Assembly (NCBI RefSeq): GCF_005845035.1
Contig: NZ_SPFO01000002.1
Span: forward strand, 115,695 to 179,694
Reading direction: 5' to 3'
DNA: 64,000 nucleotides
DNA from: Collinsella aerofaciens
Lineage (GTDB): Bacteria; Actinomycetota; Coriobacteriia; Coriobacteriales; Coriobacteriaceae
Under the pieces are notes generated by a model. It was given only the letters and a program-made list of their open reading frames with translations. It was not told the DNA's origin and searched no databases. The position numbers and the translations under genes were made by a program. Positions 1-64,000 of this stretch are shown piece by piece. Position 1 is the stretch's first letter, and each line of letters starts with the position of its first letter.

Positions 1-14
1 ATCCAGGCAGTGTT

Positions 15-78
15 GCCATAAAAGAAAAGCCCCCGTTGCCGGAGGCTTCAAGTTCAATTGGTGCGGCGTATAGGATTC
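15..78 (-). repeat. Second copy of the tRNA-Arg 3' end plus terminator
   Basis: Bases 15-78 are identical, over 64 bases, to 205-268, exactly 190 bases further on. The block carries the last ~20 bases of tRNA-Arg including CCA and the terminator hairpin behind it, but the rest of the tRNA is missing. The DNA between the copies (79-204) holds GC-rich small hairpins such as ATCCGC-TTC-GCGGAT at 74-100 and no coding signal. It could be a tandem duplication or the trace of an integration at the tRNA 3' end. Confidence 0.8.
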
Positions 79-216
79 CGCGTATCCGCTTCGCGGATCC
101 GCACCGGCTTCGCCCGCCTGCCGGCGTGCTCGCCCGCGGGCTAAAAACGCTCCGCGTTTTCTTTACGCCCGCGCCTCGACCGAGATTCGAATCCATGGGA
201 TACCGCCATAAAAGAA

Positions 217-238
217 AAGCCCCCGTTGCCGGAGGCTT
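217..238 (-). terminator. Terminator of tRNA-Arg
   Basis: Read on the minus strand, an AAGCCTCCG/CGGGGGCTT stem-loop is followed by TTCTTTT. It lies 11 bases after the tRNA CCA end. Confidence 0.8.
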
Positions 239-248
239 CAAGTTCAAT

Positions 249-325
249 TGGTGCGGCGTATAGGATTCGAACCTATGACGTTCTGATTCGTAGTCAGACC
301 CTCTATCCAGCTGAGGTAACGCCGC
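249..325 (-). tRNA. tRNA-Arg (anticodon ACG)
   Basis: On the minus strand the cloverleaf is complete: a seven-pair acceptor stem (GCGGCGT with ACGCCGC), D-arm CTCAGCTGGATAGAG, anticodon loop CTACGAA giving ACG, T-loop TTCGAAT, discriminator A and an encoded CCA (249-251). The A at the wobble position would be expected to be edited to inosine. The terminator follows directly. Confidence 0.97.
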
Positions 326-402
326 AGCGCAAGACATATAAAACCACTTTAGCTTATTGGAGTCAAGCACAATCTCAAACTTTTTTGTGAAACGCAGTTT
401 TG

Positions 403-780
403 TCATGCTGCTCCGCACATACCGACGTTCCCCGTACGATCGATTGGCTTTTCGATCACGTCAAACTTAGCATCAAGTTCCCTCAGGAGCGATCTCACCC
501 GCTGGGCACAGTCATAATCGGCAAACGAGATGCTCAGCATGCGCGCGACCTGGTTGGAAGTCCCAACTCCATAGAAGTGCTCCAGCGCCACAAGCCCCTC
601 GTGCGTCACAAAGGTCTCGACCACATGCGGCGACTCCTCAAAGCACCATTGGGTCAACGGGCCCTCGCTCGCCTGCCGAACCACCAGGCCACCCATGCCA
701 GACGGCTCACACGTTACAAGCAGGTACTCCCCGCCCTCGTCGCTCTCAAACAAAACCACCCGATCATCAAACAACTCCAT
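403..780 (-). CDS. Hypothetical protein, 125 aa
   Basis: A 125-residue, probably soluble acidic protein that I do not recognise. It has no signal peptide or membrane segment. A strong ribosome site (AAAGGGGA) sits 7 bases before the ATG, and codon use is like that of its neighbours, so it is probably real. The C-terminus is NVGMCGAA. It is transcribed in the same direction as serS (upstream) and tRNA-Arg (downstream), separated from serS by a terminator. No role can be given. Confidence 0.7.
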   Translation of the reverse strand: MELFDDRVVLFESDEGGEYLLVTCEPSGMGGLVVRQASEGPLTQWCFEESPHVVETFVTHEGLVALEHFYGVGTSNQVARMLSISFADYDCAQRVRSLLRELDAKFDVIEKPIDRTGNVGMCGAA

Positions 781-907
781 CGCGTCCCCTTTCTCTCGCT
801 CTTATTTAGCAAAAGCATAGCAGGTAGATGGCTGTATACAGAACAGTTGTTCGTGTGTTTTCTATTGAGCTGTCCGCACGGCATGGTATGGACCTGCGCA
901 CGAAATA

Positions 908-929
908 GGGCGCCCCCGAAGGAGCGCCC
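908..929 (-). terminator. Terminator of serS
   Basis: Perfect GGGCGC/GCGCCC hairpin, 25 bases past the serS stop on the minus strand, followed by TATTTCG. Confidence 0.7.
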
Positions 930-953
930 TTGCATATCCCCTATGCAGCCAAC

Positions 954-2237
954 TTACGCGACCGGCTCGATCTTCTCGAGACCGCCCATGTAAGGACGCA
1001 GGACCTCGGGGATCGTGATGGTGCCGTCGGCGTTCTGGTAGTTCTCCAGAATGGCGGCCATGGTGCGGCCGGCCGGCAGGCCGGAACCGTTGAGAGTGTG
1101 CAGGTAGCGCGAACCCTTGAAGTTCTCGGGGTCGCGATACTTGATGTTGGCGCGGCGAGCCTGGAAGTCACCGCAGTTGGAGCAGGAGCTGATCTCCTTG
1201 TAGGCGTTGTAGCTCGGCAGCCAGACCTCGACGTCGTAGGTCTGACGGGCAGAGAAGCCCAAGTCGCCGGTGCACAGGCTAATCACGCGATACGGAAGGC
1301 CCAGCTGCTGCAGCAGGTACTCGGCCTCGGCGGTCATGCTCTCGAGCTCCTCGTCGGACTCCTCCGGCTTAGCGAACTTGACCATCTCGACCTTGTCGAA
1401 CTCGTGCTGACGGATGATGCCGCGGGTGTCGCGACCGGCGGAACCGGCCTCCTCGCGGAAGCAGGGGGTGAAGGCGGTGTAGCGGCGCGGCAGGGTGTCG
1501 GCGTCGAGGACCTCGCCGGCGTGCAGGTTGGTGAGCACGACCTCGGCGGTGGGGATCAGGAAGTTGTCACCCGAGACGTGGTAGGCGTCGTCCTCGAACT
1601 TGGGCAGCTGGCCCGTGCCGAACATGGTCTGACGCTTGACGACGATGGGCGGCCACCACTCCTTAAAACCACGGCTGGTGTGCGTATCGAGGAAGAAGTT
1701 GATGAGGGCGCGCTCCAGGCGGGCGCCGGCGCCACCGAGAACGGTAAAGCGGCTGCCGGAGAGCTTGTTGCCACGCTCGAAGTCGAGGATGTCCAGATCG
1801 GTGCCCAGATCCCAGTGCGGCTTAAAGTCGAAGTCGAACTCGCGCGGGGTGCCCCAGCGGCGACGCTCGATGTTCTCGTCCTCGTCCTTACCGTACGGGG
1901 TGGCATCGCACGGAATGTTGGGCAGGTGAGCCATGAAGCCGTACTGCTCCTGCTCGAGAGCGGTGCGGCGCTCGGCCAGACCGTCAATCTTCTCGTTGAC
2001 GGCGCGCACGGCCTCCTTGGCGGCCTCGGCCTCGTCCTTCTTGCCCTCCTTCATCAGGGCGCCAATCTTCTTGGACTCGGCGTTACGCGTGGCCTGGAGC
2101 TCCTCGACCTCGGTGATGACGGCACGGCGCTCGTCGTCGAGTTCAAAGAACTTCTCGCGATCCCAAGACGTCTGGCGATTTGCCATGGCGGTATCGATGG
2201 CATCGGGGTTCTCGCGAACAAACTTGATATCAAGCAT
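954..2237 (-). CDS. serS: Seryl-tRNA synthetase
   Basis: Charges tRNA-Ser with serine in the cytosol. The 427-residue protein opens with [12 protein letters not shown], the standard start of this family, so the ATG at 2237 with GGAGG five bases upstream is preferred to the longer frame beginning at 2264. Residues ~27-105 form the charged helical arm that grips the tRNA long arm (rich in E, K, A). The class II core follows, with motif 2 around [14 protein letters not shown] and motif 3 near the C-terminus ([15 protein letters not shown]). Length is typical. It is a single-gene unit with its own terminator; no T-box is visible in the 111 bases before it. Confidence 0.98.
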
Positions 2238-2348
2238 TAGATCCTCCGGCGATATACATTCCATTTAGGTTGCAACCTTGTACATGTATGGGCAAGTATA
2301 TACTTATGAGCGTTTACGACCCAACCCAACTACGCAAGAAGGCACCCA

Positions 2349-2522
2349 ATGGACGCAGTTTTTTCCTTTTTGTTTGGCACCCGCACCGGTTTTGCCATCC
2401 TTTTCGCCGGCGGCATCCTACTGTTTGCGATTCTTGCCTTTGTAATGGAGAAGCGCACCCATAAGATGTATGTCGACCGTGGCCCCAAGTCCGAGGACGA
2501 AGAAGACGGCTTCTGGGACTAG
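2349..2522 (+). CDS. Small single-pass membrane protein, 57 aa
   Basis: Starts MDAVFSFLFGTRTG, has one hydrophobic helix (about residues 13-32), then a charged tail ending DEEDGFWD. The start ATG is preceded by AAGAAGG at 8 bases. It is divergent from serS and followed by a small hairpin (2521-2543) and the large hairpin at 2574-2614. Short Coriobacteriia membrane proteins with this layout exist, but I cannot name its function. The composition (hydrophobic run then acidic tail, in one frame with a ribosome site) argues that it is real. Confidence 0.7.
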   Translation: MDAVFSFLFGTRTGFAILFAGGILLFAILAFVMEKRTHKMYVDRGPKSEDEEDGFWD

Positions 2523-2536
2523 CCTGCCAAAAAGAG

Positions 2537-2663
2537 ACAGGCTTATTTTGGTCGGTTTTATCTGGGCAAACGCAAGCGCCCCGCAACTGGAATTGAGCCA
2601 GTTGCGGGGCGCTTTTCGTACATGCAACAAAACCGCAGGAAAAACCTGCCAAAATAAACCTGT
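2537..2663. repeat. Nested palindrome with 17-bp perfect inner stem
   Basis: Outer arms 2537-2559 and 2641-2663 match as inverted repeats in 20 of 23 positions. Inside them, 2574-2590 and 2598-2614 form a perfect 17-bp stem with loop AATTGAG, followed by TTCG. It lies between the convergent small membrane gene and proC, so the inner hairpin can end transcription both ways. The outer arms are not needed for a terminator and look like a dispersed repeat. Confidence 0.75.
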
Positions 2664-2679
2664 CCCTAAATGGCGGGTT

Positions 2680-3450
2680 TTACTGGAGGGTGGCGTCGAT
2701 GGCCTTGACCAGGGCGCTGCGCATGCCGGCGTCCTCGAGCGCGACGACGCCCTTGATGGTGGCACCACCGGGCGAGCATACGGCATCCTTCATCGCCGCA
2801 GGATGCTGCCCCGTTGCAAGCTGCAGCTTTGCCGTGCCCAGCACCATCTGGCTCACAATGCGATAGGCATCGGCGCGCGGGATACCGTGCTTGACGGCCG
2901 CGTCGCCCAGGGCCTCGATCGCCATGGCGACAAATGCCGGTGCGCAACCGCCCACCGTGCCGCCCACAAACAGCAGGCTCGTGTCGAGCTCGACGACAGT
3001 GCCAAGCTTACCGAGCAGGTCGAGCACCACGGCACGCTGCTCGCCGTTGAGCGTAGAGGACTTCTCGCAGGCGATGACGCCCTCGCCCACCGAAACCGGC
3101 GTGTTGGGCACCGTCGAGATATGCGCGACACCCGGCAGGACCTGCTCCCACTTGGCGCTATCCCAAGTCCAGGCGACCGAAAGGACAACCTTGTCGGCTA
3201 GAGCGTCCTTGAGCGGAGCGAAGACCTTCTCGATCATGTACGGCTTGACCGCAGCAACCACGATATCGGATGCAGCGACAACCTCCGCCGCATCACGACA
3301 GGCAACCATCCCACGCGTCTCACAACGCTCAACCAAGGCGTCGTAGTGGCCCGCGCAGGCGCACATATCGCTCGCAGCCACACCGGCAGCGATCCAGCCA
3401 TCGGCCATAGCGCTCGCCATATTGCCAAAACCGACAAATCCAATCTTCAT
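2680..3450 (-). CDS. proC: Pyrroline-5-carboxylate reductase
   Basis: Last step of proline synthesis: NAD(P)H-dependent reduction of pyrroline-5-carboxylate. The 256-residue protein starts MKIGFVGFGNMASAM, a Rossmann GxGxM fold typical of ProC. The mid-region has MPNTP-like TVPNTPVSVGEG, and the C-terminal dimerisation part carries SPGGATIKGVVALEDAG, a ProC signature. Length is near the family norm (~265). Single gene; the next upstream gene is rlmH, 73 bases away. Confidence 0.96.
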   Translation of the reverse strand: MKIGFVGFGNMASAMADGWIAAGVAASDMCACAGHYDALVERCETRGMVACRDAAEVVAASDIVVAAVKPYMIEKVFAPLKDALADKVVLSVAWTWDSAKWEQVLPGVAHISTVPNTPVSVGEGVIACEKSSTLNGEQRAVVLDLLGKLGTVVELDTSLLFVGGTVGGCAPAFVAMAIEALGDAAVKHGIPRADAYRIVSQMVLGTAKLQLATGQHPAAMKDAVCSPGGATIKGVVALEDAGMRSALVKAIDATLQ

Positions 3451-3523
3451 ATCTCATAGTCCTCTCAGACACGCTCTTCAAAACGAAGGCTATTGTCCCA
3501 CGGCATTGTTTCGTATTGCCGAC

Positions 3524-3994
3524 CTATTTGTGATACGGCTCGCCACGGCTAATCTTGCAGGCGCGGTAAATTTGCTCCAGCAGCACCACGCGCGCCAAGT
3601 TATGCGGCAAGGTAATGCGTCCAAAGCTGAGCATCTCGTCGGCTCGTGCGCGCACGTCATCGCTCACGCCGTCCGATCCGCCAATCACAAAGGCGATGTC
3701 GCTGTTACCACGCAGCATAAGATCATCGAGCCGCGCCGAAAGCTCCTCGCTCGAGCGCTCTTTGCCCTCAATGGCAAGCAGGATCACATGCGCTCGAGGC
3801 GGCAGGGCTGCAAGTATCGCCGCCCCCTCCTTGTCGCGCGCGGCATCCACGCCGCCCGCCTTAGCCGGGTCGATATCAGCCACCTCGCGGACATCCACCT
3901 TGGCATAGGCGCCCAGGCGCTTGGTGTACTCGGCGCACGCGTCCTTCCAAAAGCGCTCCTTGAGCTTACCGACGCAAACGACGGTGTATTTCAC
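3524..3994 (-). CDS. rlmH: 23S rRNA (pseudouridine1915-N3)-methyltransferase RlmH
   Basis: Methylates pseudouridine 1915 in helix 69 of 23S rRNA using S-adenosylmethionine. The 156-residue length and the opening MKYTVVCVGKLKERFW are standard for this SPOUT-family enzyme. The knot region has FVIGGSDGVSDDV and the conserved end LPHNLARVVLLEQIYRACK (YRA near the C-terminus). It starts six bases after the stop of the SPFH gene, so the two are probably co-transcribed. Confidence 0.97.
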   Translation of the reverse strand: MKYTVVCVGKLKERFWKDACAEYTKRLGAYAKVDVREVADIDPAKAGGVDAARDKEGAAILAALPPRAHVILLAIEGKERSSEELSARLDDLMLRGNSDIAFVIGGSDGVSDDVRARADEMLSFGRITLPHNLARVVLLEQIYRACKISRGEPYHK

Positions 3995-4000
3995 GCGCGT

Positions 4001-4939
4001 CTACTCCTTCGAATCGTTTTGAACTTTGCCGGCGGCCAGCATCTGCTCGAACATCGAGGCCGACTGCGAAAAGTCGCTCGGCAGCACGACCGTCGAGGTT
4101 TTACCCGTGCGAGCGAACTCCGTCATCATCTCGGACCACTGCGTAAACATGAACAGTTGGTTGGCCTCGTCATTGCCGACACCCGTCTCCTGGATGATCT
4201 CGAGCGAATCTTTGATACCCAGCGCGATGGCCTTGCGCTGGTTGGCGATGCCCTCGCCCGCCTTTTCCATAGCCTCAGCCTCGGCGGTCGCCTCGGTGAC
4301 GCGCTTGATGCGGTCTGCCTCAGCGAGCTCCTGTGCCGCAGCGCGCTTGCGCTGGGCGGCGTTGATGTCGTTCATGGAGTTCTCAACCTCGGTCGGCAGT
4401 GCGATTTTGGTGATGAGCGTCGACACGAGGGTGAAGCCGTAGGCGGCCATCTGCTCGGAAACGGTAGCGTTGACATCCTTGGCGATGTCGTCCTTCTTGG
4501 CAAAGACCTCATCGAGTGTGTAGACGGGAATCGAAGAGCGCAGGGCGTCGGTGATGAAGTCACGCATCTGGTCGACGGGCTCCTGCAGCATATAGTAGCT
4601 CTTGTAGATGCCCGAATCTGCCGGGCCGGCGCCCATGTCATAGCTCACGTGGTACTGAGCAGAGACCTCAAGGCCGATGGTCACGTTGTCCTGGGTCTTA
4701 ACGTCGATGCCAAAACCGTTTTTCATGGTTCGCAGACTCACCGTGGCGGCCTTGCGGTCGATCACGGGCACCTTCATGTGGAAGCCCGCGTTGACGATGC
4801 GGTTAAACTTGCCCAGACGCTCGATGATCACGGCATGCTGCTGTTCAACGACGTAGCAGGCGTTGGGAAGCAGCAGCAACAGAATGATGATGGGAATCAA
4901 AAGGCTGGTAAGGGCAGCGATGATACCGGACAACAGCAT
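4001..4939 (-). CDS. SPFH/Band 7 (stomatin-like) membrane protein
   Basis: A 312-residue protein with one N-terminal membrane helix (about residues 3-27) and a cytoplasmic SPFH domain (QQHAVIIERLGKFNRIVNAGFH onwards), then an Ala/Glu-rich coiled coil (AQRKRAAAQELAEADRIKRV). Such proteins oligomerise as scaffolds in membrane microdomains and often support proteases or secretion. The ATG at 4939 has GAGGAGA in front, better than the longer frame from 4960. It is followed by rlmH. The exact partner cannot be told from context. Confidence 0.92.
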   Translation of the reverse strand: MLLSGIIAALTSLLIPIIILLLLLPNACYVVEQQHAVIIERLGKFNRIVNAGFHMKVPVIDRKAATVSLRTMKNGFGIDVKTQDNVTIGLEVSAQYHVSYDMGAGPADSGIYKSYYMLQEPVDQMRDFITDALRSSIPVYTLDEVFAKKDDIAKDVNATVSEQMAAYGFTLVSTLITKIALPTEVENSMNDINAAQRKRAAAQELAEADRIKRVTEATAEAEAMEKAGEGIANQRKAIALGIKDSLEIIQETGVGNDEANQLFMFTQWSEMMTEFARTGKTSTVVLPSDFSQSASMFEQMLAAGKVQNDSKE

Positions 4940-5016
4940 GGTCTCTCCTCTGATAGGCACACGTTGGCATTAGGATACCCGCACGAAGCAGCTGTGTGAC
5001 ACCAACAAGAGGACCC

Positions 5017-5235
5017 GTGGTCAAAAAAGGCCAAATATGAGTACTGTTACCAGTTTAGTAACAGCGTATTTGGGTCAAAATCGCCTCGTTGAACCCGAGG
5101 TCTATCGAAATTACTTCATTTTGTCTCAAGGTTGAGCCAAATTAGCGTACATCTGTTGCGCAAAATGAGCAAAAATAGCTTCATGAAATGTCTCTATTTT
5201 CATGTCAGTACTCATATTTGCCACTTTTTGACCAC
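5017..5235. repeat. 219-bp element with 30-bp terminal inverted repeats (copy A)
   Basis: The ends 5017-5046 and 5206-5235 are inverted repeats matching in 27 of 30 positions; both begin GTGGTCAAAAA and end GAGTACTG. The inside is AT-rich and non-coding. A related copy lies at 40384-40610 with the same ends. No target duplication is evident. This fills most of the 387-base gap upstream of the SPFH gene, next to the tRNA-Leu terminator. Confidence 0.8.
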
Positions 5236-5295
5236 AGGGACATCTACCGCGCGAAATCGATATGTCAAATCTGCCAAAACGGCCCATAACAAAAA

Positions 5296-5315
5296 AGCTC
5301 CCATTGCTGGGAGCT
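5296..5315 (-). terminator. Terminator of tRNA-Leu
   Basis: AGCTCCC/GGGAGCT stem followed on the minus strand by a run of T, 12 bases past the tRNA 3' end. Confidence 0.85.
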
Positions 5316-5326
5316 CTTTCAATCAA

Positions 5327-5413
5327 TGGTGCGGGCGAAAGGACTTGAACCTTCATGGGGTTGCCCCCATACGGACCTGAACCGTACGCGTCTGCCAATT
5401 CCGCCACGCCCGC
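5327..5413 (-). tRNA. tRNA-Leu (anticodon CAG)
   Basis: Class II tRNA of 87 bases with a long variable arm (TGGGGGCAACCCCA), acceptor GCGGGCG/CGCCCGC, anticodon stem TACGG/CCGTA around loop TTCAGGT giving CAG, T-loop TTCAAGT, and an encoded CCA. Confidence 0.97.
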
Positions 5414-5456
5414 GTGCAGGAATTAGAATAACGGAGCGCCACCACGAACGCAAGAA

Positions 5457-6374
5457 CTATTTTTGAAAAAGTTTGCAGGCATTCTCCCAAGCGGCTTGCG
5501 CGATTGTTTCGGCGTCCTCACCAGTGCGATCGACACGGTCGTTAACCAGCGCGTTTGCCGTAATGGAGATCATTGCGGGCTCGCATTCAAGACCGCGGAT
5601 GGGCTCCGGAGCCATATACGGGCAATCCGTCTCGAACAAAATTCGATCGAGTGGGGTTGCCGCAAATGTCTCGCGCACGTCGTCGTTGCGCTTGAAGGTG
5701 GCCGCACCACCATAGGCGATATAGCAGCCCAGCTCCACAAAGCGCTCCATCGTGGCGCGGTCCTCGCCAAAGCAGTGCAGCACACAACCGGCCTGGGGCA
5801 CGCCCACCTCACGAAGCACGTTGTAGGCGTCCACGTGCGAGGTGCGCTCCTGGTCCGTGTCCTCGTGACGCAGATGTAGCTCCACCGGCACGTTACGGCA
5901 CACGGCAAGCTCGAGCTGGCGCGCCATGCAGTCAATCTGCACGTTATGGGGTGCCGGCGCGATATCGTCGTCATAGTCCATGTGGTAGTCCAGGCCGATT
6001 TCGCCAATACCGGCGCATAAGGGATCATCGAGTGCGGCAACGACCTGTGCGTGAACGTCGTCGGCATAGTCCGGCGCGCCATACGGATGCACGCCGGCAA
6101 GATACTTGATCTGCGGGATATCCTGCATCGGCAGAATCTCGCGCGTCAGCCAGTCGCTATAGTCCGTCACGCTGCGTTTATCAGCGATGGGGTCGAACAT
6201 CGTCACCAACAGGTCGACGCCCGCCGCCTTGGCACGCACGAGCGTCTCAGGCACATCCTTGCCCCAGAACGAAAGCAGATGCGCATGCGTGTCGGCAAGC
6301 GGTGCCAAGGGCACGGGACAAGCAACCGTCTTCTTTTTCTTGGTAAACGTCACACGTTCGGCATTAGGCATCAT
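5457..6374 (-). CDS. tatD: TatD-family metal-dependent hydrolase
   Basis: A TIM-barrel phosphoesterase of the YcfH/TatD type, usually a metal-dependent DNase. The THAH metal motif is at residues 29-32, later ligands appear as GEIGLDYH, LHLRHEDT, HCFGE and ETDCPYMAP, all classic. The 305-residue length is ~45 longer than the shortest members because of an N-terminal Lys-rich leader. The start overlaps the end of rsmA by 11 bases (either of two adjacent ATGs would serve), so the two are translationally coupled, as in the widespread metG-tatD-rsmA cluster. Confidence 0.94.
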   Translation of the reverse strand: MMPNAERVTFTKKKKTVACPVPLAPLADTHAHLLSFWGKDVPETLVRAKAAGVDLLVTMFDPIADKRSVTDYSDWLTREILPMQDIPQIKYLAGVHPYGAPDYADDVHAQVVAALDDPLCAGIGEIGLDYHMDYDDDIAPAPHNVQIDCMARQLELAVCRNVPVELHLRHEDTDQERTSHVDAYNVLREVGVPQAGCVLHCFGEDRATMERFVELGCYIAYGGAATFKRNDDVRETFAATPLDRILFETDCPYMAPEPIRGLECEPAMISITANALVNDRVDRTGEDAETIAQAAWENACKLFQK

Positions 6375-7224
6375 GGATTAGCTCCTGGGCCAGACGGACA
6401 AAGTCAGCAACATCAAGCGTCTCGGCGCGCGTGGTGGGTGCAATACCGCAAGCCTCAAAGGCAGCATCGAGCACGTCCTTGGCAAAGCCGTTGGCGCTCA
6501 TGGAATTGCGGATGGTCTTGCGACGCTGAGCAAATGCAGCATCAATCACGCGGGCCACAAATTCGCGATCGAACCCCTCGGGCACCACGCCGTCAACACG
6601 GTCGATACGCACGACGGCCGAGTCCACGTGCGGCGCCGGCATAAAGCAACGCGGCGGCACCTCAAAGCGACCCGTCACCTGCGCGTACAGGCCGAGTTTT
6701 GCCGTGTAGCCGCCATAGGTCTTGTTACCGGGCGTTGCGGCAATGCGATCGGCAACCTCCTTTTGCACCATGACGACGGCACGCTTGAGCGCCGGCATCG
6801 TCTGGAAGAACTGAAGGATGATCGTCGCCGCCACGTTGTAGGGCAGATTCGCGACAAACACCGTCGGCGTACCGCCCGCAACCTGCTCAATCTGCTCCGG
6901 GCCCACCTTGAGCGCATCGCCCATGATAAAGCGGAAGTTGGCATAGTCGGCGGCGTGGGCGTCAAGCACCGGCTCAAGCTCGGGATCGGCCTCGATCGAC
7001 GTAACGCACGCCGCCTCCTGCAGCAACGCAAGTGTCAACGTGCCGCAACCCGGACCCACCTCGAGTACGCGCTCGTCACCTGCAAGCTCGGCAAGCTCGC
7101 AGATACGCTCGATCACATGATTGTCGATTAGAAAGTTCTGGCCCAGGCGATGCTTAGTCGCAAGGCCAAACTCCTCTAGCAGCTCCCTGGTGGCCGTGGG
7201 GTTTGCCAAAGGCGAAGTTGTCAT
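6364..7224 (-). CDS. rsmA: 16S rRNA dimethyladenosine transferase RsmA
   Basis: Dimethylates A1518 and A1519 in the 3' hairpin of 16S rRNA during small-subunit assembly. The 286-residue protein has QNFLID (residues 29-34), the SAM motif LEVGPGCGTLT (~55-65) and the catalytic NLPY motif (VANLPYNVAA), then a KsgA-type C-terminal domain with RRKTIRNSM. It follows metG by 110 bases that include a terminator hairpin, and overlaps tatD. Confidence 0.97.
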   Translation of the reverse strand: MTTSPLANPTATRELLEEFGLATKHRLGQNFLIDNHVIERICELAELAGDERVLEVGPGCGTLTLALLQEAACVTSIEADPELEPVLDAHAADYANFRFIMGDALKVGPEQIEQVAGGTPTVFVANLPYNVAATIILQFFQTMPALKRAVVMVQKEVADRIAATPGNKTYGGYTAKLGLYAQVTGRFEVPPRCFMPAPHVDSAVVRIDRVDGVVPEGFDREFVARVIDAAFAQRRKTIRNSMSANGFAKDVLDAAFEACGIAPTTRAETLDVADFVRLAQELIHDA

Positions 7225-7262
7225 GGTTGCCTCCTTAGCATGATGGCGGCGTCTTGAAACAA

Positions 7263-7292
7263 AAGGGCATGGACCGTGGCGGCCATGCCCTT
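7263..7292 (-). terminator. Terminator of metG
   Basis: A ten-pair AAGGGCATGG/CCATGCCCTT hairpin followed on the minus strand by TTGTTT, 42 bases past the metG stop. It would separate metG from rsmA. Confidence 0.8.
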
Positions 7293-7334
7293 ACAGCTAA
7301 ACAACAAATTGCCGATATGGCGCTCGCGCGGTCT

Positions 7335-8936
7335 CTACGCCAGACGCGGGAACAGCGGATCGCCCTTCTCGACGGGCTGACCACCAGCAAGCAGGCCCCA
7401 AGCGCAAATGCCCTTGAGGTCGTCGCTCGCGGCCTCGTCCTCGCAGGACAGGCGGCGCAGAGCCTCGGCAGAAGTCTGGGGCATGAGCGGCATCAGCAGG
7501 TGAGCGGCAATGCGGATGGCCTCGAGCAGGTTGTAGATCACAAACGCCAGCTCGTCAGCCTTGGCCTCGTCCTTGGCAAGTGCCCAAGGCTCGGAGTCCT
7601 CGATGTAGTGGTTGGCGGCGTGGATGAGCTCCATGACCTCATCCTTGGCTCCGCCGTAATCGAGCACGTCCATCTTGGCCATGTAGCGGTCGACCAGGCC
7701 ATCGGCGATCTTTGCCAGCGGGTTGTCAAACGCGTCGAACGATGCGGGCTTGGCGGGCGCGCAACCGTCAAAATACTTGCCGCTCATGTTGAGCGAACGC
7801 GAAATGAGGTTGCCCCAGCTGTTGGCCAGGTCGGCGTTGTAGACCTGCTCCATGCGGTCGAAGCTGATGGCACCGTCGGTGCCGGGGACGACGTCGGTCA
7901 TAAAGTAGTAGCGATAGCCCTCGACGCCCAGCATGTCGATAACGTCCTGCGGAGCGATGGCGTTGCCGCGGCTCTTGGACATCTTCTCGGCCTTGCCGGT
8001 CTCGGCATTGCGCACGGTCAGGAAGCCGTGGGCAAAGACGTGCTCGGGCAGGGCCTCGCCGATGGCCATGAGCATGGCGGGCCAAATGACGCAGTGGAAG
8101 CGGATGATGTCCTTACCCACGATGTGGAACTGCGCGGGCCAGCGATAGGCCAGCTCGGCACGCGCGTCGTCGGTGTCGACACCGTAGCCAACGGCCGTCA
8201 TATAGTTGAGCAGAGCATCGAACCACACGTAGGTCACGTGACCCTCGTCAAACGGGACCTGAATGCCCCAGTCAAAGCTCGTACGGCTCACGGAAAGGTC
8301 GTTGAGGCCGCCCTCGACAAAGCTGCGAACCTCGTTCATGCGGAACGCAGGCTCGACAAAGTCGGGATGCTCGTCATAGAGCTTAAGCAGCTTGTCCTGG
8401 AAGGCGGAAAGCTTAAAGAAGTAGGACTCCTCCTGCACGCGCTCAAGCGGACGGTGGCAGTCGGGGCACAGGTGCTGGCCGACGCTGCCGTACTCCTCGT
8501 CGCCCTTCTGGACCTGCGTATCGGTAAAGTAGGTCTCGTCAGGCACGCAATACCAGCCGTCGTAGCTGCCCTTATACAGGTAGCCGGACTCCTTCATGCG
8601 CTCCCACAGGTACTGCACGGCATGGTGCTGGCGCGGCTCGGTGGTGCGGATGAAGTCATCATTGGAAATCTCGAGCTTGCTCCAAAGCTCCTTGAAGTGC
8701 GGAGCCTGGCTATCGGTCCACTCCTGCGGCGTCATGTTGTGCTTGGCCGCGGCCTCGGCGACCTTCTCGCCGTGCTCGTCCATGCCGGTCAGGAACTTGA
8801 CGTTATAGCCGGCGGAACGGCGATAGCGAGCCTGAACGTCGGCGATGATGGTGGAATAAGCCGTGCCCAGGTGCGGATCGGCGTTGACGTAGTAGATGGG
8901 CGTCGTGATAAAGAACGAAGGCTTGCTTTGATCCAT
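7335..8936 (-). CDS. metG: Methionyl-tRNA synthetase
   Basis: Charges tRNA-Met, needed for initiation and elongation. The 533-residue protein is a class I enzyme: HLGT (HIGH motif) at residues 22-25, KMSKS at 318-322, and an insertion with CxxD and CPDCH cysteines for a zinc knuckle. It ends after the anticodon-binding helices and lacks the extra C-terminal tRNA-binding (EMAP-type) domain found in longer MetG proteins. It lies 69 bases after rsmI, the usual neighbour. Confidence 0.98.
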   Translation of the reverse strand: MDQSKPSFFITTPIYYVNADPHLGTAYSTIIADVQARYRRSAGYNVKFLTGMDEHGEKVAEAAAKHNMTPQEWTDSQAPHFKELWSKLEISNDDFIRTTEPRQHHAVQYLWERMKESGYLYKGSYDGWYCVPDETYFTDTQVQKGDEEYGSVGQHLCPDCHRPLERVQEESYFFKLSAFQDKLLKLYDEHPDFVEPAFRMNEVRSFVEGGLNDLSVSRTSFDWGIQVPFDEGHVTYVWFDALLNYMTAVGYGVDTDDARAELAYRWPAQFHIVGKDIIRFHCVIWPAMLMAIGEALPEHVFAHGFLTVRNAETGKAEKMSKSRGNAIAPQDVIDMLGVEGYRYYFMTDVVPGTDGAISFDRMEQVYNADLANSWGNLISRSLNMSGKYFDGCAPAKPASFDAFDNPLAKIADGLVDRYMAKMDVLDYGGAKDEVMELIHAANHYIEDSEPWALAKDEAKADELAFVIYNLLEAIRIAAHLLMPLMPQTSAEALRRLSCEDEAASDDLKGICAWGLLAGGQPVEKGDPLFPRLA

Positions 8937-9005
8937 GGGGTTTGTCCTCCAGAAAAACGTTGCATACAGAGGATGATTCTAGCGCAAGGGCTGGATATCC
9001 TCCAT

Positions 9006-9884
9006 CTATTGCATATCGAGCACCATGGCATAGACATCGCGCTTGCGGCGCGAATACTTCTGAGACAGGCGCTTGGCCACCGCAGACGCGGGCTCCCCCT
9101 CCTCGAGCGCGGCGCGGATATCCGCGCGCAGGGCCTCGTCGGGATCCGCTGCCGCGGCGCCAACCGGCGCGACACCGGCCTCCTCATCCTCGCTCGGCGG
9201 CGCGATGACCAGCGCAATCTCGCCCTTTACCTCGCCGCGAGCACGCAGCTCCTCGGCAAGCTGGGCAGCGGGCCCGCGCAAGACCTCCTCGTGCAGCTTG
9301 GTGAGTTCGCGGCAGACGGCAACCTCACGCTGGGGAAAGACCTCCGCCACGGCCTCGAGCGTCGCCACGATGCGATGTGGAGACTCGTAGAAGATGAGTG
9401 CGCCGGGCACCACGGCAAGGCGCTGTAAACGGCGCACGCGGTCGCCGTGCTTTCGGCCCAAAAAGCCCTCGAAGAAAAAATGCTCGCAGGGAATGCCGGA
9501 CGAAACGAGCGCCGTGACGCAAGCAGAGGGCCCGGGAATAACTTCAACGGGCACATCGGCCTCACGCGCCGCCTCGACCAGCGCCTGTCCGGGATCGGAC
9601 ACACTCGGCATGCCGGCGTCCGAGGCAAAAGCGAGGGTCTCCCCCGCCAGCAGACGGTCGACCAGGCCGGCGGCGCGGCTGGCGATCACATTCTCATCGC
9701 AACGGACAAGCGGCTTGGAAATGCCCAGATGCATCAGCAGCTTTGACGTCACACGCGTGTCTTCGCAGCAAATGACATCGGCGGCGGCAAACGCCTCGCC
9801 AACGCGCGGGGACAGGTCGCCCAGGTTGCCGATGGGCGTGCCGACCACATAGAGTTTGCCCGTATGGGCGCTGTTTTGCGTCAT
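9006..9884 (-). CDS. rsmI: 16S rRNA (cytidine1402-2'-O)-methyltransferase RsmI
   Basis: Methylates the 2'-O of C1402 in the 16S decoding centre. The 292-residue protein carries the tetrapyrrole-methylase-fold signatures LYVVGTPIGNLGD, CEDTRVT, SDAGMPSVSDPG and FYESPHR in order. The C-terminal ~35 residues form the basic domain typical of RsmI. It begins six bases after the stop of the family-5-like gene, so the two may share a transcript. Confidence 0.97.
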   Translation of the reverse strand: MTQNSAHTGKLYVVGTPIGNLGDLSPRVGEAFAAADVICCEDTRVTSKLLMHLGISKPLVRCDENVIASRAAGLVDRLLAGETLAFASDAGMPSVSDPGQALVEAAREADVPVEVIPGPSACVTALVSSGIPCEHFFFEGFLGRKHGDRVRRLQRLAVVPGALIFYESPHRIVATLEAVAEVFPQREVAVCRELTKLHEEVLRGPAAQLAEELRARGEVKGEIALVIAPPSEDEEAGVAPVGAAAADPDEALRADIRAALEEGEPASAVAKRLSQKYSRRKRDVYAMVLDMQ

Positions 9885-9890
9885 ATCAAC

Positions 9891-10952
9891 CTATTCAATC
9901 ATGCCACGCTCGAGCGTACCGAGCGCCGCGCGGGCGTCCCATGCTGCAATGCGCTTCTCGGTCTTCCACGTTTGGAAGAACCAACCGGCAGCCGGTGCAA
10001 ACGAAGCCAGTTGGTTGGCGATAAACACGCGCTCGTAGGCATTGCGGCCCTCGGGCGTAACCGACGAGTTGGCAAAGATCGCCGCGCCCGACCATTCGCC
10101 CACCAGCACGGGGAACCCAGTCGAAATCGCTTCTTTGAGCTCGCGCTTGTTACGAGAAATCGCCGTCGTCAGCCCGCGGGGGCTCGTGATGTCGAGCGCA
10201 TGCTCGTCGCGGTAATGGTACAGGTGAAGGTCCATGTAGACGTTCTTGTACTTGGCGCCGCGCATAAAATGCTTCCACTCGCTGGGATGCCCCGACGACG
10301 AGAAGACGACGATCTTATCCTCGGGCATATACGAACGGACGAGCTCGTAGGCATCGCGATAGAAATTGCGCAGGTAGTGAGCAGGAATGCCATCCGTCAT
10401 GGTGAAGAGGCTCTTGCGGACACTCATCTGCGGCGTATCCAGCAGCTCAATGCCCAGCAGGCTCTCGGCCTCGCCGTAGCGATCAGCCAAGCGCTCGAGC
10501 ACGTCGAGTGCGACATGACGGCCGTTAGTGGACGAATGCCACTCGGCAACAGCCTCTGGCGTGGCGGGCGAATCGTTGGAATCGCCCTGGCCACCGGGCA
10601 CAGTTGCTAGATCAAGCAGCACGCGGATGTCGTACTTGGCAGCCCACTCAATTGCACGGTCGATGTAGTCGACAACCGAGATGTAGGACGCATCGGACTC
10701 CTGCGAGCCAAAGGCATACCAGGGCACCGGCAGACGCACGGCATTGAGACCGATCTGCGCCATGCGACGGAAATCGTCCTCGCTCACAAACGTCTCGTAA
10801 TGACGGCGCATGCGCTCGTTATAGGCGGCGGTGCCCATGGCCTCCTGCAGCTCGGCCGCGTTGGATGCACCGGTCGCCGCGTATAGCGACGGGGTCACCC
10901 AAGGCTCGGGAATAAACCAGCCAGAGAGATTAACGCCGAGTATCCTCTCCAT
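9891..10952 (-). CDS. Glycoside-hydrolase family 5-like protein, acid/base residue apparently lost
   Basis: The 353-residue protein opens GVNLSGWFIPEPWVTPSLY, close to the exo-beta-1,3-glucanase type of family 5. It has no signal peptide. The nucleophile motif is intact (LVGEWSGA, Glu286), but the acid/base motif, normally N-E-P, reads LDTP (Asp172, Thr173), and the usual LHG after strand 3 reads DLATVPG. If the alignment is right, retaining hydrolysis should be impaired. The start at 10952 gives a full family domain; the frame continues upstream into repeats, which I treat as non-coding. It sits just before rsmI. Confidence 0.8.
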   Translation of the reverse strand: MERILGVNLSGWFIPEPWVTPSLYAATGASNAAELQEAMGTAAYNERMRRHYETFVSEDDFRRMAQIGLNAVRLPVPWYAFGSQESDASYISVVDYIDRAIEWAAKYDIRVLLDLATVPGGQGDSNDSPATPEAVAEWHSSTNGRHVALDVLERLADRYGEAESLLGIELLDTPQMSVRKSLFTMTDGIPAHYLRNFYRDAYELVRSYMPEDKIVVFSSSGHPSEWKHFMRGAKYKNVYMDLHLYHYRDEHALDITSPRGLTTAISRNKRELKEAISTGFPVLVGEWSGAAIFANSSVTPEGRNAYERVFIANQLASFAPAAGWFFQTWKTEKRIAAWDARAALGTLERGMIE

Positions 10953-11146
10953 CACTGCCCCCTTTTGAATCATACGGGCTAAGCCCGCATCGCTCTTGCA
11001 TGACATATCTATCGATTTGAGTATACCCGCGCATGCAGACAGGCGACCGAACGGTCTACAAAGTGGCGCAAAAGTGGGAGGAATGTCTGGGACAGGTGGG
11101 CACGAGCTGGTGCGCCGAGATGTGCGCGCACGTCGGAAGTAAGCGC

Positions 11147-11380
11147 CGGAAAGCGCATCCCGTTTTTCGCAAAAGACTGGGATGCATTTTCCGTTCGAGG
11201 CCTCAATCGGAAAATGCATCCCGTTCTGAGCGCGAGATCTGGGACGCAGTTTCCGCCAAAGGCCGCAAAAGGAAAGCACGTCCCATTCTGACGCCGGATT
11301 CCGGGTCGCGCTTTCCCAAGCGACATCAAAGCGGAAAACGCATCCCACTCTGAAGCCAAATTCCGGGACGCAATTTCCGC
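11147..11380. repeat. 62-bp tandem repeat array with inner dyads
   Basis: GGGA(T/C)GC-type motifs recur at 11179, 11241, 11303 (as GGGTCGC) and 11365, exactly 62 bases apart, and the opposite motif GGAAA..GCATCCC follows each, so every unit is itself an inverted repeat. The leftmost unit is only half present. Copies have drifted (for instance 11303). 62 is not a multiple of three, so open frames across it are not conserved. It fills most of the 483-base gap between the family-5-like gene and tRNA-Phe; the remaining 11000-11146 shows nothing recognisable. Confidence 0.85.
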
Positions 11381-11398
11381 AGAGCCCTCGATAAAAGA

Positions 11399-11419
11399 AA
11401 AGAACCCCTTTGCAGAGGT
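11399..11419 (-). terminator. Terminator of tRNA-Phe
   Basis: On the minus strand GGACCTCT-loop-AGGGGTTC (with one G-T pair and one mismatch) is followed by TTTTCTTTT. Confidence 0.65.
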
Positions 11420-11435
11420 CCTAGTCAATTCAAGG

Positions 11436-11508
<73 letters not shown>

Positions 11509-11631
11509 ATTTGATGTGTGCCTTGTTTCAAGGCTTGATTAGTATAACCAAGGACGCGTTCCGGTCAACCGAGAATTTTAAAAAAGTTTTTGAGCACAGC
11601 CTCGGTTCTATAAATCGGCACGTCAGAGGCA

Positions 11632-11919
11632 TCAGCCGGCAGCAAGAAGTTTTTCACTCAGAGCCGCACGGGCAAACTCACTTGGCGTCATCCCCTCGGC
11701 AGCCGCCCGTCGACGAATGGCCTCCTTCATTCCCAGAGGAATCTTGACCGACAGCGTTGCCGTCCCCTCACCTGAGAGCGGGGGCCGTCCACGCACGATT
11801 CCACCAACGGTGTGTTCGCCATCCGGAAACTCTCCGCGCTCGTACGACTCACACCACGCGTCAATCATTTCATCCGTTACAACCTGACCATTAGCGGCCG
11901 TATACGTCTTGCCCATCAT
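11632..11919 (-). CDS. Ribbon-helix-helix antitoxin-like protein
   Basis: A 95-residue protein whose C-terminal half (ATLSVKIPLGMKEAIRRRA, then GMTPSEFARAALSEKLL) is a CopG/MetJ-type ribbon-helix-helix DNA-binding domain. The N-terminal half is acidic and probably binds the partner. The start ATG overlaps the stop of the upstream toxin-like gene (ATGA, 11916-11919), so the pair is translationally coupled, with toxin first and antitoxin second. This order fits BrnT/BrnA-like or HicA-type systems. Expected role: neutralise the toxin and repress the operon. Confidence 0.8.
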   Translation of the reverse strand: MMGKTYTAANGQVVTDEMIDAWCESYERGEFPDGEHTVGGIVRGRPPLSGEGTATLSVKIPLGMKEAIRRRAAAEGMTPSEFARAALSEKLLAAG

Positions 11920-12183
11920 CGACCCCTCTGCCGAGCTCGCTCGATCTCTTGCCAGAATTTCTTCTGAACCGGAGACAGGGCATGAATAATGAGCCATCCA
12001 CGAATTAGTTCGACCGCAACAAGTTCCACACTTCGACCATCTGGAAGCCATCCAATGGCAAGCCATCTCGGCGGCTCGTCCTCCGACTCGCGGCGAATGC
12101 ACTCAGTAACCGCGAACCAGGCACCAAGCACCTGCTTTTCCGTCAAGTGTTTTTTTGGCGTTCGGATGGATCTCAACATCCAT
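11916..12183 (-). pseudogene. Toxin-like gene with a frameshift in a seven-A run
   Basis: A strong ribosome site (GGAGGAG, 12191-12197) is seven bases before an ATG at 12183 that opens MDVEIHPNAKK, but that frame stops within 27 codons. Skipping one A in the A7 run at 12150-12156 joins it to an 87-codon frame (KHLTEKQVLGAWFAVTECI ... FWQEIERARQRGR) that ends at 11916 on the antitoxin start. The joined protein of ~88 residues resembles small BrnT/DUF4258-type toxins. A fallback ATG at 12179 in the second frame could give an altered N-terminus. It may be a true lesion, a slippage switch or a sequencing error. Confidence 0.72.
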
Positions 12184-12241
12184 GCATCTTCTCCTCCATC
12201 TTACCCAATTTCGTATGACGAAAGTCCGCTGTCGCCAATTC

Positions 12242-12601
12242 TTACGCCGGCACTTGTTGGAGGGCGGGAGGTATAGCGAGTATGGAAGGCCGCTCCAGTA
12301 CTGCCCAGGCGCCTGGGTGGGAGCACGTGCGCCAGGGGCGAACGTTTTCGCAGCAAGCAAGGACATTGCCGTTGCGATCGATAAAGGCGATGTCGATGGG
12401 ATAGGTCATAAGGCAGGTGTGAACCGAGAAGCAGCGCGGAAACGCCATGACAAACGGCAGTCCGCTGGCGGCAATCGGACGCCGTCCCAGCATGCCGCGC
12501 AGACGCACGGTAAACGACTCCGCCACCACAAACTCGGCCGGCGTCCAGCCCAACCTGTTGAGCGCCCGCGCGTAGGCGATATAGGACGAGACCGCGGTCA
12601 C
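12242..12601 (-). CDS. DUF192 family protein
   Basis: A 119-residue protein with the DUF192 pattern: ESFTVRLRGMLGRRP, then F.MAFPRCFSVHTCLMTYPIDIAFID and VLERP near the end. Its function is unknown. The best start is a GTG at 12601 that overlaps the stop of the upstream TadE/F-like gene (ATGTGA), which places it as the last gene of the Tad operon. DUF192 genes accompany tad loci in other actinomycetes, so a link to pilus assembly is plausible but unproven. Confidence 0.85.
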   Translation of the reverse strand: MTAVSSYIAYARALNRLGWTPAEFVVAESFTVRLRGMLGRRPIAASGLPFVMAFPRCFSVHTCLMTYPIDIAFIDRNGNVLACCENVRPWRTCSHPGAWAVLERPSILAIPPALQQVPA

Positions 12602-13074
12602 ATGACCACCCCCGGACGCCATGGATCGACCGTCACCGCGCGCTCATGCGTGAGCACGGCCGGCGCCCCCAGCGAAACGCCGGCGATGCTCAGCGAACTC
12701 GGCCACGGCTCGTAGTGCATGGTGCAGGTATAGGTCCTAAACGTGCCAGAAAGAGAGAGCAGGCCACCATCCGATGACGCCGCGCCTTGCTCGCTCGAGA
12801 CCTCAACCTGTAGGTCATATCTCTCCATGGCATCCTGAATCTGAGCTTGAACGGTCGCGGAAGCGTCAATGGAGCTCTCGTCACCCTCCCCGCCCGGCGC
12901 CACGGCGTGCGCCAGCACGATGTCGGGCACCACGCGGTCGAAGCGCGCGACCGCGCCGGCAAAGATCATAACGTTGTACGCGACGAGAGCCAGCACGAGC
13001 AGGACAGGCGTGACCACGGCCATCTCGACCGTCGCCTGGGCACGCTCCTCGCGCAAGCCCGCGCGAATGCCCAT
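12598..13074 (-). CDS. TadE/TadF-like pseudopilin
   Basis: A 158-residue protein starting MGIRAGLREERAQATVEM, a class III-type prepilin leader, then a hydrophobic helix (~residues 17-42) and an exported domain with a single CT/CTMH cysteine region. The motif A|QATVE puts Glu at +5 if the cut is after Ala. The ATG at 13074 overlaps the TAA of the TadG-like gene by one base. Expected role: minor pilin of the Flp pilus. Confidence 0.85.
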   Translation of the reverse strand: MGIRAGLREERAQATVEMAVVTPVLLVLALVAYNVMIFAGAVARFDRVVPDIVLAHAVAPGGEGDESSIDASATVQAQIQDAMERYDLQVEVSSEQGAASSDGGLLSLSGTFRTYTCTMHYEPWPSSLSIAGVSLGAPAVLTHERAVTVDPWRPGVVM

Positions 13075-15227
13075 TACGACCCACCGCCAAAAGCTCCCAC
13101 CAGCGTGGCAACATCGACAGTGAGCGGGATGGAGCCGCCTCCCGGCAGCGGGATCTCCGCAAGCGTGAACACCGCGCCGCTGATGGTGCGCTCGACGTGA
13201 TATTCCAAGGCCTCGCAAAGTGCCTTGGGGTCAGTCACGCCCAAGGGGATTTTTCGCAGGGTATTTTGAGTTTTGGAGATGCCCGCGATATCGGACCCCG
13301 GACTTTTGATGACATTGGCGGTATCGGTCAGCACCGGTTTTCGCAGACGTAAATCGCATGGTTCGAGTCCCAGCGCCGCCACGGAGGACGAGACGGTGTC
13401 ACCGAGCCAGGACGCGATGGAACCCAACGCGCCGCCACCCCCTCCCAAGCCACCGATCAGCTCTCCCATAAGCTCGTCGGCCGCACCCTGGATGTCTCCG
13501 TACCCCACAAGCAGGCGGCCCCAAACATCCATAACGCCATCGAGCACGCCGGCAACGCCGCCCGAACGCTCCTCCAGCGTCGAGAAAAACCGCGAGAGAA
13601 CGTTATTCTGTGCCGTCGCATCATCGGGCGCCAGCACTGCAGCAGAAATTGCACCACGATCGCCAAGCTCAACTGCCGTGTTAAACGAAGAGTTGAGCTC
13701 GTCGGGACTCGTGACATCGCCCGAGACCGCAAAGGCGACCACGCCGTTGCGACCGGGCGGGGCGATGCGCGGACGCTCACCGGATAGTTCTTTGATGGCG
13801 GTATCGAACGCATTGCCCGCACGGTCGGCTTCGTCCTCGGTCTGACGCTCGAGCTCAAGCTCCTTGTTGCGACAGTCGACGTAGTCCTCCAGGGCGTCTT
13901 TAAACTTGTCAAAGTGATACTCGAAGCCGTTTTCGATAGAGGTTGAAGGCGCCGCAACAGCACCAAGCGACGAAACGCCAAAATGGCATTTGCTGCATTT
14001 ATCTTGCCCATCGTAATCGGCAACCGAAGCAAATCCGCTCGGCGTTCCTTTCTTATAGCTAGGGCAGGTCGTCCCGTAATGCAGATACGCCTTGCCATCG
14101 TTCACGCTCGTCGGCCACACCGCATCGGTATAGAGTTCCGTCGCCCGAACCTCATCAGAGTTGCGCGGCAGCAGCGGAATATAGGAGGAAACCCTGTCTC
14201 CGTTCTCGGTTATATATGCCCGATCGACTTCCGCGCTCGCATAGGTATAAAACGCCTTACGCGCCGCAGACTCTGCCTTCATCTCGACACTCGAGCCTTG
14301 GGGCTTCTCATTTGCCAGACGCCGATGGTAGTAGTCCTTCGAGCGATCAAGAGCAACTTGAGGCTCCCACGTAATGCTCGATGAGTAATGCGGATTATGA
14401 ACACCGGAGAGATCCGTTAGGCTTTTTGCGCGCTCCCACATACACGAACAGCTGCCGACCGAACCTTTATCCGATCCACCGCAATCCGCTAGCCAGGCGC
14501 GCTCTTTGGCCTTCGCCGTCTCCTCCGATGCTTTTTGTAGCTCCTCGGCCGCGCGCTCCAGATCTTCCGACGCATCTTTAATGGCATCGGTCGAGATTTC
14601 GGATCCTTCGAGCGCAACAAAATCCGACTCGGATGTCCTGGGCACGGCAAGCGCCGTACCGGTATAGGTCACGCCGTCGGTATCCTGCGCCGATACTGCC
14701 TGCATGGCACGCGCGGCAACCAGGTACGGCAAGGCGGTCTCAATCTTTTGCAGGCCCTTTGCCGCGCTTTTGGCAAACTTGTTACGCGTTTTAATGATCT
14801 GGGTTCCCGTATCGATGATATCGCTACCGACAACCTCGGCGCCTGGAATGAGAATGGCAACCAAGCCGGTGCCGATCGTGGCAAACCCCGCCAGGCCCAA
14901 ACTCAAAATGCTCGCATCCACCACCGTGGCGGCTGTGTGATAGGACGACACCACGTTGGCACCCGCCAGCGCGCCGCTATCGGCCGCCACCTGGGTGTCC
15001 CCCGCGCGCGACATGCTCCATATCGCCGCGGTCGACGAAAACAACAACGTGAGCACCACTAGGATGACCACGGCAGAAGAAAGCGTGGTGTAGGCACCGT
15101 CTTCGATAAACAGGTCGATACCGGCGCGGCCCATAAAGCCGCCTCGCTTGCGATGGCAGCTCGGACGGCGCGTCAAAACGCGTCTAGACCAGAAACGCTT
15201 AATCCCATGCAGCAATCCACGAATCAT
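13074..15227 (-). CDS. TadG-like Flp pilus assembly protein
   Basis: A 717-residue protein. After a basic leader (RRVLTRRPSCHRKRGGF) comes one hydrophobic helix and the motif DTQVAADSGALAGANVV, typical of TadG/TadE-like proteins (QVAADAAALAGA). The large outer part is rich in charged helices and holds CxxC-like pairs (CGGSDKGSVGSCSC; KCSKCHFG) that could form disulfides or bind metal. It starts with GGAGGGAG before ATG 15227 and overlaps the previous gene by 29 bases. Expected at the cell surface, perhaps anchoring the pilus. Confidence 0.82.
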   Translation of the reverse strand: MIRGLLHGIKRFWSRRVLTRRPSCHRKRGGFMGRAGIDLFIEDGAYTTLSSAVVILVVLTLLFSSTAAIWSMSRAGDTQVAADSGALAGANVVSSYHTAATVVDASILSLGLAGFATIGTGLVAILIPGAEVVGSDIIDTGTQIIKTRNKFAKSAAKGLQKIETALPYLVAARAMQAVSAQDTDGVTYTGTALAVPRTSESDFVALEGSEISTDAIKDASEDLERAAEELQKASEETAKAKERAWLADCGGSDKGSVGSCSCMWERAKSLTDLSGVHNPHYSSSITWEPQVALDRSKDYYHRRLANEKPQGSSVEMKAESAARKAFYTYASAEVDRAYITENGDRVSSYIPLLPRNSDEVRATELYTDAVWPTSVNDGKAYLHYGTTCPSYKKGTPSGFASVADYDGQDKCSKCHFGVSSLGAVAAPSTSIENGFEYHFDKFKDALEDYVDCRNKELELERQTEDEADRAGNAFDTAIKELSGERPRIAPPGRNGVVAFAVSGDVTSPDELNSSFNTAVELGDRGAISAAVLAPDDATAQNNVLSRFFSTLEERSGGVAGVLDGVMDVWGRLLVGYGDIQGAADELMGELIGGLGGGGGALGSIASWLGDTVSSSVAALGLEPCDLRLRKPVLTDTANVIKSPGSDIAGISKTQNTLRKIPLGVTDPKALCEALEYHVERTISGAVFTLAEIPLPGGGSIPLTVDVATLVGAFGGGS

Positions 15228-15675
15228 AATCTCCCTCCAGCCATTCGGGACGTGATTGATACGAGACATCGACCTTGAGCTCAACGTAGCCACCCTCGGC
15301 GGTACCACCCATAGCCTGCGCAAACGCACCGATCACAGGCAACGGCTTGACCTCGCCGGAAACGGACACGGACGAGACGCCACCCGCATCGGCCCGGCTA
15401 AGCTCAATATCCCACGACAACGGCCCGCCGGCATGAAAGATCGAAACGTTGGGCACTGCGGCAAGCCGGCGGCGGGTGAACTCCTTAAGATCGTCGTCCT
15501 CCGCCGTCGTCGTGATCATGAGCCGCGCGGTCTCGGCGGCGGCAGACTCCATGACCGCGCGCGTATAAAGCAGGCACACCGGTTGCAGTGCGAGAAGGAT
15601 GAGCGTCAGAAACGTCGGCAGCAAAAAAGCGGCCTCGACCGTAGACTGCGCCCAGTCCTCGCGCGCGATATCAAT
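15199..15675 (-). CDS. TadE-like pseudopilin with a non-standard start
   Basis: A 158-residue protein with leader AREDWAQSTVEAAFLLPT, a hydrophobic helix and an exported beta-rich domain ending SWIAAWD. The frame has no ATG, GTG or TTG between the end of the upstream gene and the leader; ATT at 15675 overlaps the upstream TGA (ATTGA) and is preceded by AAGGA at 11 bases, so reinitiation at ATT is the likeliest start. A much longer frame to 16026 exists but overlaps two genes and reads as nonsense. Confidence 0.8.
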   Translation of the reverse strand: MDIAREDWAQSTVEAAFLLPTFLTLILLALQPVCLLYTRAVMESAAAETARLMITTTAEDDDLKEFTRRRLAAVPNVSIFHAGGPLSWDIELSRADAGGVSSVSVSGEVKPLPVIGAFAQAMGGTAEGGYVELKVDVSYQSRPEWLEGDYDSWIAAWD

Positions 15676-15889
15676 ACAACGCGATGTCCTTAGCGCCCGC
15701 AGCGGCGTCGATAACCGACGTCGAGGCAACGCCATGGGATGCCGCCCGCTCAACCAGCGCCGCCAAGCGTCCATCGGTGCCAGCACGCCAAAGTCCCACA
15801 ATCGCCAGCACGATCGATAACAGCGCCACCGTGACGATGGCGTATTCCACAGTCGCTTGGGCAGATTCCTCGCGCAGGACGTCATGCAT
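15671..15889 (-). CDS. Small Flp/TadE-like pilin, 72 aa
   Basis: MHDVLREESAQATVEYAIV starts a short prepilin-like protein with a hydrophobic helix (~residues 15-35) and a small polar tail. Its leader is almost the same as that of the Flp pilin at 16418-16651, so it is probably a second pilin or minor pilin. Ribosome site GGAGGGG precedes the ATG. It begins one base after the stop of the gene upstream. Confidence 0.82.
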   Translation of the reverse strand: MHDVLREESAQATVEYAIVTVALLSIVLAIVGLWRAGTDGRLAALVERAASHGVASTSVIDAAAGAKDIALY

Positions 15890-15890
15890 T

Positions 15891-16454
15891 TCACGACCCC
15901 TCCTTTGAGTTCGATGCCTGCGGGCTCAGGCGGATCACGCGCAGGCGGCACGAGGCATCGCCGGCATCCGCGGCAACCGTCACCATATCGACCCAGCCGC
16001 GCCCATCGCGCACGATGGCGCCCCATACGTTGCCCTTAATATCAAGATAGCCGCTCAGGGCGAGCTGGGCCGTTGGCACCTCGCGGTAGGCGCGTAACAT
16101 ATCCGCCGCTGCCTCGGTCATCGGTCGGTCCTCAGACCATGCAAGCCGGACCGTAATCGCGTTGTCCTCAGGCGAATCCGTCGCAGTGCCAGACCGCTTG
16201 TCGAGCGTCCGCAGAAAGGTTTGCGCCGTGACAGCGACATCCGAATCGTCCGCATCTCGCATCTCATCTTTTTGAGACGCCACCGCCGAATCTGAGCCCG
16301 AATCGAAGGCGGCCCCAGGACGCTGCTGTCGCGCAACGCCCAGTCCCCAAAGCGTCACCGCTATTGCCACGAGCAAACAGGCGAGCACCAGCGGCGAACC
16401 AACAGGACGCCTGCCTCCTACAGGCTGTTGATGCCGTCTTTGATCGCGTTCCAT
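15891..16454 (-). CDS. Tad-locus membrane-anchored protein of unknown function
   Basis: A protein of up to 187 residues: basic, Gln/Arg-rich N-terminus, one membrane helix (LVLACLLVAIAVTLWGLG) and a polar outer domain of ~130 residues with no known motif. The frame starts inside the flp gene (37-base overlap) with only a weak ribosome site; a GTG at the start of the helix is possible but lies far from the nearby GGAGG. It is conserved in position only by inference; likely a pilus-assembly accessory. Confidence 0.7.
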   Translation of the reverse strand: MERDQRRHQQPVGGRRPVGSPLVLACLLVAIAVTLWGLGVARQQRPGAAFDSGSDSAVASQKDEMRDADDSDVAVTAQTFLRTLDKRSGTATDSPEDNAITVRLAWSEDRPMTEAAADMLRAYREVPTAQLALSGYLDIKGNVWGAIVRDGRGWVDMVTVAADAGDASCRLRVIRLSPQASNSKEGS

Positions 16455-16651
16455 AGTTCTTCGACTTTGCTCTTAAACGCGACGATGGCGATAATCGCGA
16501 TCACTACGAGCACGCCGACCAAGATGGCGTATTCGGTAGTGCCCTGTGCGCTCTCCTCCCGCAACAGCGCCTTGGCACGCTGGCGAGCGCGGATTGTCCG
16601 GCAAAAAGCCCAGCTCCAAGCCTTGCCCGCAATGTCGGTCATCGTGTTCAT
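16418..16651 (-). CDS. flp: Flp-type IVb pilin
   Basis: A 77-residue pilin precursor with leader LLREESAQGTTEYAILVG and a single long hydrophobic helix (VLVVIAIIAIVAF), then a short polar tail ending WNAIKDGINSL. TTEYA is the Flp signature. The leader is long and basic (~38 residues). It would be cut by a prepilin peptidase that is not in this window, and polymerised by the TadA-B-C machine encoded just upstream. Confidence 0.93.
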   Translation of the reverse strand: MNTMTDIAGKAWSWAFCRTIRARQRAKALLREESAQGTTEYAILVGVLVVIAIIAIVAFKSKVEELWNAIKDGINSL

Positions 16652-16661
16652 GTATTCCTCC

Positions 16662-17303
16662 CTACATCATCCCGCCTGCTCCCAGCAGCGGGCCCAATAT
16701 GGACAGAAGCAACGCCGGCAAGATAAGCGTGCCGGTGGGAATCAGCAACTTGACCGGTGCGCGCTCGATCTCGCGCTCGACTGCGGCGCGATGGGCCGCA
16801 CGGATCTCGCGACTTTGAGCAGCCAACGTCTCGGCCAGCGGAGCGCCCAGGGCAAGCGCCTGCCCCACCGTGATGGCAAAGGTCTCGAGCGCCCTCACGT
16901 CCAAATCACGCGCGGCGGCCAACAGCTCGGCCTCGCGCGTCCCCACGCCCACCTGCCACGCCATGCAAGCTCGTTCAAGACGGACGGCCAGCACCGACCG
17001 ACGGTTGGCACAGAAAATCTCGAGCGCCGCGTCAAACGAAAGGCCGGCAGAAAGCCCCAGGCGCACCACGTCGATCATCTCGGACACCTCACCGAGCGAC
17101 ACCCGCGCCGGCCCGCCCGCCCCAATCGCGCCCTTCATTCGCGCGGTCAGGGCATCAATCACCGAGCAGCCCGCAGCAATGACCAGTACCGCCTCACGCT
17201 TGCACGTCTCTGCAATCTTGCGAGCATCCGCACGCTCCAAACCCGTCGCGGCAAATACGCTCAGGGCACACAGACAAGCCGCGACCCCGACCAGGGCGCT
17301 CAT
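16662..17303 (-). CDS. tadC: TadC-like inner-membrane platform protein (T2SS F domain)
   Basis: A 213-residue protein with an N-terminal membrane segment, a cytoplasmic T2SSF domain (GLSAGLSFDAALEIF; ALALGAPLAETLAAQ) and a hydrophobic C-terminus. With TadB it forms the platform that couples the TadA ATPase to pilin. The ATG at 17303 overlaps the TadB stop by four bases; the longer frame to 17441 is not needed. Confidence 0.9.
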   Translation of the reverse strand: MSALVGVAACLCALSVFAATGLERADARKIAETCKREAVLVIAAGCSVIDALTARMKGAIGAGGPARVSLGEVSEMIDVVRLGLSAGLSFDAALEIFCANRRSVLAVRLERACMAWQVGVGTREAELLAAARDLDVRALETFAITVGQALALGAPLAETLAAQSREIRAAHRAAVEREIERAPVKLLIPTGTLILPALLLSILGPLLGAGGMM

Positions 17304-18226
17304 AACTCCACCCGCATAATGCGCCGGATAACTACCAGGGCAACGACGTTGAGGGCAAGTCCCAGCACCACGGCGCCCGCACCAGCCGGCGTCGCAAGAC
17401 CGCGGCGAAAGTCCGCCGAAAGCAAAGCCAGTACCGCGCACATGCCCGCCGGCATCGCCGCGACCATGTGTGCCGACATACGCGCCTGTGACGTCTTAAC
17501 GTCCAGACGGCGTTTGAGCTCAATGCGCTCACCCACCATGCCCGACGCCTCGGACAGCAAGCCGGCAAGCGGAGCCCCGGTACGCTGCGATACTTTGAGC
17601 GCCAAGGTGACAAGCGAAAGGCCGGGGGCATCGATGCGAACGAGTAGGTCATCAAGTGCGTCGGTCGCCGAGATACCGCAATCGATTGCCGCCGCCACCC
17701 GCAAAAACTCGGTATGCACCGGCTCTTGCGCATGGGCGCCCACAAAGCGCATGCCCTGTGCCAGCGAATGCCCCGAGGCAAGCGACATGGATAACGCTGT
17801 GAATGCCTCGGGCATGGCCTCTTCTACATCATGCTGTTCGCGTCGGCGATCGAAGGTGTCACGCGCGGCACCCACGCCAAACGGCACCACCAGCCCCAAG
17901 ACAAAGCCGATGGGCGACAACGACGCAACGGCCAGCAAAACGCTGCAGACACCGCTCGACAGCAGCAGAAATGCCAGACGAGCCGCGTTATCCTCAATAG
18001 CAAGCCCAAGGCGATCTGCGGGGATCAGCGACACCCACGAGCGGGCAATCTTTGTCAGCAGGTCGTTTTCCGCCAACTCACGCGGCAGCTTCTCCGCCAT
18101 CGATTCGAGCGTCTGGCGCGCCAGCTCCGCCGGCGGCATCCGCGGCACACGAGGCTCTGCCCCACACGCCGTCGCGACAGAAAGCCCCGCCAAACCCCCT
18201 ACGACGAGGGGCATAGCGATCTCCAT
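17300..18226 (-). CDS. tadB: TadB-like inner-membrane platform protein (T2SS F domain)
   Basis: A 308-residue protein with an N-terminal helix, a pair of helices at ~85-120 (LLLSSGVCSVLLAVASL), a cytoplasmic T2SSF domain (ALSMSLASGHSLAQGMRFVG; RTGAPLAGLLSEAS) and C-terminal helices. This is the standard TadB layout. It overlaps tadA by 28 bases and tadC by four. Confidence 0.92.
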   Translation of the reverse strand: MEIAMPLVVGGLAGLSVATACGAEPRVPRMPPAELARQTLESMAEKLPRELAENDLLTKIARSWVSLIPADRLGLAIEDNAARLAFLLLSSGVCSVLLAVASLSPIGFVLGLVVPFGVGAARDTFDRRREQHDVEEAMPEAFTALSMSLASGHSLAQGMRFVGAHAQEPVHTEFLRVAAAIDCGISATDALDDLLVRIDAPGLSLVTLALKVSQRTGAPLAGLLSEASGMVGERIELKRRLDVKTSQARMSAHMVAAMPAGMCAVLALLSADFRRGLATPAGAGAVVLGLALNVVALVVIRRIMRVEL

Positions 18227-19527
18227 TCGTCCACCTCCTCTTGCGTGAGCGTTCCCGACCGTAAGCCCTCCGCAATAAACGGCGGCTCGCGGTCGAGCGT
18301 CCAGGTGCGCTCGGCGGCATCGAACGTCACGTAGCGCTCGAGCTCAACACCGCCCGACGCGCCGCGGTGAACCCCCGAATATGAGGCCACAAAGCGCCTG
18401 CCATCTGCATGGCGCTCGGACATCACGATGCCGTCGAGCGCCATGGCGATCTGCTCTTCGATAAGCTCACTCGGCAAATCGATGCCGTAGCGCGCAAGCA
18501 GCGTCAGGCGAACCACGGTCTCCTGCTCGGTACCCGCATGGAGCGTGGTGAGCGAGCCGTCGTGGCCCGTGTTCATGGCCTGCAGCATGTCGCAGCACTC
18601 GGCACCGCGCACCTCGCCCACGACGATGCGGTCGGGGCGCATACGCAAAGCATTGGTCACCAGGTCGCGAATCGTCACCGCACCCTCGCCCTCGATTGAC
18701 GCCTCACGCGCCTCCAGACGAACAACGTGTGGGTGATGTGCAAACTTGAGCTCGGCGGAATCCTCGATCGTCACGATGCGCTCGCCGGTGGAAATCTCGC
18801 ACGACAGCGCGTTGAGCAGCGTGGTCTTGCCCGACCCCGTGCCTCCCGCAACCGCCAAGTCCTGCCGCAACGACACCGCGCACGACAGCAGCTGCGCATA
18901 CCAAAGCGGCAGTGACCCCAACCCCACAAGCTCGTCCAACGAACAGATACGGTCCGAGAACTTACGGATGGTGAGGATTGGTCCGTCGATCGCCACGGGT
19001 GGAATCACCGCGTTGACGCGATAACCCGTCTTGAGGCGAGCGTTGACGATGGGGCTACGCTCGTCGACACGACGGCCAAGCGGCGAGATGATGCGGTCGA
19101 TGAGCACGCGGATCTGCTCGTCGTCCTCAAACGCGTGCTCGATGGGATGCAAAACGCCGCTGCGCTCAAAAAAGGCAGAGCGACAGCCGTTGATCATGAT
19201 TTCGGTAACGGTGTCGTCCTCGATGAGCGGCTGCAGCGGTCCCAGGCCCACCACGTCATCTAGGATCTCGTCGACGATGATCTCACGCTCAGGCGTCGCC
19301 AAGTCGGTCGGCTCTTCCACGTTGAGTGCCGCTTCCACCGCCGGACGTAGCTCAGAGCGGGCAAGGGCCGAATCGACGTAGGCGCTGATGCGCGCCACCT
19401 CGTCGTAGCCCATGCGGTCCATCACCGCACGCTTGGTGCGGCGTTTAACGGCACGGTGGCGTCCCGCATCAACGGGAGCAGCCGCGGCGGCCGCGCCAGC
19501 GGCTTTAATCCTCGTCTGCAGACTCAT
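18199..19527 (-). CDS. tadA: TadA/CpaF-type secretion ATPase
   Basis: The hexameric ATPase that drives Flp pilus assembly. The 442-residue protein has the Walker A motif GGTGSGKTT at residues 228-236, an Asp box with [10 protein letters not shown], Walker B-like [15 protein letters not shown], and the His box region [13 protein letters not shown]. The N-terminal ~80 residues are basic and then helical, as in CpaF. It starts in ATGA overlap with the TadZ-like gene. Confidence 0.96.
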
Positions 19528-21173
19528 CGCGAATCACCCTCACGCGACCAGGGAAGACGGATGCGCGGGCGCTCGGTGCGGGTCGCGCGGTCGGCGACCA
19601 TATCGCTCCAGGAACCGACGGCGCAGCCCAGCTCCACGAGCATCTCGCGCGTGGCCTCGCGCACGCTGGTCGCAAAAGCGCTCGTCTGACCCACTGCCTC
19701 GTCGGCGCGACCGAATGCCATGAGCGCGGCCAAATCCTGACCGCCATCGGCGATGCGGATCTTGGAGCTCAGTGCGCAGGCAATCTCGAAGCGCATGGCG
19801 ACGTCCTCGTCGGCACCGCGCGCACCAAACCGGTTGAATACGGCGCTCATACGCGTGCGTGGCACGCCCACACGGCTCGCCAGCTCAATGACGCGCGAAG
19901 CGGATGTCGCGGACGATACCGCCGCATCGCCTACGACCAGGCAACGGTCGCTCGCCGCTACCGCGGCGGCCACGGCATCACCCCAAAAGACCGAGGTGTC
20001 GACAAAGACCACGTCGGATTCGCGGCGCAAAACATCGAGCAATAGCTCCACCGGAGGTGCCATGAGCTCGGCCTTCTCGGGGGCCGCGACAGGTCCCCAG
20101 AGCGTGACGCCCGGGGCGACGCGCATCGATGCGGCCACGATATCCGGCTCGGCAAGTGCGCCCGCCGCCGACGGCTCGATAAGCATCGCCATATCGTGCG
20201 GGGCATCGACACCCAGTAGATCGTATAGGTTTCCAAACATGAGGTCCAAGTCGAGCACAGCGGCACGCAAACCCAACAGCGACGCCGCATGCGCCATGGT
20301 GGCAACGATCGTCGACTTGCCGCAACCGCCCGATCCCGAAACGGCGCAGACGATCGGTGCCCGACGCGACGGAATCGAAGCGTCCGCCGACAGCGCGGGG
20401 GCTGACGGTGCAGGAACCGGCGACACGGACGCGGGCGATAACATCCCCGTCTCCCCCGCCGCGGTCACGCGCTGAGCCCAAGCCGGCATGGCAGGCTGCC
20501 CGGGCTGCGGTTCCGAAGCCAAAGACGCAGCGGCACACGCCTCGCCAGCCCCGGCAAAACCCTCGACCTCGTCGAGCTCATCGGCCAGATTTACGCCGTG
20601 CACGTATCCCATATCCTCAGCCAGAACGTCATCGCCATACGGTACCGGCCCTCCAGCGTCATCGTATGCAAGGGGGTCCCGGGGGCGCCGACCATGCTCG
20701 GCTTCCGCTTTTCCATATTCATCAACACGCGGGCCTCTTGTAGCGCGAGGCGCCCCGGATTCCCTATCAACAAAAGCATCGGGCTCAATCGTCATGCGCC
20801 GATCGGAATCAACCGTTCCCTCGCCCGCGCGCCCGTTGCCGCACAAACTGTGCGCAGCGATGACCTCGGTCGCCCCTGCGCGAAACAGCCCTTCGATATC
20901 CGACGGGTCGAGCGTCTCGATCAACACGACGACACGACTCACACGGCCCTCGGCCGTCAGGCGCGCAACGGTCTTCCGCACGTCTTCGGTATCGAACAGA
21001 GACGCCGCGATGATGGCGGCACCGCGGCGCGACGGAAACGCCCGCGCCATGGATACCAGCCCGTCCAGGTCGCCCACGCGAAGCACCTGCGCGCCCACAT
21101 CGCGACCCTCGACTTCCTGCTGTAGCAGCCCGTAATCGCCGCACGCGCAGCACGCAAGCCAGATCGCCTTCAT
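19524..21173 (-). CDS. tadZ: TadZ/CpaE-like P-loop protein
   Basis: A 549-residue protein with three parts: a receiver-like N-terminal domain (residues 1-~120, MKAIWLACCACGDYGLL) without a clear phosphoacceptor, a long acidic/Pro/Ala-rich linker (~130-270), and a ParA/MinD-type ATPase with GSGGCGKST near residue 278. TadZ proteins place the pilus machine at the cell pole or other sites. Start ATG 21173 sits in a TGATG overlap with the cpaB-like stop. Confidence 0.9.
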   Translation of the reverse strand: MKAIWLACCACGDYGLLQQEVEGRDVGAQVLRVGDLDGLVSMARAFPSRRGAAIIAASLFDTEDVRKTVARLTAEGRVSRVVVLIETLDPSDIEGLFRAGATEVIAAHSLCGNGRAGEGTVDSDRRMTIEPDAFVDRESGAPRATRGPRVDEYGKAEAEHGRRPRDPLAYDDAGGPVPYGDDVLAEDMGYVHGVNLADELDEVEGFAGAGEACAAASLASEPQPGQPAMPAWAQRVTAAGETGMLSPASVSPVPAPSAPALSADASIPSRRAPIVCAVSGSGGCGKSTIVATMAHAASLLGLRAAVLDLDLMFGNLYDLLGVDAPHDMAMLIEPSAAGALAEPDIVAASMRVAPGVTLWGPVAAPEKAELMAPPVELLLDVLRRESDVVFVDTSVFWGDAVAAAVAASDRCLVVGDAAVSSATSASRVIELASRVGVPRTRMSAVFNRFGARGADEDVAMRFEIACALSSKIRIADGGQDLAALMAFGRADEAVGQTSAFATSVREATREMLVELGCAVGSWSDMVADRATRTERPRIRLPWSREGDSR

Positions 21174-21832
21174 CACTCGTCGCCTCCGCTCTTTTTGCCG
21201 CGCGCCGTGGCGGGAATCGTCAAGCTGACCGTTCCCTTTCCCGAGGCTCCCAGCAATTCCTTGACATCTTCGGGGTCTGCCGCCAGTGTCACCCACTCGA
21301 TCTTGCCTTCACGCGTGGTGCCGGCATCTTCGCTGGTATCGATCACGTACGCGCCGCACAAACGATCGGTCACGCCATCTTTTTGCACGTACACGTCCAC
21401 ATAACTGCCCACGCCCGTGGCACCACCGACCGAGTGCTCGGCATCGACCGCCACCGAAACGGCAACCTTGCCTTTAGGCACCTCGAGCTTGTGGCTCTCG
21501 GCCTTGGTGTAGACATTGCAAATCACGGCGTTTTTAGGAATGCGCGAGGTCGTCACGTCGCCGCGCACCTGACGCAGCTCGGTCGCCGCATCACGCGGCA
21601 ACAGACTGGCCAACCATTCCTGAGTTATGACATTAGTCTCGTCGAGAGTCTCGCCCGCATCGATATCGCGCGCCGCGACGCACACCTCAACGCGGTCGCC
21701 GCCGTATTTTGCCAAAGTCTCGGCCTGGACCTGCTCGGCTTGCGAGCGGATCGACGAGCCGTAGACCATGCAGAGCGCCGCGGCAAGCACGCCCGCGACC
21801 AGACTGATGGTGATGCGCTTGCTCTTGTTCAC
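21173..21832 (-). CDS. cpaB: CpaB/RcpC-like pilus assembly protein (SAF domain)
   Basis: A 219-residue membrane-anchored protein: one N-terminal helix (ITISLVAGVLAAALCMVYG), then an SAF domain (CVAARDIDAGETLDETNVI; IPKNAVICNVYTK) and a beta-rich RcpC domain. In Gram-negatives RcpC works with the secretin; here no secretin gene is seen, as expected for a one-membrane cell. A GTG at 21832 with GAGAGGAGC in front is preferred to the upstream ATG. This is the first gene of the Tad operon; no clear promoter is recognised in 21833-22030. Confidence 0.87.
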   Translation of the reverse strand: MNKSKRITISLVAGVLAAALCMVYGSSIRSQAEQVQAETLAKYGGDRVEVCVAARDIDAGETLDETNVITQEWLASLLPRDAATELRQVRGDVTTSRIPKNAVICNVYTKAESHKLEVPKGKVAVSVAVDAEHSVGGATGVGSYVDVYVQKDGVTDRLCGAYVIDTSEDAGTTREGKIEWVTLAADPEDVKELLGASGKGTVSLTIPATARGKKSGGDE

Positions 21833-22038
21833 GGCCGCTCCTCTCATGGCGGTGCCGGGCAAATGCCCGTACCACCATTGTCTGGGCGACCAGGGCGCAA
21901 AGCGGCGCAATCGCGATCTTGGTTTTACGTGTCAAACCAATTGCTGACCAAAAGCTGACCAGCGCGTCAAGCTCGTGGCATGGTTTTGGTCAGAACGTCG
22001 GCAAAACGCATATTTCGAGACGCTTTGGCAGCAAAAAA

Positions 22039-22065
22039 GCCGCCTCCCAAGCAGTTGGGAGGCGG
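22039..22065 (-). terminator. Terminator of rsgA
   Basis: A perfect twelve-pair GCCGCCTCCCAA/TTGGGAGGCGGC hairpin followed on the minus strand by six T, 20 bases past the rsgA stop. Confidence 0.9.
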
Positions 22066-22084
22066 CTGTCATAGGAAAAATCAA

Positions 22085-23269
22085 TTACAGATGAACATCG
22101 GGATCGAGCATTTGGGCACTCACGCGCATGGATGACGCCAGGTTTTGGAACGTCTCCAGACGCAGGCTGTCGATCTGCCCCGCGTCCTCGGCCTCGCGAA
22201 CGGCGCAACCCGGCTCGTGAGTGTGCGTGCAATCGCCAAACCGGCACGCACGCGACGCCTCGACGATCTCGGGGAAGGCACGCGCCAACCCTCGTTCGTG
22301 GCCCACAAGCGGCAGGCTGCGCAGGCCCGGAGCATCGGCGATCACGCCGGCGTCGCCCGGCAGTGCCACCATCACGCGCGCAACCGTAGTGTGGCGGCCC
22401 TGGTCATCACGCTCGCGCACGCCGCCAGTGGCCAGCGCATCGTGGCCCAGTAGCGCGTTGAGCAGCGTCGACTTGCCGGCGCCCGACTCGCCCAAGATCA
22501 TGGCACAGCTCCCAGCCGGCACGCAGGCGCGCACCTCGTCCAGGCCGAGGCCCTCGGCAGAAGACGTCACGATCACGCGCACGTCCGGACCCACCAGACG
22601 GCGCACGCGGTCCAGATCGCGCTCGAGCTCATCGGCCTCGCAGCGGTCGGCCTTGGTGAGCACCACCACTGGCTCGGCATCGCAATCGAGCGCCAACACC
22701 AGTGAGCGCGCCACGCGATCGAGCAGCACCTCGCCGGCGCCGAGCGCCTGCACGATCAGCACGCTGTCAACGTTGGAGCAGAGCACCTGGCGCTCACCGC
22801 GGGCACGGCCACGCCAACGCTCAAAGCTCGTTCGGCGCGGCAGTACGCACTCGATCACACCCATGTCGTGCCCGGGAGCACGGCGAACCGCTACGCGGTC
22901 GCCCACGGCGGGCAGCAAGACCTCGTCCTCGCCACGCGACTTGGCAAACCCTACGGCATGCTCGGCACGAAACGTGTCATCGGCAGTCACCACCAGCGGA
23001 AACCCGCGGTCCAGGCGCACCACAGCACCGAGCTGCATCTGCTCGGGCTCCTCGGCCTGCGCGCAAAAGTCATCAAATGCAGCCTGCTGAGCCGCATCGA
23101 CCGGCAGGTCATCGAACGCCGGAACATCCTGCAGCGCATCAAGCCCCGGCACGCTTGCCAGCAACTCCTCAGCAGATGCAGGGGCTTCGGTCGCGAGCTT
23201 CCGACGACGATCGCGCTTAGCCCGCGCCCCCGTCGTCTTTTTCTTCGCTTTAGCCTTAGCCTTGCCCAC
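22085..23269 (-). CDS. rsgA: Ribosome small-subunit GTPase RsgA
   Basis: A late 30S assembly factor. The 394-residue protein has the circularly permuted GTPase order: TKAD (G4, residues 205-208) before GESGAGKS (G1, 260-267) and DAPG (G3), and then a zinc knuckle CRFGDCTHTHEPGC. An unusual N-terminal leader of ~75 residues (Lys/Arg/Ala-rich, then acidic) precedes the OB fold. The GTG at 23269 with GGGAGG at five bases is preferred to the ATG at 23293. Confidence 0.96.
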   Translation of the reverse strand: MGKAKAKAKKKTTGARAKRDRRRKLATEAPASAEELLASVPGLDALQDVPAFDDLPVDAAQQAAFDDFCAQAEEPEQMQLGAVVRLDRGFPLVVTADDTFRAEHAVGFAKSRGEDEVLLPAVGDRVAVRRAPGHDMGVIECVLPRRTSFERWRGRARGERQVLCSNVDSVLIVQALGAGEVLLDRVARSLVLALDCDAEPVVVLTKADRCEADELERDLDRVRRLVGPDVRVIVTSSAEGLGLDEVRACVPAGSCAMILGESGAGKSTLLNALLGHDALATGGVRERDDQGRHTTVARVMVALPGDAGVIADAPGLRSLPLVGHERGLARAFPEIVEASRACRFGDCTHTHEPGCAVREAEDAGQIDSLRLETFQNLASSMRVSAQMLDPDVHL

Positions 23270-23310
23270 AAGCGCCTCCCAGCACCAAACCACACAACTG
23301 AGCAGGTATT

Positions 23311-23562
23311 TTAACGCATTGTTCCGTCCGACTTACCAAATGCTGCGGCGTACTCGTCATCATCCATCCAATCGATGATGTCGCCGGGCTTGCAATGAAG
23401 CGCCTCGCACATTGCTTGAAGTGTAGAAAAGCGGATCCCCTTGAGTCTTCCCGTTTTAATTCGAGACAGATTAACAGGCGATATTCCAATGATTTCGGCA
23501 AGTTCCTGCGACGAGATTTTACGGTCCGCCATCACGCGGTCAAGACGCATAACAATCGGCAC
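23311..23562 (-). CDS. XRE-family regulator (YozG-like)
   Basis: An 83-residue Cro/C1-type helix-turn-helix protein: ISSQELAEIIGISPVNLSRI is the HTH, followed by FSTLQAMCEALHCKPGDII, the second conserved block. Small regulators of this type are very often paired with DUF2975 membrane proteins, as here: it begins 11 bases after the DUF2975 gene. A GTG start with GGGGGTGG is likely; an ATG four codons in is possible. Confidence 0.92.
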   Translation of the reverse strand: MPIVMRLDRVMADRKISSQELAEIIGISPVNLSRIKTGRLKGIRFSTLQAMCEALHCKPGDIIDWMDDDEYAAAFGKSDGTMR

Positions 23563-23573
23563 CGTGCCACCCC

Positions 23574-24062
23574 CTAGAGAATCTCGTCTGCATCTTCCTG
23601 CAATACCCTACCGTATTCAAAGACCCCCGCCAACGCAAAGAAAACGAGTCCGTAAGAAAGCGATTGAAAATCAAACTCGGGAAACACGGGCTCAGCCGTT
23701 CCAAGAACATTGCTGTATGGCAATTGAATCGTCGGCCATATGATGCTGATGACGGCTTTTACCGACATCAGGAGGCCAGCCGCGACCAAAATCCTGGTCT
23801 GCCACTTACCAAAAGGACGACCCTCATGCCTGACTTTCGCCGTCAGAATCGTAAACAGAAGAAACGTTGCAGCGTCGCAAAGCGTGCTAACCATAAACAA
23901 GAGCAGAAATCCGCCGCTCACCGCAGAGATACCCTCGATGAGCAACAGGTTCGCAAGATGAACGAACAACACCACGCAACATAGCGCTTGAACCGCCAGG
24001 GCGATACAGAAGATTGTCAGAAAACTCGTCGTCAACCGCAGATGTATATCGCGATCTTTCAT
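23574..24062 (-). CDS. DUF2975 membrane protein
   Basis: A 162-residue protein with four predicted membrane helices (about residues 10-33, 42-66, 88-108, 135-155) and a C-terminal FEYGRVLQEDADEIL, which fits DUF2975. Function unknown; the XRE regulator follows and probably controls both. ATG 24062 is preceded by AAAGGAGGAG, a strong site; the earlier ATGs are not. Codon use is more AT-rich than in rsgA, as in the cassette next to it. Confidence 0.85.
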   Translation of the reverse strand: MKDRDIHLRLTTSFLTIFCIALAVQALCCVVLFVHLANLLLIEGISAVSGGFLLLFMVSTLCDAATFLLFTILTAKVRHEGRPFGKWQTRILVAAGLLMSVKAVISIIWPTIQLPYSNVLGTAEPVFPEFDFQSLSYGLVFFALAGVFEYGRVLQEDADEIL

Positions 24063-24223
24063 TTCTCCTCCTTTTTTCCTTATTTCCCTGCGTTCATTGT
24101 ACTTTTCAATCCAACCGCTCTCGCTCAAAACCATTTACCGGCAAATCGATACCGTTCATTTTAAAGAATCTTTATTTAATGTTTTATATAAATTAATTTG
24201 ACTTTATAGAGTTTGGAGGACCC

Positions 24224-24658
24224 ATGAGAAAGCAAACCGTCCTTATCCTTATCTTATCGCTGTCCCTTTTCGCCCTCTTCTCGTCAGTACGAACCAATTC
24301 CGATCCAATCAATATCTCATTGCCCGAATTTCGATCGAAATTAAGCAAAGGCGAATCTTTTATCGTGCAAATTGAGCTGGAGGGCTGCCCGGCCTGTGAA
24401 GAACTCCGTGCGGCAGAGCGCTCGCTTTCGCCGAGTCTCAAGAACGACATCGAGATCCTCGTTGTCCCTAAGAGCCAAAAGGAAGTTGATAGGGAAACAC
24501 TTAAGGCGCTTCTGCCGTCATTCGAGTTTTATCCTTCAATTTTTGCCATCTCTGAAGGAAAGATAGCGTCCGAGTTCGACCTTTCCACGCTTGATTCGTT
24601 TGAAATGCGTTTCACGGATTGGAGGCTGAATCTGAACAACACAGCAATGTCAAGCTAA
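24224..24658 (+). CDS. Secreted or anchored thioredoxin-fold protein (CPAC)
   Basis: A 144-residue protein with an N-terminal hydrophobic segment (VLILILSLSLFALFSSV) and a thioredoxin-like domain with one CxxC site, EGCPACEEL, near residue 52. The cis-Pro position reads FEFYPSIFAI, as in thioredoxins. It resembles the small thiol proteins encoded with disulfide-containing bacteriocins (PedC-like). GTTTGGAGG precedes the ATG. First gene of a three-gene, lower-GC operon, divergent from the XRE/DUF2975 pair. Confidence 0.78.
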   Translation: MRKQTVLILILSLSLFALFSSVRTNSDPINISLPEFRSKLSKGESFIVQIELEGCPACEELRAAERSLSPSLKNDIEILVVPKSQKEVDRETLKALLPSFEFYPSIFAISEGKIASEFDLSTLDSFEMRFTDWRLNLNNTAMSS

Positions 24659-24675
24659 ATGTCAGGAGGATACAC

Positions 24676-25173
24676 ATGCTACGCAACGTTCCCGTAAGCC
24701 GTAAGTCATTCATCGCAAGCGCAGTTGCGCTTTGCTCAATTGCCATTTCACCAAAGCAATCTAAGGCGCAACCTCTTGAAGTAGAGTTCCCTTCTGCCGA
24801 AGAGTACATTGAAGCTGTCAATGAGTCCGGCACAGGATGGACGACATACGCACTAGATGAAAACGGAGATGTCCAAATTATCGATCGATTCCAGACCCTG
24901 TCTTTGGATGATTTAGCAACTGCCACACGCGGCGCTAAAGAATGGATCGTCAAAATTGCCATTTTTATTGGAAAAGAACTCATCGGCTATGTAACGGGGC
25001 TTGTAATCGACGGACTGATTAAGAAAATCATAAGCAAAACCGGAGGTACTTGGCCTGAGTATGCAGCAAAGCAACTCCTTGGACACCCCGTACCCGCAGG
25101 CAACGCGTACCGTCTACCTTGCAGCGTCTATCCCCCCAACTCCGGAGAATACATTCGTTGTATAAATAGTTAG
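24676..25173 (+). CDS. Secreted protein with late cysteine pair, possible bacteriocin-like product
   Basis: A 165-residue protein with a signal peptide of ~32 residues (VSRKSFIASAVALCSIAIS, end near SKAQ; the SRKSF could be read as a weak Tat motif). The acidic N-terminal part of the mature protein is followed by an amphipathic stretch (IVKIAIFIGKELIGYVTGLV, then DGLIKKIISKTGG) and a C-terminal tail with two Cys separated by 13 residues. No family is recognised. AGGAGG is six bases before ATG 24676. The flanking thiol protein and small membrane protein suggest a matured secreted peptide with an immunity partner, but this is inference. Confidence 0.7.
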   Translation: MLRNVPVSRKSFIASAVALCSIAISPKQSKAQPLEVEFPSAEEYIEAVNESGTGWTTYALDENGDVQIIDRFQTLSLDDLATATRGAKEWIVKIAIFIGKELIGYVTGLVIDGLIKKIISKTGGTWPEYAAKQLLGHPVPAGNAYRLPCSVYPPNSGEYIRCINS

Positions 25174-25182
25174 GATACGGCT

Positions 25183-25512
25183 ATGTTGCCAGTCATCATT
25201 GCCCCCGTAATTGGTGTATGGGGCATCCAGTATTTCCTCAACAAGAAGTGGCTCTGGGGCATTGGGTGCATAGCGATAACATTAATATGCTATTTCCTTA
25301 GCCTCATTGTCAAAGCATGCTGGCCGAGCGCCATCTCTTTTGGAATTGCTCTTCTCAGCTCGGTCCAGCTATATGGAAGCAAAAAGGGTTTGTCCTTCTT
25401 TAATGCCCTGATATCGGCTCCGCTACCTCTGCAAATCTACTGGGGAATTATGGCCGTCATCGTTCTCTTTATGCCTCAAATCCCCTTCAGCGACGTTCCC
25501 GGCTTCTCCTAA
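25183..25512 (+). CDS. Small multi-pass membrane protein, possible immunity protein
   Basis: A 109-residue protein with about four hydrophobic segments (LPVIIAPVIGVWGIQYFL, IGCIAITLICYFLSLIV, SAISFGIALLSSVQLYG, IYWGIMAVIVLFM) and few charges. It starts nine bases after the secreted-protein gene, so the two are co-translated. Small hydrophobic proteins in this position are often immunity factors of bacteriocin operons; nothing in the sequence proves it. Confidence 0.7.
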   Translation: MLPVIIAPVIGVWGIQYFLNKKWLWGIGCIAITLICYFLSLIVKACWPSAISFGIALLSSVQLYGSKKGLSFFNALISAPLPLQIYWGIMAVIVLFMPQIPFSDVPGFS

Positions 25513-25581
25513 CGCGTCGCCGATTCAACCCCATACAATCCAGTTCACAAAAAGAGTCGGTCGAGCAAATGCTCTAAAAAA

Positions 25582-25610
25582 GAGCTGGCCGGGCAAAGCC
25601 CGACCAGCTC
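25582..25610 (-). terminator. Terminator of the P-ATPase gene
   Basis: GAGCTGG-C-CGGGC/GCCCG-A-CCAGCTC hairpin with loop AAA (one internal mismatch), followed on the minus strand by TTTTTT. It may also stop the convergent cassette. Confidence 0.8.
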
Positions 25611-25669
25611 ACATACTTTCCCTCAGCCCTTTTCATCCGCACGGGAGAAAAGCCAGCAAGGATACCGCA

Positions 25670-25764
25670 GGGCCCGCCCGCCGGGAGGGGTTTCCTAAGG
25701 GCACATCCCGCAGCCGCAAAGCGGCGAGGACGTGCCCGTGGAAACCCCGCAGGCGGTCGGGCCC
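25670..25764. repeat. 95-base multi-helix hairpin
   Basis: The two arms around AAA at 25718-25720 pair in successive helices: GCCGC/GCGGC, GGGCAC/GTGCCC, GGGTTTCC/GGAAACCC, CCGCC/GGCGG and GGGCCCG/CGGGCCC, with small internal loops. It lies just past the P-ATPase stop, between convergent genes. Such a long folded RNA exceeds a terminator's needs and could be a repeat or a stabilising 3' structure. Confidence 0.75.
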
Positions 25765-25775
25765 GGACAGGTACG

Positions 25776-28457
25776 TTACTCTTTCTCCACAGCGCGCATG
25801 ATCGCCTTGTAGATCTCCATCAGCGGGATGATCAGGAAGGCCAAGCCCAGCGCGGCGATAACGCCCTTGAGCTCAAGCGTCACAGGGCCAAAGAACATCT
25901 CGGCAAGCGTCGGCTGCACGGTCACGATCACCGTCAGCACCAGCGCCAGCGCAGCCGAAGCCCAAAGCCACTTGTTCTGCTTCTTCATGCTAAACAGCGA
26001 CGCACGACGGCTGCGCATATTGAAGCAGTGGAAGATTTCGACCATGTTGAGCGTGATGAAGGCCATCATCACGCCTTCCTCGTCGGCATTGCCGGCGATC
26101 ATATCGGCGATGTGGATGTAGCCCATGTCAAAGTACACGCCCACAAAGAAGCTCGCCAGCACCAGCACGGTGATGATCAGGCCCTGGACTACGCAGTCCA
26201 GACCCATATTGCCGGCAAAGACGCCGTCCTTGGCGTTGCGCGGCTTGCGCTTCATGATGTCGCCCTCGGCATCCTCCATACCCAGCGCGAGCGCGGGGAA
26301 GCAGTCGGTGACCAGGTTCACCCACAGCAGCTGCACCGGCTGAAAGATGGTAAAGCCGATAAGCGTGGCGATAAACACCGAGAACACCTCGGCAAGGTTG
26401 GCCGAAAGCAGGAACTGGATGACCTTGCGGATATTGTCGTAGATGCGGCGACCCTCTTCGCAAGCACCGATGATGGTGGCGAAGTTGTCGTCGGCAAGCA
26501 CCATGTCGGCAACGTTCTTGGTAACGTCGGTGCCGGTGATGCCCATGCCCACGCCGATGTCGGCGCGCTTGATGGACGGGGCGTCGTTGACGCCGTCGCC
26601 CGTCATGGCCACGATCTGGTCGCGCGACTTCCAGGCCTCGACGATGCGGGTCTTGTGCTCGGGCTGGACGCGGGCGTACACGCCGTAGTCCTCGATGTGC
26701 GCGTCGAGCTCCTCGTCGCTCATGCGATCGAGGTCGGCACCGGTGATGGCATGGCTGCGATCGGTGACGATTCCCAGCTGTTTGGCGATGGCCACGGCGG
26801 TGTCGATATGGTCGCCCGTGATCATGACGGTGCGGATACCGGCGTCGTGGGCCTCGCGGATGGCGTCGGCGACCTCGGGGCGGACAGGGTCAATCATGCC
26901 GGACAGGCCGCAGAAGACCAGGTCGTGCTCGAGCGCAGCGGGGCTGCAGTCGCTCGGGACCTCGGTGTAGGTGCGGCTTGCCAGCGCCAGCACGCGCAGG
27001 GCCTCGTCGGCCATGGTCTTGTTGGCGGCCACGAGCTCGGCGCGGCGCTCCTCGGTCAGCGGAACGACCTTCTCACCATCATAGATGTGGGTGCACAGGC
27101 CGATCACCACGTCGGGCGCGCCCTTGGTGTACTGCTCGTACTCGCCGTCCAGGGTCTCGACGACCACGGACATCATCTTGCGGCCCGAGTCGAACGGGGC
27201 CTCGCCCACGCGCGGGTGCTCGGCAGTCAGGCCGGTGAGACCAGCCTTGCCGGCGTCGTTGACGAGCGCGCACTCGGTCGGCTCGCCCACGGCCTCGCCC
27301 AGCTCCTCGTCCCACTGGGCATCGGAGCACAGGGCCATACCGGCCAGGAACTTCTCCTTAGGCGCGGCGAGCTCGTGCTTGACGACGGTCATCTTGTTTT
27401 GGGTAAGGGTACCGGTCTTGTCGGAGCAGATGGTCTGCGTGCAGCCGAGGGTCTCGACAGCAGAAAGCTTGCGGATGATCGCCTGGCGCTTGGCCATCTT
27501 GGTCACGCCGAGCGACAGCACGATGGTCACGACGGCGACCAGGCCCTCGGGGATGGCGGCGACGGCGAGCGAGACGGCGACCATAAAGGTGTCGAGCAGG
27601 GCGGTCGGGTCGGTAAGGACGTTGCCCACGCCGTGGCGGAGGATATCAACGCCAAAGATCACGACGCAGATGATAATCACCATGATGGTGAGGATGCGGC
27701 TGAGCTCGGCAAGCTTCACCTGCAGCGGCGTGAGCTCTTCCTTGGCCTCGGCCAGGGCACCGGCAATCTTGCCCATCTCGGTATCCATGCCGGTGCCGAC
27801 CACGACGGCGCGGCCGCGGCCGTACACAACGGTGGAACCCATGTAGCACATGTTCTTGCGATCGCCGAGCGGCACGTCATCGGTGCCCGCGGCAAGCTCG
27901 ATCACGTTGGCGTGCTTCTCTACGGGCACGGACTCGCCGGTGAGTGCGGCCTCTTCAATCTTCATCGTGGCGCTCTCGAGGACGCGGCAGTCGGCCGGGA
28001 CGGAATCGCCCGCCTCGAGCATGATCACGTCGCCGGGCACGAGCTCGGCGCTCGGCAGGTGCACGAGCTTGCCGTCGCGCAGCACCTTGGACTGCGCCGC
28101 GCTCATCTCCTGCAGGGCCTCGAGGGCCTCCTCGCTCTTGGCTTCCTGGACCACGCCCAGCACCGAGTTGACGATAACGACGAACATGATGATGACGACA
28201 TCGGCAAAGTCGGGCTCGCCCTTGACCATACCCGTGAGCGCGCTGATGACGGCGGCAACGATCAGCATGATGACCATGGGGTCGGCCATCTGCTCAAAGA
28301 AACGCTTCCACAGCGGCGTCTTCTCGGCTTCCTCGAGCTTGTTAGGGCCTGTCTTGGCGAGGCGCGACGACGCCTCGCCGGTGCTCAGGCCGAGGTTCTC
28401 ATCGACACCCTGGTCGCTGAGCACCTCCGCCGCGGCGGACAGGTATTCCTTTTGCAT
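25776..28457 (-). CDS. Calcium-type P-type ATPase
   Basis: An 893-residue P2-type cation pump of the SERCA/PMR1 kind, exporting Ca2+ (or Mn2+) at the cost of ATP. The N-terminal cation-ATPase domain (GLSTGEASSRLAKTGPNKL) is followed by the actuator (EEAALTGESVPVEK), the phosphorylation motif DKTGTLT (Asp346), the nucleotide domain (KGAPDVV) and the hinge MTGDGVNDAPSIKRADIGVGMG. The ion-site helix shows AAIPEGL and the later NLVTD motif, as in Ca pumps. GGAGGGGA precedes the ATG. Confidence 0.95.
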   Translation of the reverse strand: MQKEYLSAAAEVLSDQGVDENLGLSTGEASSRLAKTGPNKLEEAEKTPLWKRFFEQMADPMVIMLIVAAVISALTGMVKGEPDFADVVIIMFVVIVNSVLGVVQEAKSEEALEALQEMSAAQSKVLRDGKLVHLPSAELVPGDVIMLEAGDSVPADCRVLESATMKIEEAALTGESVPVEKHANVIELAAGTDDVPLGDRKNMCYMGSTVVYGRGRAVVVGTGMDTEMGKIAGALAEAKEELTPLQVKLAELSRILTIMVIIICVVIFGVDILRHGVGNVLTDPTALLDTFMVAVSLAVAAIPEGLVAVVTIVLSLGVTKMAKRQAIIRKLSAVETLGCTQTICSDKTGTLTQNKMTVVKHELAAPKEKFLAGMALCSDAQWDEELGEAVGEPTECALVNDAGKAGLTGLTAEHPRVGEAPFDSGRKMMSVVVETLDGEYEQYTKGAPDVVIGLCTHIYDGEKVVPLTEERRAELVAANKTMADEALRVLALASRTYTEVPSDCSPAALEHDLVFCGLSGMIDPVRPEVADAIREAHDAGIRTVMITGDHIDTAVAIAKQLGIVTDRSHAITGADLDRMSDEELDAHIEDYGVYARVQPEHKTRIVEAWKSRDQIVAMTGDGVNDAPSIKRADIGVGMGITGTDVTKNVADMVLADDNFATIIGACEEGRRIYDNIRKVIQFLLSANLAEVFSVFIATLIGFTIFQPVQLLWVNLVTDCFPALALGMEDAEGDIMKRKPRNAKDGVFAGNMGLDCVVQGLIITVLVLASFFVGVYFDMGYIHIADMIAGNADEEGVMMAFITLNMVEIFHCFNMRSRRASLFSMKKQNKWLWASAALALVLTVIVTVQPTLAEMFFGPVTLELKGVIAALGLAFLIIPLMEIYKAIMRAVEKE

Positions 28458-28790
28458 ATAGAGTCCCCTCCTGGGATTCGGGCCACTCAGCAGATTGATG
28501 CCCGATCATAATTCCCAGGAGAAGGGCAAGGGCTCATCAAGGCTGCCGTGCTGAGCGGCAGTTGATAGTGGAGCTATGGTACCCCAAAGCAACGCGTCTA
28601 GCCAAAACAATCCATTTGGAAATATGGTCCATAAGCAACGGTGCAGACCGTGTGATGCTCAACATTGATAAAACGTTTTTTCTTCGGCGCATCATCAAAC
28701 TGAAATATCGCCCAGATAGCAGCGGTTAGAACGGTTGGTAAAATTTTTGCATATACCGTTTTTCCGCAAAAAATGAACTTCTAATTCGGC

Positions 28791-28835
28791 ATACGGTCGA
28801 TTTTTGGGGGTATTCGGTCGCCATTTCGTTATAAT
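28791..28835 (+). promoter_or_regulatory. pyk promoter with paired direct repeats
   Basis: A good -10 box TATAAT is at 28830-28835, 64 bases before the pyk start. Two nine-base direct half-sites, ATACGGTCG (28791-28799) and ATTCGGTCG (28812-28820), are 21 bases apart, i.e. on one face of the helix, just where an activator or repressor would bind. The remaining gap, 28458-28790, is AT-rich and non-coding and must also hold the P-ATPase promoter. Confidence 0.55.
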
Positions 28836-28898
28836 CATCTCAGTTTTATTTCTTATGGTTTATCTATCAGCGCAAGACGATGTCAGATGGAGGTCTGA

Positions 28899-30359
28899 AT
28901 GTACAAGCGCACTAAGATTGTATGCACCATGGGTCCCGCCTGCGATAGCGACGAGACCATCCGCGAGATGATCAAGGCGGGCATGAACGTCGCCCGTTTT
29001 AACTTCTCGCACGGATCCTACGACGAGCACCACGGTCGCATCGAGCGCGTCCGTCGTATTTCCAAGGAGCTCGGTCTGCCCGTCGGCATCCTGCTCGACA
29101 CCAAGGGCCCCGAGGTCCGCACCGGCCTTCTGGTCGACGGCAAGAAGGTTGCCGTCAAGACCGGCGACAAGATCGTCGTCACTGCTCAGCCTACGTCCGA
29201 GGATTTCCACGGCACCGCTGAGCACATCTCCCTCGACTACCTGGCTCTGCCCTCCGAGGTCGAGAAGGGCTCCCTCATCCTGATCGATGACGGCCTGGTT
29301 GCCCTCGAGGTCGAGTCCGTCGACGGCCAGGATATGACCTGCGTCGTCAAGAACGACGGCCTGATCGGCGAGCGTAAGGGCGTCAACATGCCCAACGTCA
29401 ACATCTCGCTGCCCGCCATCACCGAGCGCGATCGTCAGGACATCCTCTTTGGCCTGACCGAGAACATCGACTACATCGCCGCTTCCTTCATCCGCGACGG
29501 CGAGTCCGTCCGCGGCATCCGCGAGCTTTGCCGCGAGAACGGTGGCGAGCACGTGACGATCTTCCCGAAGATCGAGTGCGCCCTGGGCGTCGAGAACTTC
29601 GACGAGATCCTCGAGGCTTCCGACGGCATCATGGTCGCCCGTGGCGACCTGGGCATCGAGATTAAGCCCGAGCTCGTTCCCCACATCCAGAAGGAGATCA
29701 TCGCCAAGTGCAACGCGGCCTACAAGCCCGTTATCACCGCTACGCAGATGCTCGACTCCATGCAGCAGAACCCGCGCCCGACGCGCGCCGAGGTTGCCGA
29801 CGTTGCTAACGCCATCTACGACGGCACCGACGCCGTTATGCTCTCTGGCGAGTCCGCTGCCGGTAAGTACCCGGTCGAGGCCGTCAAGATGCAGGCCAGC
29901 ATTGCTCTCGAGACTGAGAAGTACCTCCCGGCTCACGCTCCGCTCGAGGTTCCGGCTGACGCTCACGGCACCCGCGTCGTCAACAACGTTGTGGGTATGT
30001 CCGCTGTGAACATGGCTACCACCGTTGGCGCCAAGTGCATCACCGTGCCGACGACCACCGGTCGTACCGCTCGCCTGATCTCGCACTTCCGTCCCAACAT
30101 GCCGATCTGCGCGTTCTCCCGCCACGAGTGGGCCGTCCAGCAGATGATTATGTACTGGGGCGTTATCCCGCACCAGGCCGAGATTACCCAGGGCACCGTC
30201 AACGGCACGATCGTCAAGGCGATCGAGACCGCTAAGGAGCTCGGCTACGTCGAGGCCGGCGATCTGACCGTCGCTACCGCCGGCGATCCCCGCATGAGCG
30301 TCCAGCTCGAGGACAAGGTCTCCTCGACCAACGTTGCTTACGTCGCTCAGGTGCGCTAA
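28899..30359 (+). CDS. pyk: Pyruvate kinase
   Basis: Last ATP-forming step of glycolysis (phosphoenolpyruvate + ADP to pyruvate + ATP). The 486-residue protein starts MYKRTKIVCTMGPAC, has the substrate motif MNVARFNFSHG, the metal/active-site signature FPKIEC and MVARGDLGIEI, and TATQMLDSM. It is the short form without the extra C-terminal phosphohistidine-type domain seen in many Firmicutes. Codon bias is strong (highly expressed). A single-gene unit ending in a strong terminator. Confidence 0.98.
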   Translation: MYKRTKIVCTMGPACDSDETIREMIKAGMNVARFNFSHGSYDEHHGRIERVRRISKELGLPVGILLDTKGPEVRTGLLVDGKKVAVKTGDKIVVTAQPTSEDFHGTAEHISLDYLALPSEVEKGSLILIDDGLVALEVESVDGQDMTCVVKNDGLIGERKGVNMPNVNISLPAITERDRQDILFGLTENIDYIAASFIRDGESVRGIRELCRENGGEHVTIFPKIECALGVENFDEILEASDGIMVARGDLGIEIKPELVPHIQKEIIAKCNAAYKPVITATQMLDSMQQNPRPTRAEVADVANAIYDGTDAVMLSGESAAGKYPVEAVKMQASIALETEKYLPAHAPLEVPADAHGTRVVNNVVGMSAVNMATTVGAKCITVPTTTGRTARLISHFRPNMPICAFSRHEWAVQQMIMYWGVIPHQAEITQGTVNGTIVKAIETAKELGYVEAGDLTVATAGDPRMSVQLEDKVSSTNVAYVAQVR

Positions 30360-30389
30360 AACGCACTTGCAAGCACACTTGCATTGCAA

Positions 30390-30420
30390 AGGGCCCGGAA
30401 GGCATTGCCTTCCGGGCCCT
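30390..30420 (+). terminator. Terminator of pyk
   Basis: Fourteen-pair AGGGCCCGGAAGGC/GCCTTCCGGGCCCT hairpin followed by TTTT. Confidence 0.95.
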
Positions 30421-30571
30421 TTTTCTGTGCGCCGATGTCTACTGTATGGCATGACACGCAACCAACTGCTTATGGCATGCTATGAGATGTGCAGCTCGTT
30501 TGCCGTGTTTACGCCATGCGACGGAAGCTGTTGATCAATTGGGGTGAGCTATTCACTGCCGGGCCGGCCAG

Positions 30572-31420
30572 CTAGCAGCTAGCAATCAGGGGCAGTGCGG
30601 GTGTGCCGGGAGCGGCTACGCGCTCGGCAAAGCCTGCCTCGGTTAGCTCGATGACATCGGTAAACGTTGCATCGAAAAACTCCTCAGTTAGCAGGCGGTA
30701 TGGCGGATGATCGGGCTCACCGGGGTTTTCGCGCACAATCTCGTGCATAACGCCGATGGTCTTGAGCACATACTCCTTATGGATGGGATACTGCCCAAAA
30801 CGCGTCGCCGCGGTATACAGGCGATTGGTCGCACGCGGAATCGAAACAATGCCCAGCGTCTTGCCAAACCAGTCAAAGTCGCCTTGCTTTTTAATGCGGA
30901 ACTCCTCACACGGCTTGCCGCCGTGCGCCTCCAGATACTGGTTCACACGCGTGTTCCATACCGTGTCGGCCACCAGATGCGACCAGACGCCCAGCGTTAA
31001 ATCGAGCAGCGACTGCGCCACATCTTCGGACGCAAGCGAGAACTCACTAGCGCCGGGACCGGCAACCGGCTCGGCATACTTGTAGCGCTGGGGATAGTGC
31101 ACGCGGTTCAATCGCTCGCGTTCCTCGATAATCGAGGTCGCCGCGGCCGGCGCACCGGTGGGCGAACTTTTAAGCAACGGTGCCACATAGGTATCCCAGA
31201 ACTCATGCTCACGAGGCTTAGGGATGGGCTCAGGCTTGGCAAAGTGCGTAATGCGGTACGGGATGGGATCGGCGATGCCAGGGACCATATAGCCCACGAA
31301 GATATCCGGAACCACGCAGCCAAACAAAAAGGCATTGCGGTCGCGCACACTATCGGCAAGCACACTGGTGCGATCCAGCAAGCGCTCCGTTTGAGCGATA
31401 TGAATGTTCCAGCTTGGCAT
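30572..31420 (-). CDS. Zinc-dependent phospholipase C-family protein
   Basis: A 282-residue protein starting MPSWNIHIAQTERLLD, with FLFGCVVPDIF and THFAKP, and later LTLGVWSHLVADTVWN; these His/Asp blocks match the Zn_dep_PLPC (S1/P1 nuclease-like) fold, in which His and Asp hold a tri-zinc centre. It has no signal peptide, so a secreted toxin role is unlikely; a cytoplasmic phosphoesterase is more plausible. The ATG at 31420 begins with the conserved MPSWNIHIA; an ATG four codons upstream is possible. Confidence 0.82.
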   Translation of the reverse strand: MPSWNIHIAQTERLLDRTSVLADSVRDRNAFLFGCVVPDIFVGYMVPGIADPIPYRITHFAKPEPIPKPREHEFWDTYVAPLLKSSPTGAPAAATSIIEERERLNRVHYPQRYKYAEPVAGPGASEFSLASEDVAQSLLDLTLGVWSHLVADTVWNTRVNQYLEAHGGKPCEEFRIKKQGDFDWFGKTLGIVSIPRATNRLYTAATRFGQYPIHKEYVLKTIGVMHEIVRENPGEPDHPPYRLLTEEFFDATFTDVIELTEAGFAERVAAPGTPALPLIASC

Positions 31421-31500
31421 AGCCACCCCCATAAAAAACCTGGATAACTATACCATCACGGCAAAGCCGCGCGGGCGGCTACGCATCCTCTACGCAGCAA

Positions 31501-32271
31501 CTATTCCGCAGCACCGCTCTCGGTTCCATACGACGGCGAAGGCGCCTCGACCACATGGTGATATCGATCGATATAGATGGCGCGGGCACCCAGGCGTCGC
31601 ACCAGATCCTGGTGATGCGTACTCATCAAGACCGTCTTACCCGCCGCGACGTAGGCCAGCAAGAAGTTGACCACGATGTCGCATGAATCTTCGTCGAGTC
31701 CATTGGTAGGTTCATCAAGGATCAAGATATCCGGGTTCATCGACACCACCGCAGCCAGCGCAACGCGCTTCTTTTGCCCGCCCGAGAGCTGATAGGGAGA
31801 GGCGTCGGCAAGGTCGGCAACCTGGAACAGCCCCATGGCATCGCGCACGCGGCGCTCGAGCTCGTCTGCCGGCAGCCCCATCTGGGCGGGGCCAAACGCG
31901 ACCTCCTCGCCGACCGTGGCGCAAAAGAGCTGCGCATCGGCACTCTGGAACACAAAGCCCACGCGCTGATGGAACCGCTGGGCCGTCGCGGAATCCTTGA
32001 GATATGCCGCATCGACCACATGTCCATCAAACAGGTACGTACCCGCATCCGCAAGCTCAAGGCCGTTGATAAGCCGCATGATCGTCGTCTTGCCGCAGCC
32101 GTTGGGTCCAAGCAGCGCAACCAGCTCACCGCGATTAACCTGCAGCGACACGCTATCGACCACCGTATGACCCGCATAGGAAAACACCACGTCGCGAAAC
32201 TCGATGAGCGGCGTGATCTCGGCGCCGGCAGCACCGCTCGCACCCATCGCGTTATTCGTATCGTTTGCCAA
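31501..32271 (-). CDS. cbiO: ECF cobalt/nickel transporter ATPase (CbiO-like)
   Basis: The ATP-hydrolysing subunit of an energy-coupling-factor transporter. The 256-residue protein has Walker A GPNGCGKTT, Q-loop VFQSADAQLF, signature LSGGQKKR, Walker B DILILDEPTNGLD and the switch His (STHHQD). The likely start is a TTG at 32271 with GGGAAGGG upstream. Last gene of cbiM-cbiQ-cbiO, 44 bases after cbiQ. Confidence 0.92.
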   Translation of the reverse strand: MANDTNNAMGASGAAGAEITPLIEFRDVVFSYAGHTVVDSVSLQVNRGELVALLGPNGCGKTTIMRLINGLELADAGTYLFDGHVVDAAYLKDSATAQRFHQRVGFVFQSADAQLFCATVGEEVAFGPAQMGLPADELERRVRDAMGLFQVADLADASPYQLSGGQKKRVALAAVVSMNPDILILDEPTNGLDEDSCDIVVNFLLAYVAAGKTVLMSTHHQDLVRRLGARAIYIDRYHHVVEAPSPSYGTESGAAE

Positions 32272-32315
32272 AACGCCGCCCTTCCCTACTCACATCGACA
32301 GTTCGACCGTCCGCG

Positions 32316-33152
32316 CTACAACACCGCACACAACACGACGAGCAACGCCACAACGGCCGCGTAAACGGCATCGCGCCAGCCAAACCCGGCGCGCGCGGGC
32401 GCCGGATACGCACCGGCAAAGCCGCGACAAAGCATAGCCTCGTCCATCGCGCGGCTGCATTCCATCGCCTTGATAAACGTCATGCCCATGATACCCGCCA
32501 GCGAGTCGGTGCGCGAAAAACCCGCAGGCGCGGATCCGACGCTGCGCAGCATGACCGATTCGCACAGATCGTGCGCTGTGCGTCCCAGCACCTCGATATG
32601 CTTGAGTGCCATATCAAAGGTAAAGATAACCTCGTCGGGCAGATGCAGCATCTTGAGCGCCGACGACATGCGGCTCCAGGTAAGCGTCCACGAAACGCCC
32701 AGTACCAGCGACACATTAATGAAGGTCTTGAGCGCGATCTTGAGCATGGCGCCCGTGGCAGAAGCGCCCAGCAGCAGAGCAGGCAGCGCCAGAACCACTG
32801 CGAGTCCCGCGGCGCCGAGCGCCGGCACAAAGGTCGCGCGCAGCCCGCGTACAGGGCGCACGGCAACGAGCACCAGCGCGATAGCCGCCATCAACATGAG
32901 ATACAGCGGGCTCTGCGTCAGACACACGCACAGGACGCAAACGAACATCCCCACCAGGCGCACCGGAGCCGAAACGCAAGAAAGGGCGCGGTCGACCATC
33001 GACCCGCCCTCGTGCGCACCTCCACCCAGGCGAACCCGCTCAAGCAGGCTCGCCAGGTGCAGGACATTCTTCTGCATCACACGATGCCGAGCCCCCACGG
33101 GCTCATATCGCTCCTCGGCCGCAAGCCAGCTAGGCAGCTCGGCTATTGCCAT
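32316..33152 (-). CDS. cbiQ: ECF transporter membrane component (CbiQ/EcfT-like)
   Basis: A 278-residue protein with five or so membrane helices (LVGMFVCVLCVCLTQ, LYLMLMAAIALVLVAV, AAGLAVVLALPALLL) and the cytoplasmic EcfT coupling segments with the Ala-Arg-Gly motif, here CRGFAG after EAMLC (usual A-R-G/S-R-G). It links CbiM to CbiO. The start overlaps the end of cbiM by 23 bases, implying coupling. Confidence 0.88.
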   Translation of the reverse strand: MAIAELPSWLAAEERYEPVGARHRVMQKNVLHLASLLERVRLGGGAHEGGSMVDRALSCVSAPVRLVGMFVCVLCVCLTQSPLYLMLMAAIALVLVAVRPVRGLRATFVPALGAAGLAVVLALPALLLGASATGAMLKIALKTFINVSLVLGVSWTLTWSRMSSALKMLHLPDEVIFTFDMALKHIEVLGRTAHDLCESVMLRSVGSAPAGFSRTDSLAGIMGMTFIKAMECSRAMDEAMLCRGFAGAYPAPARAGFGWRDAVYAAVVALLVVLCAVL

Positions 33153-34212
33153 GAGCACCGCTTTCCTTGACCGTCAGCGAGACCAGGCGGAATGCGATGG
33201 TAAGCACCGCCACGCCAATCACGCCCGAAAGGATATACATCGCGGCCTGGCCGGCAAAGCCAAGGCCCTGCTCCTCGGAATAGACCTGCAGGTAGTCGCC
33301 CGTGGGCAGCGCATCGGCAAAGGTCGGAGCATCGAGGCCGACCGAAGCCTGCAGACTGTCGTCACCAGCCTCCTGAACGGCGGTCGCGGCGCCCTCAGCG
33401 TCCCACTCGCCCCAGGCGTCACCCGTGGCCAAAAGGCCCAGCGGCGTGGCCAATACAAGTACGGCGACCAGAATGAGCGTGGGGATTAGGGAATTCTTCT
33501 TGGCGGTACCATCGGCGGCAAGCTGGCCATCGACGGCCTCGGGCCCGACGATAATGCTCGGCGCCGTCTTCTTAATGAAACCGTAGATGGCGGCCGTCGC
33601 CACGCCCTCGATCACGCCGGCAACCAGCATATGCGGAATCAACATAGCCGGAATAGCCACGGACAGTGGGAAGGGGCAGTACAGCGGCGCGCCCGAAACG
33701 TTGGTAAAGAGCATCGGTTGAATACCAAACTCGATTGCCGCGCACAGGGCCGCCAGGCACAGGCCGACCCAACCGCTCACGACGGCAGAAACCGAGGTGC
33801 CCCAGCTCTTGTCGTGCAGACGACTGTTGAGCGCACCGAACACGATAGCAGCGACAAACGGCAGCACAAAGGCCATGTTAAAGCAGTTGGCGCCAAACGA
33901 CAGAACGCCGCCGTCGCCAAACAGCAGCGCCTGCAGCGCCAGCGCGACCGAAACCGCGATGGCAGCGGCCTCGGGACCCAGCAGCAGTGCGATGAGCGCA
34001 CCGCCGACGGCGTGACCCGTGGTGCCGCCGGGCAGCGGCACGTTGAACATCATGAGCAAAAAGGAGAACGCGGCGCAGATGCCCAGAAAAGCCATGTGCT
34101 CGCGATCGAGCGTGGCGCGCACCTTCTTGATGCAGTGGACCCAAACGGGCACCATCGCCACCGCCATGACGACATCGGTCTGCGGGGACAGATAATTATC
34201 TGGAATGTGCAT
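33130..34212 (-). CDS. cbiM: Cobalt/nickel ECF transporter substrate subunit (CbiM/NikM with C-terminal PDGLE-like part)
   Basis: A 360-residue membrane protein that starts MHIPDNYLSP. The N-terminal Met-His-Ile is the hallmark of CbiM/NikM, in which the N-terminus enters the protein to bind the metal. The helical core has LPGGTTGHAVGGALIALLLG. The C-terminal ~120 residues add two helices and a loop (ATPLGLLATGDAWGEWD) as in the CbiN/PDGLE partner, so M and N functions look fused. The ATG has GGGAGG in front. The NikR-type operator upstream favours nickel. Confidence 0.92.
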   Translation of the reverse strand: MHIPDNYLSPQTDVVMAVAMVPVWVHCIKKVRATLDREHMAFLGICAAFSFLLMMFNVPLPGGTTGHAVGGALIALLLGPEAAAIAVSVALALQALLFGDGGVLSFGANCFNMAFVLPFVAAIVFGALNSRLHDKSWGTSVSAVVSGWVGLCLAALCAAIEFGIQPMLFTNVSGAPLYCPFPLSVAIPAMLIPHMLVAGVIEGVATAAIYGFIKKTAPSIIVGPEAVDGQLAADGTAKKNSLIPTLILVAVLVLATPLGLLATGDAWGEWDAEGAATAVQEAGDDSLQASVGLDAPTFADALPTGDYLQVYSEEQGLGFAGQAAMYILSGVIGVAVLTIAFRLVSLTVKESGAHGNSRAA

Positions 34213-34267
34213 GTATGCCTCCCGATTGTCGGCACGCGATCGCAGCGCCGTTTGAATCACCTTGCCA

Positions 34268-34311
34268 GTGTTACGCATTGTTAGGTTCGTAACACGCCGC
34301 CGGCTATCATA
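34268..34311 (-). promoter_or_regulatory. cbiM promoter with NikR-type operator
   Basis: GTGTTAC (34268-34274) and GTAACAC (34289-34295) form a perfect dyad separated by 14 bases, matching the GTGTTAC-N13/14-GTAACAC nickel-repressor signal described for NikR in several phyla. On the minus strand a -10 box TATGAT (34311-34306) ends just ahead of the dyad, and TTGTTG at 34333-34328 could be the -35. The dyad would then cover the transcription start, the position of a repressor. Confidence 0.7.
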
Positions 34312-34313
34312 GC

Positions 34314-34348
34314 AAACGGCGCACTGCCAACAAAGCAGTGCGCCGTTT
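34314..34348 (-). terminator. Terminator of pheT
   Basis: Fourteen-pair AAACGGCGCACTGC/GCAGTGCGCCGTTT hairpin, 32 bases past the pheT stop, with a short T run only. It overlaps the putative -35 region of cbiM. Confidence 0.75.
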
Positions 34349-34379
34349 TGCAATACATTCGTCACAGACGCAAGCGATC

Positions 34380-36833
34380 TTAGCCGCGGACCTCGCCGTT
34401 TACGCCCTTGCACACCTTGGTGACGATCTTCTGGTGCGCCTTCTCGACCTCTTCGCTGGTGAGCGTGTGATCGTCGGAGCGATACGTAAGCGCAAAGGCC
34501 ATGGACTTCTTGCCCTTGCCAATGCGGACCGGATCGCGGTAGACATCGAACAGGCGCACGCCCTCGAGCAGCTTGCCGCCGGCACTGGTAATACGGCGCT
34601 CGAGGTCCTCGCAGGTCACGGAGTTGTCGACCACGATTGCAAGGTCGTGCTCAACAGCCGGGTACTGCGAGAACTCACGGTAGTTCTCCTGGTTGCGGGC
34701 ACCCTTGATCAGCTTGTCCAGATCGAGCTCAAAGGCAACGACGACCTCATCTATGCCGCAGGCCTCGCGCGCCTCGGGGTGAATCTCGCCGACCCAGCCC
34801 AGCACGGTACCGCCAGACAGAACCTCGGCCGCACGGCCCGGCTGCAAGAAGGCGTAGCCCTCGCCCTCGGCGGGACGGAAGCGAACCTTCTCGATGCGCA
34901 GCTGGGCGAGCAGCTCCTCGACAATGCCCTTGCCAAAGAAGAAACGCAGCTTGCGGTACTTCATGTTCCAGGACTGCTCGCTCCACTGGCCCGAGAGCAC
35001 ACCCGCGACGGACTTGGTCTCCTTGGGCAGGCTGGCGTTCTCGCGGCCGTGGAACAGGCTGCCGACCTCGTACAGGTGCACGTTGGGCGTGCCGTGGGCC
35101 TCGTTGTAGGCCACAGACTGCAGCAGACCCGGCAGCAGCGAGCGGCGCATCTCGGTCTGCTCGGCCACCAGCGGGTTCATGAGCACCACGGGGCAGCCGC
35201 GGCCCTCGGTGGACATACCGATCTTCTCCAGGTCGCCCGGGGCGGCAAAGCCAAAGGTCGTGGTCTCGTTGAGGCCGCAGGCGCGCAGGATCTCGCCGAC
35301 CTTGCGGGTGAGCTTCTGCTCGCGAGTCAGGCCACCGATGTGGTTCTTGGCAGCCGGGATGGTCGCCGTCACACGGCCCATGCCCCACAGGCGCAGGACC
35401 TCCTCGATCAGGTCGATCTCGCGCGGCAGATCAGGGCGGAAGCTCGGCGGAGTGACCATGAAGTCCTCGCCGTCGCGCTCAACGGTGCAGCCCAGGCGGG
35501 TGAGCGAACGCTCGATAAAGTCGGGCTCGATGTCGGCGCCGCAGATGGCATGCACGCGGGCCAGGCGCAGCTTAATGCTGTCGATGGTCTTGGGCGCGGG
35601 GAAAACGTCAACGTAGCCGGGAGCGACCTCGCCGCCGGCGATCTCCTCGATGAGCGCGCAGGTAACGTTGGCGACATCCACGCAGCCGGTCTCGTCGACC
35701 TGGCGCTCAAAGCGGATGGAGGCATCGGAGATCAGCGACAGGTCGCGGCTGGTGTGCGAGGTGCGGCCGGCGTTGAAGCAGGCGCTCTCGACCATCACGT
35801 CGACGGTGTCGTCCTCGATCTCGGAATCCATGCCGCCCATAACGCCGGCCAGCGCCACGGGACGCTCGCCGTCGGTGATGAGGCCCATGCCGGCGTCGAG
35901 CGTGCGCTCCTCGCCGTCGAGGGTCGTGAACTTCTCGTCCTGCCGGGCGGCGCGAACCACCACGCGGCGATGGCCCTCGCGCTCGGCAAAGGTTGACAGG
36001 TCAAAGGCGTGCAGCGGCTGACCGGTGAGCATCATCACGTAGTTGGTGATGTCGACGATGTTGTTGTGCGGACGCACGCCCAGGGCGTTGAGGCGCTTGA
36101 CCATCCAGTCGGGCGACGGGCCGACCTTCACGTTGCGCACGATGCGGGCGACATAGCGGTCGCACAGGCCCTCGTCGGCAATCTCGACCGAAAGCTCGTC
36201 GTCGGTCGCGCGGCCGGTCTCTGCCTTGATGGCGGGCAGCTCCACGTGGAAATCGCGATCGAAAATGGCGCCGGTCTCGCGGGCCATACCGATCATGGAC
36301 AGGCAGTCGGGGCGGTTGGGCGTGATCTCGCAGTCGAGCACGGTATCGCTCGAGCCCACATACTCGGCAAACGGCATGCCGCAGGGCGTATCCTCAGGCA
36401 GAATCATGATGCCGGAGTGGTCGCCGCCCAGACCGAGCTCGCGCGCAGAGCAGTTCATGCCCATGGACACGACGCCGCGAAGCTTGCTCTTCTTGATCTT
36501 GACGTCGCCGGGCAGAACTGCGCCGATCATGGCCGTGACGATGTGGTCGCCGGCCTCGAAGTTCTGCGCGCCGCAGACAATCTGCAGCGGGGCGGGGTTG
36601 CCGTCGGCGTCGAGGTTCTTGTCACCCACGTCAACCGAGCACACATACATATGGTCGCTATCGGGGTGCGGGGTCTTGGTGAGCACCTTGGCGGTCACCA
36701 CGTGGTCGAAGGACTCGCCCACGGTGTCAATCGCCTCAACCTCGGTGCCGGTGCGGATATACTCGTCCGAAAGGGTCTTAGGATCTTCCGGAATATCGAT
36801 CATGGTCTTGAGCCAGTCGTAAGAAACGCGCAT
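34380..36833 (-). CDS. pheT: Phenylalanyl-tRNA synthetase, beta subunit
   Basis: Large subunit of the heterotetrameric enzyme. The 817-residue protein opens MRVSYDWLKTMIDIP, with the EMAP/OB tRNA-binding domain at ~40-155 (PHPDSDHMYVCSVDVG; SRGVVSMGMNCSARELG type block), the B3/B4 editing domain (~210-400), B5 (~410-475) and the C-terminal FDX-ACB anticodon domain (SQYPAVEHDLAIVVD). Length is standard. It lies 162 bases downstream of pheS across a structured spacer. Confidence 0.98.
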   Translation of the reverse strand: MRVSYDWLKTMIDIPEDPKTLSDEYIRTGTEVEAIDTVGESFDHVVTAKVLTKTPHPDSDHMYVCSVDVGDKNLDADGNPAPLQIVCGAQNFEAGDHIVTAMIGAVLPGDVKIKKSKLRGVVSMGMNCSARELGLGGDHSGIMILPEDTPCGMPFAEYVGSSDTVLDCEITPNRPDCLSMIGMARETGAIFDRDFHVELPAIKAETGRATDDELSVEIADEGLCDRYVARIVRNVKVGPSPDWMVKRLNALGVRPHNNIVDITNYVMMLTGQPLHAFDLSTFAEREGHRRVVVRAARQDEKFTTLDGEERTLDAGMGLITDGERPVALAGVMGGMDSEIEDDTVDVMVESACFNAGRTSHTSRDLSLISDASIRFERQVDETGCVDVANVTCALIEEIAGGEVAPGYVDVFPAPKTIDSIKLRLARVHAICGADIEPDFIERSLTRLGCTVERDGEDFMVTPPSFRPDLPREIDLIEEVLRLWGMGRVTATIPAAKNHIGGLTREQKLTRKVGEILRACGLNETTTFGFAAPGDLEKIGMSTEGRGCPVVLMNPLVAEQTEMRRSLLPGLLQSVAYNEAHGTPNVHLYEVGSLFHGRENASLPKETKSVAGVLSGQWSEQSWNMKYRKLRFFFGKGIVEELLAQLRIEKVRFRPAEGEGYAFLQPGRAAEVLSGGTVLGWVGEIHPEAREACGIDEVVVAFELDLDKLIKGARNQENYREFSQYPAVEHDLAIVVDNSVTCEDLERRITSAGGKLLEGVRLFDVYRDPVRIGKGKKSMAFALTYRSDDHTLTSEEVEKAHQKIVTKVCKGVNGEVRG

Positions 36834-36898
36834 GTAGCTCTCCTAGTTCTTAATCTCCGCATAGGGAGGAATATCAAATGAAGACGTTCGCCTTAGGG

Positions 36899-36993
36899 TT
36901 GTCCAGGTGCCCCAGGTTGGCGTGAAAGAGGAGCGACGCGTACTAAAGGTACGCGAGCGACGGTTTGAACGCCAAGATGGGGTGCCTGGGCAA
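36899..36993. repeat. Structured element in the pheS-pheT spacer
   Basis: Arms 36899-36923 and 36969-36993 pair over 25 positions when G-U pairs are allowed, with one two-base internal loop; an inner hairpin GCGTAC/GTACGC is at 36938-36954. The wobble pairs (three) work only in a plus-strand RNA, whereas the pheST transcript is minus-strand. On the plus strand GGGAGGA (36864-36870) precedes a 15-codon frame at 36878 that runs into the element. Whether it is an RNA gene or a mobile repeat cannot be told. Confidence 0.65.
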
Positions 36994-36995
36994 GC

Positions 36996-38072
36996 CTAAA
37001 ATTGGTTCAGGAAACGCATATCGCCTGTCATGAGAGTTCTGAGGTCGGGCAGGTCGTAGCGCAGGGCCGCGACACGCTCGGCGCCAATGCCAAAGGCAAA
37101 GCCGGTGTACTTCTCGGGGTCGATGCCGCAGTTGATGAGCACGTTGGGATCGACCATGCCGCAGCCCAGGATCTCAATCCAACCGCTGTGCTTGCAGAAG
37201 TTGCAGCCCTTTCCGCCGCACACATGACAGCTCACGTCCACCTCGCAGCTGGGCTCGGTGAAGGGGAAGAAGTGCGGGCGGTAGCGCGTCTTGCGGTCCT
37301 CGCCAAACATGCACTTAACAAAGTAGTCGAGCGTGCCCTTGAGGTCGCCAAAGGTGATGTCCTCGTCGACGACCAGGCCCTCGATCTGGTTGAACTGCGG
37401 CAGGTGGCAGGCGTCGGCCGTGTCGGGACGATAGACGGTGCCCGGGCAGATCATGTAGATGGGCGGCTTTTGCGACTCCATGGTGTGGATCTGCACGCCC
37501 GAGGTCTGGGTGCGCAGCAGTACGTCGGACTCGCCATGAGCGTGAGCCTCGGGGTGCGCGACGCTGCCGGGGTTGTTGTCGACCACGTAGAAGGTGTCGC
37601 GGGCCGAGCGACTCGGGTGATCCATGGGCGCGTTGAGCGCGGTGAAGTTGTAGTAGGAGGTATCGACCATGGGGCCGGACTCGACGGTGTAGCCGATGCC
37701 GCAGAAGATGTCCTCGGCCTCCTCGATGATCTGCTTGATCAGGTGCTGGTGACCGATTTGCGGACGGATGCCCGGTAGCGTAATGTCGACGGCCTCGTGC
37801 TCGAGTGCGTGCTTGAGGGCGGCGGCCTTCATCTCGGTGGTGCGCTCGTCGAGCATGCCCTCGATCAGCTGGCGCATCTCGTTGGCGCGCTTGCCCATGA
37901 CAGGACGATCCTCGGGGGCGAGCTTGCCCATCATACGCATCAGGCCGGTGATGCGGCCCTTGCGGCCGAGCAGCTCAACGCGCGCAGCCTCGAGCTTTGC
38001 GGCGTCGTCGGCGCCTGCGACGAGCTCCTTGGCCTCTTCCTCGAGTTTGACCAGATCATCAATCAGACTCAT
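36996..38072 (-). CDS. pheS: Phenylalanyl-tRNA synthetase, alpha subunit
   Basis: Catalytic subunit. The 358-residue protein begins MSLIDDLVKLEEEAK with the helical tRNA arm (~1-90), followed by the class II core: motif 2 region (FNQIEGLVVDEDITF), FPFTEPSCEVDV, and motif 3 GFAFGIGAERVA near the end. The region with CHVCGGKGCNFC is a small cysteine cluster inserted as in many bacterial PheS. The ATG at 38072 has AAGGGAAG in front. Controlled by the T-box upstream. Confidence 0.98.
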   Translation of the reverse strand: MSLIDDLVKLEEEAKELVAGADDAAKLEAARVELLGRKGRITGLMRMMGKLAPEDRPVMGKRANEMRQLIEGMLDERTTEMKAAALKHALEHEAVDITLPGIRPQIGHQHLIKQIIEEAEDIFCGIGYTVESGPMVDTSYYNFTALNAPMDHPSRSARDTFYVVDNNPGSVAHPEAHAHGESDVLLRTQTSGVQIHTMESQKPPIYMICPGTVYRPDTADACHLPQFNQIEGLVVDEDITFGDLKGTLDYFVKCMFGEDRKTRYRPHFFPFTEPSCEVDVSCHVCGGKGCNFCKHSGWIEILGCGMVDPNVLINCGIDPEKYTGFAFGIGAERVAALRYDLPDLRTLMTGDMRFLNQF

Positions 38073-38157
38073 GTCTTCCCTTTCGTCTCTCGCGTATCCG
38101 CGCTCCGGGACGGCTGACGCCGCCCGATGCTGCGGATGCGCGGCCCGGTTCGGTAAC

Positions 38158-38457
38158 AAAAAAACCGCCCTCGGGCATGTGCATTGCCCAAGGACGGTTA
38201 AATTCCGCGGTACCACCTTGTTTGACCCGGCGGATGTCTGGCCCGCCGCGCCCACTCTGCGCCTCTTGTCGCGAGGCTCACGGCTTCCCTACTGGGGCTT
38301 TGCTGCCACTGGCCGCGCGCCCGTTGAGGTCGCTGCTCGGGAGTGAACGCTTGGCCCTTGCCACCGCAGGAAGGCTTGCAGCCCATGACCTTCCCTCTCT
38401 TGCCGGCGACGCGGCGGGCAAAACCCTCTCCGTCAACGCATTGGGCTATAGGATAGC
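38158..38457 (-). promoter_or_regulatory. T-box riboswitch controlling pheST
   Basis: The T-box core AAGGTGGTACCGCGG is at 38218-38204 (minus strand), followed by the terminator arm ACCGTCC..GGGCGGT and seven T at 38158-38164. A stem I is readable upstream, where the specifier position reads UUC (38347-38345) followed by A, opposite the GGAGAGG strand, which matches phenylalanine. Uncharged tRNA-Phe would pair with UUC and the core bulge and let transcription into pheS proceed. Confidence 0.92.
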
Positions 38458-38576
38458 ACATTTCGCGAGCGCATCGCCGCGTTCCGTTTTGTTCGCGCTG
38501 GGTATAAGGCAGGTAACTGTGTAAACTGGCCGCGCACCCGCCTGCGGCGCTCGGCCTGCGAGATTAAGGATACGGT

Positions 38577-40151
38577 ATGGGAAAGAAACTCGATAAGAAG
38601 GCCAAGCCCGCAGCGGGCAAGACGCCTAAAGGCATGAAGGTCGACAAGGCCGTCAAAAAGTTCCGCAAACTCGAAGGCAAGCTGTGGACTCGCGAGTACC
38701 TGCTCAAGATTGCCGAGTTCGATGGAGCGACGATTGCTCCCGCCAACGGCGCTGCCGCCCGTGCCGACGCCATGGGTACGCTTGCCGGCGAGCATCACAA
38801 GCTGCTGACCAGCGAGAAATCCGTTGAGCTCGTACGCTCGTTAGCGCGCGAGACGGTTGCAGGCGGACATGTAGACGACCCGCAGCTGCTCGACGAGATC
38901 CGCGTGCTCGGCCGCGACCAGCGCGAAGCGAGCGTTGTCCCTACCGAGGAGGCCGAGGCCTGGACCAGGCTCACCTGCGAGGCCGACGCCGTGTGGCACA
39001 AGGCCAAGACGGCCAATGACTGGGCGAGCTTTGAGCCCTATGTGGACAAGATTGTGGGCCAGCTCAAGCATCAGGCCGAGCTTATGGACCCCAAGCGCGA
39101 CCCATACGACGTTTGGCTCGACCAGTACGAGCGCGGCCTTTCCGCCAAGAGCTTCGATGCGTTTTGTGACGAGGTCAAGGCCACGGTCGTGCCGCTCGTG
39201 CACGCCATCGGCGAGCGCGGCCAGCAGCCGGCTGCCGACTTTTTGCACGCCCGCGTGCCCGAGGCCGCCCAGCGTGCCATGAGTTTCGACCTTATGAAGC
39301 TTGTCGGCCTGAATCTGGACGACACCACGCTTGCCTTTACCGAGCACCCGTTTAGCGAGGGTTTTGCCGTGGGTGACGCGCGCATCGCGACGCACATCTA
39401 CGAGGACGATTGTATCTCCAATGTCTACAGCATCATCCACGAGGCGGGACACGCCATGTACGAGCTGGGCGTGAACCCCGCCTATGCGCGCACGTGCCTG
39501 GAGGGCGGCACCTCTATGGGCATCCACGAGAGCCAAAGCCGATTCTTCGAGAACACCGTGGGCCGCAGCCGCGCCTTTATGGGGCCGCTGCTCGAGGTAC
39601 TGCGCCGCCACGCGCCCGAGGTCTATGGCAGCGTGGACGAAGACACGCTCTACCGCGCCGTGAACATCGCGCAGCCGTCGCTGGTCCGCACCGAGGCCGA
39701 CGAGCTCACCTATCCGCTGCATATTATGGTGCGCTACGAGATCGAGCGCATGCTGTTTGCCGGCGAGGCCACGGCCAAGGACATCCCCGCGCTTTGGAAC
39801 CGCTTCATGGATGAGTACTTGGGCATTCCCGTTCCCGACGACACGCGCGGCTGCCTACAGGATACGCACTGGAGCGGCGGCTCGTTTGGCTACTTCCCCA
39901 CCTATGCGCTGGGCAGCGCCTACGACGCCATGTTTGTGCCGGCCATGTGCCGCGACGGCGTCGACCTTACCGGTGCCTGCGCGAGCGGCGATCTGGCGCC
40001 CGTCCGTGCCTGGCTGGGCGAGCACATTTGGCAGTGGGGCCGCGCCAAGGACGCGCCGGAGCTCATCAAGGGCGCCTGTGGCATGGACTTTGACGCCCGT
40101 TACTACTGCAGCTACCTCCAAGACAAGTTCACCACGCTGTACCAGCTGTAA
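38577..40151 (+). CDS. M32-family metallocarboxypeptidase
   Basis: A cytosolic carboxypeptidase releasing C-terminal residues from peptides. The 524-residue protein has HEAGH at residues 288-292 (HExxH zinc site), followed by GIHESQSRFFENTVGRS, the family signature, and later RYEIERMLF and QDTHWSGGSFGYFPTYALG. A Lys-rich N-terminal leader of ~25 residues precedes the family domain. It is a single gene; a weak hairpin (40176-40207) follows. Confidence 0.95.
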   Translation: MGKKLDKKAKPAAGKTPKGMKVDKAVKKFRKLEGKLWTREYLLKIAEFDGATIAPANGAAARADAMGTLAGEHHKLLTSEKSVELVRSLARETVAGGHVDDPQLLDEIRVLGRDQREASVVPTEEAEAWTRLTCEADAVWHKAKTANDWASFEPYVDKIVGQLKHQAELMDPKRDPYDVWLDQYERGLSAKSFDAFCDEVKATVVPLVHAIGERGQQPAADFLHARVPEAAQRAMSFDLMKLVGLNLDDTTLAFTEHPFSEGFAVGDARIATHIYEDDCISNVYSIIHEAGHAMYELGVNPAYARTCLEGGTSMGIHESQSRFFENTVGRSRAFMGPLLEVLRRHAPEVYGSVDEDTLYRAVNIAQPSLVRTEADELTYPLHIMVRYEIERMLFAGEATAKDIPALWNRFMDEYLGIPVPDDTRGCLQDTHWSGGSFGYFPTYALGSAYDAMFVPAMCRDGVDLTGACASGDLAPVRAWLGEHIWQWGRAKDAPELIKGACGMDFDARYYCSYLQDKFTTLYQL

Positions 40152-40281
40152 GGCATAACCGACACGCCAACGCAAATGGGAGCGCCGCGGAATCAATTCG
40201 CAGCGCCCCCCTTCACTTAGTCATTGGGGACGCTCTTTAATGACTAGTCGTTTGGGACACTCTTCGCCAGCCAACAACCCG

Positions 40282-40360
40282 GCACTTGGGGACGTTCCTA
40301 AACTGCCGGCAGATAAGGAACGTCCCCAAGTGCCGGCAGAAAGGGAACGTCCCCAAGTGC
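40282..40360. repeat. Three copies of a GCACTTGGGGACGTTCC repeat
   Basis: The 17-base sequence is at 40282-40298, and its exact reverse complement at 40317-40333 and 40344-40360. The second and third are direct repeats with spacer CCGGCAGAAAG; the first two form a hairpin. Just before, at 40219-40262, two related blocks contain TTGGGGACGCTCTT and TTGGGACACTCTT. Together with the following element they fill the 499-base gap between the M32 gene and glmM. Confidence 0.85.
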
Positions 40361-40383
40361 TGGGTGACTGCCCCGGAGAGGCT

Positions 40384-40610
40384 GTGGTCAAAAAAGGCAA
40401 AAATGAGTACTGTTGTCAGGTTGATAGCATTTATTTCGGGCTAAAACAGGGTCGCAAATGAGATTTAATCTCATTTGCGACCCTGTTTATTGGACATATG
40501 AGGAGCAATGTCTGTCGATATAACGCTCAGGCAATGCCGAAACGGCCTTTTGAGGCAAAATTTGCTGTTACTTATTTAGTGACAGTACTCATTTTTGCTT
40601 TTTTGGCCAC
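40384..40610. repeat. 227-bp element with ~29-bp terminal inverted repeats (copy B)
   Basis: Ends 40384-40412 and 40583-40610 are inverted repeats and match those of copy A at 5017-5235. The inside carries a separate palindrome, 40444-40488, with a perfect 22-bp stem and a single-base loop, which copy A lacks. No open frame of note. Confidence 0.8.
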
Positions 40611-40650
40611 ATCATTTTATAACCTCCTGTCAGACAGCCCAAAAGGCGCC

Positions 40651-41982
40651 CTATAGAGCCTCAAGTGCGTTGGCGATGCGCTTCATGGCGGCATCGGCGG
40701 ATGCCTGGTCGGGGGCTTCGGCCAAAATGCGAATCACCGACTCGGTTCCGCTCTTGCGCACGAGCACGCGTCCCTCGCCCGCCAGCGATGCCTCGGCCTC
40801 GGCGATGGCGGCCTGCACACCCATGTTGCCCAGCGCGGCGTCCTTGTCCGCCACGTGCACGGCCACCTGCGCCTGCGGCAGCAGCTTGCACGGAGCCGTG
40901 AGCTGCGAGAGGGTCTCGCGCTCGGCGCGAATCACTTCCATCACGCGCAGCGAGGTCATAATGCCGTCGCCCGTGCGCTCGATATCGCCAAAGATCGTAT
41001 GGCCCGTCTGCTCGCCGCCCAGGCTGTAGCCGCCCTCGCGCATCTTGGCATACACGTGACGGTCGCCCACGCCGCTGGTCACGGCACTTAGGCCGGCAAG
41101 CTCCAGCGACTTGACCAGGCCAAAGTTGCTGGCAATCGTCGGCACCACGGTACCGCCCGAAAGGCGACCGTGCTTGTTCAGATACACGCCACACACGTAC
41201 AGAATCTGGTCGCCGTCTACCACGCGACCGCGCTCGTCCACGGCCAAGCAGCGATCGGCATCGCCGTCATAGGCAAAGCCCACGTCCAGGCCCTGCTCCA
41301 CCACATGACGCTGCAGGCGCTCTATATGCGTGGAGCCGCAGTCGACGTTGATGTTAAAGCCATCGGGCGCGGCATTGATCACGCGCACGTCGGCACCGAG
41401 CGCGTCAAACACCGGCTTGGCCACCGAGGAAGCCGAGCCGTTGGCGCAGTCGATACCGATCTTGACGCCCTGCAGCGAAAAGTTCGCGCTGGCGATGAGC
41501 GAAGCAATGTAGCGGTTGCGGCCCTGCATGTAGTCCACCGTGGCGCCGATGTGGTTGCCCGTGGCCAGCGGTACCTCGCTCTTACCATCGATGTAGTCCT
41601 CGATGAGCTCCAGTACGTCCTCGTCCATCTTAAAACCGTCGCTATTGACGAGCCTAATGCCGTTATCGCAAAACGGGTTGTGGCTCGCGCTGATCATGAT
41701 GCCGCAATCGAAGCAGCCTTCCACGGTCTGATGCGCTACGCCCGGCGTGGGGATCACGTGCAGCATATAGGCGTCCGCACCGCTCGCGACCAGGCCGCTC
41801 ACCAGCGCCGCCTCGAACATATAGCTCGAGCGACGAGTGTCCTTGCCCACGATCACGCGCGCCTTGCGCTCGCGGTTGGCGCCGTAATACCAGCCCACAA
41901 AACGGCCAATCTTATAAGCGTGCTCTACCGTCAGCCCAACGTTGGCCTCACCGCGAAAGCCATCGGTGCCAAAGTACTTCAT
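40651..41982 (-). CDS. glmM: Phosphoglucosamine mutase
   Basis: Converts glucosamine-6-phosphate to glucosamine-1-phosphate for UDP-GlcNAc and thus cell-wall synthesis. The 443-residue protein starts MKYFGTDGFRGEAN and has the catalytic phosphoserine loop ISASHNP (Ser100), metal loop DGDADR, sugar loop GEQTGH and phosphate loop RKSGTES, in the right order. Single gene; a short 83-base gap separates it from the DUF4012 gene upstream. Confidence 0.98.
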   Translation of the reverse strand: MKYFGTDGFRGEANVGLTVEHAYKIGRFVGWYYGANRERKARVIVGKDTRRSSYMFEAALVSGLVASGADAYMLHVIPTPGVAHQTVEGCFDCGIMISASHNPFCDNGIRLVNSDGFKMDEDVLELIEDYIDGKSEVPLATGNHIGATVDYMQGRNRYIASLIASANFSLQGVKIGIDCANGSASSVAKPVFDALGADVRVINAAPDGFNINVDCGSTHIERLQRHVVEQGLDVGFAYDGDADRCLAVDERGRVVDGDQILYVCGVYLNKHGRLSGGTVVPTIASNFGLVKSLELAGLSAVTSGVGDRHVYAKMREGGYSLGGEQTGHTIFGDIERTGDGIMTSLRVMEVIRAERETLSQLTAPCKLLPQAQVAVHVADKDAALGNMGVQAAIAEAEASLAGEGRVLVRKSGTESVIRILAEAPDQASADAAMKRIANALEAL

Positions 41983-42065
41983 GCGCTCTCCTTACAAAAT
42001 AGGGGCGGACAGATTGCCTGTCCGCCCCAAAATGGTACTCGATTATCTGCGCTACCAGAAAAACC

Positions 42066-44378
42066 CTACGCCGACGCGCTGTCGCGAGCCGCCTGGCATG
42101 TAGGAGTCTGACGCAGCGTAAGCGGCTTGTCCCTCGCCTCGGCCGACGTGGTCAGCGTATACGTGATCGTCGTCGTCTCGCCAGCATGCAGGTCAACGGT
42201 GCCCGAATAGAAGGGAATTCCATGCCACGTAGCGGCGCCAAGACCAAACTGGGCGCCCTCGACGGTCAGATCAGTAATGTTGCCGCCCGTCGGGGCAAAC
42301 AGTGAGACATTCAGACGCTCGTCGTCGCGCGCGGCATCGGGCGCGCTCGCCGCGACGTAATCGGGCAGCTTGCCTGCCTCCTCCTGCGTCATGATGTTCG
42401 TCAGGGTAACGGTGATGCGATACGAGCACGTGCCGTCGCCGTTCTTGACGCCCTGGCCAATCTGCGTGTCGGCGTTCAGATACCAGTCGAGCTTGGAGAA
42501 GCTCAGGTTGTTAAAGTAAACGCCGGCAACGGGATCGGCACTCGGATCATCCGGATCGGGCAGCGAAGCGTCAATGCCCGTCTCTTTGATGGCATTCTGC
42601 TCATCATCGTTTCTCATCCAAGCAATCAGACGGCCCTCTTCGGCACCGCGCTCGAATGCACCGACAAGCTTTGTAACGTCGACATCACCGATGCCACCGA
42701 GAATCTTGTCGAAGGCGGCGCTGGCAACAGCCGCAAAGATGCCATCCGATTCCTCGACCGGATAGTTCCAATACACATCGTGCATGAGAACCTTCGCCGC
42801 GTTGGTACCGTCGACGACCGTACCATCGGGCAGCGAGACATTACCGACAAGGCCCAGCAGGTACTGCAAGAACACCGGGTCAATACCCACGACACCGTCA
42901 ACGTCCTGGCCATATTGAGATTTCCACAGGGCTGCGACACGTTGCGAGTTGCGGGGCCAATCAGGCGAATAGGTATTGCCCGAGTTGTACAGGTTACTGT
43001 GGTTGCCGAACAGCGCCTCATCCTCTTCGTCGACGCTCTCGACTGCCTCATCCTCGCTGAGTCCAATGCGGGGAACAAAGTCACCGATCGACATCTGGCC
43101 ATCGGTAACTGAAATCAAACCTTGCGAACCGCCAAAGCCGCCGCAGGCACGAATCTCGACGTTGTTCATGGCGTACACAAGGTAGTTGCGCGTCTGGCCG
43201 TTGGCGCCGAGCATCTGGGGAAGGACGGGGGCGACCTTCTCCGCCGCGTCAACCGCGCCGTTGAGGGTGGCAAAGCCGTCCTTGGCCTTATCGACCAACT
43301 CGGTCACCTGGGAAATATGAGTATCGCCAATGCCCTGGATCTTCTCGTTGACGCTCTTGAACACCTTCGAGCTATCGGAGAGCGAATCGGCGACCGCCTG
43401 CAGTGCGGACACGTTGATGGTCCCATCCTGGAACAGCTTGCCGGGCGTGGCCTGCGAAAGGTTATCGGCCATGGGAACCAGCGCGTTGCTCGAGACATCG
43501 GACAGGGCGTCGATCATGGTGCGGGCCGCATTGATATCGCTGCCATACACCGGGACAAATGAAGCCGCCGTCCACAGCGGGCTCGAGGTCTCCGCCTTCA
43601 TGCTGTCGCAGAGCTCATCGATCTTCTTCGCGTCGTCAGGCAGCGTCGAAAAATCGCCCGACGTGACCTTGTCCTTAAGGCCACCGACGATCTCGACAGC
43701 CTCCTTCGCTTCGCTCTTTACGGTCTTTGCCGAGTTAAGCAGCATAAAGCCGCTTGCGCCAAGCGCAACGAGAAGCACCGCGACTACAGCGGCAATAATG
43801 GCGCCAGTGTGACGCTTTTTGCGCTCGCCCTTGCGATGGCGATGACGGACCAGACCGTCAGAGGTCGAACTCGACGAAGCGTCGCCACCGTAGTTCAAGC
43901 CAAAATCGTAATAATCTTCCTTGGAACCCGAGCCCGCAAACTCGACACCGCTATCATCCAGGCGGGCGAACGTGCCAGTCTCGGAGGCGCCGGTGTAAAT
44001 CGTGCCAAGGTTACCCGTAAGCCCCACGCCACCGGAAGAGGGAGTATTGTTGGCGGCCCTGCCGGCATTAACGTTGCCGTCGGTATTCGCGGCGTTGACA
44101 GCACCTGCGTTGTTCGCAGGTGCCGAAGGAGCCCCGCTCGGCTGCGACGTGGAGGTTGCACCGCCCGCAAAGACATTCCCTCTTGCACGGCCGGTCTTTT
44201 TTGCCTTTTGAGACTGCTCGTACAGAGCGGTAAACATCGCCGTCTCGCCCGGGGACACGCGCTTACCAGAACCGCCCTGTCCAGCGCCGCCCGGCGTGCC
44301 GGCCTTACCAGCCCCGTTCGGACGCGGCGGAACTGCAGGACGGCCGCTATCGCTGCTCTTAAAGTGATTACCAGCCAT
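42066..44378 (-). CDS. DUF4012 membrane-anchored surface protein
   Basis: A 770-residue protein with a disordered cytoplasmic N-terminal ~195 residues rich in Gly, Asn, Ala and Ser, then a basic patch (RHRHRKGERKKRH), one membrane helix (IIAAVVAVLLVALGASGFML) and a large outer part containing the DUF4012 domain (YLVYAMNNVEIRACGGFGG; VDGVVGIDPVFLQYLLG). DUF4012 proteins are actinomycete surface proteins, often near polysaccharide genes; the function is unknown. ATG 44378 with GAGGATT is preferred to the longer frame. Confidence 0.88.
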   Translation of the reverse strand: MAGNHFKSSDSGRPAVPPRPNGAGKAGTPGGAGQGGSGKRVSPGETAMFTALYEQSQKAKKTGRARGNVFAGGATSTSQPSGAPSAPANNAGAVNAANTDGNVNAGRAANNTPSSGGVGLTGNLGTIYTGASETGTFARLDDSGVEFAGSGSKEDYYDFGLNYGGDASSSSTSDGLVRHRHRKGERKKRHTGAIIAAVVAVLLVALGASGFMLLNSAKTVKSEAKEAVEIVGGLKDKVTSGDFSTLPDDAKKIDELCDSMKAETSSPLWTAASFVPVYGSDINAARTMIDALSDVSSNALVPMADNLSQATPGKLFQDGTINVSALQAVADSLSDSSKVFKSVNEKIQGIGDTHISQVTELVDKAKDGFATLNGAVDAAEKVAPVLPQMLGANGQTRNYLVYAMNNVEIRACGGFGGSQGLISVTDGQMSIGDFVPRIGLSEDEAVESVDEEDEALFGNHSNLYNSGNTYSPDWPRNSQRVAALWKSQYGQDVDGVVGIDPVFLQYLLGLVGNVSLPDGTVVDGTNAAKVLMHDVYWNYPVEESDGIFAAVASAAFDKILGGIGDVDVTKLVGAFERGAEEGRLIAWMRNDDEQNAIKETGIDASLPDPDDPSADPVAGVYFNNLSFSKLDWYLNADTQIGQGVKNGDGTCSYRITVTLTNIMTQEEAGKLPDYVAASAPDAARDDERLNVSLFAPTGGNITDLTVEGAQFGLGAATWHGIPFYSGTVDLHAGETTTITYTLTTSAEARDKPLTLRQTPTCQAARDSASA

Positions 44379-44527
44379 AAAGAAATCCTCGCAATTGAGT
44401 CGCAATGAAAAAGTCCATAACGTTGCTAGTTTATGGCATTTTGGGCATCGACAGCTAAACTCCAGACACGGACATCAATTGGCGAAAATGTGGCACAACA
44501 CCTTTTCTGTCTTGGCGGCGGCGCCAG

Positions 44528-45550
44528 CTACACCGTGAGGAACATCATCACGATAATCATGGCAAAGCCGATAAGGTCGGTCGGCAAAAACACCGTGCCC
44601 AGCATAACGGCGCTGGTGATGGTCGCCGAAACCGGCTCCACAGTTCCGATGAGGCTCGCACGTACCGAGCCGATGTCCTTAACGCCCTGCATATAGAGCA
44701 TGTAAGCAAAAAACGAGCCGATAACCACGAACACCGCGAGCGCCTCGACGCCGGCAGCGTCGAGCGCCGGCATATGCGCCCAAGGCTGCACGAAGAAACA
44801 CGAGACCACGCCCGCCGTGAGCATTGCCGAGCCCGTGACGATGGGGCTGCCGTATTCGGGCAGGATCTTGGCGGGAATCACCGCCATGCATGTAGCGCTG
44901 ACCGCACACATGAGACCCGCGATCAGGCCGAGCGGCGAGATATTCAGGCTGGTGGGGTCGCCACCGGTGGCGATTAAAAAGGTGCCACCCAGAGCCAGAC
45001 CGATGCCGATGACTTCTCGAGTACGCGGCATGCGACGATCGGTCACGCAGGTGTAGCCCATGATGATAACGAGCTGCAGGCACTGGAGCACCGTCGCGGT
45101 TCCGGCGTTCGTCAGACGCACGGCCGAAAGATAGCAAAACTGATTGAACAGCAGGCCAAAGGCGGTAAAGAGCAGCAGCTGCTTGCGATCGGCGGCTGTG
45201 GTCCAGAGCTTAATCAGGCGCTCGCGGTCGCGCGTAACAACCACGGCCATAAAGAGTAGACCGGCGAGAATCTGACGCACGCTCATAAGCCACAAGGTAT
45301 CGACGTGGTAGGTATCGAACAGAAAGCTCGCGCTGGTGCCCGAGAAGCCCCAAAACGAACCGCCCACCAGCGTAGCCAAGACGCCCATGATCAACTTGCG
45401 CGTCGAAGCGCTGTTCAGGCGGTCGCGCCATGCACGGCGGGTGTTGCGGCTGAGCTCGTCGGTGCCCTCGGGCACATCAATGTTCGATATATCGGTCATC
45501 GGCACCGAAGCTCCTGCGCCTTCGACCTGCTCGACGCACTCTTTGCTCAT
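44528..45550 (-). CDS. EamA/DMT-family transporter
   Basis: A 340-residue protein with ten hydrophobic helices arranged as two EamA repeats (about residues 55-190 and 205-335), and a soluble N-terminal extension of ~45 residues. Members export metabolites or amino acids; the substrate cannot be inferred. Each repeat begins with the typical motif (GGSFWGFSGTSASF). ATG 45550 has GGGGGAG upstream; the longer frame to 45757 looks non-coding. Confidence 0.9.
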   Translation of the reverse strand: MSKECVEQVEGAGASVPMTDISNIDVPEGTDELSRNTRRAWRDRLNSASTRKLIMGVLATLVGGSFWGFSGTSASFLFDTYHVDTLWLMSVRQILAGLLFMAVVVTRDRERLIKLWTTAADRKQLLLFTAFGLLFNQFCYLSAVRLTNAGTATVLQCLQLVIIMGYTCVTDRRMPRTREVIGIGLALGGTFLIATGGDPTSLNISPLGLIAGLMCAVSATCMAVIPAKILPEYGSPIVTGSAMLTAGVVSCFFVQPWAHMPALDAAGVEALAVFVVIGSFFAYMLYMQGVKDIGSVRASLIGTVEPVSATITSAVMLGTVFLPTDLIGFAMIIVMMFLTV

Positions 45551-45989
45551 TCCACTCCCCCGAAACAGCCTGGAAACAATTCGGCTTACCTTACCACGGC
45601 GAAGGCACCAGCCGGAGGCTTGTCCGCTTATCGGTAGGACAATTCCGCAGGCGTCTTTCCATAGCTCGGTACCGCAATGGCCTTGCATTATGCGACAGTC
45701 AAATCGCGGCAGCAGGCTCTTTTGAAATGGATATGACAAAGCCCCCGAATTCCACAATGCAAGGGTTGATTTCCGATCTCAGCCGAACACATTAGGCGGA
45801 CAGGCCGTTCCCGCACCTAGCCGAACGCCCCCGCGGCCCCTCCCGGGGCCCGGGGGCGCCGTTTTCCCAGTTGAAGGAACGGTGGAGATGTGTTTCGATG
45901 GGTCCGGTGGCCATGCTCCGCCCGCCGCCCGGCGCCTCTTCCCAGACTCAGCCGAACGGTCGGTTCCGTCTATTCCGTTTTCCCTTAGG

Positions 45990-46262
45990 CTAGGACGGCG
46001 GGGCATCGCCCCTTTCCGCGCGCGCCCGCGCGATGAGCCCCGGCGTCAGGTCGAGCTCGCCGATGGGCACGTCCTCCACGCCGTACGCATCCAGCAGCGC
46101 CTCCGCGTCGGCGCCGAGCATCGCCCGGAAGGCGCGGGCGGGCGTCGCGAAGCCGAGCGCGCCGCGGGGCTCGGAGTTCACGTGCGACATCGCCAGCGAC
46201 AGGTCCGCCGGGGCCAGCCGGTCGAACCTGAGGCCGCGGCCCTTGGGGGCTGCTCGAAGCAA
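45990..46262 (-). pseudogene. C-terminal remnant of an IS30-family transposase
   Basis: About 85 residues: PKGRGLRFDRLAPADLS, SHVNSEPRGALGFATPARAF and a tail. The block N-S-x-P-R-x-x-L-G-x-x-T-P is the IS30 transposase C-terminal signature. The catalytic part (~270 residues) is missing upstream, where the sequence switches at ~46250 to another gene's remnant. The 45551-45989 stretch before it is GC-rich and non-coding; AGCCGAAC recurs at 45781, 45821 and 45951. Confidence 0.75.
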
Positions 46263-46468
46263 AAACGAACGATCCCACGGACCTCGCGCGCGCCGTCGAG
46301 CTCATCGAGATCGGCGGGGGCATCGACGCGTGTCGTGATCTCGCACTCAAGCTCGCGCAAGAGGCGCAAGACACCAGCCGTGCGCTCGCCGAGAACGGCG
46401 TCATTTCGCACAACGCCGCTGACCTGCTCTGCTCCATGGCCGATTTCTTCATCAATCGGAGCGTATAG
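46250..46468 (+). pseudogene. C-terminal fragment of a polyprenyl diphosphate synthase
   Basis: In the plus frame ending at TAG 46466-46468 the protein reads LARAVELIEIGGGIDACRDL, ALKLAQEAQDTSRALAENG and ADLLCSMADFFINRSV, which matches the last ~70 residues of trans-polyprenyl synthetases (helices after the second DDxxD). The catalytic part is absent. It meets the IS30 remnant tail to tail, so an insertion-linked deletion is a likely cause. Confidence 0.72.
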
Positions 46469-46494
46469 CGGAGTCGCAAGCGCGTAAACCCTCG

Positions 46495-46570
46495 AAACCT
46501 CCCCCAGCAGTGCATTTTGCTCGCGTTTCCGAAAGATTTCGATTTCAGAATGCACATGTTGGGGAGGTTT
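46495..46570. repeat. 24-bp inverted repeat (hairpin)
   Basis: Arms 46495-46518 and 46547-46570 (AAACCTCCCCCAGCAGTGCA type) match in all but four positions, with a 28-base loop. It lies between the polyprenyl synthase remnant and the VTT gene. Too AT/T-poor after the stem to be an obvious terminator. Confidence 0.65.
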
Positions 46571-46646
46571 TGGATTGCTGTGGCGACCGGCGGTCCGATG
46601 TAGCCGCAAAAGGCCCATCAGCCGCCGTACATCCTCGCCGGCCGCC

Positions 46647-47552
46647 TCAGCTCGCCTTGGCACGCAGGCGACGATACAGCAAGCCGCCCAACGCCACGCA
46701 CAGCAGTGACACGGCAACGACGACACCAACCACCAGCCAGTTTCCGCTGCCCGCAGCGGATGCCGCGGCCGTCGAAGTCACAATGGAGGGAATGCGCCCA
46801 AACGTTGCGATGAGCACCACGGGGGCGAAGCGCATCTTGGTGAGGCCGGCGAAATACGTCAAGAAGTCCTTCGGGGTTCCCGGGATCAAGAAAATCACCA
46901 GCATGACCAGCTCGAGTCGCTTCGCATTATTGAGCCACGAAAACCGGTCGAGAAGGCTGCGGTCGAAGAAGAGGCCAACCAGGCTCCAGCCCCATCGACG
47001 CGTCGCCCAATAAATCGCCGACGTCGCCAGCCCCGAGGCGACGAGACACAGCGCCGTCCCCTCCCAGAAGCCAAACGCGTAACCGCTCGCCAGCTCCACA
47101 GGCTCGCCGGGCAAAAAGGCCAAGAAGATCTGAGTGACGTTGATTCCAAGCATGACGAGACGACTTATCACGCTGTGGTCGGCGACGAACGACCGAACCG
47201 CCTGAGGGTCTGCAAGCCATGCCAAGATCCCCGGAAGGTATTCCCAGCATGCAGTCGCGAGGATCGCGGCCGAGGCCGCAAGCGCCAAAAGCACGCGACG
47301 GCGCAGGATTCGACGGCGGGCATCGAGGCCATCGTCCTCTGCGACGGCCTCGGCCGACATTGCCGCAGCGGTCGCGAATGAGGGGGCGTTTGCGGTCCGC
47401 GCGCCGGCAGAAGAGGCGTCGTCCAGCGCGTCATGAGCGCCCGCGACTCGATTGCGAAGCTCGCTCAAAGCGCTTACGTCAAGACGGCGAGCGGCGCCCC
47501 CGCAAGAAACCTGATCGGAATACCCTTCGGCTTCGGGCTGCATCCTCATCAT
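46647..47552 (-). CDS. TVP38/TMEM64 (VTT domain) membrane protein
   Basis: A 301-residue protein with a long soluble N-terminal part (~95 residues, Ala/Ser-rich), then an initial helix and the VTT domain with FLAFLPGEPVELASGYAFG and IPGTPKDFLTYFAGLT, which are hallmarks of TVP38/TMEM64 proteins (DedA superfamily). These are thought to act in lipid transport or envelope upkeep. The ATG at 47552 with AGGAGG eight bases upstream is chosen. Confidence 0.88.
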   Translation of the reverse strand: MMRMQPEAEGYSDQVSCGGAARRLDVSALSELRNRVAGAHDALDDASSAGARTANAPSFATAAAMSAEAVAEDDGLDARRRILRRRVLLALAASAAILATACWEYLPGILAWLADPQAVRSFVADHSVISRLVMLGINVTQIFLAFLPGEPVELASGYAFGFWEGTALCLVASGLATSAIYWATRRWGWSLVGLFFDRSLLDRFSWLNNAKRLELVMLVIFLIPGTPKDFLTYFAGLTKMRFAPVVLIATFGRIPSIVTSTAAASAAGSGNWLVVGVVVAVSLLCVALGGLLYRRLRAKAS

Positions 47553-47740
47553 CGCGTTACCTCCTTGTGTACCTGACAAGGACAGTTTCGCAACTTGGTG
47601 TCTATGTTTTGTCTACCAGCAATGACAATTCAGTAAGCCTTACGTTAAGGTAAGTCATTCTTAAGGTAATAGCAGGTAACTGGTTCGCCGACGGTTCGAT
47701 GAGCCCGGCGACGCCCGCCCGCGTAGCGCGCGAGCCCTCG

Positions 47741-49558
47741 TCACAATTCCCCTGTTTCGTCCCCATCGCCGCCCATGCTAAACGTCGCCGTCACACGTGC
47801 CCCGCCGGTCGAACCATTCCCTAACTCAAGCGCTCCCCCGTGTAAACCGCACAAAATGCTCGACACATTCAAGCCCAGTCCAAAATGCTCGGCAGATTTG
47901 TTCTCGCTAAAGAACGGATCGCACCCGCGCCGCAGGGCTTCGGGCGTAAAGCCCGGACCATCATCGGCAACGCTCAGAGCCAACCTGCCCTCGCGAACAG
48001 AAATCTCAACCTCGATGACGCCCTTCGCATGGCCGCACGCATTGCTCAAAAGGTTGTCGAGGACCTCTTCGACCAGGGGTAGGTCGATGTAGACCATGTC
48101 GGGACGGGCGCCATCTTCACCCTCGTCGATTGCAACCCTCAACGCGAGCCCTTCCCCGCGCGCCGCAACAACCTCGTTCGCATGCGACTCGAGCTCATCC
48201 ACAAGAGACCGCGACGCCAGCGGCTTGCGGTCTACAGGCCGATCTTCGAGCTTGCTCAGCCCTCCCATCTCCGTTGCGTACCGCTCCAAACGCACCACCT
48301 GGGCCGACAGGGCATCCAACGAACCAACATCGAGCTCATCGCCGCGACGCAGGCGCATCTGCGCCATCTCGACCGTCCCCTTGAGCACCGTGATCGGCGT
48401 TCGGAGGTCGTGCGCAAACGCCGCATTGAGCTGACGCCGCCCTTCGGCGGTGCGCCACAGCTCGCGCTGGGCATCGAGCAGCGACGCCCTCATATTCTCC
48501 AGCGTCTCAGACAGGCGACCAAGTTCTTTGCCCCGCACGCGCTCGATCGAGAAATCCAAATCCTGACCGGCGATGCGCCCCGCGGCGCTCGCCAGCTCCC
48601 CCAAGGGCCCGGCGATGTGAACGCGGTAGAAGTGCTTGAACGTGAGCCAACCCAGGCCGCCGTACGCCAAAACGGGCACAAGCCCCGTCGCAAGCGTGAG
48701 GACCCAAGGCATCGGACCATCGGGAGGCGGTGAAGCCGCATAATAGGCAGTGTTCGAGACGAGCCCTTCGCCAAACGTCTCCTCAAGATCGGCTCCCGTC
48801 ATGTTTTCAAACAGCTCCACGCTCTGCGCGCGGCCCGCGCGGCTCAACGCGTCATAGCGGGCGAGGTTCTCCGCTGGAATCGTGCTGTTCACCTCTAGAA
48901 TCTCCTCCTGCGGATAGCCCTCGTTGTAATTGAGCCCCCAGTCGTAGAGCTGCACCTGGCCGCTACGAACCATGTCGACGGTCGCGTACAGCGTGCTGAT
49001 GGTGCGCCCGCCCTCCGGCACGTAATCGCTACCGGTCCCCCAATCGCCCGTCGCAATGAAGACCGCGTACGGCCCATCGCCTGGCAAGTTGAGCTCGGAT
49101 GCGGGAAGCAGCTGCTGAGAGGTGGGGTCGTAGATGTATGGGCCCGAATCGATCACGCCGTGCTCGGTCAAACCGTTGTCGAGCGTCACCTCGAGTTCGT
49201 AATATCCATTATTCCAAGCCGCGAGTACCTCAATGGCGCTCAGCGCAAGCACCGTGGCGACAACAAGATAGGCGACCAGATACGCCGTGAAGATCACGCC
49301 CAACGGCCGCAGGCTCCACCAGGCACGCAGGCGCTCTTTTCGCGGCAGGCGTTTCAGCCGCTCGCGCTCAAGCTCGCGGGCCGCGCGTCGCTCGGCGCGG
49401 CGAGCTGCGCGGCGGTCGCACCTGCGGACAGAACCGCCATTGTCCCGACAACCGTCCTCGCAAGCGACAACTCGGCCGTCTTCGTGAGGCGCATGGCGCC
49501 CACGTGGGCCCTTACCAAAACCTGTCACTTTGCCACCCACTTGTAGCCCACGCCCCAT
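47741..49558 (-). CDS. Sensor histidine kinase
   Basis: A 605-residue membrane kinase: a basic Arg-rich cytoplasmic leader (~75 residues, unusually long), a helix (LGVIFTAYLVAYLVVATVL), a ~200-residue outer sensor domain, a second helix (LTLATGLVPVLAYGGLGWL), HAMP, HisKA with AFAHDLRTPITVL, and HATPase with DNLLSNACGHA, DDGPGF and HFGLGLNV. It overlaps the response-regulator gene by 34 bases and follows it. The ligand is unknown. Confidence 0.94.
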   Translation of the reverse strand: MGRGLQVGGKVTGFGKGPRGRHAPHEDGRVVACEDGCRDNGGSVRRCDRRAARRAERRAARELERERLKRLPRKERLRAWWSLRPLGVIFTAYLVAYLVVATVLALSAIEVLAAWNNGYYELEVTLDNGLTEHGVIDSGPYIYDPTSQQLLPASELNLPGDGPYAVFIATGDWGTGSDYVPEGGRTISTLYATVDMVRSGQVQLYDWGLNYNEGYPQEEILEVNSTIPAENLARYDALSRAGRAQSVELFENMTGADLEETFGEGLVSNTAYYAASPPPDGPMPWVLTLATGLVPVLAYGGLGWLTFKHFYRVHIAGPLGELASAAGRIAGQDLDFSIERVRGKELGRLSETLENMRASLLDAQRELWRTAEGRRQLNAAFAHDLRTPITVLKGTVEMAQMRLRRGDELDVGSLDALSAQVVRLERYATEMGGLSKLEDRPVDRKPLASRSLVDELESHANEVVAARGEGLALRVAIDEGEDGARPDMVYIDLPLVEEVLDNLLSNACGHAKGVIEVEISVREGRLALSVADDGPGFTPEALRRGCDPFFSENKSAEHFGLGLNVSSILCGLHGGALELGNGSTGGARVTATFSMGGDGDETGEL

Positions 49559-50259
49559 ACCGTTGCGATCGGATCGTCCGCGATCCCCGCCGACGTAAAC
49601 TTGTTGCGAATGCGGCGAATGTGCTCGCGCACCTGCGACGGGTCACCCGCGGCATCCCATCCCCACACACGCTCGTAAATCACATCGCGGTCAAACACCT
49701 GGCCAGGGCGCTTGCTCAACAGGGCGATGATGTCGAACTCGAGCTTGGTCAAGTCGACGGTCACCGCGTTCGAATCGCCCCCGGCGGACGAATCCCGATT
49801 ACCGCCCGCGCCGTGAACCTCAACGATGCGCTGAGCGTAATCGATGGTCATCTCGCCAAAAAAGCGGACGGCGCCGTCGCTTTGCCGATCGCGAGCCCTT
49901 CCCTCGCGCGCCATGTGCGCCGCCACGCGACGACCCAGAACCTCGAGAGAAAAAGGCTTGAGCACGTAGTCATCGGCGCCCGCCGCAAAACCATCAAGCT
50001 GGTCCATATCCTCAACGCGCGCCGTTAGAAAGATGATCGGGCAGCTCACATGCTCCCGCACGCGGCGACAGACCTCGAAGCCGTCCATCCCCGGCATGTT
50101 TACATCGAGCAGCATGATATCGGGGGCGGGGCCAGAAGAAGCCGCCGCCAGGGCCGACGGCCCGTCATGGGCAACCGAAACCTCGTAGCCCTCCATGCGG
50201 AAAAACTCCGCGAGCATATTTGCGATATCAACCTCATCATCTACGACCAGCATGTTCAT
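49525..50259 (-). CDS. OmpR/PhoB-type response regulator
   Basis: A 244-residue regulator with a receiver domain (VVDDE, phosphoacceptor Asp52 in LLDVNMPG, Lys in VLKPFS) and a winged-helix DNA-binding domain (LTKLEFDIIALLSKRPGQVF; VREHIRRIRNKF; VWGVGYKW). Between them is a Gly/Asp/Ser-rich insert of ~18 residues. It pairs with the histidine kinase encoded downstream. Confidence 0.95.
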   Translation of the reverse strand: MNMLVVDDEVDIANMLAEFFRMEGYEVSVAHDGPSALAAASSGPAPDIMLLDVNMPGMDGFEVCRRVREHVSCPIIFLTARVEDMDQLDGFAAGADDYVLKPFSLEVLGRRVAAHMAREGRARDRQSDGAVRFFGEMTIDYAQRIVEVHGAGGNRDSSAGGDSNAVTVDLTKLEFDIIALLSKRPGQVFDRDVIYERVWGWDAAGDPSQVREHIRRIRNKFTSAGIADDPIATVWGVGYKWVAK

Positions 50260-50381
50260 GGTCGGCCCCCATACTACTCAAACAACGGCACACGCCTCGT
50301 GCAATCGTGCGCAAGACGGCGAAGCCAGCACATACTTCCCTGAAACCTTGCCACAAACCTGTCTACGCTTTGTCGATAATT

Positions 50382-50397
50382 TGACCGCAAACGGTCA
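50382..50397. promoter_or_regulatory. Palindrome upstream of the response regulator
   Basis: TGACCG-CAAA-CGGTCA, a perfect six-base dyad 122 bases before the response-regulator ATG. It could be an autoregulatory site of this or another regulator. No confident -10/-35 pair was seen nearby. Confidence 0.4.
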
Positions 50398-50518
50398 CCT
50401 GCAGGCGGCGAGCGGCTTTTTCTCACCAGACCACAATGCAAGCGATTTTTAAAAATGTTCTTGCCACCGAGTTCAGGCTCCGTTATATTATCCCTTGCGC
50501 ACTTGCGCACCCTTGATC

Positions 50519-50593
50519 GGGCGTTTAGCTCAGGGGGAGAGCGCTTCCCTGACACGGAAGAGGTCAGAAGTTCAAATCTTCTAACGCCCACCA
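50519..50593 (+). tRNA. tRNA-Val (anticodon GAC)
   Basis: Acceptor GGGCGTT/AACGCCC, D-arm GCTCAGGGGGAGAGC, anticodon stem CTTCC/GGAAG with loop CTGACAC giving GAC, T-loop TTCAAAT, and encoded CCA at 50591-50593. Confidence 0.97.
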
Positions 50594-50601
50594 AATGTTC
50601 A

Positions 50602-50628
50602 CAGCTCAGAGGCTATGTCTCTGGGCTG
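50602..50628 (+). terminator. Terminator of tRNA-Val
   Basis: CAGCTCAGAG/CTCTGGGCTG stem (one mismatch) followed by TTTTGTTTT, nine bases after the tRNA. The rest of the gap to 50909 shows nothing else. Confidence 0.85.
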
Positions 50629-50909
50629 TTTTGTTTTATGTCGCCAAATCCGCTGGCAGCTCCAACCATCATCGCAACGTAGCATCAATTCACCTGACGA
50701 ATGGCTGCCAAATAAATTCAATACCCCAACATCAACAATAGCCAGGCACAAAACTGCGCCGCAAACTGCTCCAACCGCTCAATAGCCACCGAGGCCGAGA
50801 CCAACGCGTCTCGAACCCATCCGAACCGCAACTTCTCAGCAAAACGCCGCGATGTCTGCGCTCTGCGGTATCCTTGAGCCACTTGCACCTGCAGCACCAA
50901 GGAGCCGCC

Positions 50910-51596
50910 ATGCGCACCGAGCTCGATGTTCCCTTTTCGCACAAAGAAGAAGCCAAGGCGCTGGGCGCCAAATGGGACCGAACCAAGAAGATCTGGTATG
51001 TACCTAGCGGCGTCAACCCCGAACCCTTTGCCGAGTGGCTGCCCGGTGTTGACCGATCCGACCTCTCGGCGCCGTATATATATCTAGTACTGGGCAAGCG
51101 CGAGTGCTGGAAGTGTCACAAAGAGACCTCGGTCGCGGCCTTCGGCATTCCCTATCGAACCGATAACGACGAGAGCATCGCCATCGCGCACGCACCCAAC
51201 GAAGCCGGGCACATTGCCATCGACACGGCCAACGCCAACGCACTCGCCATCGTGCCCGCTCTTGGCTGCGCGCCGGGCGAGATCCGCGACTACCTTCATA
51301 AGCGCTGCGGCTACAAGCCCGTGGGCGCGCGAGCCTCCAAAGCCCCGTCGCTCGGCAACACGTGCACCAGTTGCGATGCGCTGCAAGGCAGCCGCTATCT
51401 GTTCGAGGAGCCCTCATCCCCGTTTGCCCTCACTGCCATCAACAAGCTGCCGGCACTGGAGTTTGTGCGCGTCGAAGTTGCCGGCGTCTTTGGCGTCCCG
51501 GCTACGCGCACTGACTTTGACCAGGCGCTCTTTACCTGGGCACGCGACCATCACGCCGAGTTCCACAGGCAACTCGGTGAGGGGATTTATTTGTAG
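50910..51596 (+). CDS. DUF5710 domain protein
   Basis: A 228-residue soluble protein. The N-terminal ~45 residues, LDVPFSHKEEAKALGAKWDR then KKIWYVPSG, form the DUF5710 module often attached to DNA-processing and mobile-element proteins. The middle has two CxxC pairs (CWKC; CTSC) spaced ~80 residues apart that could bind zinc. AAGGAG is five bases before ATG 50910. Its role is unknown. Confidence 0.85.
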   Translation: MRTELDVPFSHKEEAKALGAKWDRTKKIWYVPSGVNPEPFAEWLPGVDRSDLSAPYIYLVLGKRECWKCHKETSVAAFGIPYRTDNDESIAIAHAPNEAGHIAIDTANANALAIVPALGCAPGEIRDYLHKRCGYKPVGARASKAPSLGNTCTSCDALQGSRYLFEEPSSPFALTAINKLPALEFVRVEVAGVFGVPATRTDFDQALFTWARDHHAEFHRQLGEGIYL

Positions 51597-51634
51597 GGAC
51601 GGAGAGGCCTTCACAGCCAGCTCCTCCGCATCAC

Positions 51635-51895
51635 CTATCCCTCGTCGCCGGCGTCGTACACGATATCGAGGCCACAAACAGGGCATTTCTCCGGGTACAC
51701 CGGCATATGAACGCCTGTCCGTTTTCTCACTTCGTCGCTGAGTCTGTCGCGCGCATCGATGAACCGAATGTCGAGACACGGTATTTGCGAGCCGCAACAA
51801 GGACAGGCGACGACAAACGACCCGCAATCAACTTCTACGCTCGGAAACATATTGTTGTCGATAAGGGCACGCGGCAGTTTTCCGTACTTCCCCAT
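51635..51895 (-). CDS. Small zinc-ribbon protein, 86 aa
   Basis: Starts MGKYGKLPRALIDNN and contains two CxxC knuckles, ACPCCGSQ and KCPVCGLD, about 40 residues apart, as in a zinc ribbon. Hydrophilic otherwise. GAGGCGATG lies upstream of the ATG; a longer frame to 51991 is less likely. Function unknown. Confidence 0.65.
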   Translation of the reverse strand: MGKYGKLPRALIDNNMFPSVEVDCGSFVVACPCCGSQIPCLDIRFIDARDRLSDEVRKRTGVHMPVYPEKCPVCGLDIVYDAGDEG

Positions 51896-52041
51896 CACGA
51901 CATCGCCTCGCCAGCTCACGCTCGCTCCCTTCCCGTAATTGAAACCAGGAAGAGCATGCACCAGCAAGTGCGCGCGAAATTGCATCGCCACGCGATCCGA
52001 TCAAACAACACGATCGTCAAAGAATGCCAAAGCCAAATACG

Positions 52042-52452
52042 CTAATACGGCAGAAGCCCCGCCTTTTCACGCTTCTTTTCCGAGCGATCGAACTCAATGC
52101 GATGGGCCTCAAGAAACACCGTATCGGGTCGCCACTGACGCTCATTCGGCTGCCTTAGCGTCGCACCCGCAAAGGAAGCGTAGTCGGTCTTATCCAGCAG
52201 GTACGATCCGCACAGCCGATATTCGCCGCAAACAGGCTCAAACGAAATCAGGTGAGCATCAAATAGGGAATGAAGATCGCGCCGAAGCAGAATACCGTTG
52301 CTGGCAACCTGCGATTTGGGTCCCGAGTAATTCTCGATATGTGCAGCCTCCAGAGCTTCGCTGACGCCGCAGTCCGACACCGCGCAACGGCCATCATAGG
52401 CGGCAACGAGCTGCTTGCGGAACCATTGCTGCCCCAATCGCTCGCGTCTCAA
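52042..52452 (-). pseudogene. HNH nuclease domain, 3' part of a stop-split gene
   Basis: About 136 residues with a full HNH module: CAVSDCGVSEALEAAHIEN, then NGILLRRDLHSLFDAHLISF. Metal-binding and catalytic His are present. It is in the same frame as the gene upstream, separated only by TAA at 52456-52458 and one codon; the only internal start is a TTG at 52452 without a clear ribosome site. Together the two parts would encode ~363 residues, so this is best read as the C-terminal half of one nuclease. Confidence 0.8.
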
Positions 52453-52455
52453 CGC

Positions 52456-53124
52456 TTAGCGAGCTTTTTCGTCATCGGTCGCACTCTGTCCGGCAAACTC
52501 AATGTCGGCTGGCATGTGCTTCAGATAGCTCATGTCGGACGCAAAACGAGGATCAGGCCCGCCTTTATGAACGGGACCATGCAGAACAAACCAGCCGTTT
52601 TCGGGCTCAAACCGTTCAACAAACGCAAGGCCGAGCACCTTATAGCCCACCTCGGTTGCAAATATGACTCCAACTGGAACGCCATATTCCATGCAGTTGA
52701 GCATTTTACGGTTGTAATTCTGGTCTCGAGAACCAACGACGCCTGGCGCTTGAACCGAATACTTAATGACCCACGTACCGTCATCCAAATAGAGCGGAGG
52801 AACATCGGTGTAGAAGCTCTTTTTAGAGTTATGGACCGAAAGCGCAAAGATCTTATTGGGATCTTGCTTCACCCGATCCTGGCCCGGCCAGAAGATCCCT
52901 GAATCCCGCGTTACGGGAAAGAAGTCCGCGCCAATTCTCAAACGATACTGATACTGAGGGCTATCTTCCTTGGTGCGGTGCGGAAGGCTGGTCCAAACGC
53001 CGCCGCGCTGCTCCTCACCCAGAAACCACTCCCATGCCTCAACGTATTCGGAAGGCACGAGACTGCAGGCACGGTCATAGCTTGGTCCATCCATCAACGG
53101 AACAGCAAGGTCAATGTCGTTCAT
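52456..53124 (-). pseudogene. N-terminal part of the split HNH nuclease (DNA-recognition-like domain)
   Basis: A 222-residue product ending DDEKAR then TAA. It has no known catalytic motif; the beta-rich stretch with VGVIFATEVGYKVLGLAFVE and GWFVLHGP suggests a recognition domain of the sort placed before HNH in modification-dependent restriction-like nucleases. The start is taken as ATG 53124. If translated alone it could still bind target DNA without cutting. Confidence 0.72.
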
Positions 53125-53339
53125 CGCCAGCACCTACAACCATACGAACGCGAGTCATGCCCCTCAATAATATGGCCGAGAGTCAATTATTACGAGATCT
53201 CATTCCGCGATCGGCACATCGTTGATGCTCTCGGTTTGCCGCTGGCGCGCTCATACCCCGCTATCCCACTCCCCTGTATACTGATGTAGCACGTGTTTCA
53301 TCCGGGTTTATTGAGCCGGGTCGTTCATGGGAGGGTTTT

Positions 53340-53831
53340 GTGGCTGCTTCGAATCCGCCTAAGGGAAGCGTTTCTTCTTCGTCCATCAAGCCGGTTACGC
53401 GCAAGGCCGTGCGCTGCCAGCGCGAGGTCGCTTGGCTTGTCACGCAGGCGGCGGGCAGGCTTGTGGCGACCACTCAGGACGTCAATGCGCCTACGCCGAG
53501 CTTTGTGTTAGCGGCGGCGCTGGATTTTGTGCGCCAATTGGAGCTTGCCGCACAGGATGCCAGCGGCCACCTCGACTACCAGAATGTTATGGCGCCCGAC
53601 CTGCAAACGTTCTGCCACATGGCCAAGTTGCCCGCCGCGCCCAATGCGCTTTCGGACGCGGGCTACATGTTTACGCTTTCGGGCGCGGACCTTATCCGCG
53701 ATATCTACGCATACTGCAGCGAGCTCGCCGAGCGCCACGTCTTTGGCGCGGCTGAAGTCAAACCGGGATATGCCATCAAGCTGGTTCTTAGGCTGTTCTT
53801 GATGGATGGGTTCGGGACTATGCCAGCGTAA
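53340..53831 (+). CDS. Hypothetical protein, 163 aa
   Basis: A Ser/Lys-rich N-terminus is followed by a mostly helical domain (REVAWLVTQAAGRLVATTQD; ALDFVRQLELAAQDASGHLD). No known motif. The start is a GTG at 53340 with GGGAGGG six bases before it, and a -10-like TATACT is at 53277-53282. Codon use is typical of the chromosome. Not recognised. Confidence 0.75.
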   Translation: MAASNPPKGSVSSSSIKPVTRKAVRCQREVAWLVTQAAGRLVATTQDVNAPTPSFVLAAALDFVRQLELAAQDASGHLDYQNVMAPDLQTFCHMAKLPAAPNALSDAGYMFTLSGADLIRDIYAYCSELAERHVFGAAEVKPGYAIKLVLRLFLMDGFGTMPA

Positions 53832-53931
53832 GCCGGATTTTTAACTTCGCCGTCGACTGGGCAACAACCGCCTTACCTTAGCGGGCGCCAATCGAGAGTC
53901 GATTATTGGGTCACCTCGTCCGCTGGCGCAT

Positions 53932-55404
53932 TTATTCCGCACGCTCCAGCAGTCGATACTTGCGGTTGCGACTCGTCGCCGGCGCTGTGGGCTCAAGCTC
54001 GCCTTGAGCAATGAGTGTGTTGACGCGCGACCTAACCTGGGAAATTGTGAGCCCTGTGTGCTCCGCCAACTCGCGCGTACCCAGCTCACCGCAACGCTTA
54101 AGTGCCGCCACAATTAAGTCACCGCCGTGGTCGACCGGCTCGACCTTTGAGCGATAGAGAACCACTTTGAACCGATCGAATCCCGGGCAGAACAGGGGCT
54201 CGGCCAAACCATGAGCACACATGGCGTCGATCATCATCGGAATGCCCGAGCCATTGCCCTCAGCCGGCGAACCTGCGCCATCCGGCAGCGGAACAATCGA
54301 CATGAGTTTCATGAGCGTCGCGTTGCGGCACCGGGAGCTGCCGTCAAACAAGTTCTCGCGAGTCTTTCCTCCGTATAGGCCGCCGGGGTTCGTCACTTCG
54401 ATACGGTCATCAAAGACGTCAACAGCGATCGACTGCCCACAGAACCGATCTCCGTATTCTCGGTGGATTACGGCGTTGGCGATTGCCTCACGCAGGACCT
54501 CCTCGGGAATCTCCAGCGAGTCGACACGCGAGACGCCTTGGATCGTCGAGGTTCGCCGCAAATTCTTGGCGACTGCCGCGACGGCATCCGAGATCATTTC
54601 GCCCAACGTTCCCTCGCAGATCGTACGGTCCATGAACCTCAACGACCCCGCCGCGCCCTTCTGCGTTCCGGCATAGACCGCCACATCGATAAAGAGCTTA
54701 GGATAGAACTGCTGAGGATAGGCACCCGCAGCCAGGAGCCCGGCCTTAGTAACTTTGCCCTGGGAGTCGAGGAAATTCAGGCGCTCCAGCTTCGTTTTCT
54801 TGTCCGGCGCGCCGCGCATTGCCCGAGGTGTCAGCGAGAAAGCACGCTCTATCGTGCGATCGACCAGTGCCTCGTCAAGATCGCCTGCAACCGCGCCGGG
54901 CACTGCATCGCGATCGCTAGGACTCGTCCGCTCGTATGACGACAGTGCCAAAACCTCGGTCGATGAAAGTGGCACGTCTTTGTCATCAATGCGCTTGTAG
55001 CTGCCGCCCTGGGCGCCGCGTTCTATTACATAGCAGGGCTTGCTCGACGGGTCGAGCTCCTCAATCGTGATAACGAGAACCACGGTGCCCCGAAGCTCCA
55101 CGCGCTCAATAGTGTATTTGGGCGGATTGGCCAGTTTTCCGCGACTGCCGGCATCACCCATGCCTGCGACAAATTGGTTGAGCACCTTCTCGGTCTCAAA
55201 GTCCTCAACCGGGACAAAGCCCGCGCGCTCGCTCACGCCGAGCACGATAATTCCGCCGGCGGTATTCGCGAATGCGCTAACCGTTTCCCATACGTCGCGA
55301 GAAAGCGTCGTGGCGCTCTCCTTGACCTCGACGCTAAGATCGTCCGAGCCCATGCGCCTTAAAGACTCGAGCAGACCGATCAGCTCGTTCTCGTTCATCT
55401 GCAC
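53932..55404 (-). CDS. AlbA_2/Schlafen-type regulator with HATPase_c_4 domain
   Basis: A 490-residue protein: N-terminal AlbA_2 (divergent AAA_4, Schlafen-like) nucleic-acid-binding domain (VEVKESATTLSRDVWETVSAFANTAGG type, ~20-140), a middle linker, an HATPase_c_4 domain (REAIANAVIHREY; DRIEVTNPGGLYGG) and a C-terminal winged helix (LGTRELAEHTGLTISQVRSR). Proteins of this design are presumed transcription regulators of mobile or stress functions. The repeat array directly upstream may be its own operator. Confidence 0.9.
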   Translation of the reverse strand: MQMNENELIGLLESLRRMGSDDLSVEVKESATTLSRDVWETVSAFANTAGGIIVLGVSERAGFVPVEDFETEKVLNQFVAGMGDAGSRGKLANPPKYTIERVELRGTVVLVITIEELDPSSKPCYVIERGAQGGSYKRIDDKDVPLSSTEVLALSSYERTSPSDRDAVPGAVAGDLDEALVDRTIERAFSLTPRAMRGAPDKKTKLERLNFLDSQGKVTKAGLLAAGAYPQQFYPKLFIDVAVYAGTQKGAAGSLRFMDRTICEGTLGEMISDAVAAVAKNLRRTSTIQGVSRVDSLEIPEEVLREAIANAVIHREYGDRFCGQSIAVDVFDDRIEVTNPGGLYGGKTRENLFDGSSRCRNATLMKLMSIVPLPDGAGSPAEGNGSGIPMMIDAMCAHGLAEPLFCPGFDRFKVVLYRSKVEPVDHGGDLIVAALKRCGELGTRELAEHTGLTISQVRSRVNTLIAQGELEPTAPATSRNRKYRLLERAE

Positions 55405-55452
55405 GTCCTTTCGCTCGGTCCGGCGGAGAATGCCGCGAATAGATTTCCTTCG

Positions 55453-55697
55453 TCTCTCAGTTATCTCTCGTAATTATCTCTTGTCTCTCTGTTATCTCTC
55501 GTATTAGAGATGAGTGAAAGATGAGAGATAAGATATCTACCATCTGTTTCATTTAAACATGTTTTTGCTGGTAGAACAATCAGTATTGAGACAATACCGT
55601 GATTTCTTGTCTCTTTGCTGCTCAGTTATCTCTCATATTCATCTCTCGTCTTTCTGTTATCTCTCGTATTAGTGACGAATGAGAGATGAGAGATGCG
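55453..55697. repeat. Duplicated array of TATCTCTC motifs
   Basis: Two ~80-base direct repeats (55453-55532 and 55617-55697). Each contains several ATCTCTC motifs (for instance TTATCTCTC at 55461, 55492, 55626, 55657) and ends in the reverse complement (GAGAGATAA at 55524-55532; GAGAGAT at 55681 and 55688), so each block is also a dyad. It starts 49 bases upstream of the AlbA_2 gene, where operators would lie. The rest of the 422-base gap is AT-rich. Confidence 0.8.
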
Positions 55698-55747
55698 TAA
55701 GCAATGGACGAGCGTGGATTTTTGGACAGTCGGAAAATCCCTCAAAA

Positions 55748-55781
55748 AAAACGGGGCCGGCCTTACGCCGAGCCCCGTTTT
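55748..55781 (-). terminator. Terminator of the PTS operon
   Basis: AAAACGGGGC/GCCCCGTTTT stem with a run of T on the minus strand, 46 bases past the EIID stop. Confidence 0.85.
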
Positions 55782-55826
55782 CAAACGGTCAGTTAGCTAT
55801 CCAACGCGCGAGCATAGGAGTTAACA

Positions 55827-56675
55827 TTACGCCGCCGCGAACACTCCCAAGCCCGTTCCGATGATGCAGATTGCAAAGATGCCCAAGATGATCCAAATGG
55901 TCTTGACGCCCTTTTTGTACAGGGCGACGCAGGCAAAGGTTGCCAGCAAGGGCAGCAGACCGGGGAAGATCGAATCGAACAGATCCTGCAGGACAATCTC
56001 CGAACCGCCCACGTCAAAGGTCAAAGCAGTGGACAGTGAGACCTGTGCCGCAATCATGGCGCCGATAACGGTCATTCCGAGGACACCGGCAGCATGCGTC
56101 ATGCGAGACATAAGGTTGTTCTCTTCGGACTGCTGCAAAAACTTGGTTCCCAGGTCGTATCCCAGATGGGCTGCGACGATACGCGTTGCAAAGTTAATCA
56201 CGGAGTAAATGAGCGCGTACACGATGGGGCCGAGCGGGTTGCCCGTCGAAGCGATACCAATACCAATGCCGGCAGCGACCACGCGGAACGTACCCCAGTA
56301 GAACGAATCGCCAATGCCGGAAAGCGGTCCCATGAGACCGACCTTCATGGCGTTAATCGAGGACGTGTCGAAGTTCTTATCGGCAGCCGCCTGCTCTTCC
56401 ATCGAAACCGTTAGGCCGGCTACAAACGGAAGCACATGAGGCGTGATGTTAAAGAACTCAGTATGGCGATCGAGCGCCGCATAGTAATCGTCGTCGTTGG
56501 GATAGATCTTTCGCAAGGGCTTCTGAATGGTGTACATGAAGCCCATTGCCATCATCTTGTCGTACGACTGCGAGCACTGGCTCGTAAACTGGCGAAGGAA
56601 CATGCTCCGATACATATCGGGAGTCATAATCGCATCCTTCTTGGCCTCTTTGAGGTCGGTGTTCTGGGTAGCCAT
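55827..56675 (-). CDS. PTS mannose-family component EIID
   Basis: A 282-residue protein with FLRQFTSQCSQSYDKMMAMGF near the start, MGPLSGIGDSFYWGTFR in the middle and a hydrophobic C-terminal end, the standard IID layout. With EIIC it forms the sugar channel. It overlaps the EIIC stop by one base. Last gene of the operon. Confidence 0.95.
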   Translation of the reverse strand: MATQNTDLKEAKKDAIMTPDMYRSMFLRQFTSQCSQSYDKMMAMGFMYTIQKPLRKIYPNDDDYYAALDRHTEFFNITPHVLPFVAGLTVSMEEQAAADKNFDTSSINAMKVGLMGPLSGIGDSFYWGTFRVVAAGIGIGIASTGNPLGPIVYALIYSVINFATRIVAAHLGYDLGTKFLQQSEENNLMSRMTHAAGVLGMTVIGAMIAAQVSLSTALTFDVGGSEIVLQDLFDSIFPGLLPLLATFACVALYKKGVKTIWIILGIFAICIIGTGLGVFAAA

Positions 56676-57448
56676 TAGAAGTCCTCCTCTTCATCTGCAG
56701 CAACCGCCTGCGGACCGGACGAGCCCTCGCGGAAGGCCAGGAGCAGCGCGACGCAAATGGCAGCTGCGGCGACGCCGACCACGTCCATCTTGAGGTAAAT
56801 GACCATAATGAAGCCGATGAACAGCCAAGGAAGAAGCTTGTTGTCGCCCATGGTCCTAATAAGAAGAGCGAAGCCGATGCAGACCATTACGCCGGACGCA
56901 ACGTTGAGGCCGTCCATCACAAACTGCGGAATCGCGCTGAGCGCATTGTTGATGAGGTCGGCACCAAAGAACAGCGAGCCAAACACCAGCAGTGCAGACG
57001 GAATGCCAATCGACAGCGGCACGATGGTCAGATGGTACAGATTCGCCTTGGCAAGATCGCGATTTGCCAGAGCGGTCTCAATCTTCTTACAGGCAAAGGC
57101 GCCCGGAACGGCGTAGCAGAAGTTGCGCCACACCTGAAGGAAGACGGAGACGGGAAGGGCGAGCGCGACGGCAGTTGCCGTGCCCGTACCCGTAATGACG
57201 GCAAACGCGCAGCCAAGCACGCCGGAGGCATAGACCTCGGGAGGAACCGCCGCGCCGACCATGATGGCGCCCATGAACATGGACTCCAAAGCAGCGCCGA
57301 CGATAACGCCCTGCTGGACATCGCCAAGAATCAAGCCGACAAACAGGCTCGTAAACAGCGGACGACCAAGCATCGTAATGCCAAATAATTGCTCGTCCAT
57401 GGACGCAATAAATGCGACCAGTGCAATTAGAAGATACTGGACAACCAT
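56675..57448 (-). CDS. PTS mannose-family component EIIC
   Basis: A 257-residue integral membrane protein with GDVQQGVIVGAALESMFMGA and VPPEVYASGVLG-type loops and about eight helices, matching IIC of the mannose/fructose/sorbose class. It is separated from the deglycase gene by 81 bases containing a hairpin. Confidence 0.95.
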   Translation of the reverse strand: MVVQYLLIALVAFIASMDEQLFGITMLGRPLFTSLFVGLILGDVQQGVIVGAALESMFMGAIMVGAAVPPEVYASGVLGCAFAVITGTGTATAVALALPVSVFLQVWRNFCYAVPGAFACKKIETALANRDLAKANLYHLTIVPLSIGIPSALLVFGSLFFGADLINNALSAIPQFVMDGLNVASGVMVCIGFALLIRTMGDNKLLPWLFIGFIMVIYLKMDVVGVAAAAICVALLLAFREGSSGPQAVAADEEEDF

Positions 57449-57469
57449 TTAGATCAACCCCAGAAACAG

Positions 57470-57508
57470 GTCTGCAGGCGAGGCATTCTGCGCAGCTCGC
57501 CTGCAGAC
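57470..57508 (-). promoter_or_regulatory. Intra-operon hairpin between deglycase and EIIC genes
   Basis: Perfect 13-pair GTCTGCAGGCGAG/CTCGCCTGCAGAC stem with a 13-base loop and no T run, so it is unlikely to stop transcription fully. It could protect or divide the mRNA and change the ratio of enzyme to transporter. Confidence 0.6.
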
Positions 57509-57529
57509 AACCACAGCAATTTGAGAGGA

Positions 57530-58564
57530 TTAGTAGTTCATCTGGTGATAGTAACGACGCGTGGTGAGCGGGTGGTTACGGACGTGCTCGAGATGGCAGC
57601 TCAGACGCTCGGTGATGGTGTAGGTGACCATCGGGGAGACGATCTTGCGGAACTCAGGGTCGCTGAACGGCAGCTCGACCTCGGCGGTGTCAAACTTGTT
57701 CACGCGGACGTTAACGCCCTTCTCGTCGGCGAGCATGTGGGTGAAGTTGTCCACGCGGTCCATGAGCTTACGGGTGTCGTCCTCGCCGTAGAGCATGATG
57801 AGGCTCGTGCCCTCCTCGCACAGCTCGATGGTGCCGTGGAAGAACTCGGCGGCGTGGATGGACTTGGTCTTGATCCACTGCATCTCCTCGAGGATGCACA
57901 TAGCGTAGTCGTAGGCCTCACCCCAGAGCATGCCGGAGCCGATCACCATGTGGTAGTCGGTGTCCTTGAAGTCCTCGGCCATGGCGGCGCAGCGCTCGTC
58001 CTGAGCGTCCTTGGCCTTGATGAGGTACGGAGCGATGTTGCCGAACTCCTCCATGAAGGTGTCGTACTTGGGGAAGGCGCCGGCGTTCTTGAGGAAGCGG
58101 GCGACCAGCGTGATCTGGTAGGTGTAGATGGCCTCGCACAGAACGTCGTCCTCGGCGAAGCTGAAGAACTTGTAATCGGCGTACTCAGTGGCCGGGGTGT
58201 TGTCGTTGGAGACATACATCAGCGTGCGGGCGCCCTGCTCCTGGCAGAACTTGGCGGCCTCGATGATCTCGGGGGTGGTGCCGGTACGGGTGGAGAAGAC
58301 GCAGACCGAGTCCTTGTTGAAGGTCTTGGGCGGGCATGCGAGGAACTCAGCGGCAATCTCGCAGTGGACGTCGACGTCGGCCGTGGTGGTCTCGACCCAA
58401 TACTTCATCGGGAGCGTGTGGGCCCAGGTGCCGCCGCAGCCGATGAAGAAGATGTTGGAATAACCCTGCTCGCAGACCTTGTCCACGGCAGCCTCAATCT
58501 GAGGACGGAGAGCGAGGGCATCGCTCACAACCTTCTCGTAACGAGGCTCATCGAAATTGAACAT
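57530..58564 (-). CDS. SIS-domain sugar-amine 6-phosphate deglycase (FrlB/GfrF-like)
   Basis: A 344-residue protein with two SIS domains: IGCGGTWAHTLPMKYWVE and STRTGTTPEIIEA in the first, IGSGMLWGEAYDYAMCILEE and FFHGTIELCEEGTS in the second. This is the fructoselysine-6-phosphate deglycase type: it would split a phosphorylated Amadori compound into glucose 6-phosphate and the free amine. The neighbours are PTS components that phosphorylate on entry, so no kinase is needed. Glucoselysine is an equal possibility. Confidence 0.82.
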   Translation of the reverse strand: MFNFDEPRYEKVVSDALALRPQIEAAVDKVCEQGYSNIFFIGCGGTWAHTLPMKYWVETTTADVDVHCEIAAEFLACPPKTFNKDSVCVFSTRTGTTPEIIEAAKFCQEQGARTLMYVSNDNTPATEYADYKFFSFAEDDVLCEAIYTYQITLVARFLKNAGAFPKYDTFMEEFGNIAPYLIKAKDAQDERCAAMAEDFKDTDYHMVIGSGMLWGEAYDYAMCILEEMQWIKTKSIHAAEFFHGTIELCEEGTSLIMLYGEDDTRKLMDRVDNFTHMLADEKGVNVRVNKFDTAEVELPFSDPEFRKIVSPMVTYTITERLSCHLEHVRNHPLTTRRYYHQMNY

Positions 58565-58679
58565 CCCTTACTCCTAACTCACTTGGATGAACCCTTCATT
58601 CATCCCATGACGTTATAATACTTTATATAACTAACTATGCAAGAACTATTTCAGATTTTTTTGATTTTTCTTTAATAAA

Positions 58680-58709
58680 AAGCCCGCCGATTAAATGATC
58701 GACGGGCTT
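58680..58709 (-). terminator. Terminator between EIIB and deglycase genes
   Basis: AAGCCCGCCGAT/ATCGACGGGCTT hairpin (one mismatch) followed on the minus strand by TTTTTATT. It lies 50 bases past the EIIB stop, so it would end or attenuate the EIIA-EIIB transcript. The AT-rich DNA 58610-58679 holds TTGCAT and TATAAC-type boxes that could restart transcription before the deglycase gene. Confidence 0.8.
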
Positions 58710-58758
58710 AAGAAAGGAGGACCTAGTTAATAAATGCTAGACAATGGCATGTTTCCAG

Positions 58759-59232
58759 CTAGAAAACGTCCTTGGCAAATACCTTTGAGTCATTGGGGAC
58801 CTGACGGATTTCGATAACCACGCCATCATTGACAAGCTCTTGGATATGCTCGGCATCGGTTTCGGTCGCAAAGATCGCGGGAGTCGGATGAAGCGTGGTC
58901 TCGGGAGACTTTCGAGTTCCGCCCAAATTGATCTCTTTGATGTCTTTGCAACCCTTAGCAAGGCGATAGGCATCCTCGATCGTCTCGACAATGATAAACA
59001 GCGAATACTTGTCGGTGACGCCGCTGTTGAGCGCCTCGATGGCCGCGTTTACGTCTTTTATGACGAGCTTCACGCCGTTGGGACGAGCTAGCCTCAAAGC
59101 GGCTTTTCTCATGTCGTCCTTTGCCACGGCATCGCTGGCACACAGGATGCAATCGACATCCAGCGCATGTGTCCAAGACATGGCGACCTGGCCGTGAATC
59201 AATCGGTAATCGACCCTCGTAAGCTTAATCAT
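58759..59232 (-). CDS. PTS mannose-family component EIIB
   Basis: A 157-residue cytoplasmic phosphocarrier. The active-site His is His13 in DYRLIHGQVAMSW, the family signature. It takes phosphate from EIIA and passes it to the sugar. ATG 59232 is preferred because GGAG lies nine bases upstream; an ATG three codons earlier overlaps that site. Confidence 0.95.
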   Translation of the reverse strand: MIKLTRVDYRLIHGQVAMSWTHALDVDCILCASDAVAKDDMRKAALRLARPNGVKLVIKDVNAAIEALNSGVTDKYSLFIIVETIEDAYRLAKGCKDIKEINLGGTRKSPETTLHPTPAIFATETDAEHIQELVNDGVVIEIRQVPNDSKVFAKDVF

Positions 59233-59294
59233 CGTAATCATCTCCGCGCGTAATAAAGGTAATGACAGGGTTGAATTATTCGTTGAAGCTTGAG

Positions 59295-59714
59295 CTAGAA
59301 CTCTTCTTCTTCGACATCGGCGAGCATATCCGCCGCCTCACAAAGCTGGATAAACGAACGCGATCCCTCGACCGCGGCTTTGGCCTTGTCCGCATCCAGG
59401 AAGTCCAGCTGTGTAACCATTTCCACCAGCAGCGGCAAGTTCATTCCGGCGATCAACGTAAACGATCCGGCGGCCTGCCTCTGGATGAACTCGTTGTTTA
59501 CGGAACCGCCAAAGATGTCAGTTACGACAAACCACGTGTCGGCCGGATCCTTCGACTCCATCCAAGCATCGATAAGCGCTGCGACATCCCTCGTGTCGTC
59601 ATCGACATAGGCGCACAGACACTCGATTCGGTCGTTGGCGCCCATCAGAATCTCCAGAGAGCTCTTCATACCTTGGGCGAGATAGCCATGACTCGCTAGC
59701 AAAATCTTATTCAT
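59295..59714 (-). CDS. PTS mannose-family component EIIA
   Basis: A 139-residue protein with the phosphorylated His9 in LLASHGYLAQGM and the conserved VVTDIFGGSV block. It receives phosphate from HPr. First structural gene of the operon, after a 128-base regulatory gap that follows gntR. Confidence 0.95.
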   Translation of the reverse strand: MNKILLASHGYLAQGMKSSLEILMGANDRIECLCAYVDDDTRDVAALIDAWMESKDPADTWFVVTDIFGGSVNNEFIQRQAAGSFTLIAGMNLPLLVEMVTQLDFLDADKAKAAVEGSRSFIQLCEAADMLADVEEEEF

Positions 59715-59740
59715 AGTTCTCCAATATCAATAAGACGTAC

Positions 59741-59791
59741 TATATTGTCATAACAAAGTATATTAGCAATCTTCCCGGCGCGGAGTGTCAA
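59741..59791 (-). promoter_or_regulatory. Putative promoter and operator of the PTS operon
   Basis: On the minus strand TTGACA (59791-59786) could be a -35 and TGCTAATAT (59768-59760) an extended -10, though the 20-base spacing is long. A partial dyad TATATTGT-CATA-ACAAAGTATA at 59741-59762 covers the start region and is a candidate GntR site; a similar TTATATTGTATTA lies before gntR at 60595-60607. Confidence 0.45.
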
Positions 59792-59842
59792 TTTTCTAAT
59801 TCCGCGAACGGTAACAATCAGTCGGTAAATCGACGGATTTAT

Positions 59843-60547
59843 TTACAGATAGAACTTCAGACGCTCAGTGCAATACACCTGACGGGAGATGAAGAGCGGC
59901 TCGCCGCCCGGAGCATAACGTCTATCGACAAACAAGAGCAGCGAGGAGTCCAGCTCCACGTTAAGATATGCCGCCTCGAGCTCGCTCGCGTAGCAGACCT
60001 CGAGCGTACGCGTGTTGGGCCCCATCTTAATCCCATGGCGATCGAGCACCGCCATAAGCGAATCCTCGAGGGACTCATGCTCCAGGAATGAAAGTGTGTC
60101 GGAATAGCAATTGGTTTCCAGCATCGTGGGCTTGCCATCCACAAGGCGCAGACGGCGACTGCGCAATACCTTTTGAGTGTCGTCAACACCCAGGAACTTT
60201 GCGTCTCGCAGGCTTGGAAAATCCCAGCCCATTTCGAGCACCCTGGTAGATGCCTGTTTTCCCGCAAGCTGGCACGAATGGGTAAAGCTCTCACGGTCGT
60301 CCGCGGCATACATCTGTGTGTCCGACGAAACGAACGTGCCCTTGCCGCGGGCCCTCTCAACAAGCCCAGCATCTTCCATTTCCTTGATTGCCGAGCGCAC
60401 AGTAATTCGGCTCACGCCAAATTGCTCAATGAGTTCCGTCTCAGTAGGGAGCTTATCTCCCGGGCGGTACGTGCCGTTGGCAATCAAATCAGAAAGTGCG
60501 CGAACGATCTGCTTGTACAGGGGAATAACGCTATTTGCTTCAACCAT
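59843..60547 (-). CDS. GntR/HutC-family transcriptional regulator
   Basis: A 234-residue regulator: N-terminal winged helix (YRPGDKLPTETELIEQFGVS; TVRSAIKEMEDAGLVERARG) and a UTRA effector domain (KVLRSRRLRLVDGKPTML; LLLFVDRRYAPGGEPLFIS). Phosphorylated sugar-amines commonly bind UTRA. It is encoded just upstream of the PTS genes in the same direction and probably represses them. ATG 60547 with AAAGG upstream is preferred. Confidence 0.93.
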   Translation of the reverse strand: MVEANSVIPLYKQIVRALSDLIANGTYRPGDKLPTETELIEQFGVSRITVRSAIKEMEDAGLVERARGKGTFVSSDTQMYAADDRESFTHSCQLAGKQASTRVLEMGWDFPSLRDAKFLGVDDTQKVLRSRRLRLVDGKPTMLETNCYSDTLSFLEHESLEDSLMAVLDRHGIKMGPNTRTLEVCYASELEAAYLNVELDSSLLLFVDRRYAPGGEPLFISRQVYCTERLKFYL

Positions 60548-60825
60548 ATCAACCATACCTTTGCAAGGAATCGGCAGTTTATAGATAGATAACTTATATT
60601 GTATTAGAACTTTTAAGCGTTCCATACTATTTCCAGCATGTTTCGGCCATCGGGGGTTATTTCATTTAAACGGGGATAGCGCCCGCTCGCGACATGTGCC
60701 GCCGAACCGACGTCGATGTCCCGGCTGGCAGTTGTCAGTTCGCCGCAGAGCCGCGGCCCCATATGGGTATACTCTCGAGGATTCGACTCGATTCGCCCCC
60801 GCTGGGGCGTCAAAGGAGGCTGCAT

Positions 60826-63800
60826 ATGCCCACCACCTCAACCGACCCGCGCGCCGCTGCCGCCGCACTGCTGGTGCCTGGCACCACCTGCCACGGCTTT
60901 GCCGTCGAGCGCTGCGAGACCGTCCCCGAGCTCGACTCGGACGCTTACGTGCTGCGCCACACCGCCTCGGGCGCTCGTCTGCTGTACCTGGCGTGCAACG
61001 ACGAAAACAAGGCCTTTGCCATTGGCTTTAAGACGCCGCCGGCCGATTCCACCGGCGTGTTCCATATTCTTGAGCACTCGGTGCTGTGCGGATCGGCCAA
61101 GTTCCCCGTCAAGGAGCCGTTTGTCGATCTGATCAAGAGCTCCATGCAGACGTTCCTCAACGCCATGACCTACCCCGACAAGACCATCTACCCCGTTGCC
61201 ACCACCAACGAGCAGGATTTGTACAACCTGATGGACGTGTACCTGGACGCGGTGTTCAACCCGGCCATCTATACCAAACCCACCATTTTTGAGCAGGAGG
61301 GCTGGCACTACGAGCTGGACCTGCCGGAGGGCGCCGAAGGCGAGGGCGACGCCGCGAGCCTGCGCGAGGGCACGCTGCGCTATAACGGCGTGGTGTTCAA
61401 CGAGATGAAGGGCGCGCTGTCCGACCCCATGAGCGTGCTGGACGACGCCGTCAACGCCGCGCTCTATCCCGACACCGCCTATGCGCACGAGAGCGGCGGC
61501 GACCCGCGCGCGATTCCCGCGCTCACCTACGAGCAGTTCCTGGACACGCATGCGCGCCACTACAATCCTTCCAACTCCTACATCACGCTCTACGGCGACC
61601 TGGACGTGGACCGCGCACTGGCCTTTTTGGACGAGCGCTATCTGTCGCAGCCGAGCGCCGCGAGCCGCCGCATGGACGCAGCCGTTGCCGCCGGCGAGGA
61701 CCCGTCCACGCTGGCACCCAATCCGCTGGGCGTGCAGGCGCCCGTGACCTGCGAGTACAAGCGCGTCGAGATGGCCACTACACCCGAGAACGCCCTGGTA
61801 GGCCTGGGCCTGGTGCTGGGCAGCGCGCTCGACCGCAAACGCACGATCGCGGCGGATATCCTGTTTGAGGCACTGCTGGGCTCCAACGAAGCGCCGGTTA
61901 AGAAAGCCATTCTGTCCGCCGGCCTGGGCGGCAACGTGGTGAGCTACACCGCGGCCGAGAGCCTGCAGCCCTACGAGCTCATCATGCTGCAAAACGCGCA
62001 GCCCGGCGTGGCGCGCGAGCTGCGCCGCGTGTTCCAGGGCGCCTGCCGCGACCTATGCAAGCATGGCGTTCCGCGCGAGCGCCTGGAAGCCATCATCAGC
62101 AGCAACGAATACGACCTGCGCCAGCGCGACTACGGTATCGCCGACGGCGTGGCCATTGCGTGCGATGCGCTGAGCACCTGGCTCTACGATGACAACGCCG
62201 CGACGCTGGCGCTCAAGTACGGCCCGGTGTACGAGGAGCTGCGTGGCGAGCTGGACGGCAACTATTTTGAGGACCTGCTGCGCGAGCTGGTGCTGGAAAA
62301 CGATCACATGGCGCTGGTCGAGCTGGTGCCGGTGGACGCCGCCGAGGGTTCGGAGGGTGCCGAGGCCGCCGAGCTGGCAGCCAAGCGCGATGCCATGACC
62401 GATGCCGAGCTGGCCGACGTGGTCGAGCGCACGGCCGCGCTGCGTGCCGCGCAGGAGGCCGAAGACACGCCCGAGGCCAAGGCCACGCTGCCGCGCCTGC
62501 GCGTGTCCGACATTGGCGAGGCGCGCCCCGAGCCGCCGCTGGTCGTGGACACCACTGCGCCCATTCCCTGTCTGCGCCACGGCATCCCCACCAACCGTCT
62601 GGCCTACGCCATGCAGTATTTCGACCTGAGCTGCGTCGCGTTTGAGGATCTGCCCTATGTGACGCTGCTCTGCCGCCTGCTCAAGCAGCTGCCCACACGC
62701 GAGCATTCGGCCGAGGAGCTCGACAATTTACTTGCCGGCAAGCTGGGCTTTTTGAGCTTTACGACCGAGGTCATGACCCAGCCCGACGTGGACGGCGTGC
62801 GCCCCTACTTGCTGGTGAGCGCCGGCGCCCTGTCCGAAAAGATCGACGCGCTGGCGAGCCTGCCGCGCGAGGTGTGGTCGAGCACATTGCTGGCGGACGC
62901 CGATGCCGACCGCGTGCGCGACGTGCTCACGCAGATTCGCATTGGGCTTGAGCAGGGCTTTATCAACAACGGCCACTCGGCAGCACTCGGTCGCGCGATG
63001 AGTTACAGCTCGCCTTCGGCCGTGGTGCGCGAACAGCTCTCGGGCGTGGACTTCTACCTGTTCTTGCGTGATCTGCTCGAACACTTTGACGAGCGCTTGG
63101 ATAGCCTGCGCGCCAAGCTTGCCGAGCTGGCGGGCCGCATCTTTGTGGCCGATGGCTGCCTGGCGAGCTTTACCGGCAGCGATGAAGACTTTAACGCGTA
63201 CTGGGCCGCCGCGGGCGACCTGGGGTTGAGCGCGGACGCTGGCGACGGCGCTGCCGGCCGCGACGCGCTCGTGGTGCCGGTGCCGCGCGACCGCCACGAG
63301 GCCTTTGTCATCCCCAGCGACATCTGCTTTGCGGCAAGCGCATGCGACCCGCGCCGTCTGGGCATCGACGTGACGGGCGCCTGGGCGGTTGCCGCCAACG
63401 CGCTCTCCTACGATTACCTGTGGAACGAGATCCGCGTAAAGGGCGGCGCGTACGGCTGCGGATTCCGCGCGGCCGGCGAGCGCCAGGCGGCGTTCTACAC
63501 CTACCGCGACCCGGCAATCGATCCCTCGATTGAGCGCGTGGCGCGCGCAGGCGAATGGCTCGGCAGCTTTGAACCCGACAAGGCCGCCTTTGAGGGCTTT
63601 ATCGTGAGCTGTGTGAGCGGCATGGACGCGCCGGTGAAGCCCTACGCGCTCACCAAGCGCCGCAACACGACCTACCTGGCCGGGCTCGATCCGCACGCCC
63701 GCGAGAAGCGCCGCGCCCAGATGCTCGCCGCCACGCCCAGTGAGCTGCGCTCGCTCGGCGCCGACGTGACGCGCATCGCAGCCGAATCGCCCACCTGCGT

Positions 63801-63867
63801 CTTTGGCGGCCGCGAAGTCATCGCCAAGAGCAACGCCGGCTTTAACGTAGTCGACCTGATGGGCTAA
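60826..63867 (+). CDS. M16C-family (PreP-like) zinc metallopeptidase
   Basis: A 1013-residue insulysin-superfamily peptidase. The inverted zinc motif HILEH is at residues 80-84 in GVFHILEHSVLCGSAKFP, and the distal Glu lies in NEMKGALS about 78 residues later. Two M16 halves joined by a linker form the chamber; length agrees with PreP-type proteins. It has no signal peptide and probably degrades peptides in the cytosol. AAAGGAGG precedes ATG 60826; the longer frame to 60694 has no such site. Confidence 0.95.
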   Translation: MPTTSTDPRAAAAALLVPGTTCHGFAVERCETVPELDSDAYVLRHTASGARLLYLACNDENKAFAIGFKTPPADSTGVFHILEHSVLCGSAKFPVKEPFVDLIKSSMQTFLNAMTYPDKTIYPVATTNEQDLYNLMDVYLDAVFNPAIYTKPTIFEQEGWHYELDLPEGAEGEGDAASLREGTLRYNGVVFNEMKGALSDPMSVLDDAVNAALYPDTAYAHESGGDPRAIPALTYEQFLDTHARHYNPSNSYITLYGDLDVDRALAFLDERYLSQPSAASRRMDAAVAAGEDPSTLAPNPLGVQAPVTCEYKRVEMATTPENALVGLGLVLGSALDRKRTIAADILFEALLGSNEAPVKKAILSAGLGGNVVSYTAAESLQPYELIMLQNAQPGVARELRRVFQGACRDLCKHGVPRERLEAIISSNEYDLRQRDYGIADGVAIACDALSTWLYDDNAATLALKYGPVYEELRGELDGNYFEDLLRELVLENDHMALVELVPVDAAEGSEGAEAAELAAKRDAMTDAELADVVERTAALRAAQEAEDTPEAKATLPRLRVSDIGEARPEPPLVVDTTAPIPCLRHGIPTNRLAYAMQYFDLSCVAFEDLPYVTLLCRLLKQLPTREHSAEELDNLLAGKLGFLSFTTEVMTQPDVDGVRPYLLVSAGALSEKIDALASLPREVWSSTLLADADADRVRDVLTQIRIGLEQGFINNGHSAALGRAMSYSSPSAVVREQLSGVDFYLFLRDLLEHFDERLDSLRAKLAELAGRIFVADGCLASFTGSDEDFNAYWAAAGDLGLSADAGDGAAGRDALVVPVPRDRHEAFVIPSDICFAASACDPRRLGIDVTGAWAVAANALSYDYLWNEIRVKGGAYGCGFRAAGERQAAFYTYRDPAIDPSIERVARAGEWLGSFEPDKAAFEGFIVSCVSGMDAPVKPYALTKRRNTTYLAGLDPHAREKRRAQMLAATPSELRSLGADVTRIAAESPTCVFGGREVIAKSNAGFNVVDLMG

Positions 63868-63873
63868 CGCACC

Positions 63874-63910
63874 AAGGTAGATTTTTGGGACATGTCTGAA
63901 AATCTACCTT
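63874..63910 (+). terminator. Terminator of the M16C gene
   Basis: Perfect AAGGTAGATTTT/AAAATCTACCTT stem with a 13-base loop (TGGGACATGTCTG), followed by TTTTC. The last 90 bases of the window hold no gene. Confidence 0.85.
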
Positions 63911-64000
63911 TTTTCTGCGGTTTGAGCGGGGCGGCGCAGCCCACCGCGGCGGTTTGTCTCAATCTGTAACATCTAGGTCCAATTTTGCCGAGTTACTGTT

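Follow-up and report, generated by a model that had tools for sequence, protein, structure and literature searches.

Bacteriocin systems resembling the Collinsella locus

In Bacillus, the SDP toxin system (SdpC, SdpI, SdpR) combines an exported toxin precursor with a small membrane immunity protein and a repressor, and bacteriocins of the EntV, A-M57 and corynicin family adopt a helical fold known as 'clasping palms'. EntV is made as an exported precursor of 170 aa, and its activity needs one disulfide and the thioredoxin-fold protein DsbA (PMC6606811, PMC9562342); a thioredoxin-fold DsbA can thus be indispensable to a bacteriocin that is exported and has two cysteines (PMC6606811). Dysgalacticin is an exported, plasmid-borne bacteriocin of S. 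dysgalactiae that is accompanied by a membrane-associated immunity protein, DysI (PMC8308785).

We have examined three genes, A, B, and C, in a 64,000-nucleotide window of the Collinsella aerofaciens genome, whose arrangement the first-pass annotation had likened to a disulfide-containing bacteriocin with maturation and immunity genes. The B product is similar in size to the exported precursors of the 'modular' bacteriocins EntV/enterococcin V583 (EF1097), corynicin JK, and streptococcin A-M57, but the cysteines of EntV (C106 and C167) are 61 residues apart and those of B only 13, entV and dsbA are not neighbours whereas A adjoins B, and the B proteins of Coriobacteriia have Tat-like signals as opposed to the Sec-type signals of the EntV group. 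B is not detectably related to EntV, as a comparison of B profiles with all PDB sequences returned no EntV chain (7ROA, the solved member) up to an E value of 10; no corynicin-like ORF was recognised on C. jeikeium plasmid pKW4. Dysgalacticin is likened to B by a B homologue in S. canis that is also carried on a small plasmid, although it is longer (220 aa as compared to 165 aa), the two being compared by description and not by sequence. The PedC/BrcD maturation disulfide isomerases offer a parallel to A, as thioredoxin-fold thiol proteins encoded beside a disulfide-containing bacteriocin, but the A proteins score only 11.6–12.9 bits against a cut-off of 120. The locus also shares with SDP the combination of an exported toxin candidate, a small membrane protein, and a repressor-type gene; membership was rejected, with no SdpC or SdpI family match of B, C, or the neighbouring DUF2975-like protein in Pfam or NCBIfam. 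The best reading, by analogy, is that the cassette would work like the PedC- or DsbA-assisted bacteriocins, yet it is not a detectable member of any known family.

A low-GC islet inserted between rsgA and a P-type ATPase gene

The three genes are part of an islet of approximately 2.2 kb (positions 23315–25545 of the window, edges approximate, with no strand assigned), which is flanked by rsgA and the gene for a P-type ATPase and has a GC content of 47.8%, compared with 60.3% for the whole window. The initial description of a low-GC cassette with AT-rich codons is borne out: A, B, and C have a GC content of 0.47–0.48 and a GC3 of 0.44–0.61, below the flanking rsgA (0.67 and 0.77) and ATPase (0.64 and 0.88) genes. 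The span first given, 24224–25512, correctly delimits A to C, but the actual unit is larger and contains five genes, including an XRE gene and a DUF2975-like gene.

All 45 Collinsella genomes searched contain rsgA, and RsgA is 96–99% identical in 23 of the other genomes, from which we chose 12 for comparison of the site. The islet is absent and the site empty in all 12, and in ten of them the sequence corresponding to window position ~23314 joins that of ~25577 across a few intervening bases, and the flanks match over long stretches on both sides; in one of the 12 (G024) the right flank is broken after 58 matching bases by an IS30-type transposase gene, and in another (G018) the contig ends shortly past the junction. 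Because the relatives run directly from one coordinate to the other, the low-GC stretch can be recognised as an insertion on more than an impression of composition, and the islet is a real, horizontally acquired cassette. The stop codon of the XRE gene lies at its left edge, and at its right edge is a partial copy of a terminator-like repeat that the relatives also have, as might result from recombination at this repeat; there is no integrase or transposase within the islet, and no target duplication was recognised. We considered whether the rsgA-ATPase gap is a toxin hotspot and rejected this, since its sole other occupant seen is the transposase gene of G024 (named by eye; L064, 4727–5989).

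Gene B and its relatives

Gene B (24676–25173, + strand) codes for a 165 aa candidate bacteriocin. The three ORFs have the coordinates first assigned to them and are co-directional and tightly spaced, with gaps of 17 nt between A and B and 9 nt between B and C, and with AGGAGG ahead of B. The product was described at the outset as secreted with two late cysteines 13 residues apart, and these are C149 and C162 (C149-x12-C162), with a PPxS loop between them near the C-terminus. Inspected by eye, the N-terminus is signal-like, with SRKSFI as a Tat-like motif and an SKA↓Q-like site for cleavage; Tat-like motifs in B relatives, also identified by eye, are TRREVL, SRRAFI, and SRREML. B contains a glycine-spaced hydrophobic core, and its homologues have in common GK-x3-GY, V-x-DG, and a TG-[K/Q/E]-SG-like turn, followed by the C-terminal cysteine pair. 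As the first-pass annotation had surmised, none of the three products has an above-cut-off match among the Pfam, NCBIfam, PHROG, and PADLOC families; B has no match in any of them, and the observation that had been named as evidence against a toxin, that B is a known housekeeping domain, was not made in Pfam or NCBIfam. The structural model of B has a pLDDT of 49, too poor for a fold search to carry meaning.

B is found in four of 100 relatives searched (own genome counted), and a three-row profile matches strongly in six of 397 genomes of the order: the genome studied here (G000), Candidatus Collinsella stercoripullorum (G013), Olsenella sp. An188 (G072), Collinsella sp. AK_207A (G021), and two further genomes (G217 and G219). 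The G021 copy is a remnant in which only the C-terminal part is kept, and the G219 ORF as listed is without a signal peptide. A 147-aa homologue is encoded by pSC77-2, a 5.5-kb plasmid of Streptococcus canis (E value 2.8e-12 for a profile built without it and a nominal 100,000 sequences). No relative was found among viral contigs, the phage collection contains no relative of the S. canis homologue, and a phylum-wide sample yielded no further member.

B could instead be exported for adhesion, host interaction, or cell-cell signalling, with A as its folding helper and C as an anchoring or processing partner. LuxR-type membrane regulators do lie beside B in G013 and G072 (L005, 7195–8817), as expected of environment-responsive exported proteins generally. 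However, a homologue on a 5.5-kb plasmid together with a tiny membrane ORF, the patchy distribution, and the divergent membrane partners make up a toxin-immunity pattern, and we consider such other roles unlikely.

Gene A, a predicted thioredoxin-fold protein found only with B

Gene A (24224–24658, + strand) codes for a 144 aa candidate disulfide maturase with a hydrophobic N-terminus (an anchor or a signal) and a CPAC motif at C55/C58. The first-pass suggestion of a thiol-disulfide protein agrees with its AlphaFold2 model, which has a thioredoxin fold (pLDDT 81.8) and matches 42 PDB entries with E values of 0.001 or better; thioredoxin and PDI domains are at the top, and the matches include 1zma, a bacteriocin transport accessory protein. 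The active-site motifs across the three A proteins are CPAC and CIYC, and A is predicted from its model to be a thioredoxin-fold thiol-disulfide protein with a CxxC motif, even though its match to the Pfam Thioredoxin family is below the cut-off. The top bacteriocin-related NCBIfam match of all three is TIGR01295 (PedC/BrcD); at 12.5, 12.9, and 11.6 bits against a curated cut-off of 120 bits, membership was rejected.

The A family is present in three of the 397 Coriobacteriales genomes (G000, G013, and G072), all of them among the six that carry B, and these are exactly the genomes with an intact B of this subtype. A adjoins B in all three, lying upstream of it in the genome studied here and downstream in the other two. 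By a hand estimate that ignores phylogeny, the chance of three random genomes all falling among the six with B is ~2e-6. It could be argued that A serves the cell as a general redox protein outside the cytoplasm and adjoins B incidentally, as the modelled thioredoxin fold appears genuine; but A is absent from 394 of the 397 genomes, was never found without B, and shares an insert with B and C, so that we regard this as highly improbable and already disfavoured. The occurrence of the genes separately in other genomes had been named as an argument against a system, and for the most part this was not observed: no A without B is seen in the order, but B is found without a dedicated thioredoxin in G217, G219, and the S. 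canis plasmid, and C is lineage-specific. In G021, a different, degraded PedC_BrcD-like thioredoxin fragment (E value 3.3e-7) lies ~2.1 kb from the B remnant.

The host genome encodes TatC, and it contains no match to VKOR, DsbB, or DsbD-TM models that do match in control genomes; a thiol protein of its own beside B makes sense in such a host. How A would be re-oxidised without DsbB or VKOR is not accounted for by a bacteriocin role of B, and we count this against it.

Gene C, the divergent gene pair, and the question of immunity

Gene C (25183–25512, + strand) codes for 109 aa and is a candidate immunity gene by virtue of its position behind B. It had been described as a four-helix small membrane protein, and it is a small membrane protein, but simple hydropathy gives three clear transmembrane segments, not four. 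No relatives were found besides the genome studied here (one of 396 genomes). Every intact locus has a small membrane ORF behind B or the B-thioredoxin pair, with sizes of 115 aa in Olsenella, 74 aa in G217, 82 aa in G219, 37 aa in Candidatus Collinsella stercoripullorum, and 27 aa in S. canis. The products of 37 and 27 aa resemble one another in spite of coming from different phyla, with a score reached by one of 2000 shuffles; there is no significant similarity among the remaining small membrane ORFs, nor between C and any of them. Small membrane proteins that diverge in sequence while keeping their position look like the products of immunity genes, which suggests an immunity role for C. The 27-aa ORF on pSC77-2 (L041, 7–90) is unannotated, lies directly behind the B homologue, spans the start of the circular record, and has a single transmembrane segment; it may encode a tiny immunity protein.

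On the opposite strand are genes for an 83 aa XRE-type regulator (HTH_26; 23311–23562, − strand; PF13443, E value 1.2e-21) and a 186 aa DUF2975-like membrane protein with several hydrophobic segments (23574–24134, − strand), a probable regulator partner. An XRE/DUF2975 pair beside the cassette had been reported; the divergent pair is indeed present, but inside the same insert, and the DUF2975 label is weak (Pfam E value 0.78, with only weak Pfam matches). We found no inverted repeat in the interval that separates the divergent genes.

The location of this pair raises an alternative in which B is a bacteriocin but the DUF2975-like protein confers immunity with XRE as its regulator, as for SdpI and SdpR, and C acts in export, processing, or the like; in Sdp-type systems the immunity protein is a membrane protein and has a repressor as its partner. 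However, 25 of the 45 Collinsella genomes have a DUF2975-like homologue and almost all of these lack B, no such homologue was found in the B carrier G013, and every intact B locus has its own small membrane ORF; we therefore think this assignment quite improbable, more so than a non-toxin role for B. The same observations suggest that the pair is regulatory, and having been acquired in the one insertion it probably regulates expression.

A candidate disulfide-stabilised bacteriocin with a proposed maturase of its own

The reading that we favor, and think reasonably likely, is that the islet encodes an exported, disulfide-stabilised bacteriocin of a new family, with A as a dedicated maturase and C as a membrane immunity protein. 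Its basis is the export-type N-terminus recognised by eye, the modelled thioredoxin fold, the conserved cysteine pair, the joint insertion, and the A-B linkage; killing, membrane action, immunity, oxidation, and regulation are candidate roles. B would be exported, in Coriobacteriia probably through the Tat pathway, and lose its signal peptide; A, on the outer side of the membrane, would form or proofread the C149–C162 disulfide and so close the C-terminal PPxS loop. Mature B may then use its glycine-spaced hydrophobic core to target related bacteria at their membrane or at a membrane receptor, with C protecting the producer and the XRE/DUF2975-like pair probably regulating expression.

Support for the bacteriocin comes from the joint insertion of five genes, the linkage of A to B, and a thioredoxin-fold model that matches 1zma; from the PedC_BrcD-like fragment near the G021 remnant; from a patchy distribution that extends to a small streptococcal plasmid; and from the membrane ORF in every intact locus, the EntV-DsbA precedent, the presence of TatC, and the absence of VKOR, DsbB, and DsbD-TM matches. 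Against it are the poor structural model of B, the lack of a bacteriocin family match, the two loci and the plasmid that have B but not this thioredoxin, and the lack of C relatives. The bacteriocin, maturation, and immunity scheme proposed at first pass is partly supported and is the best-supported reading, although B also occurs without A, and C is restricted to one lineage.

More tentatively, and with some doubt, we propose a new bacteriocin family that extends from Coriobacteriia, where Tat would export it, to a streptococcal plasmid; a dedicated, outward-facing thioredoxin-fold protein would oxidise the C-terminal loop in hosts without DsbB or VKOR, and immunity would reside in tiny, interchangeable membrane proteins. 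A literature search at the level of titles and abstracts revealed no described Collinsella bacteriocin. If correct, gut Coriobacteriia and a streptococcal plasmid would share a toxin family that offers experiments a clear starting point, extracellular disulfide formation in an anaerobe without DsbB or VKOR would have a test case, and a low-GC islet with genes unnamed by any family library would be accounted for.

Other ORFs are present near B in two further loci. In Olsenella sp. An188 (L006, 7812–8261), an ORF for a secreted 155-aa product with no NCBIfam match adjoins B. The decayed locus of G021 (L007, 1067–3877) contains, in addition to the B remnant and the broken PedC_BrcD-like thioredoxin fragment, an ORF for a secreted 190-aa product and, behind it, a membrane ORF of 107 aa; these two may be a further toxin-immunity pair.
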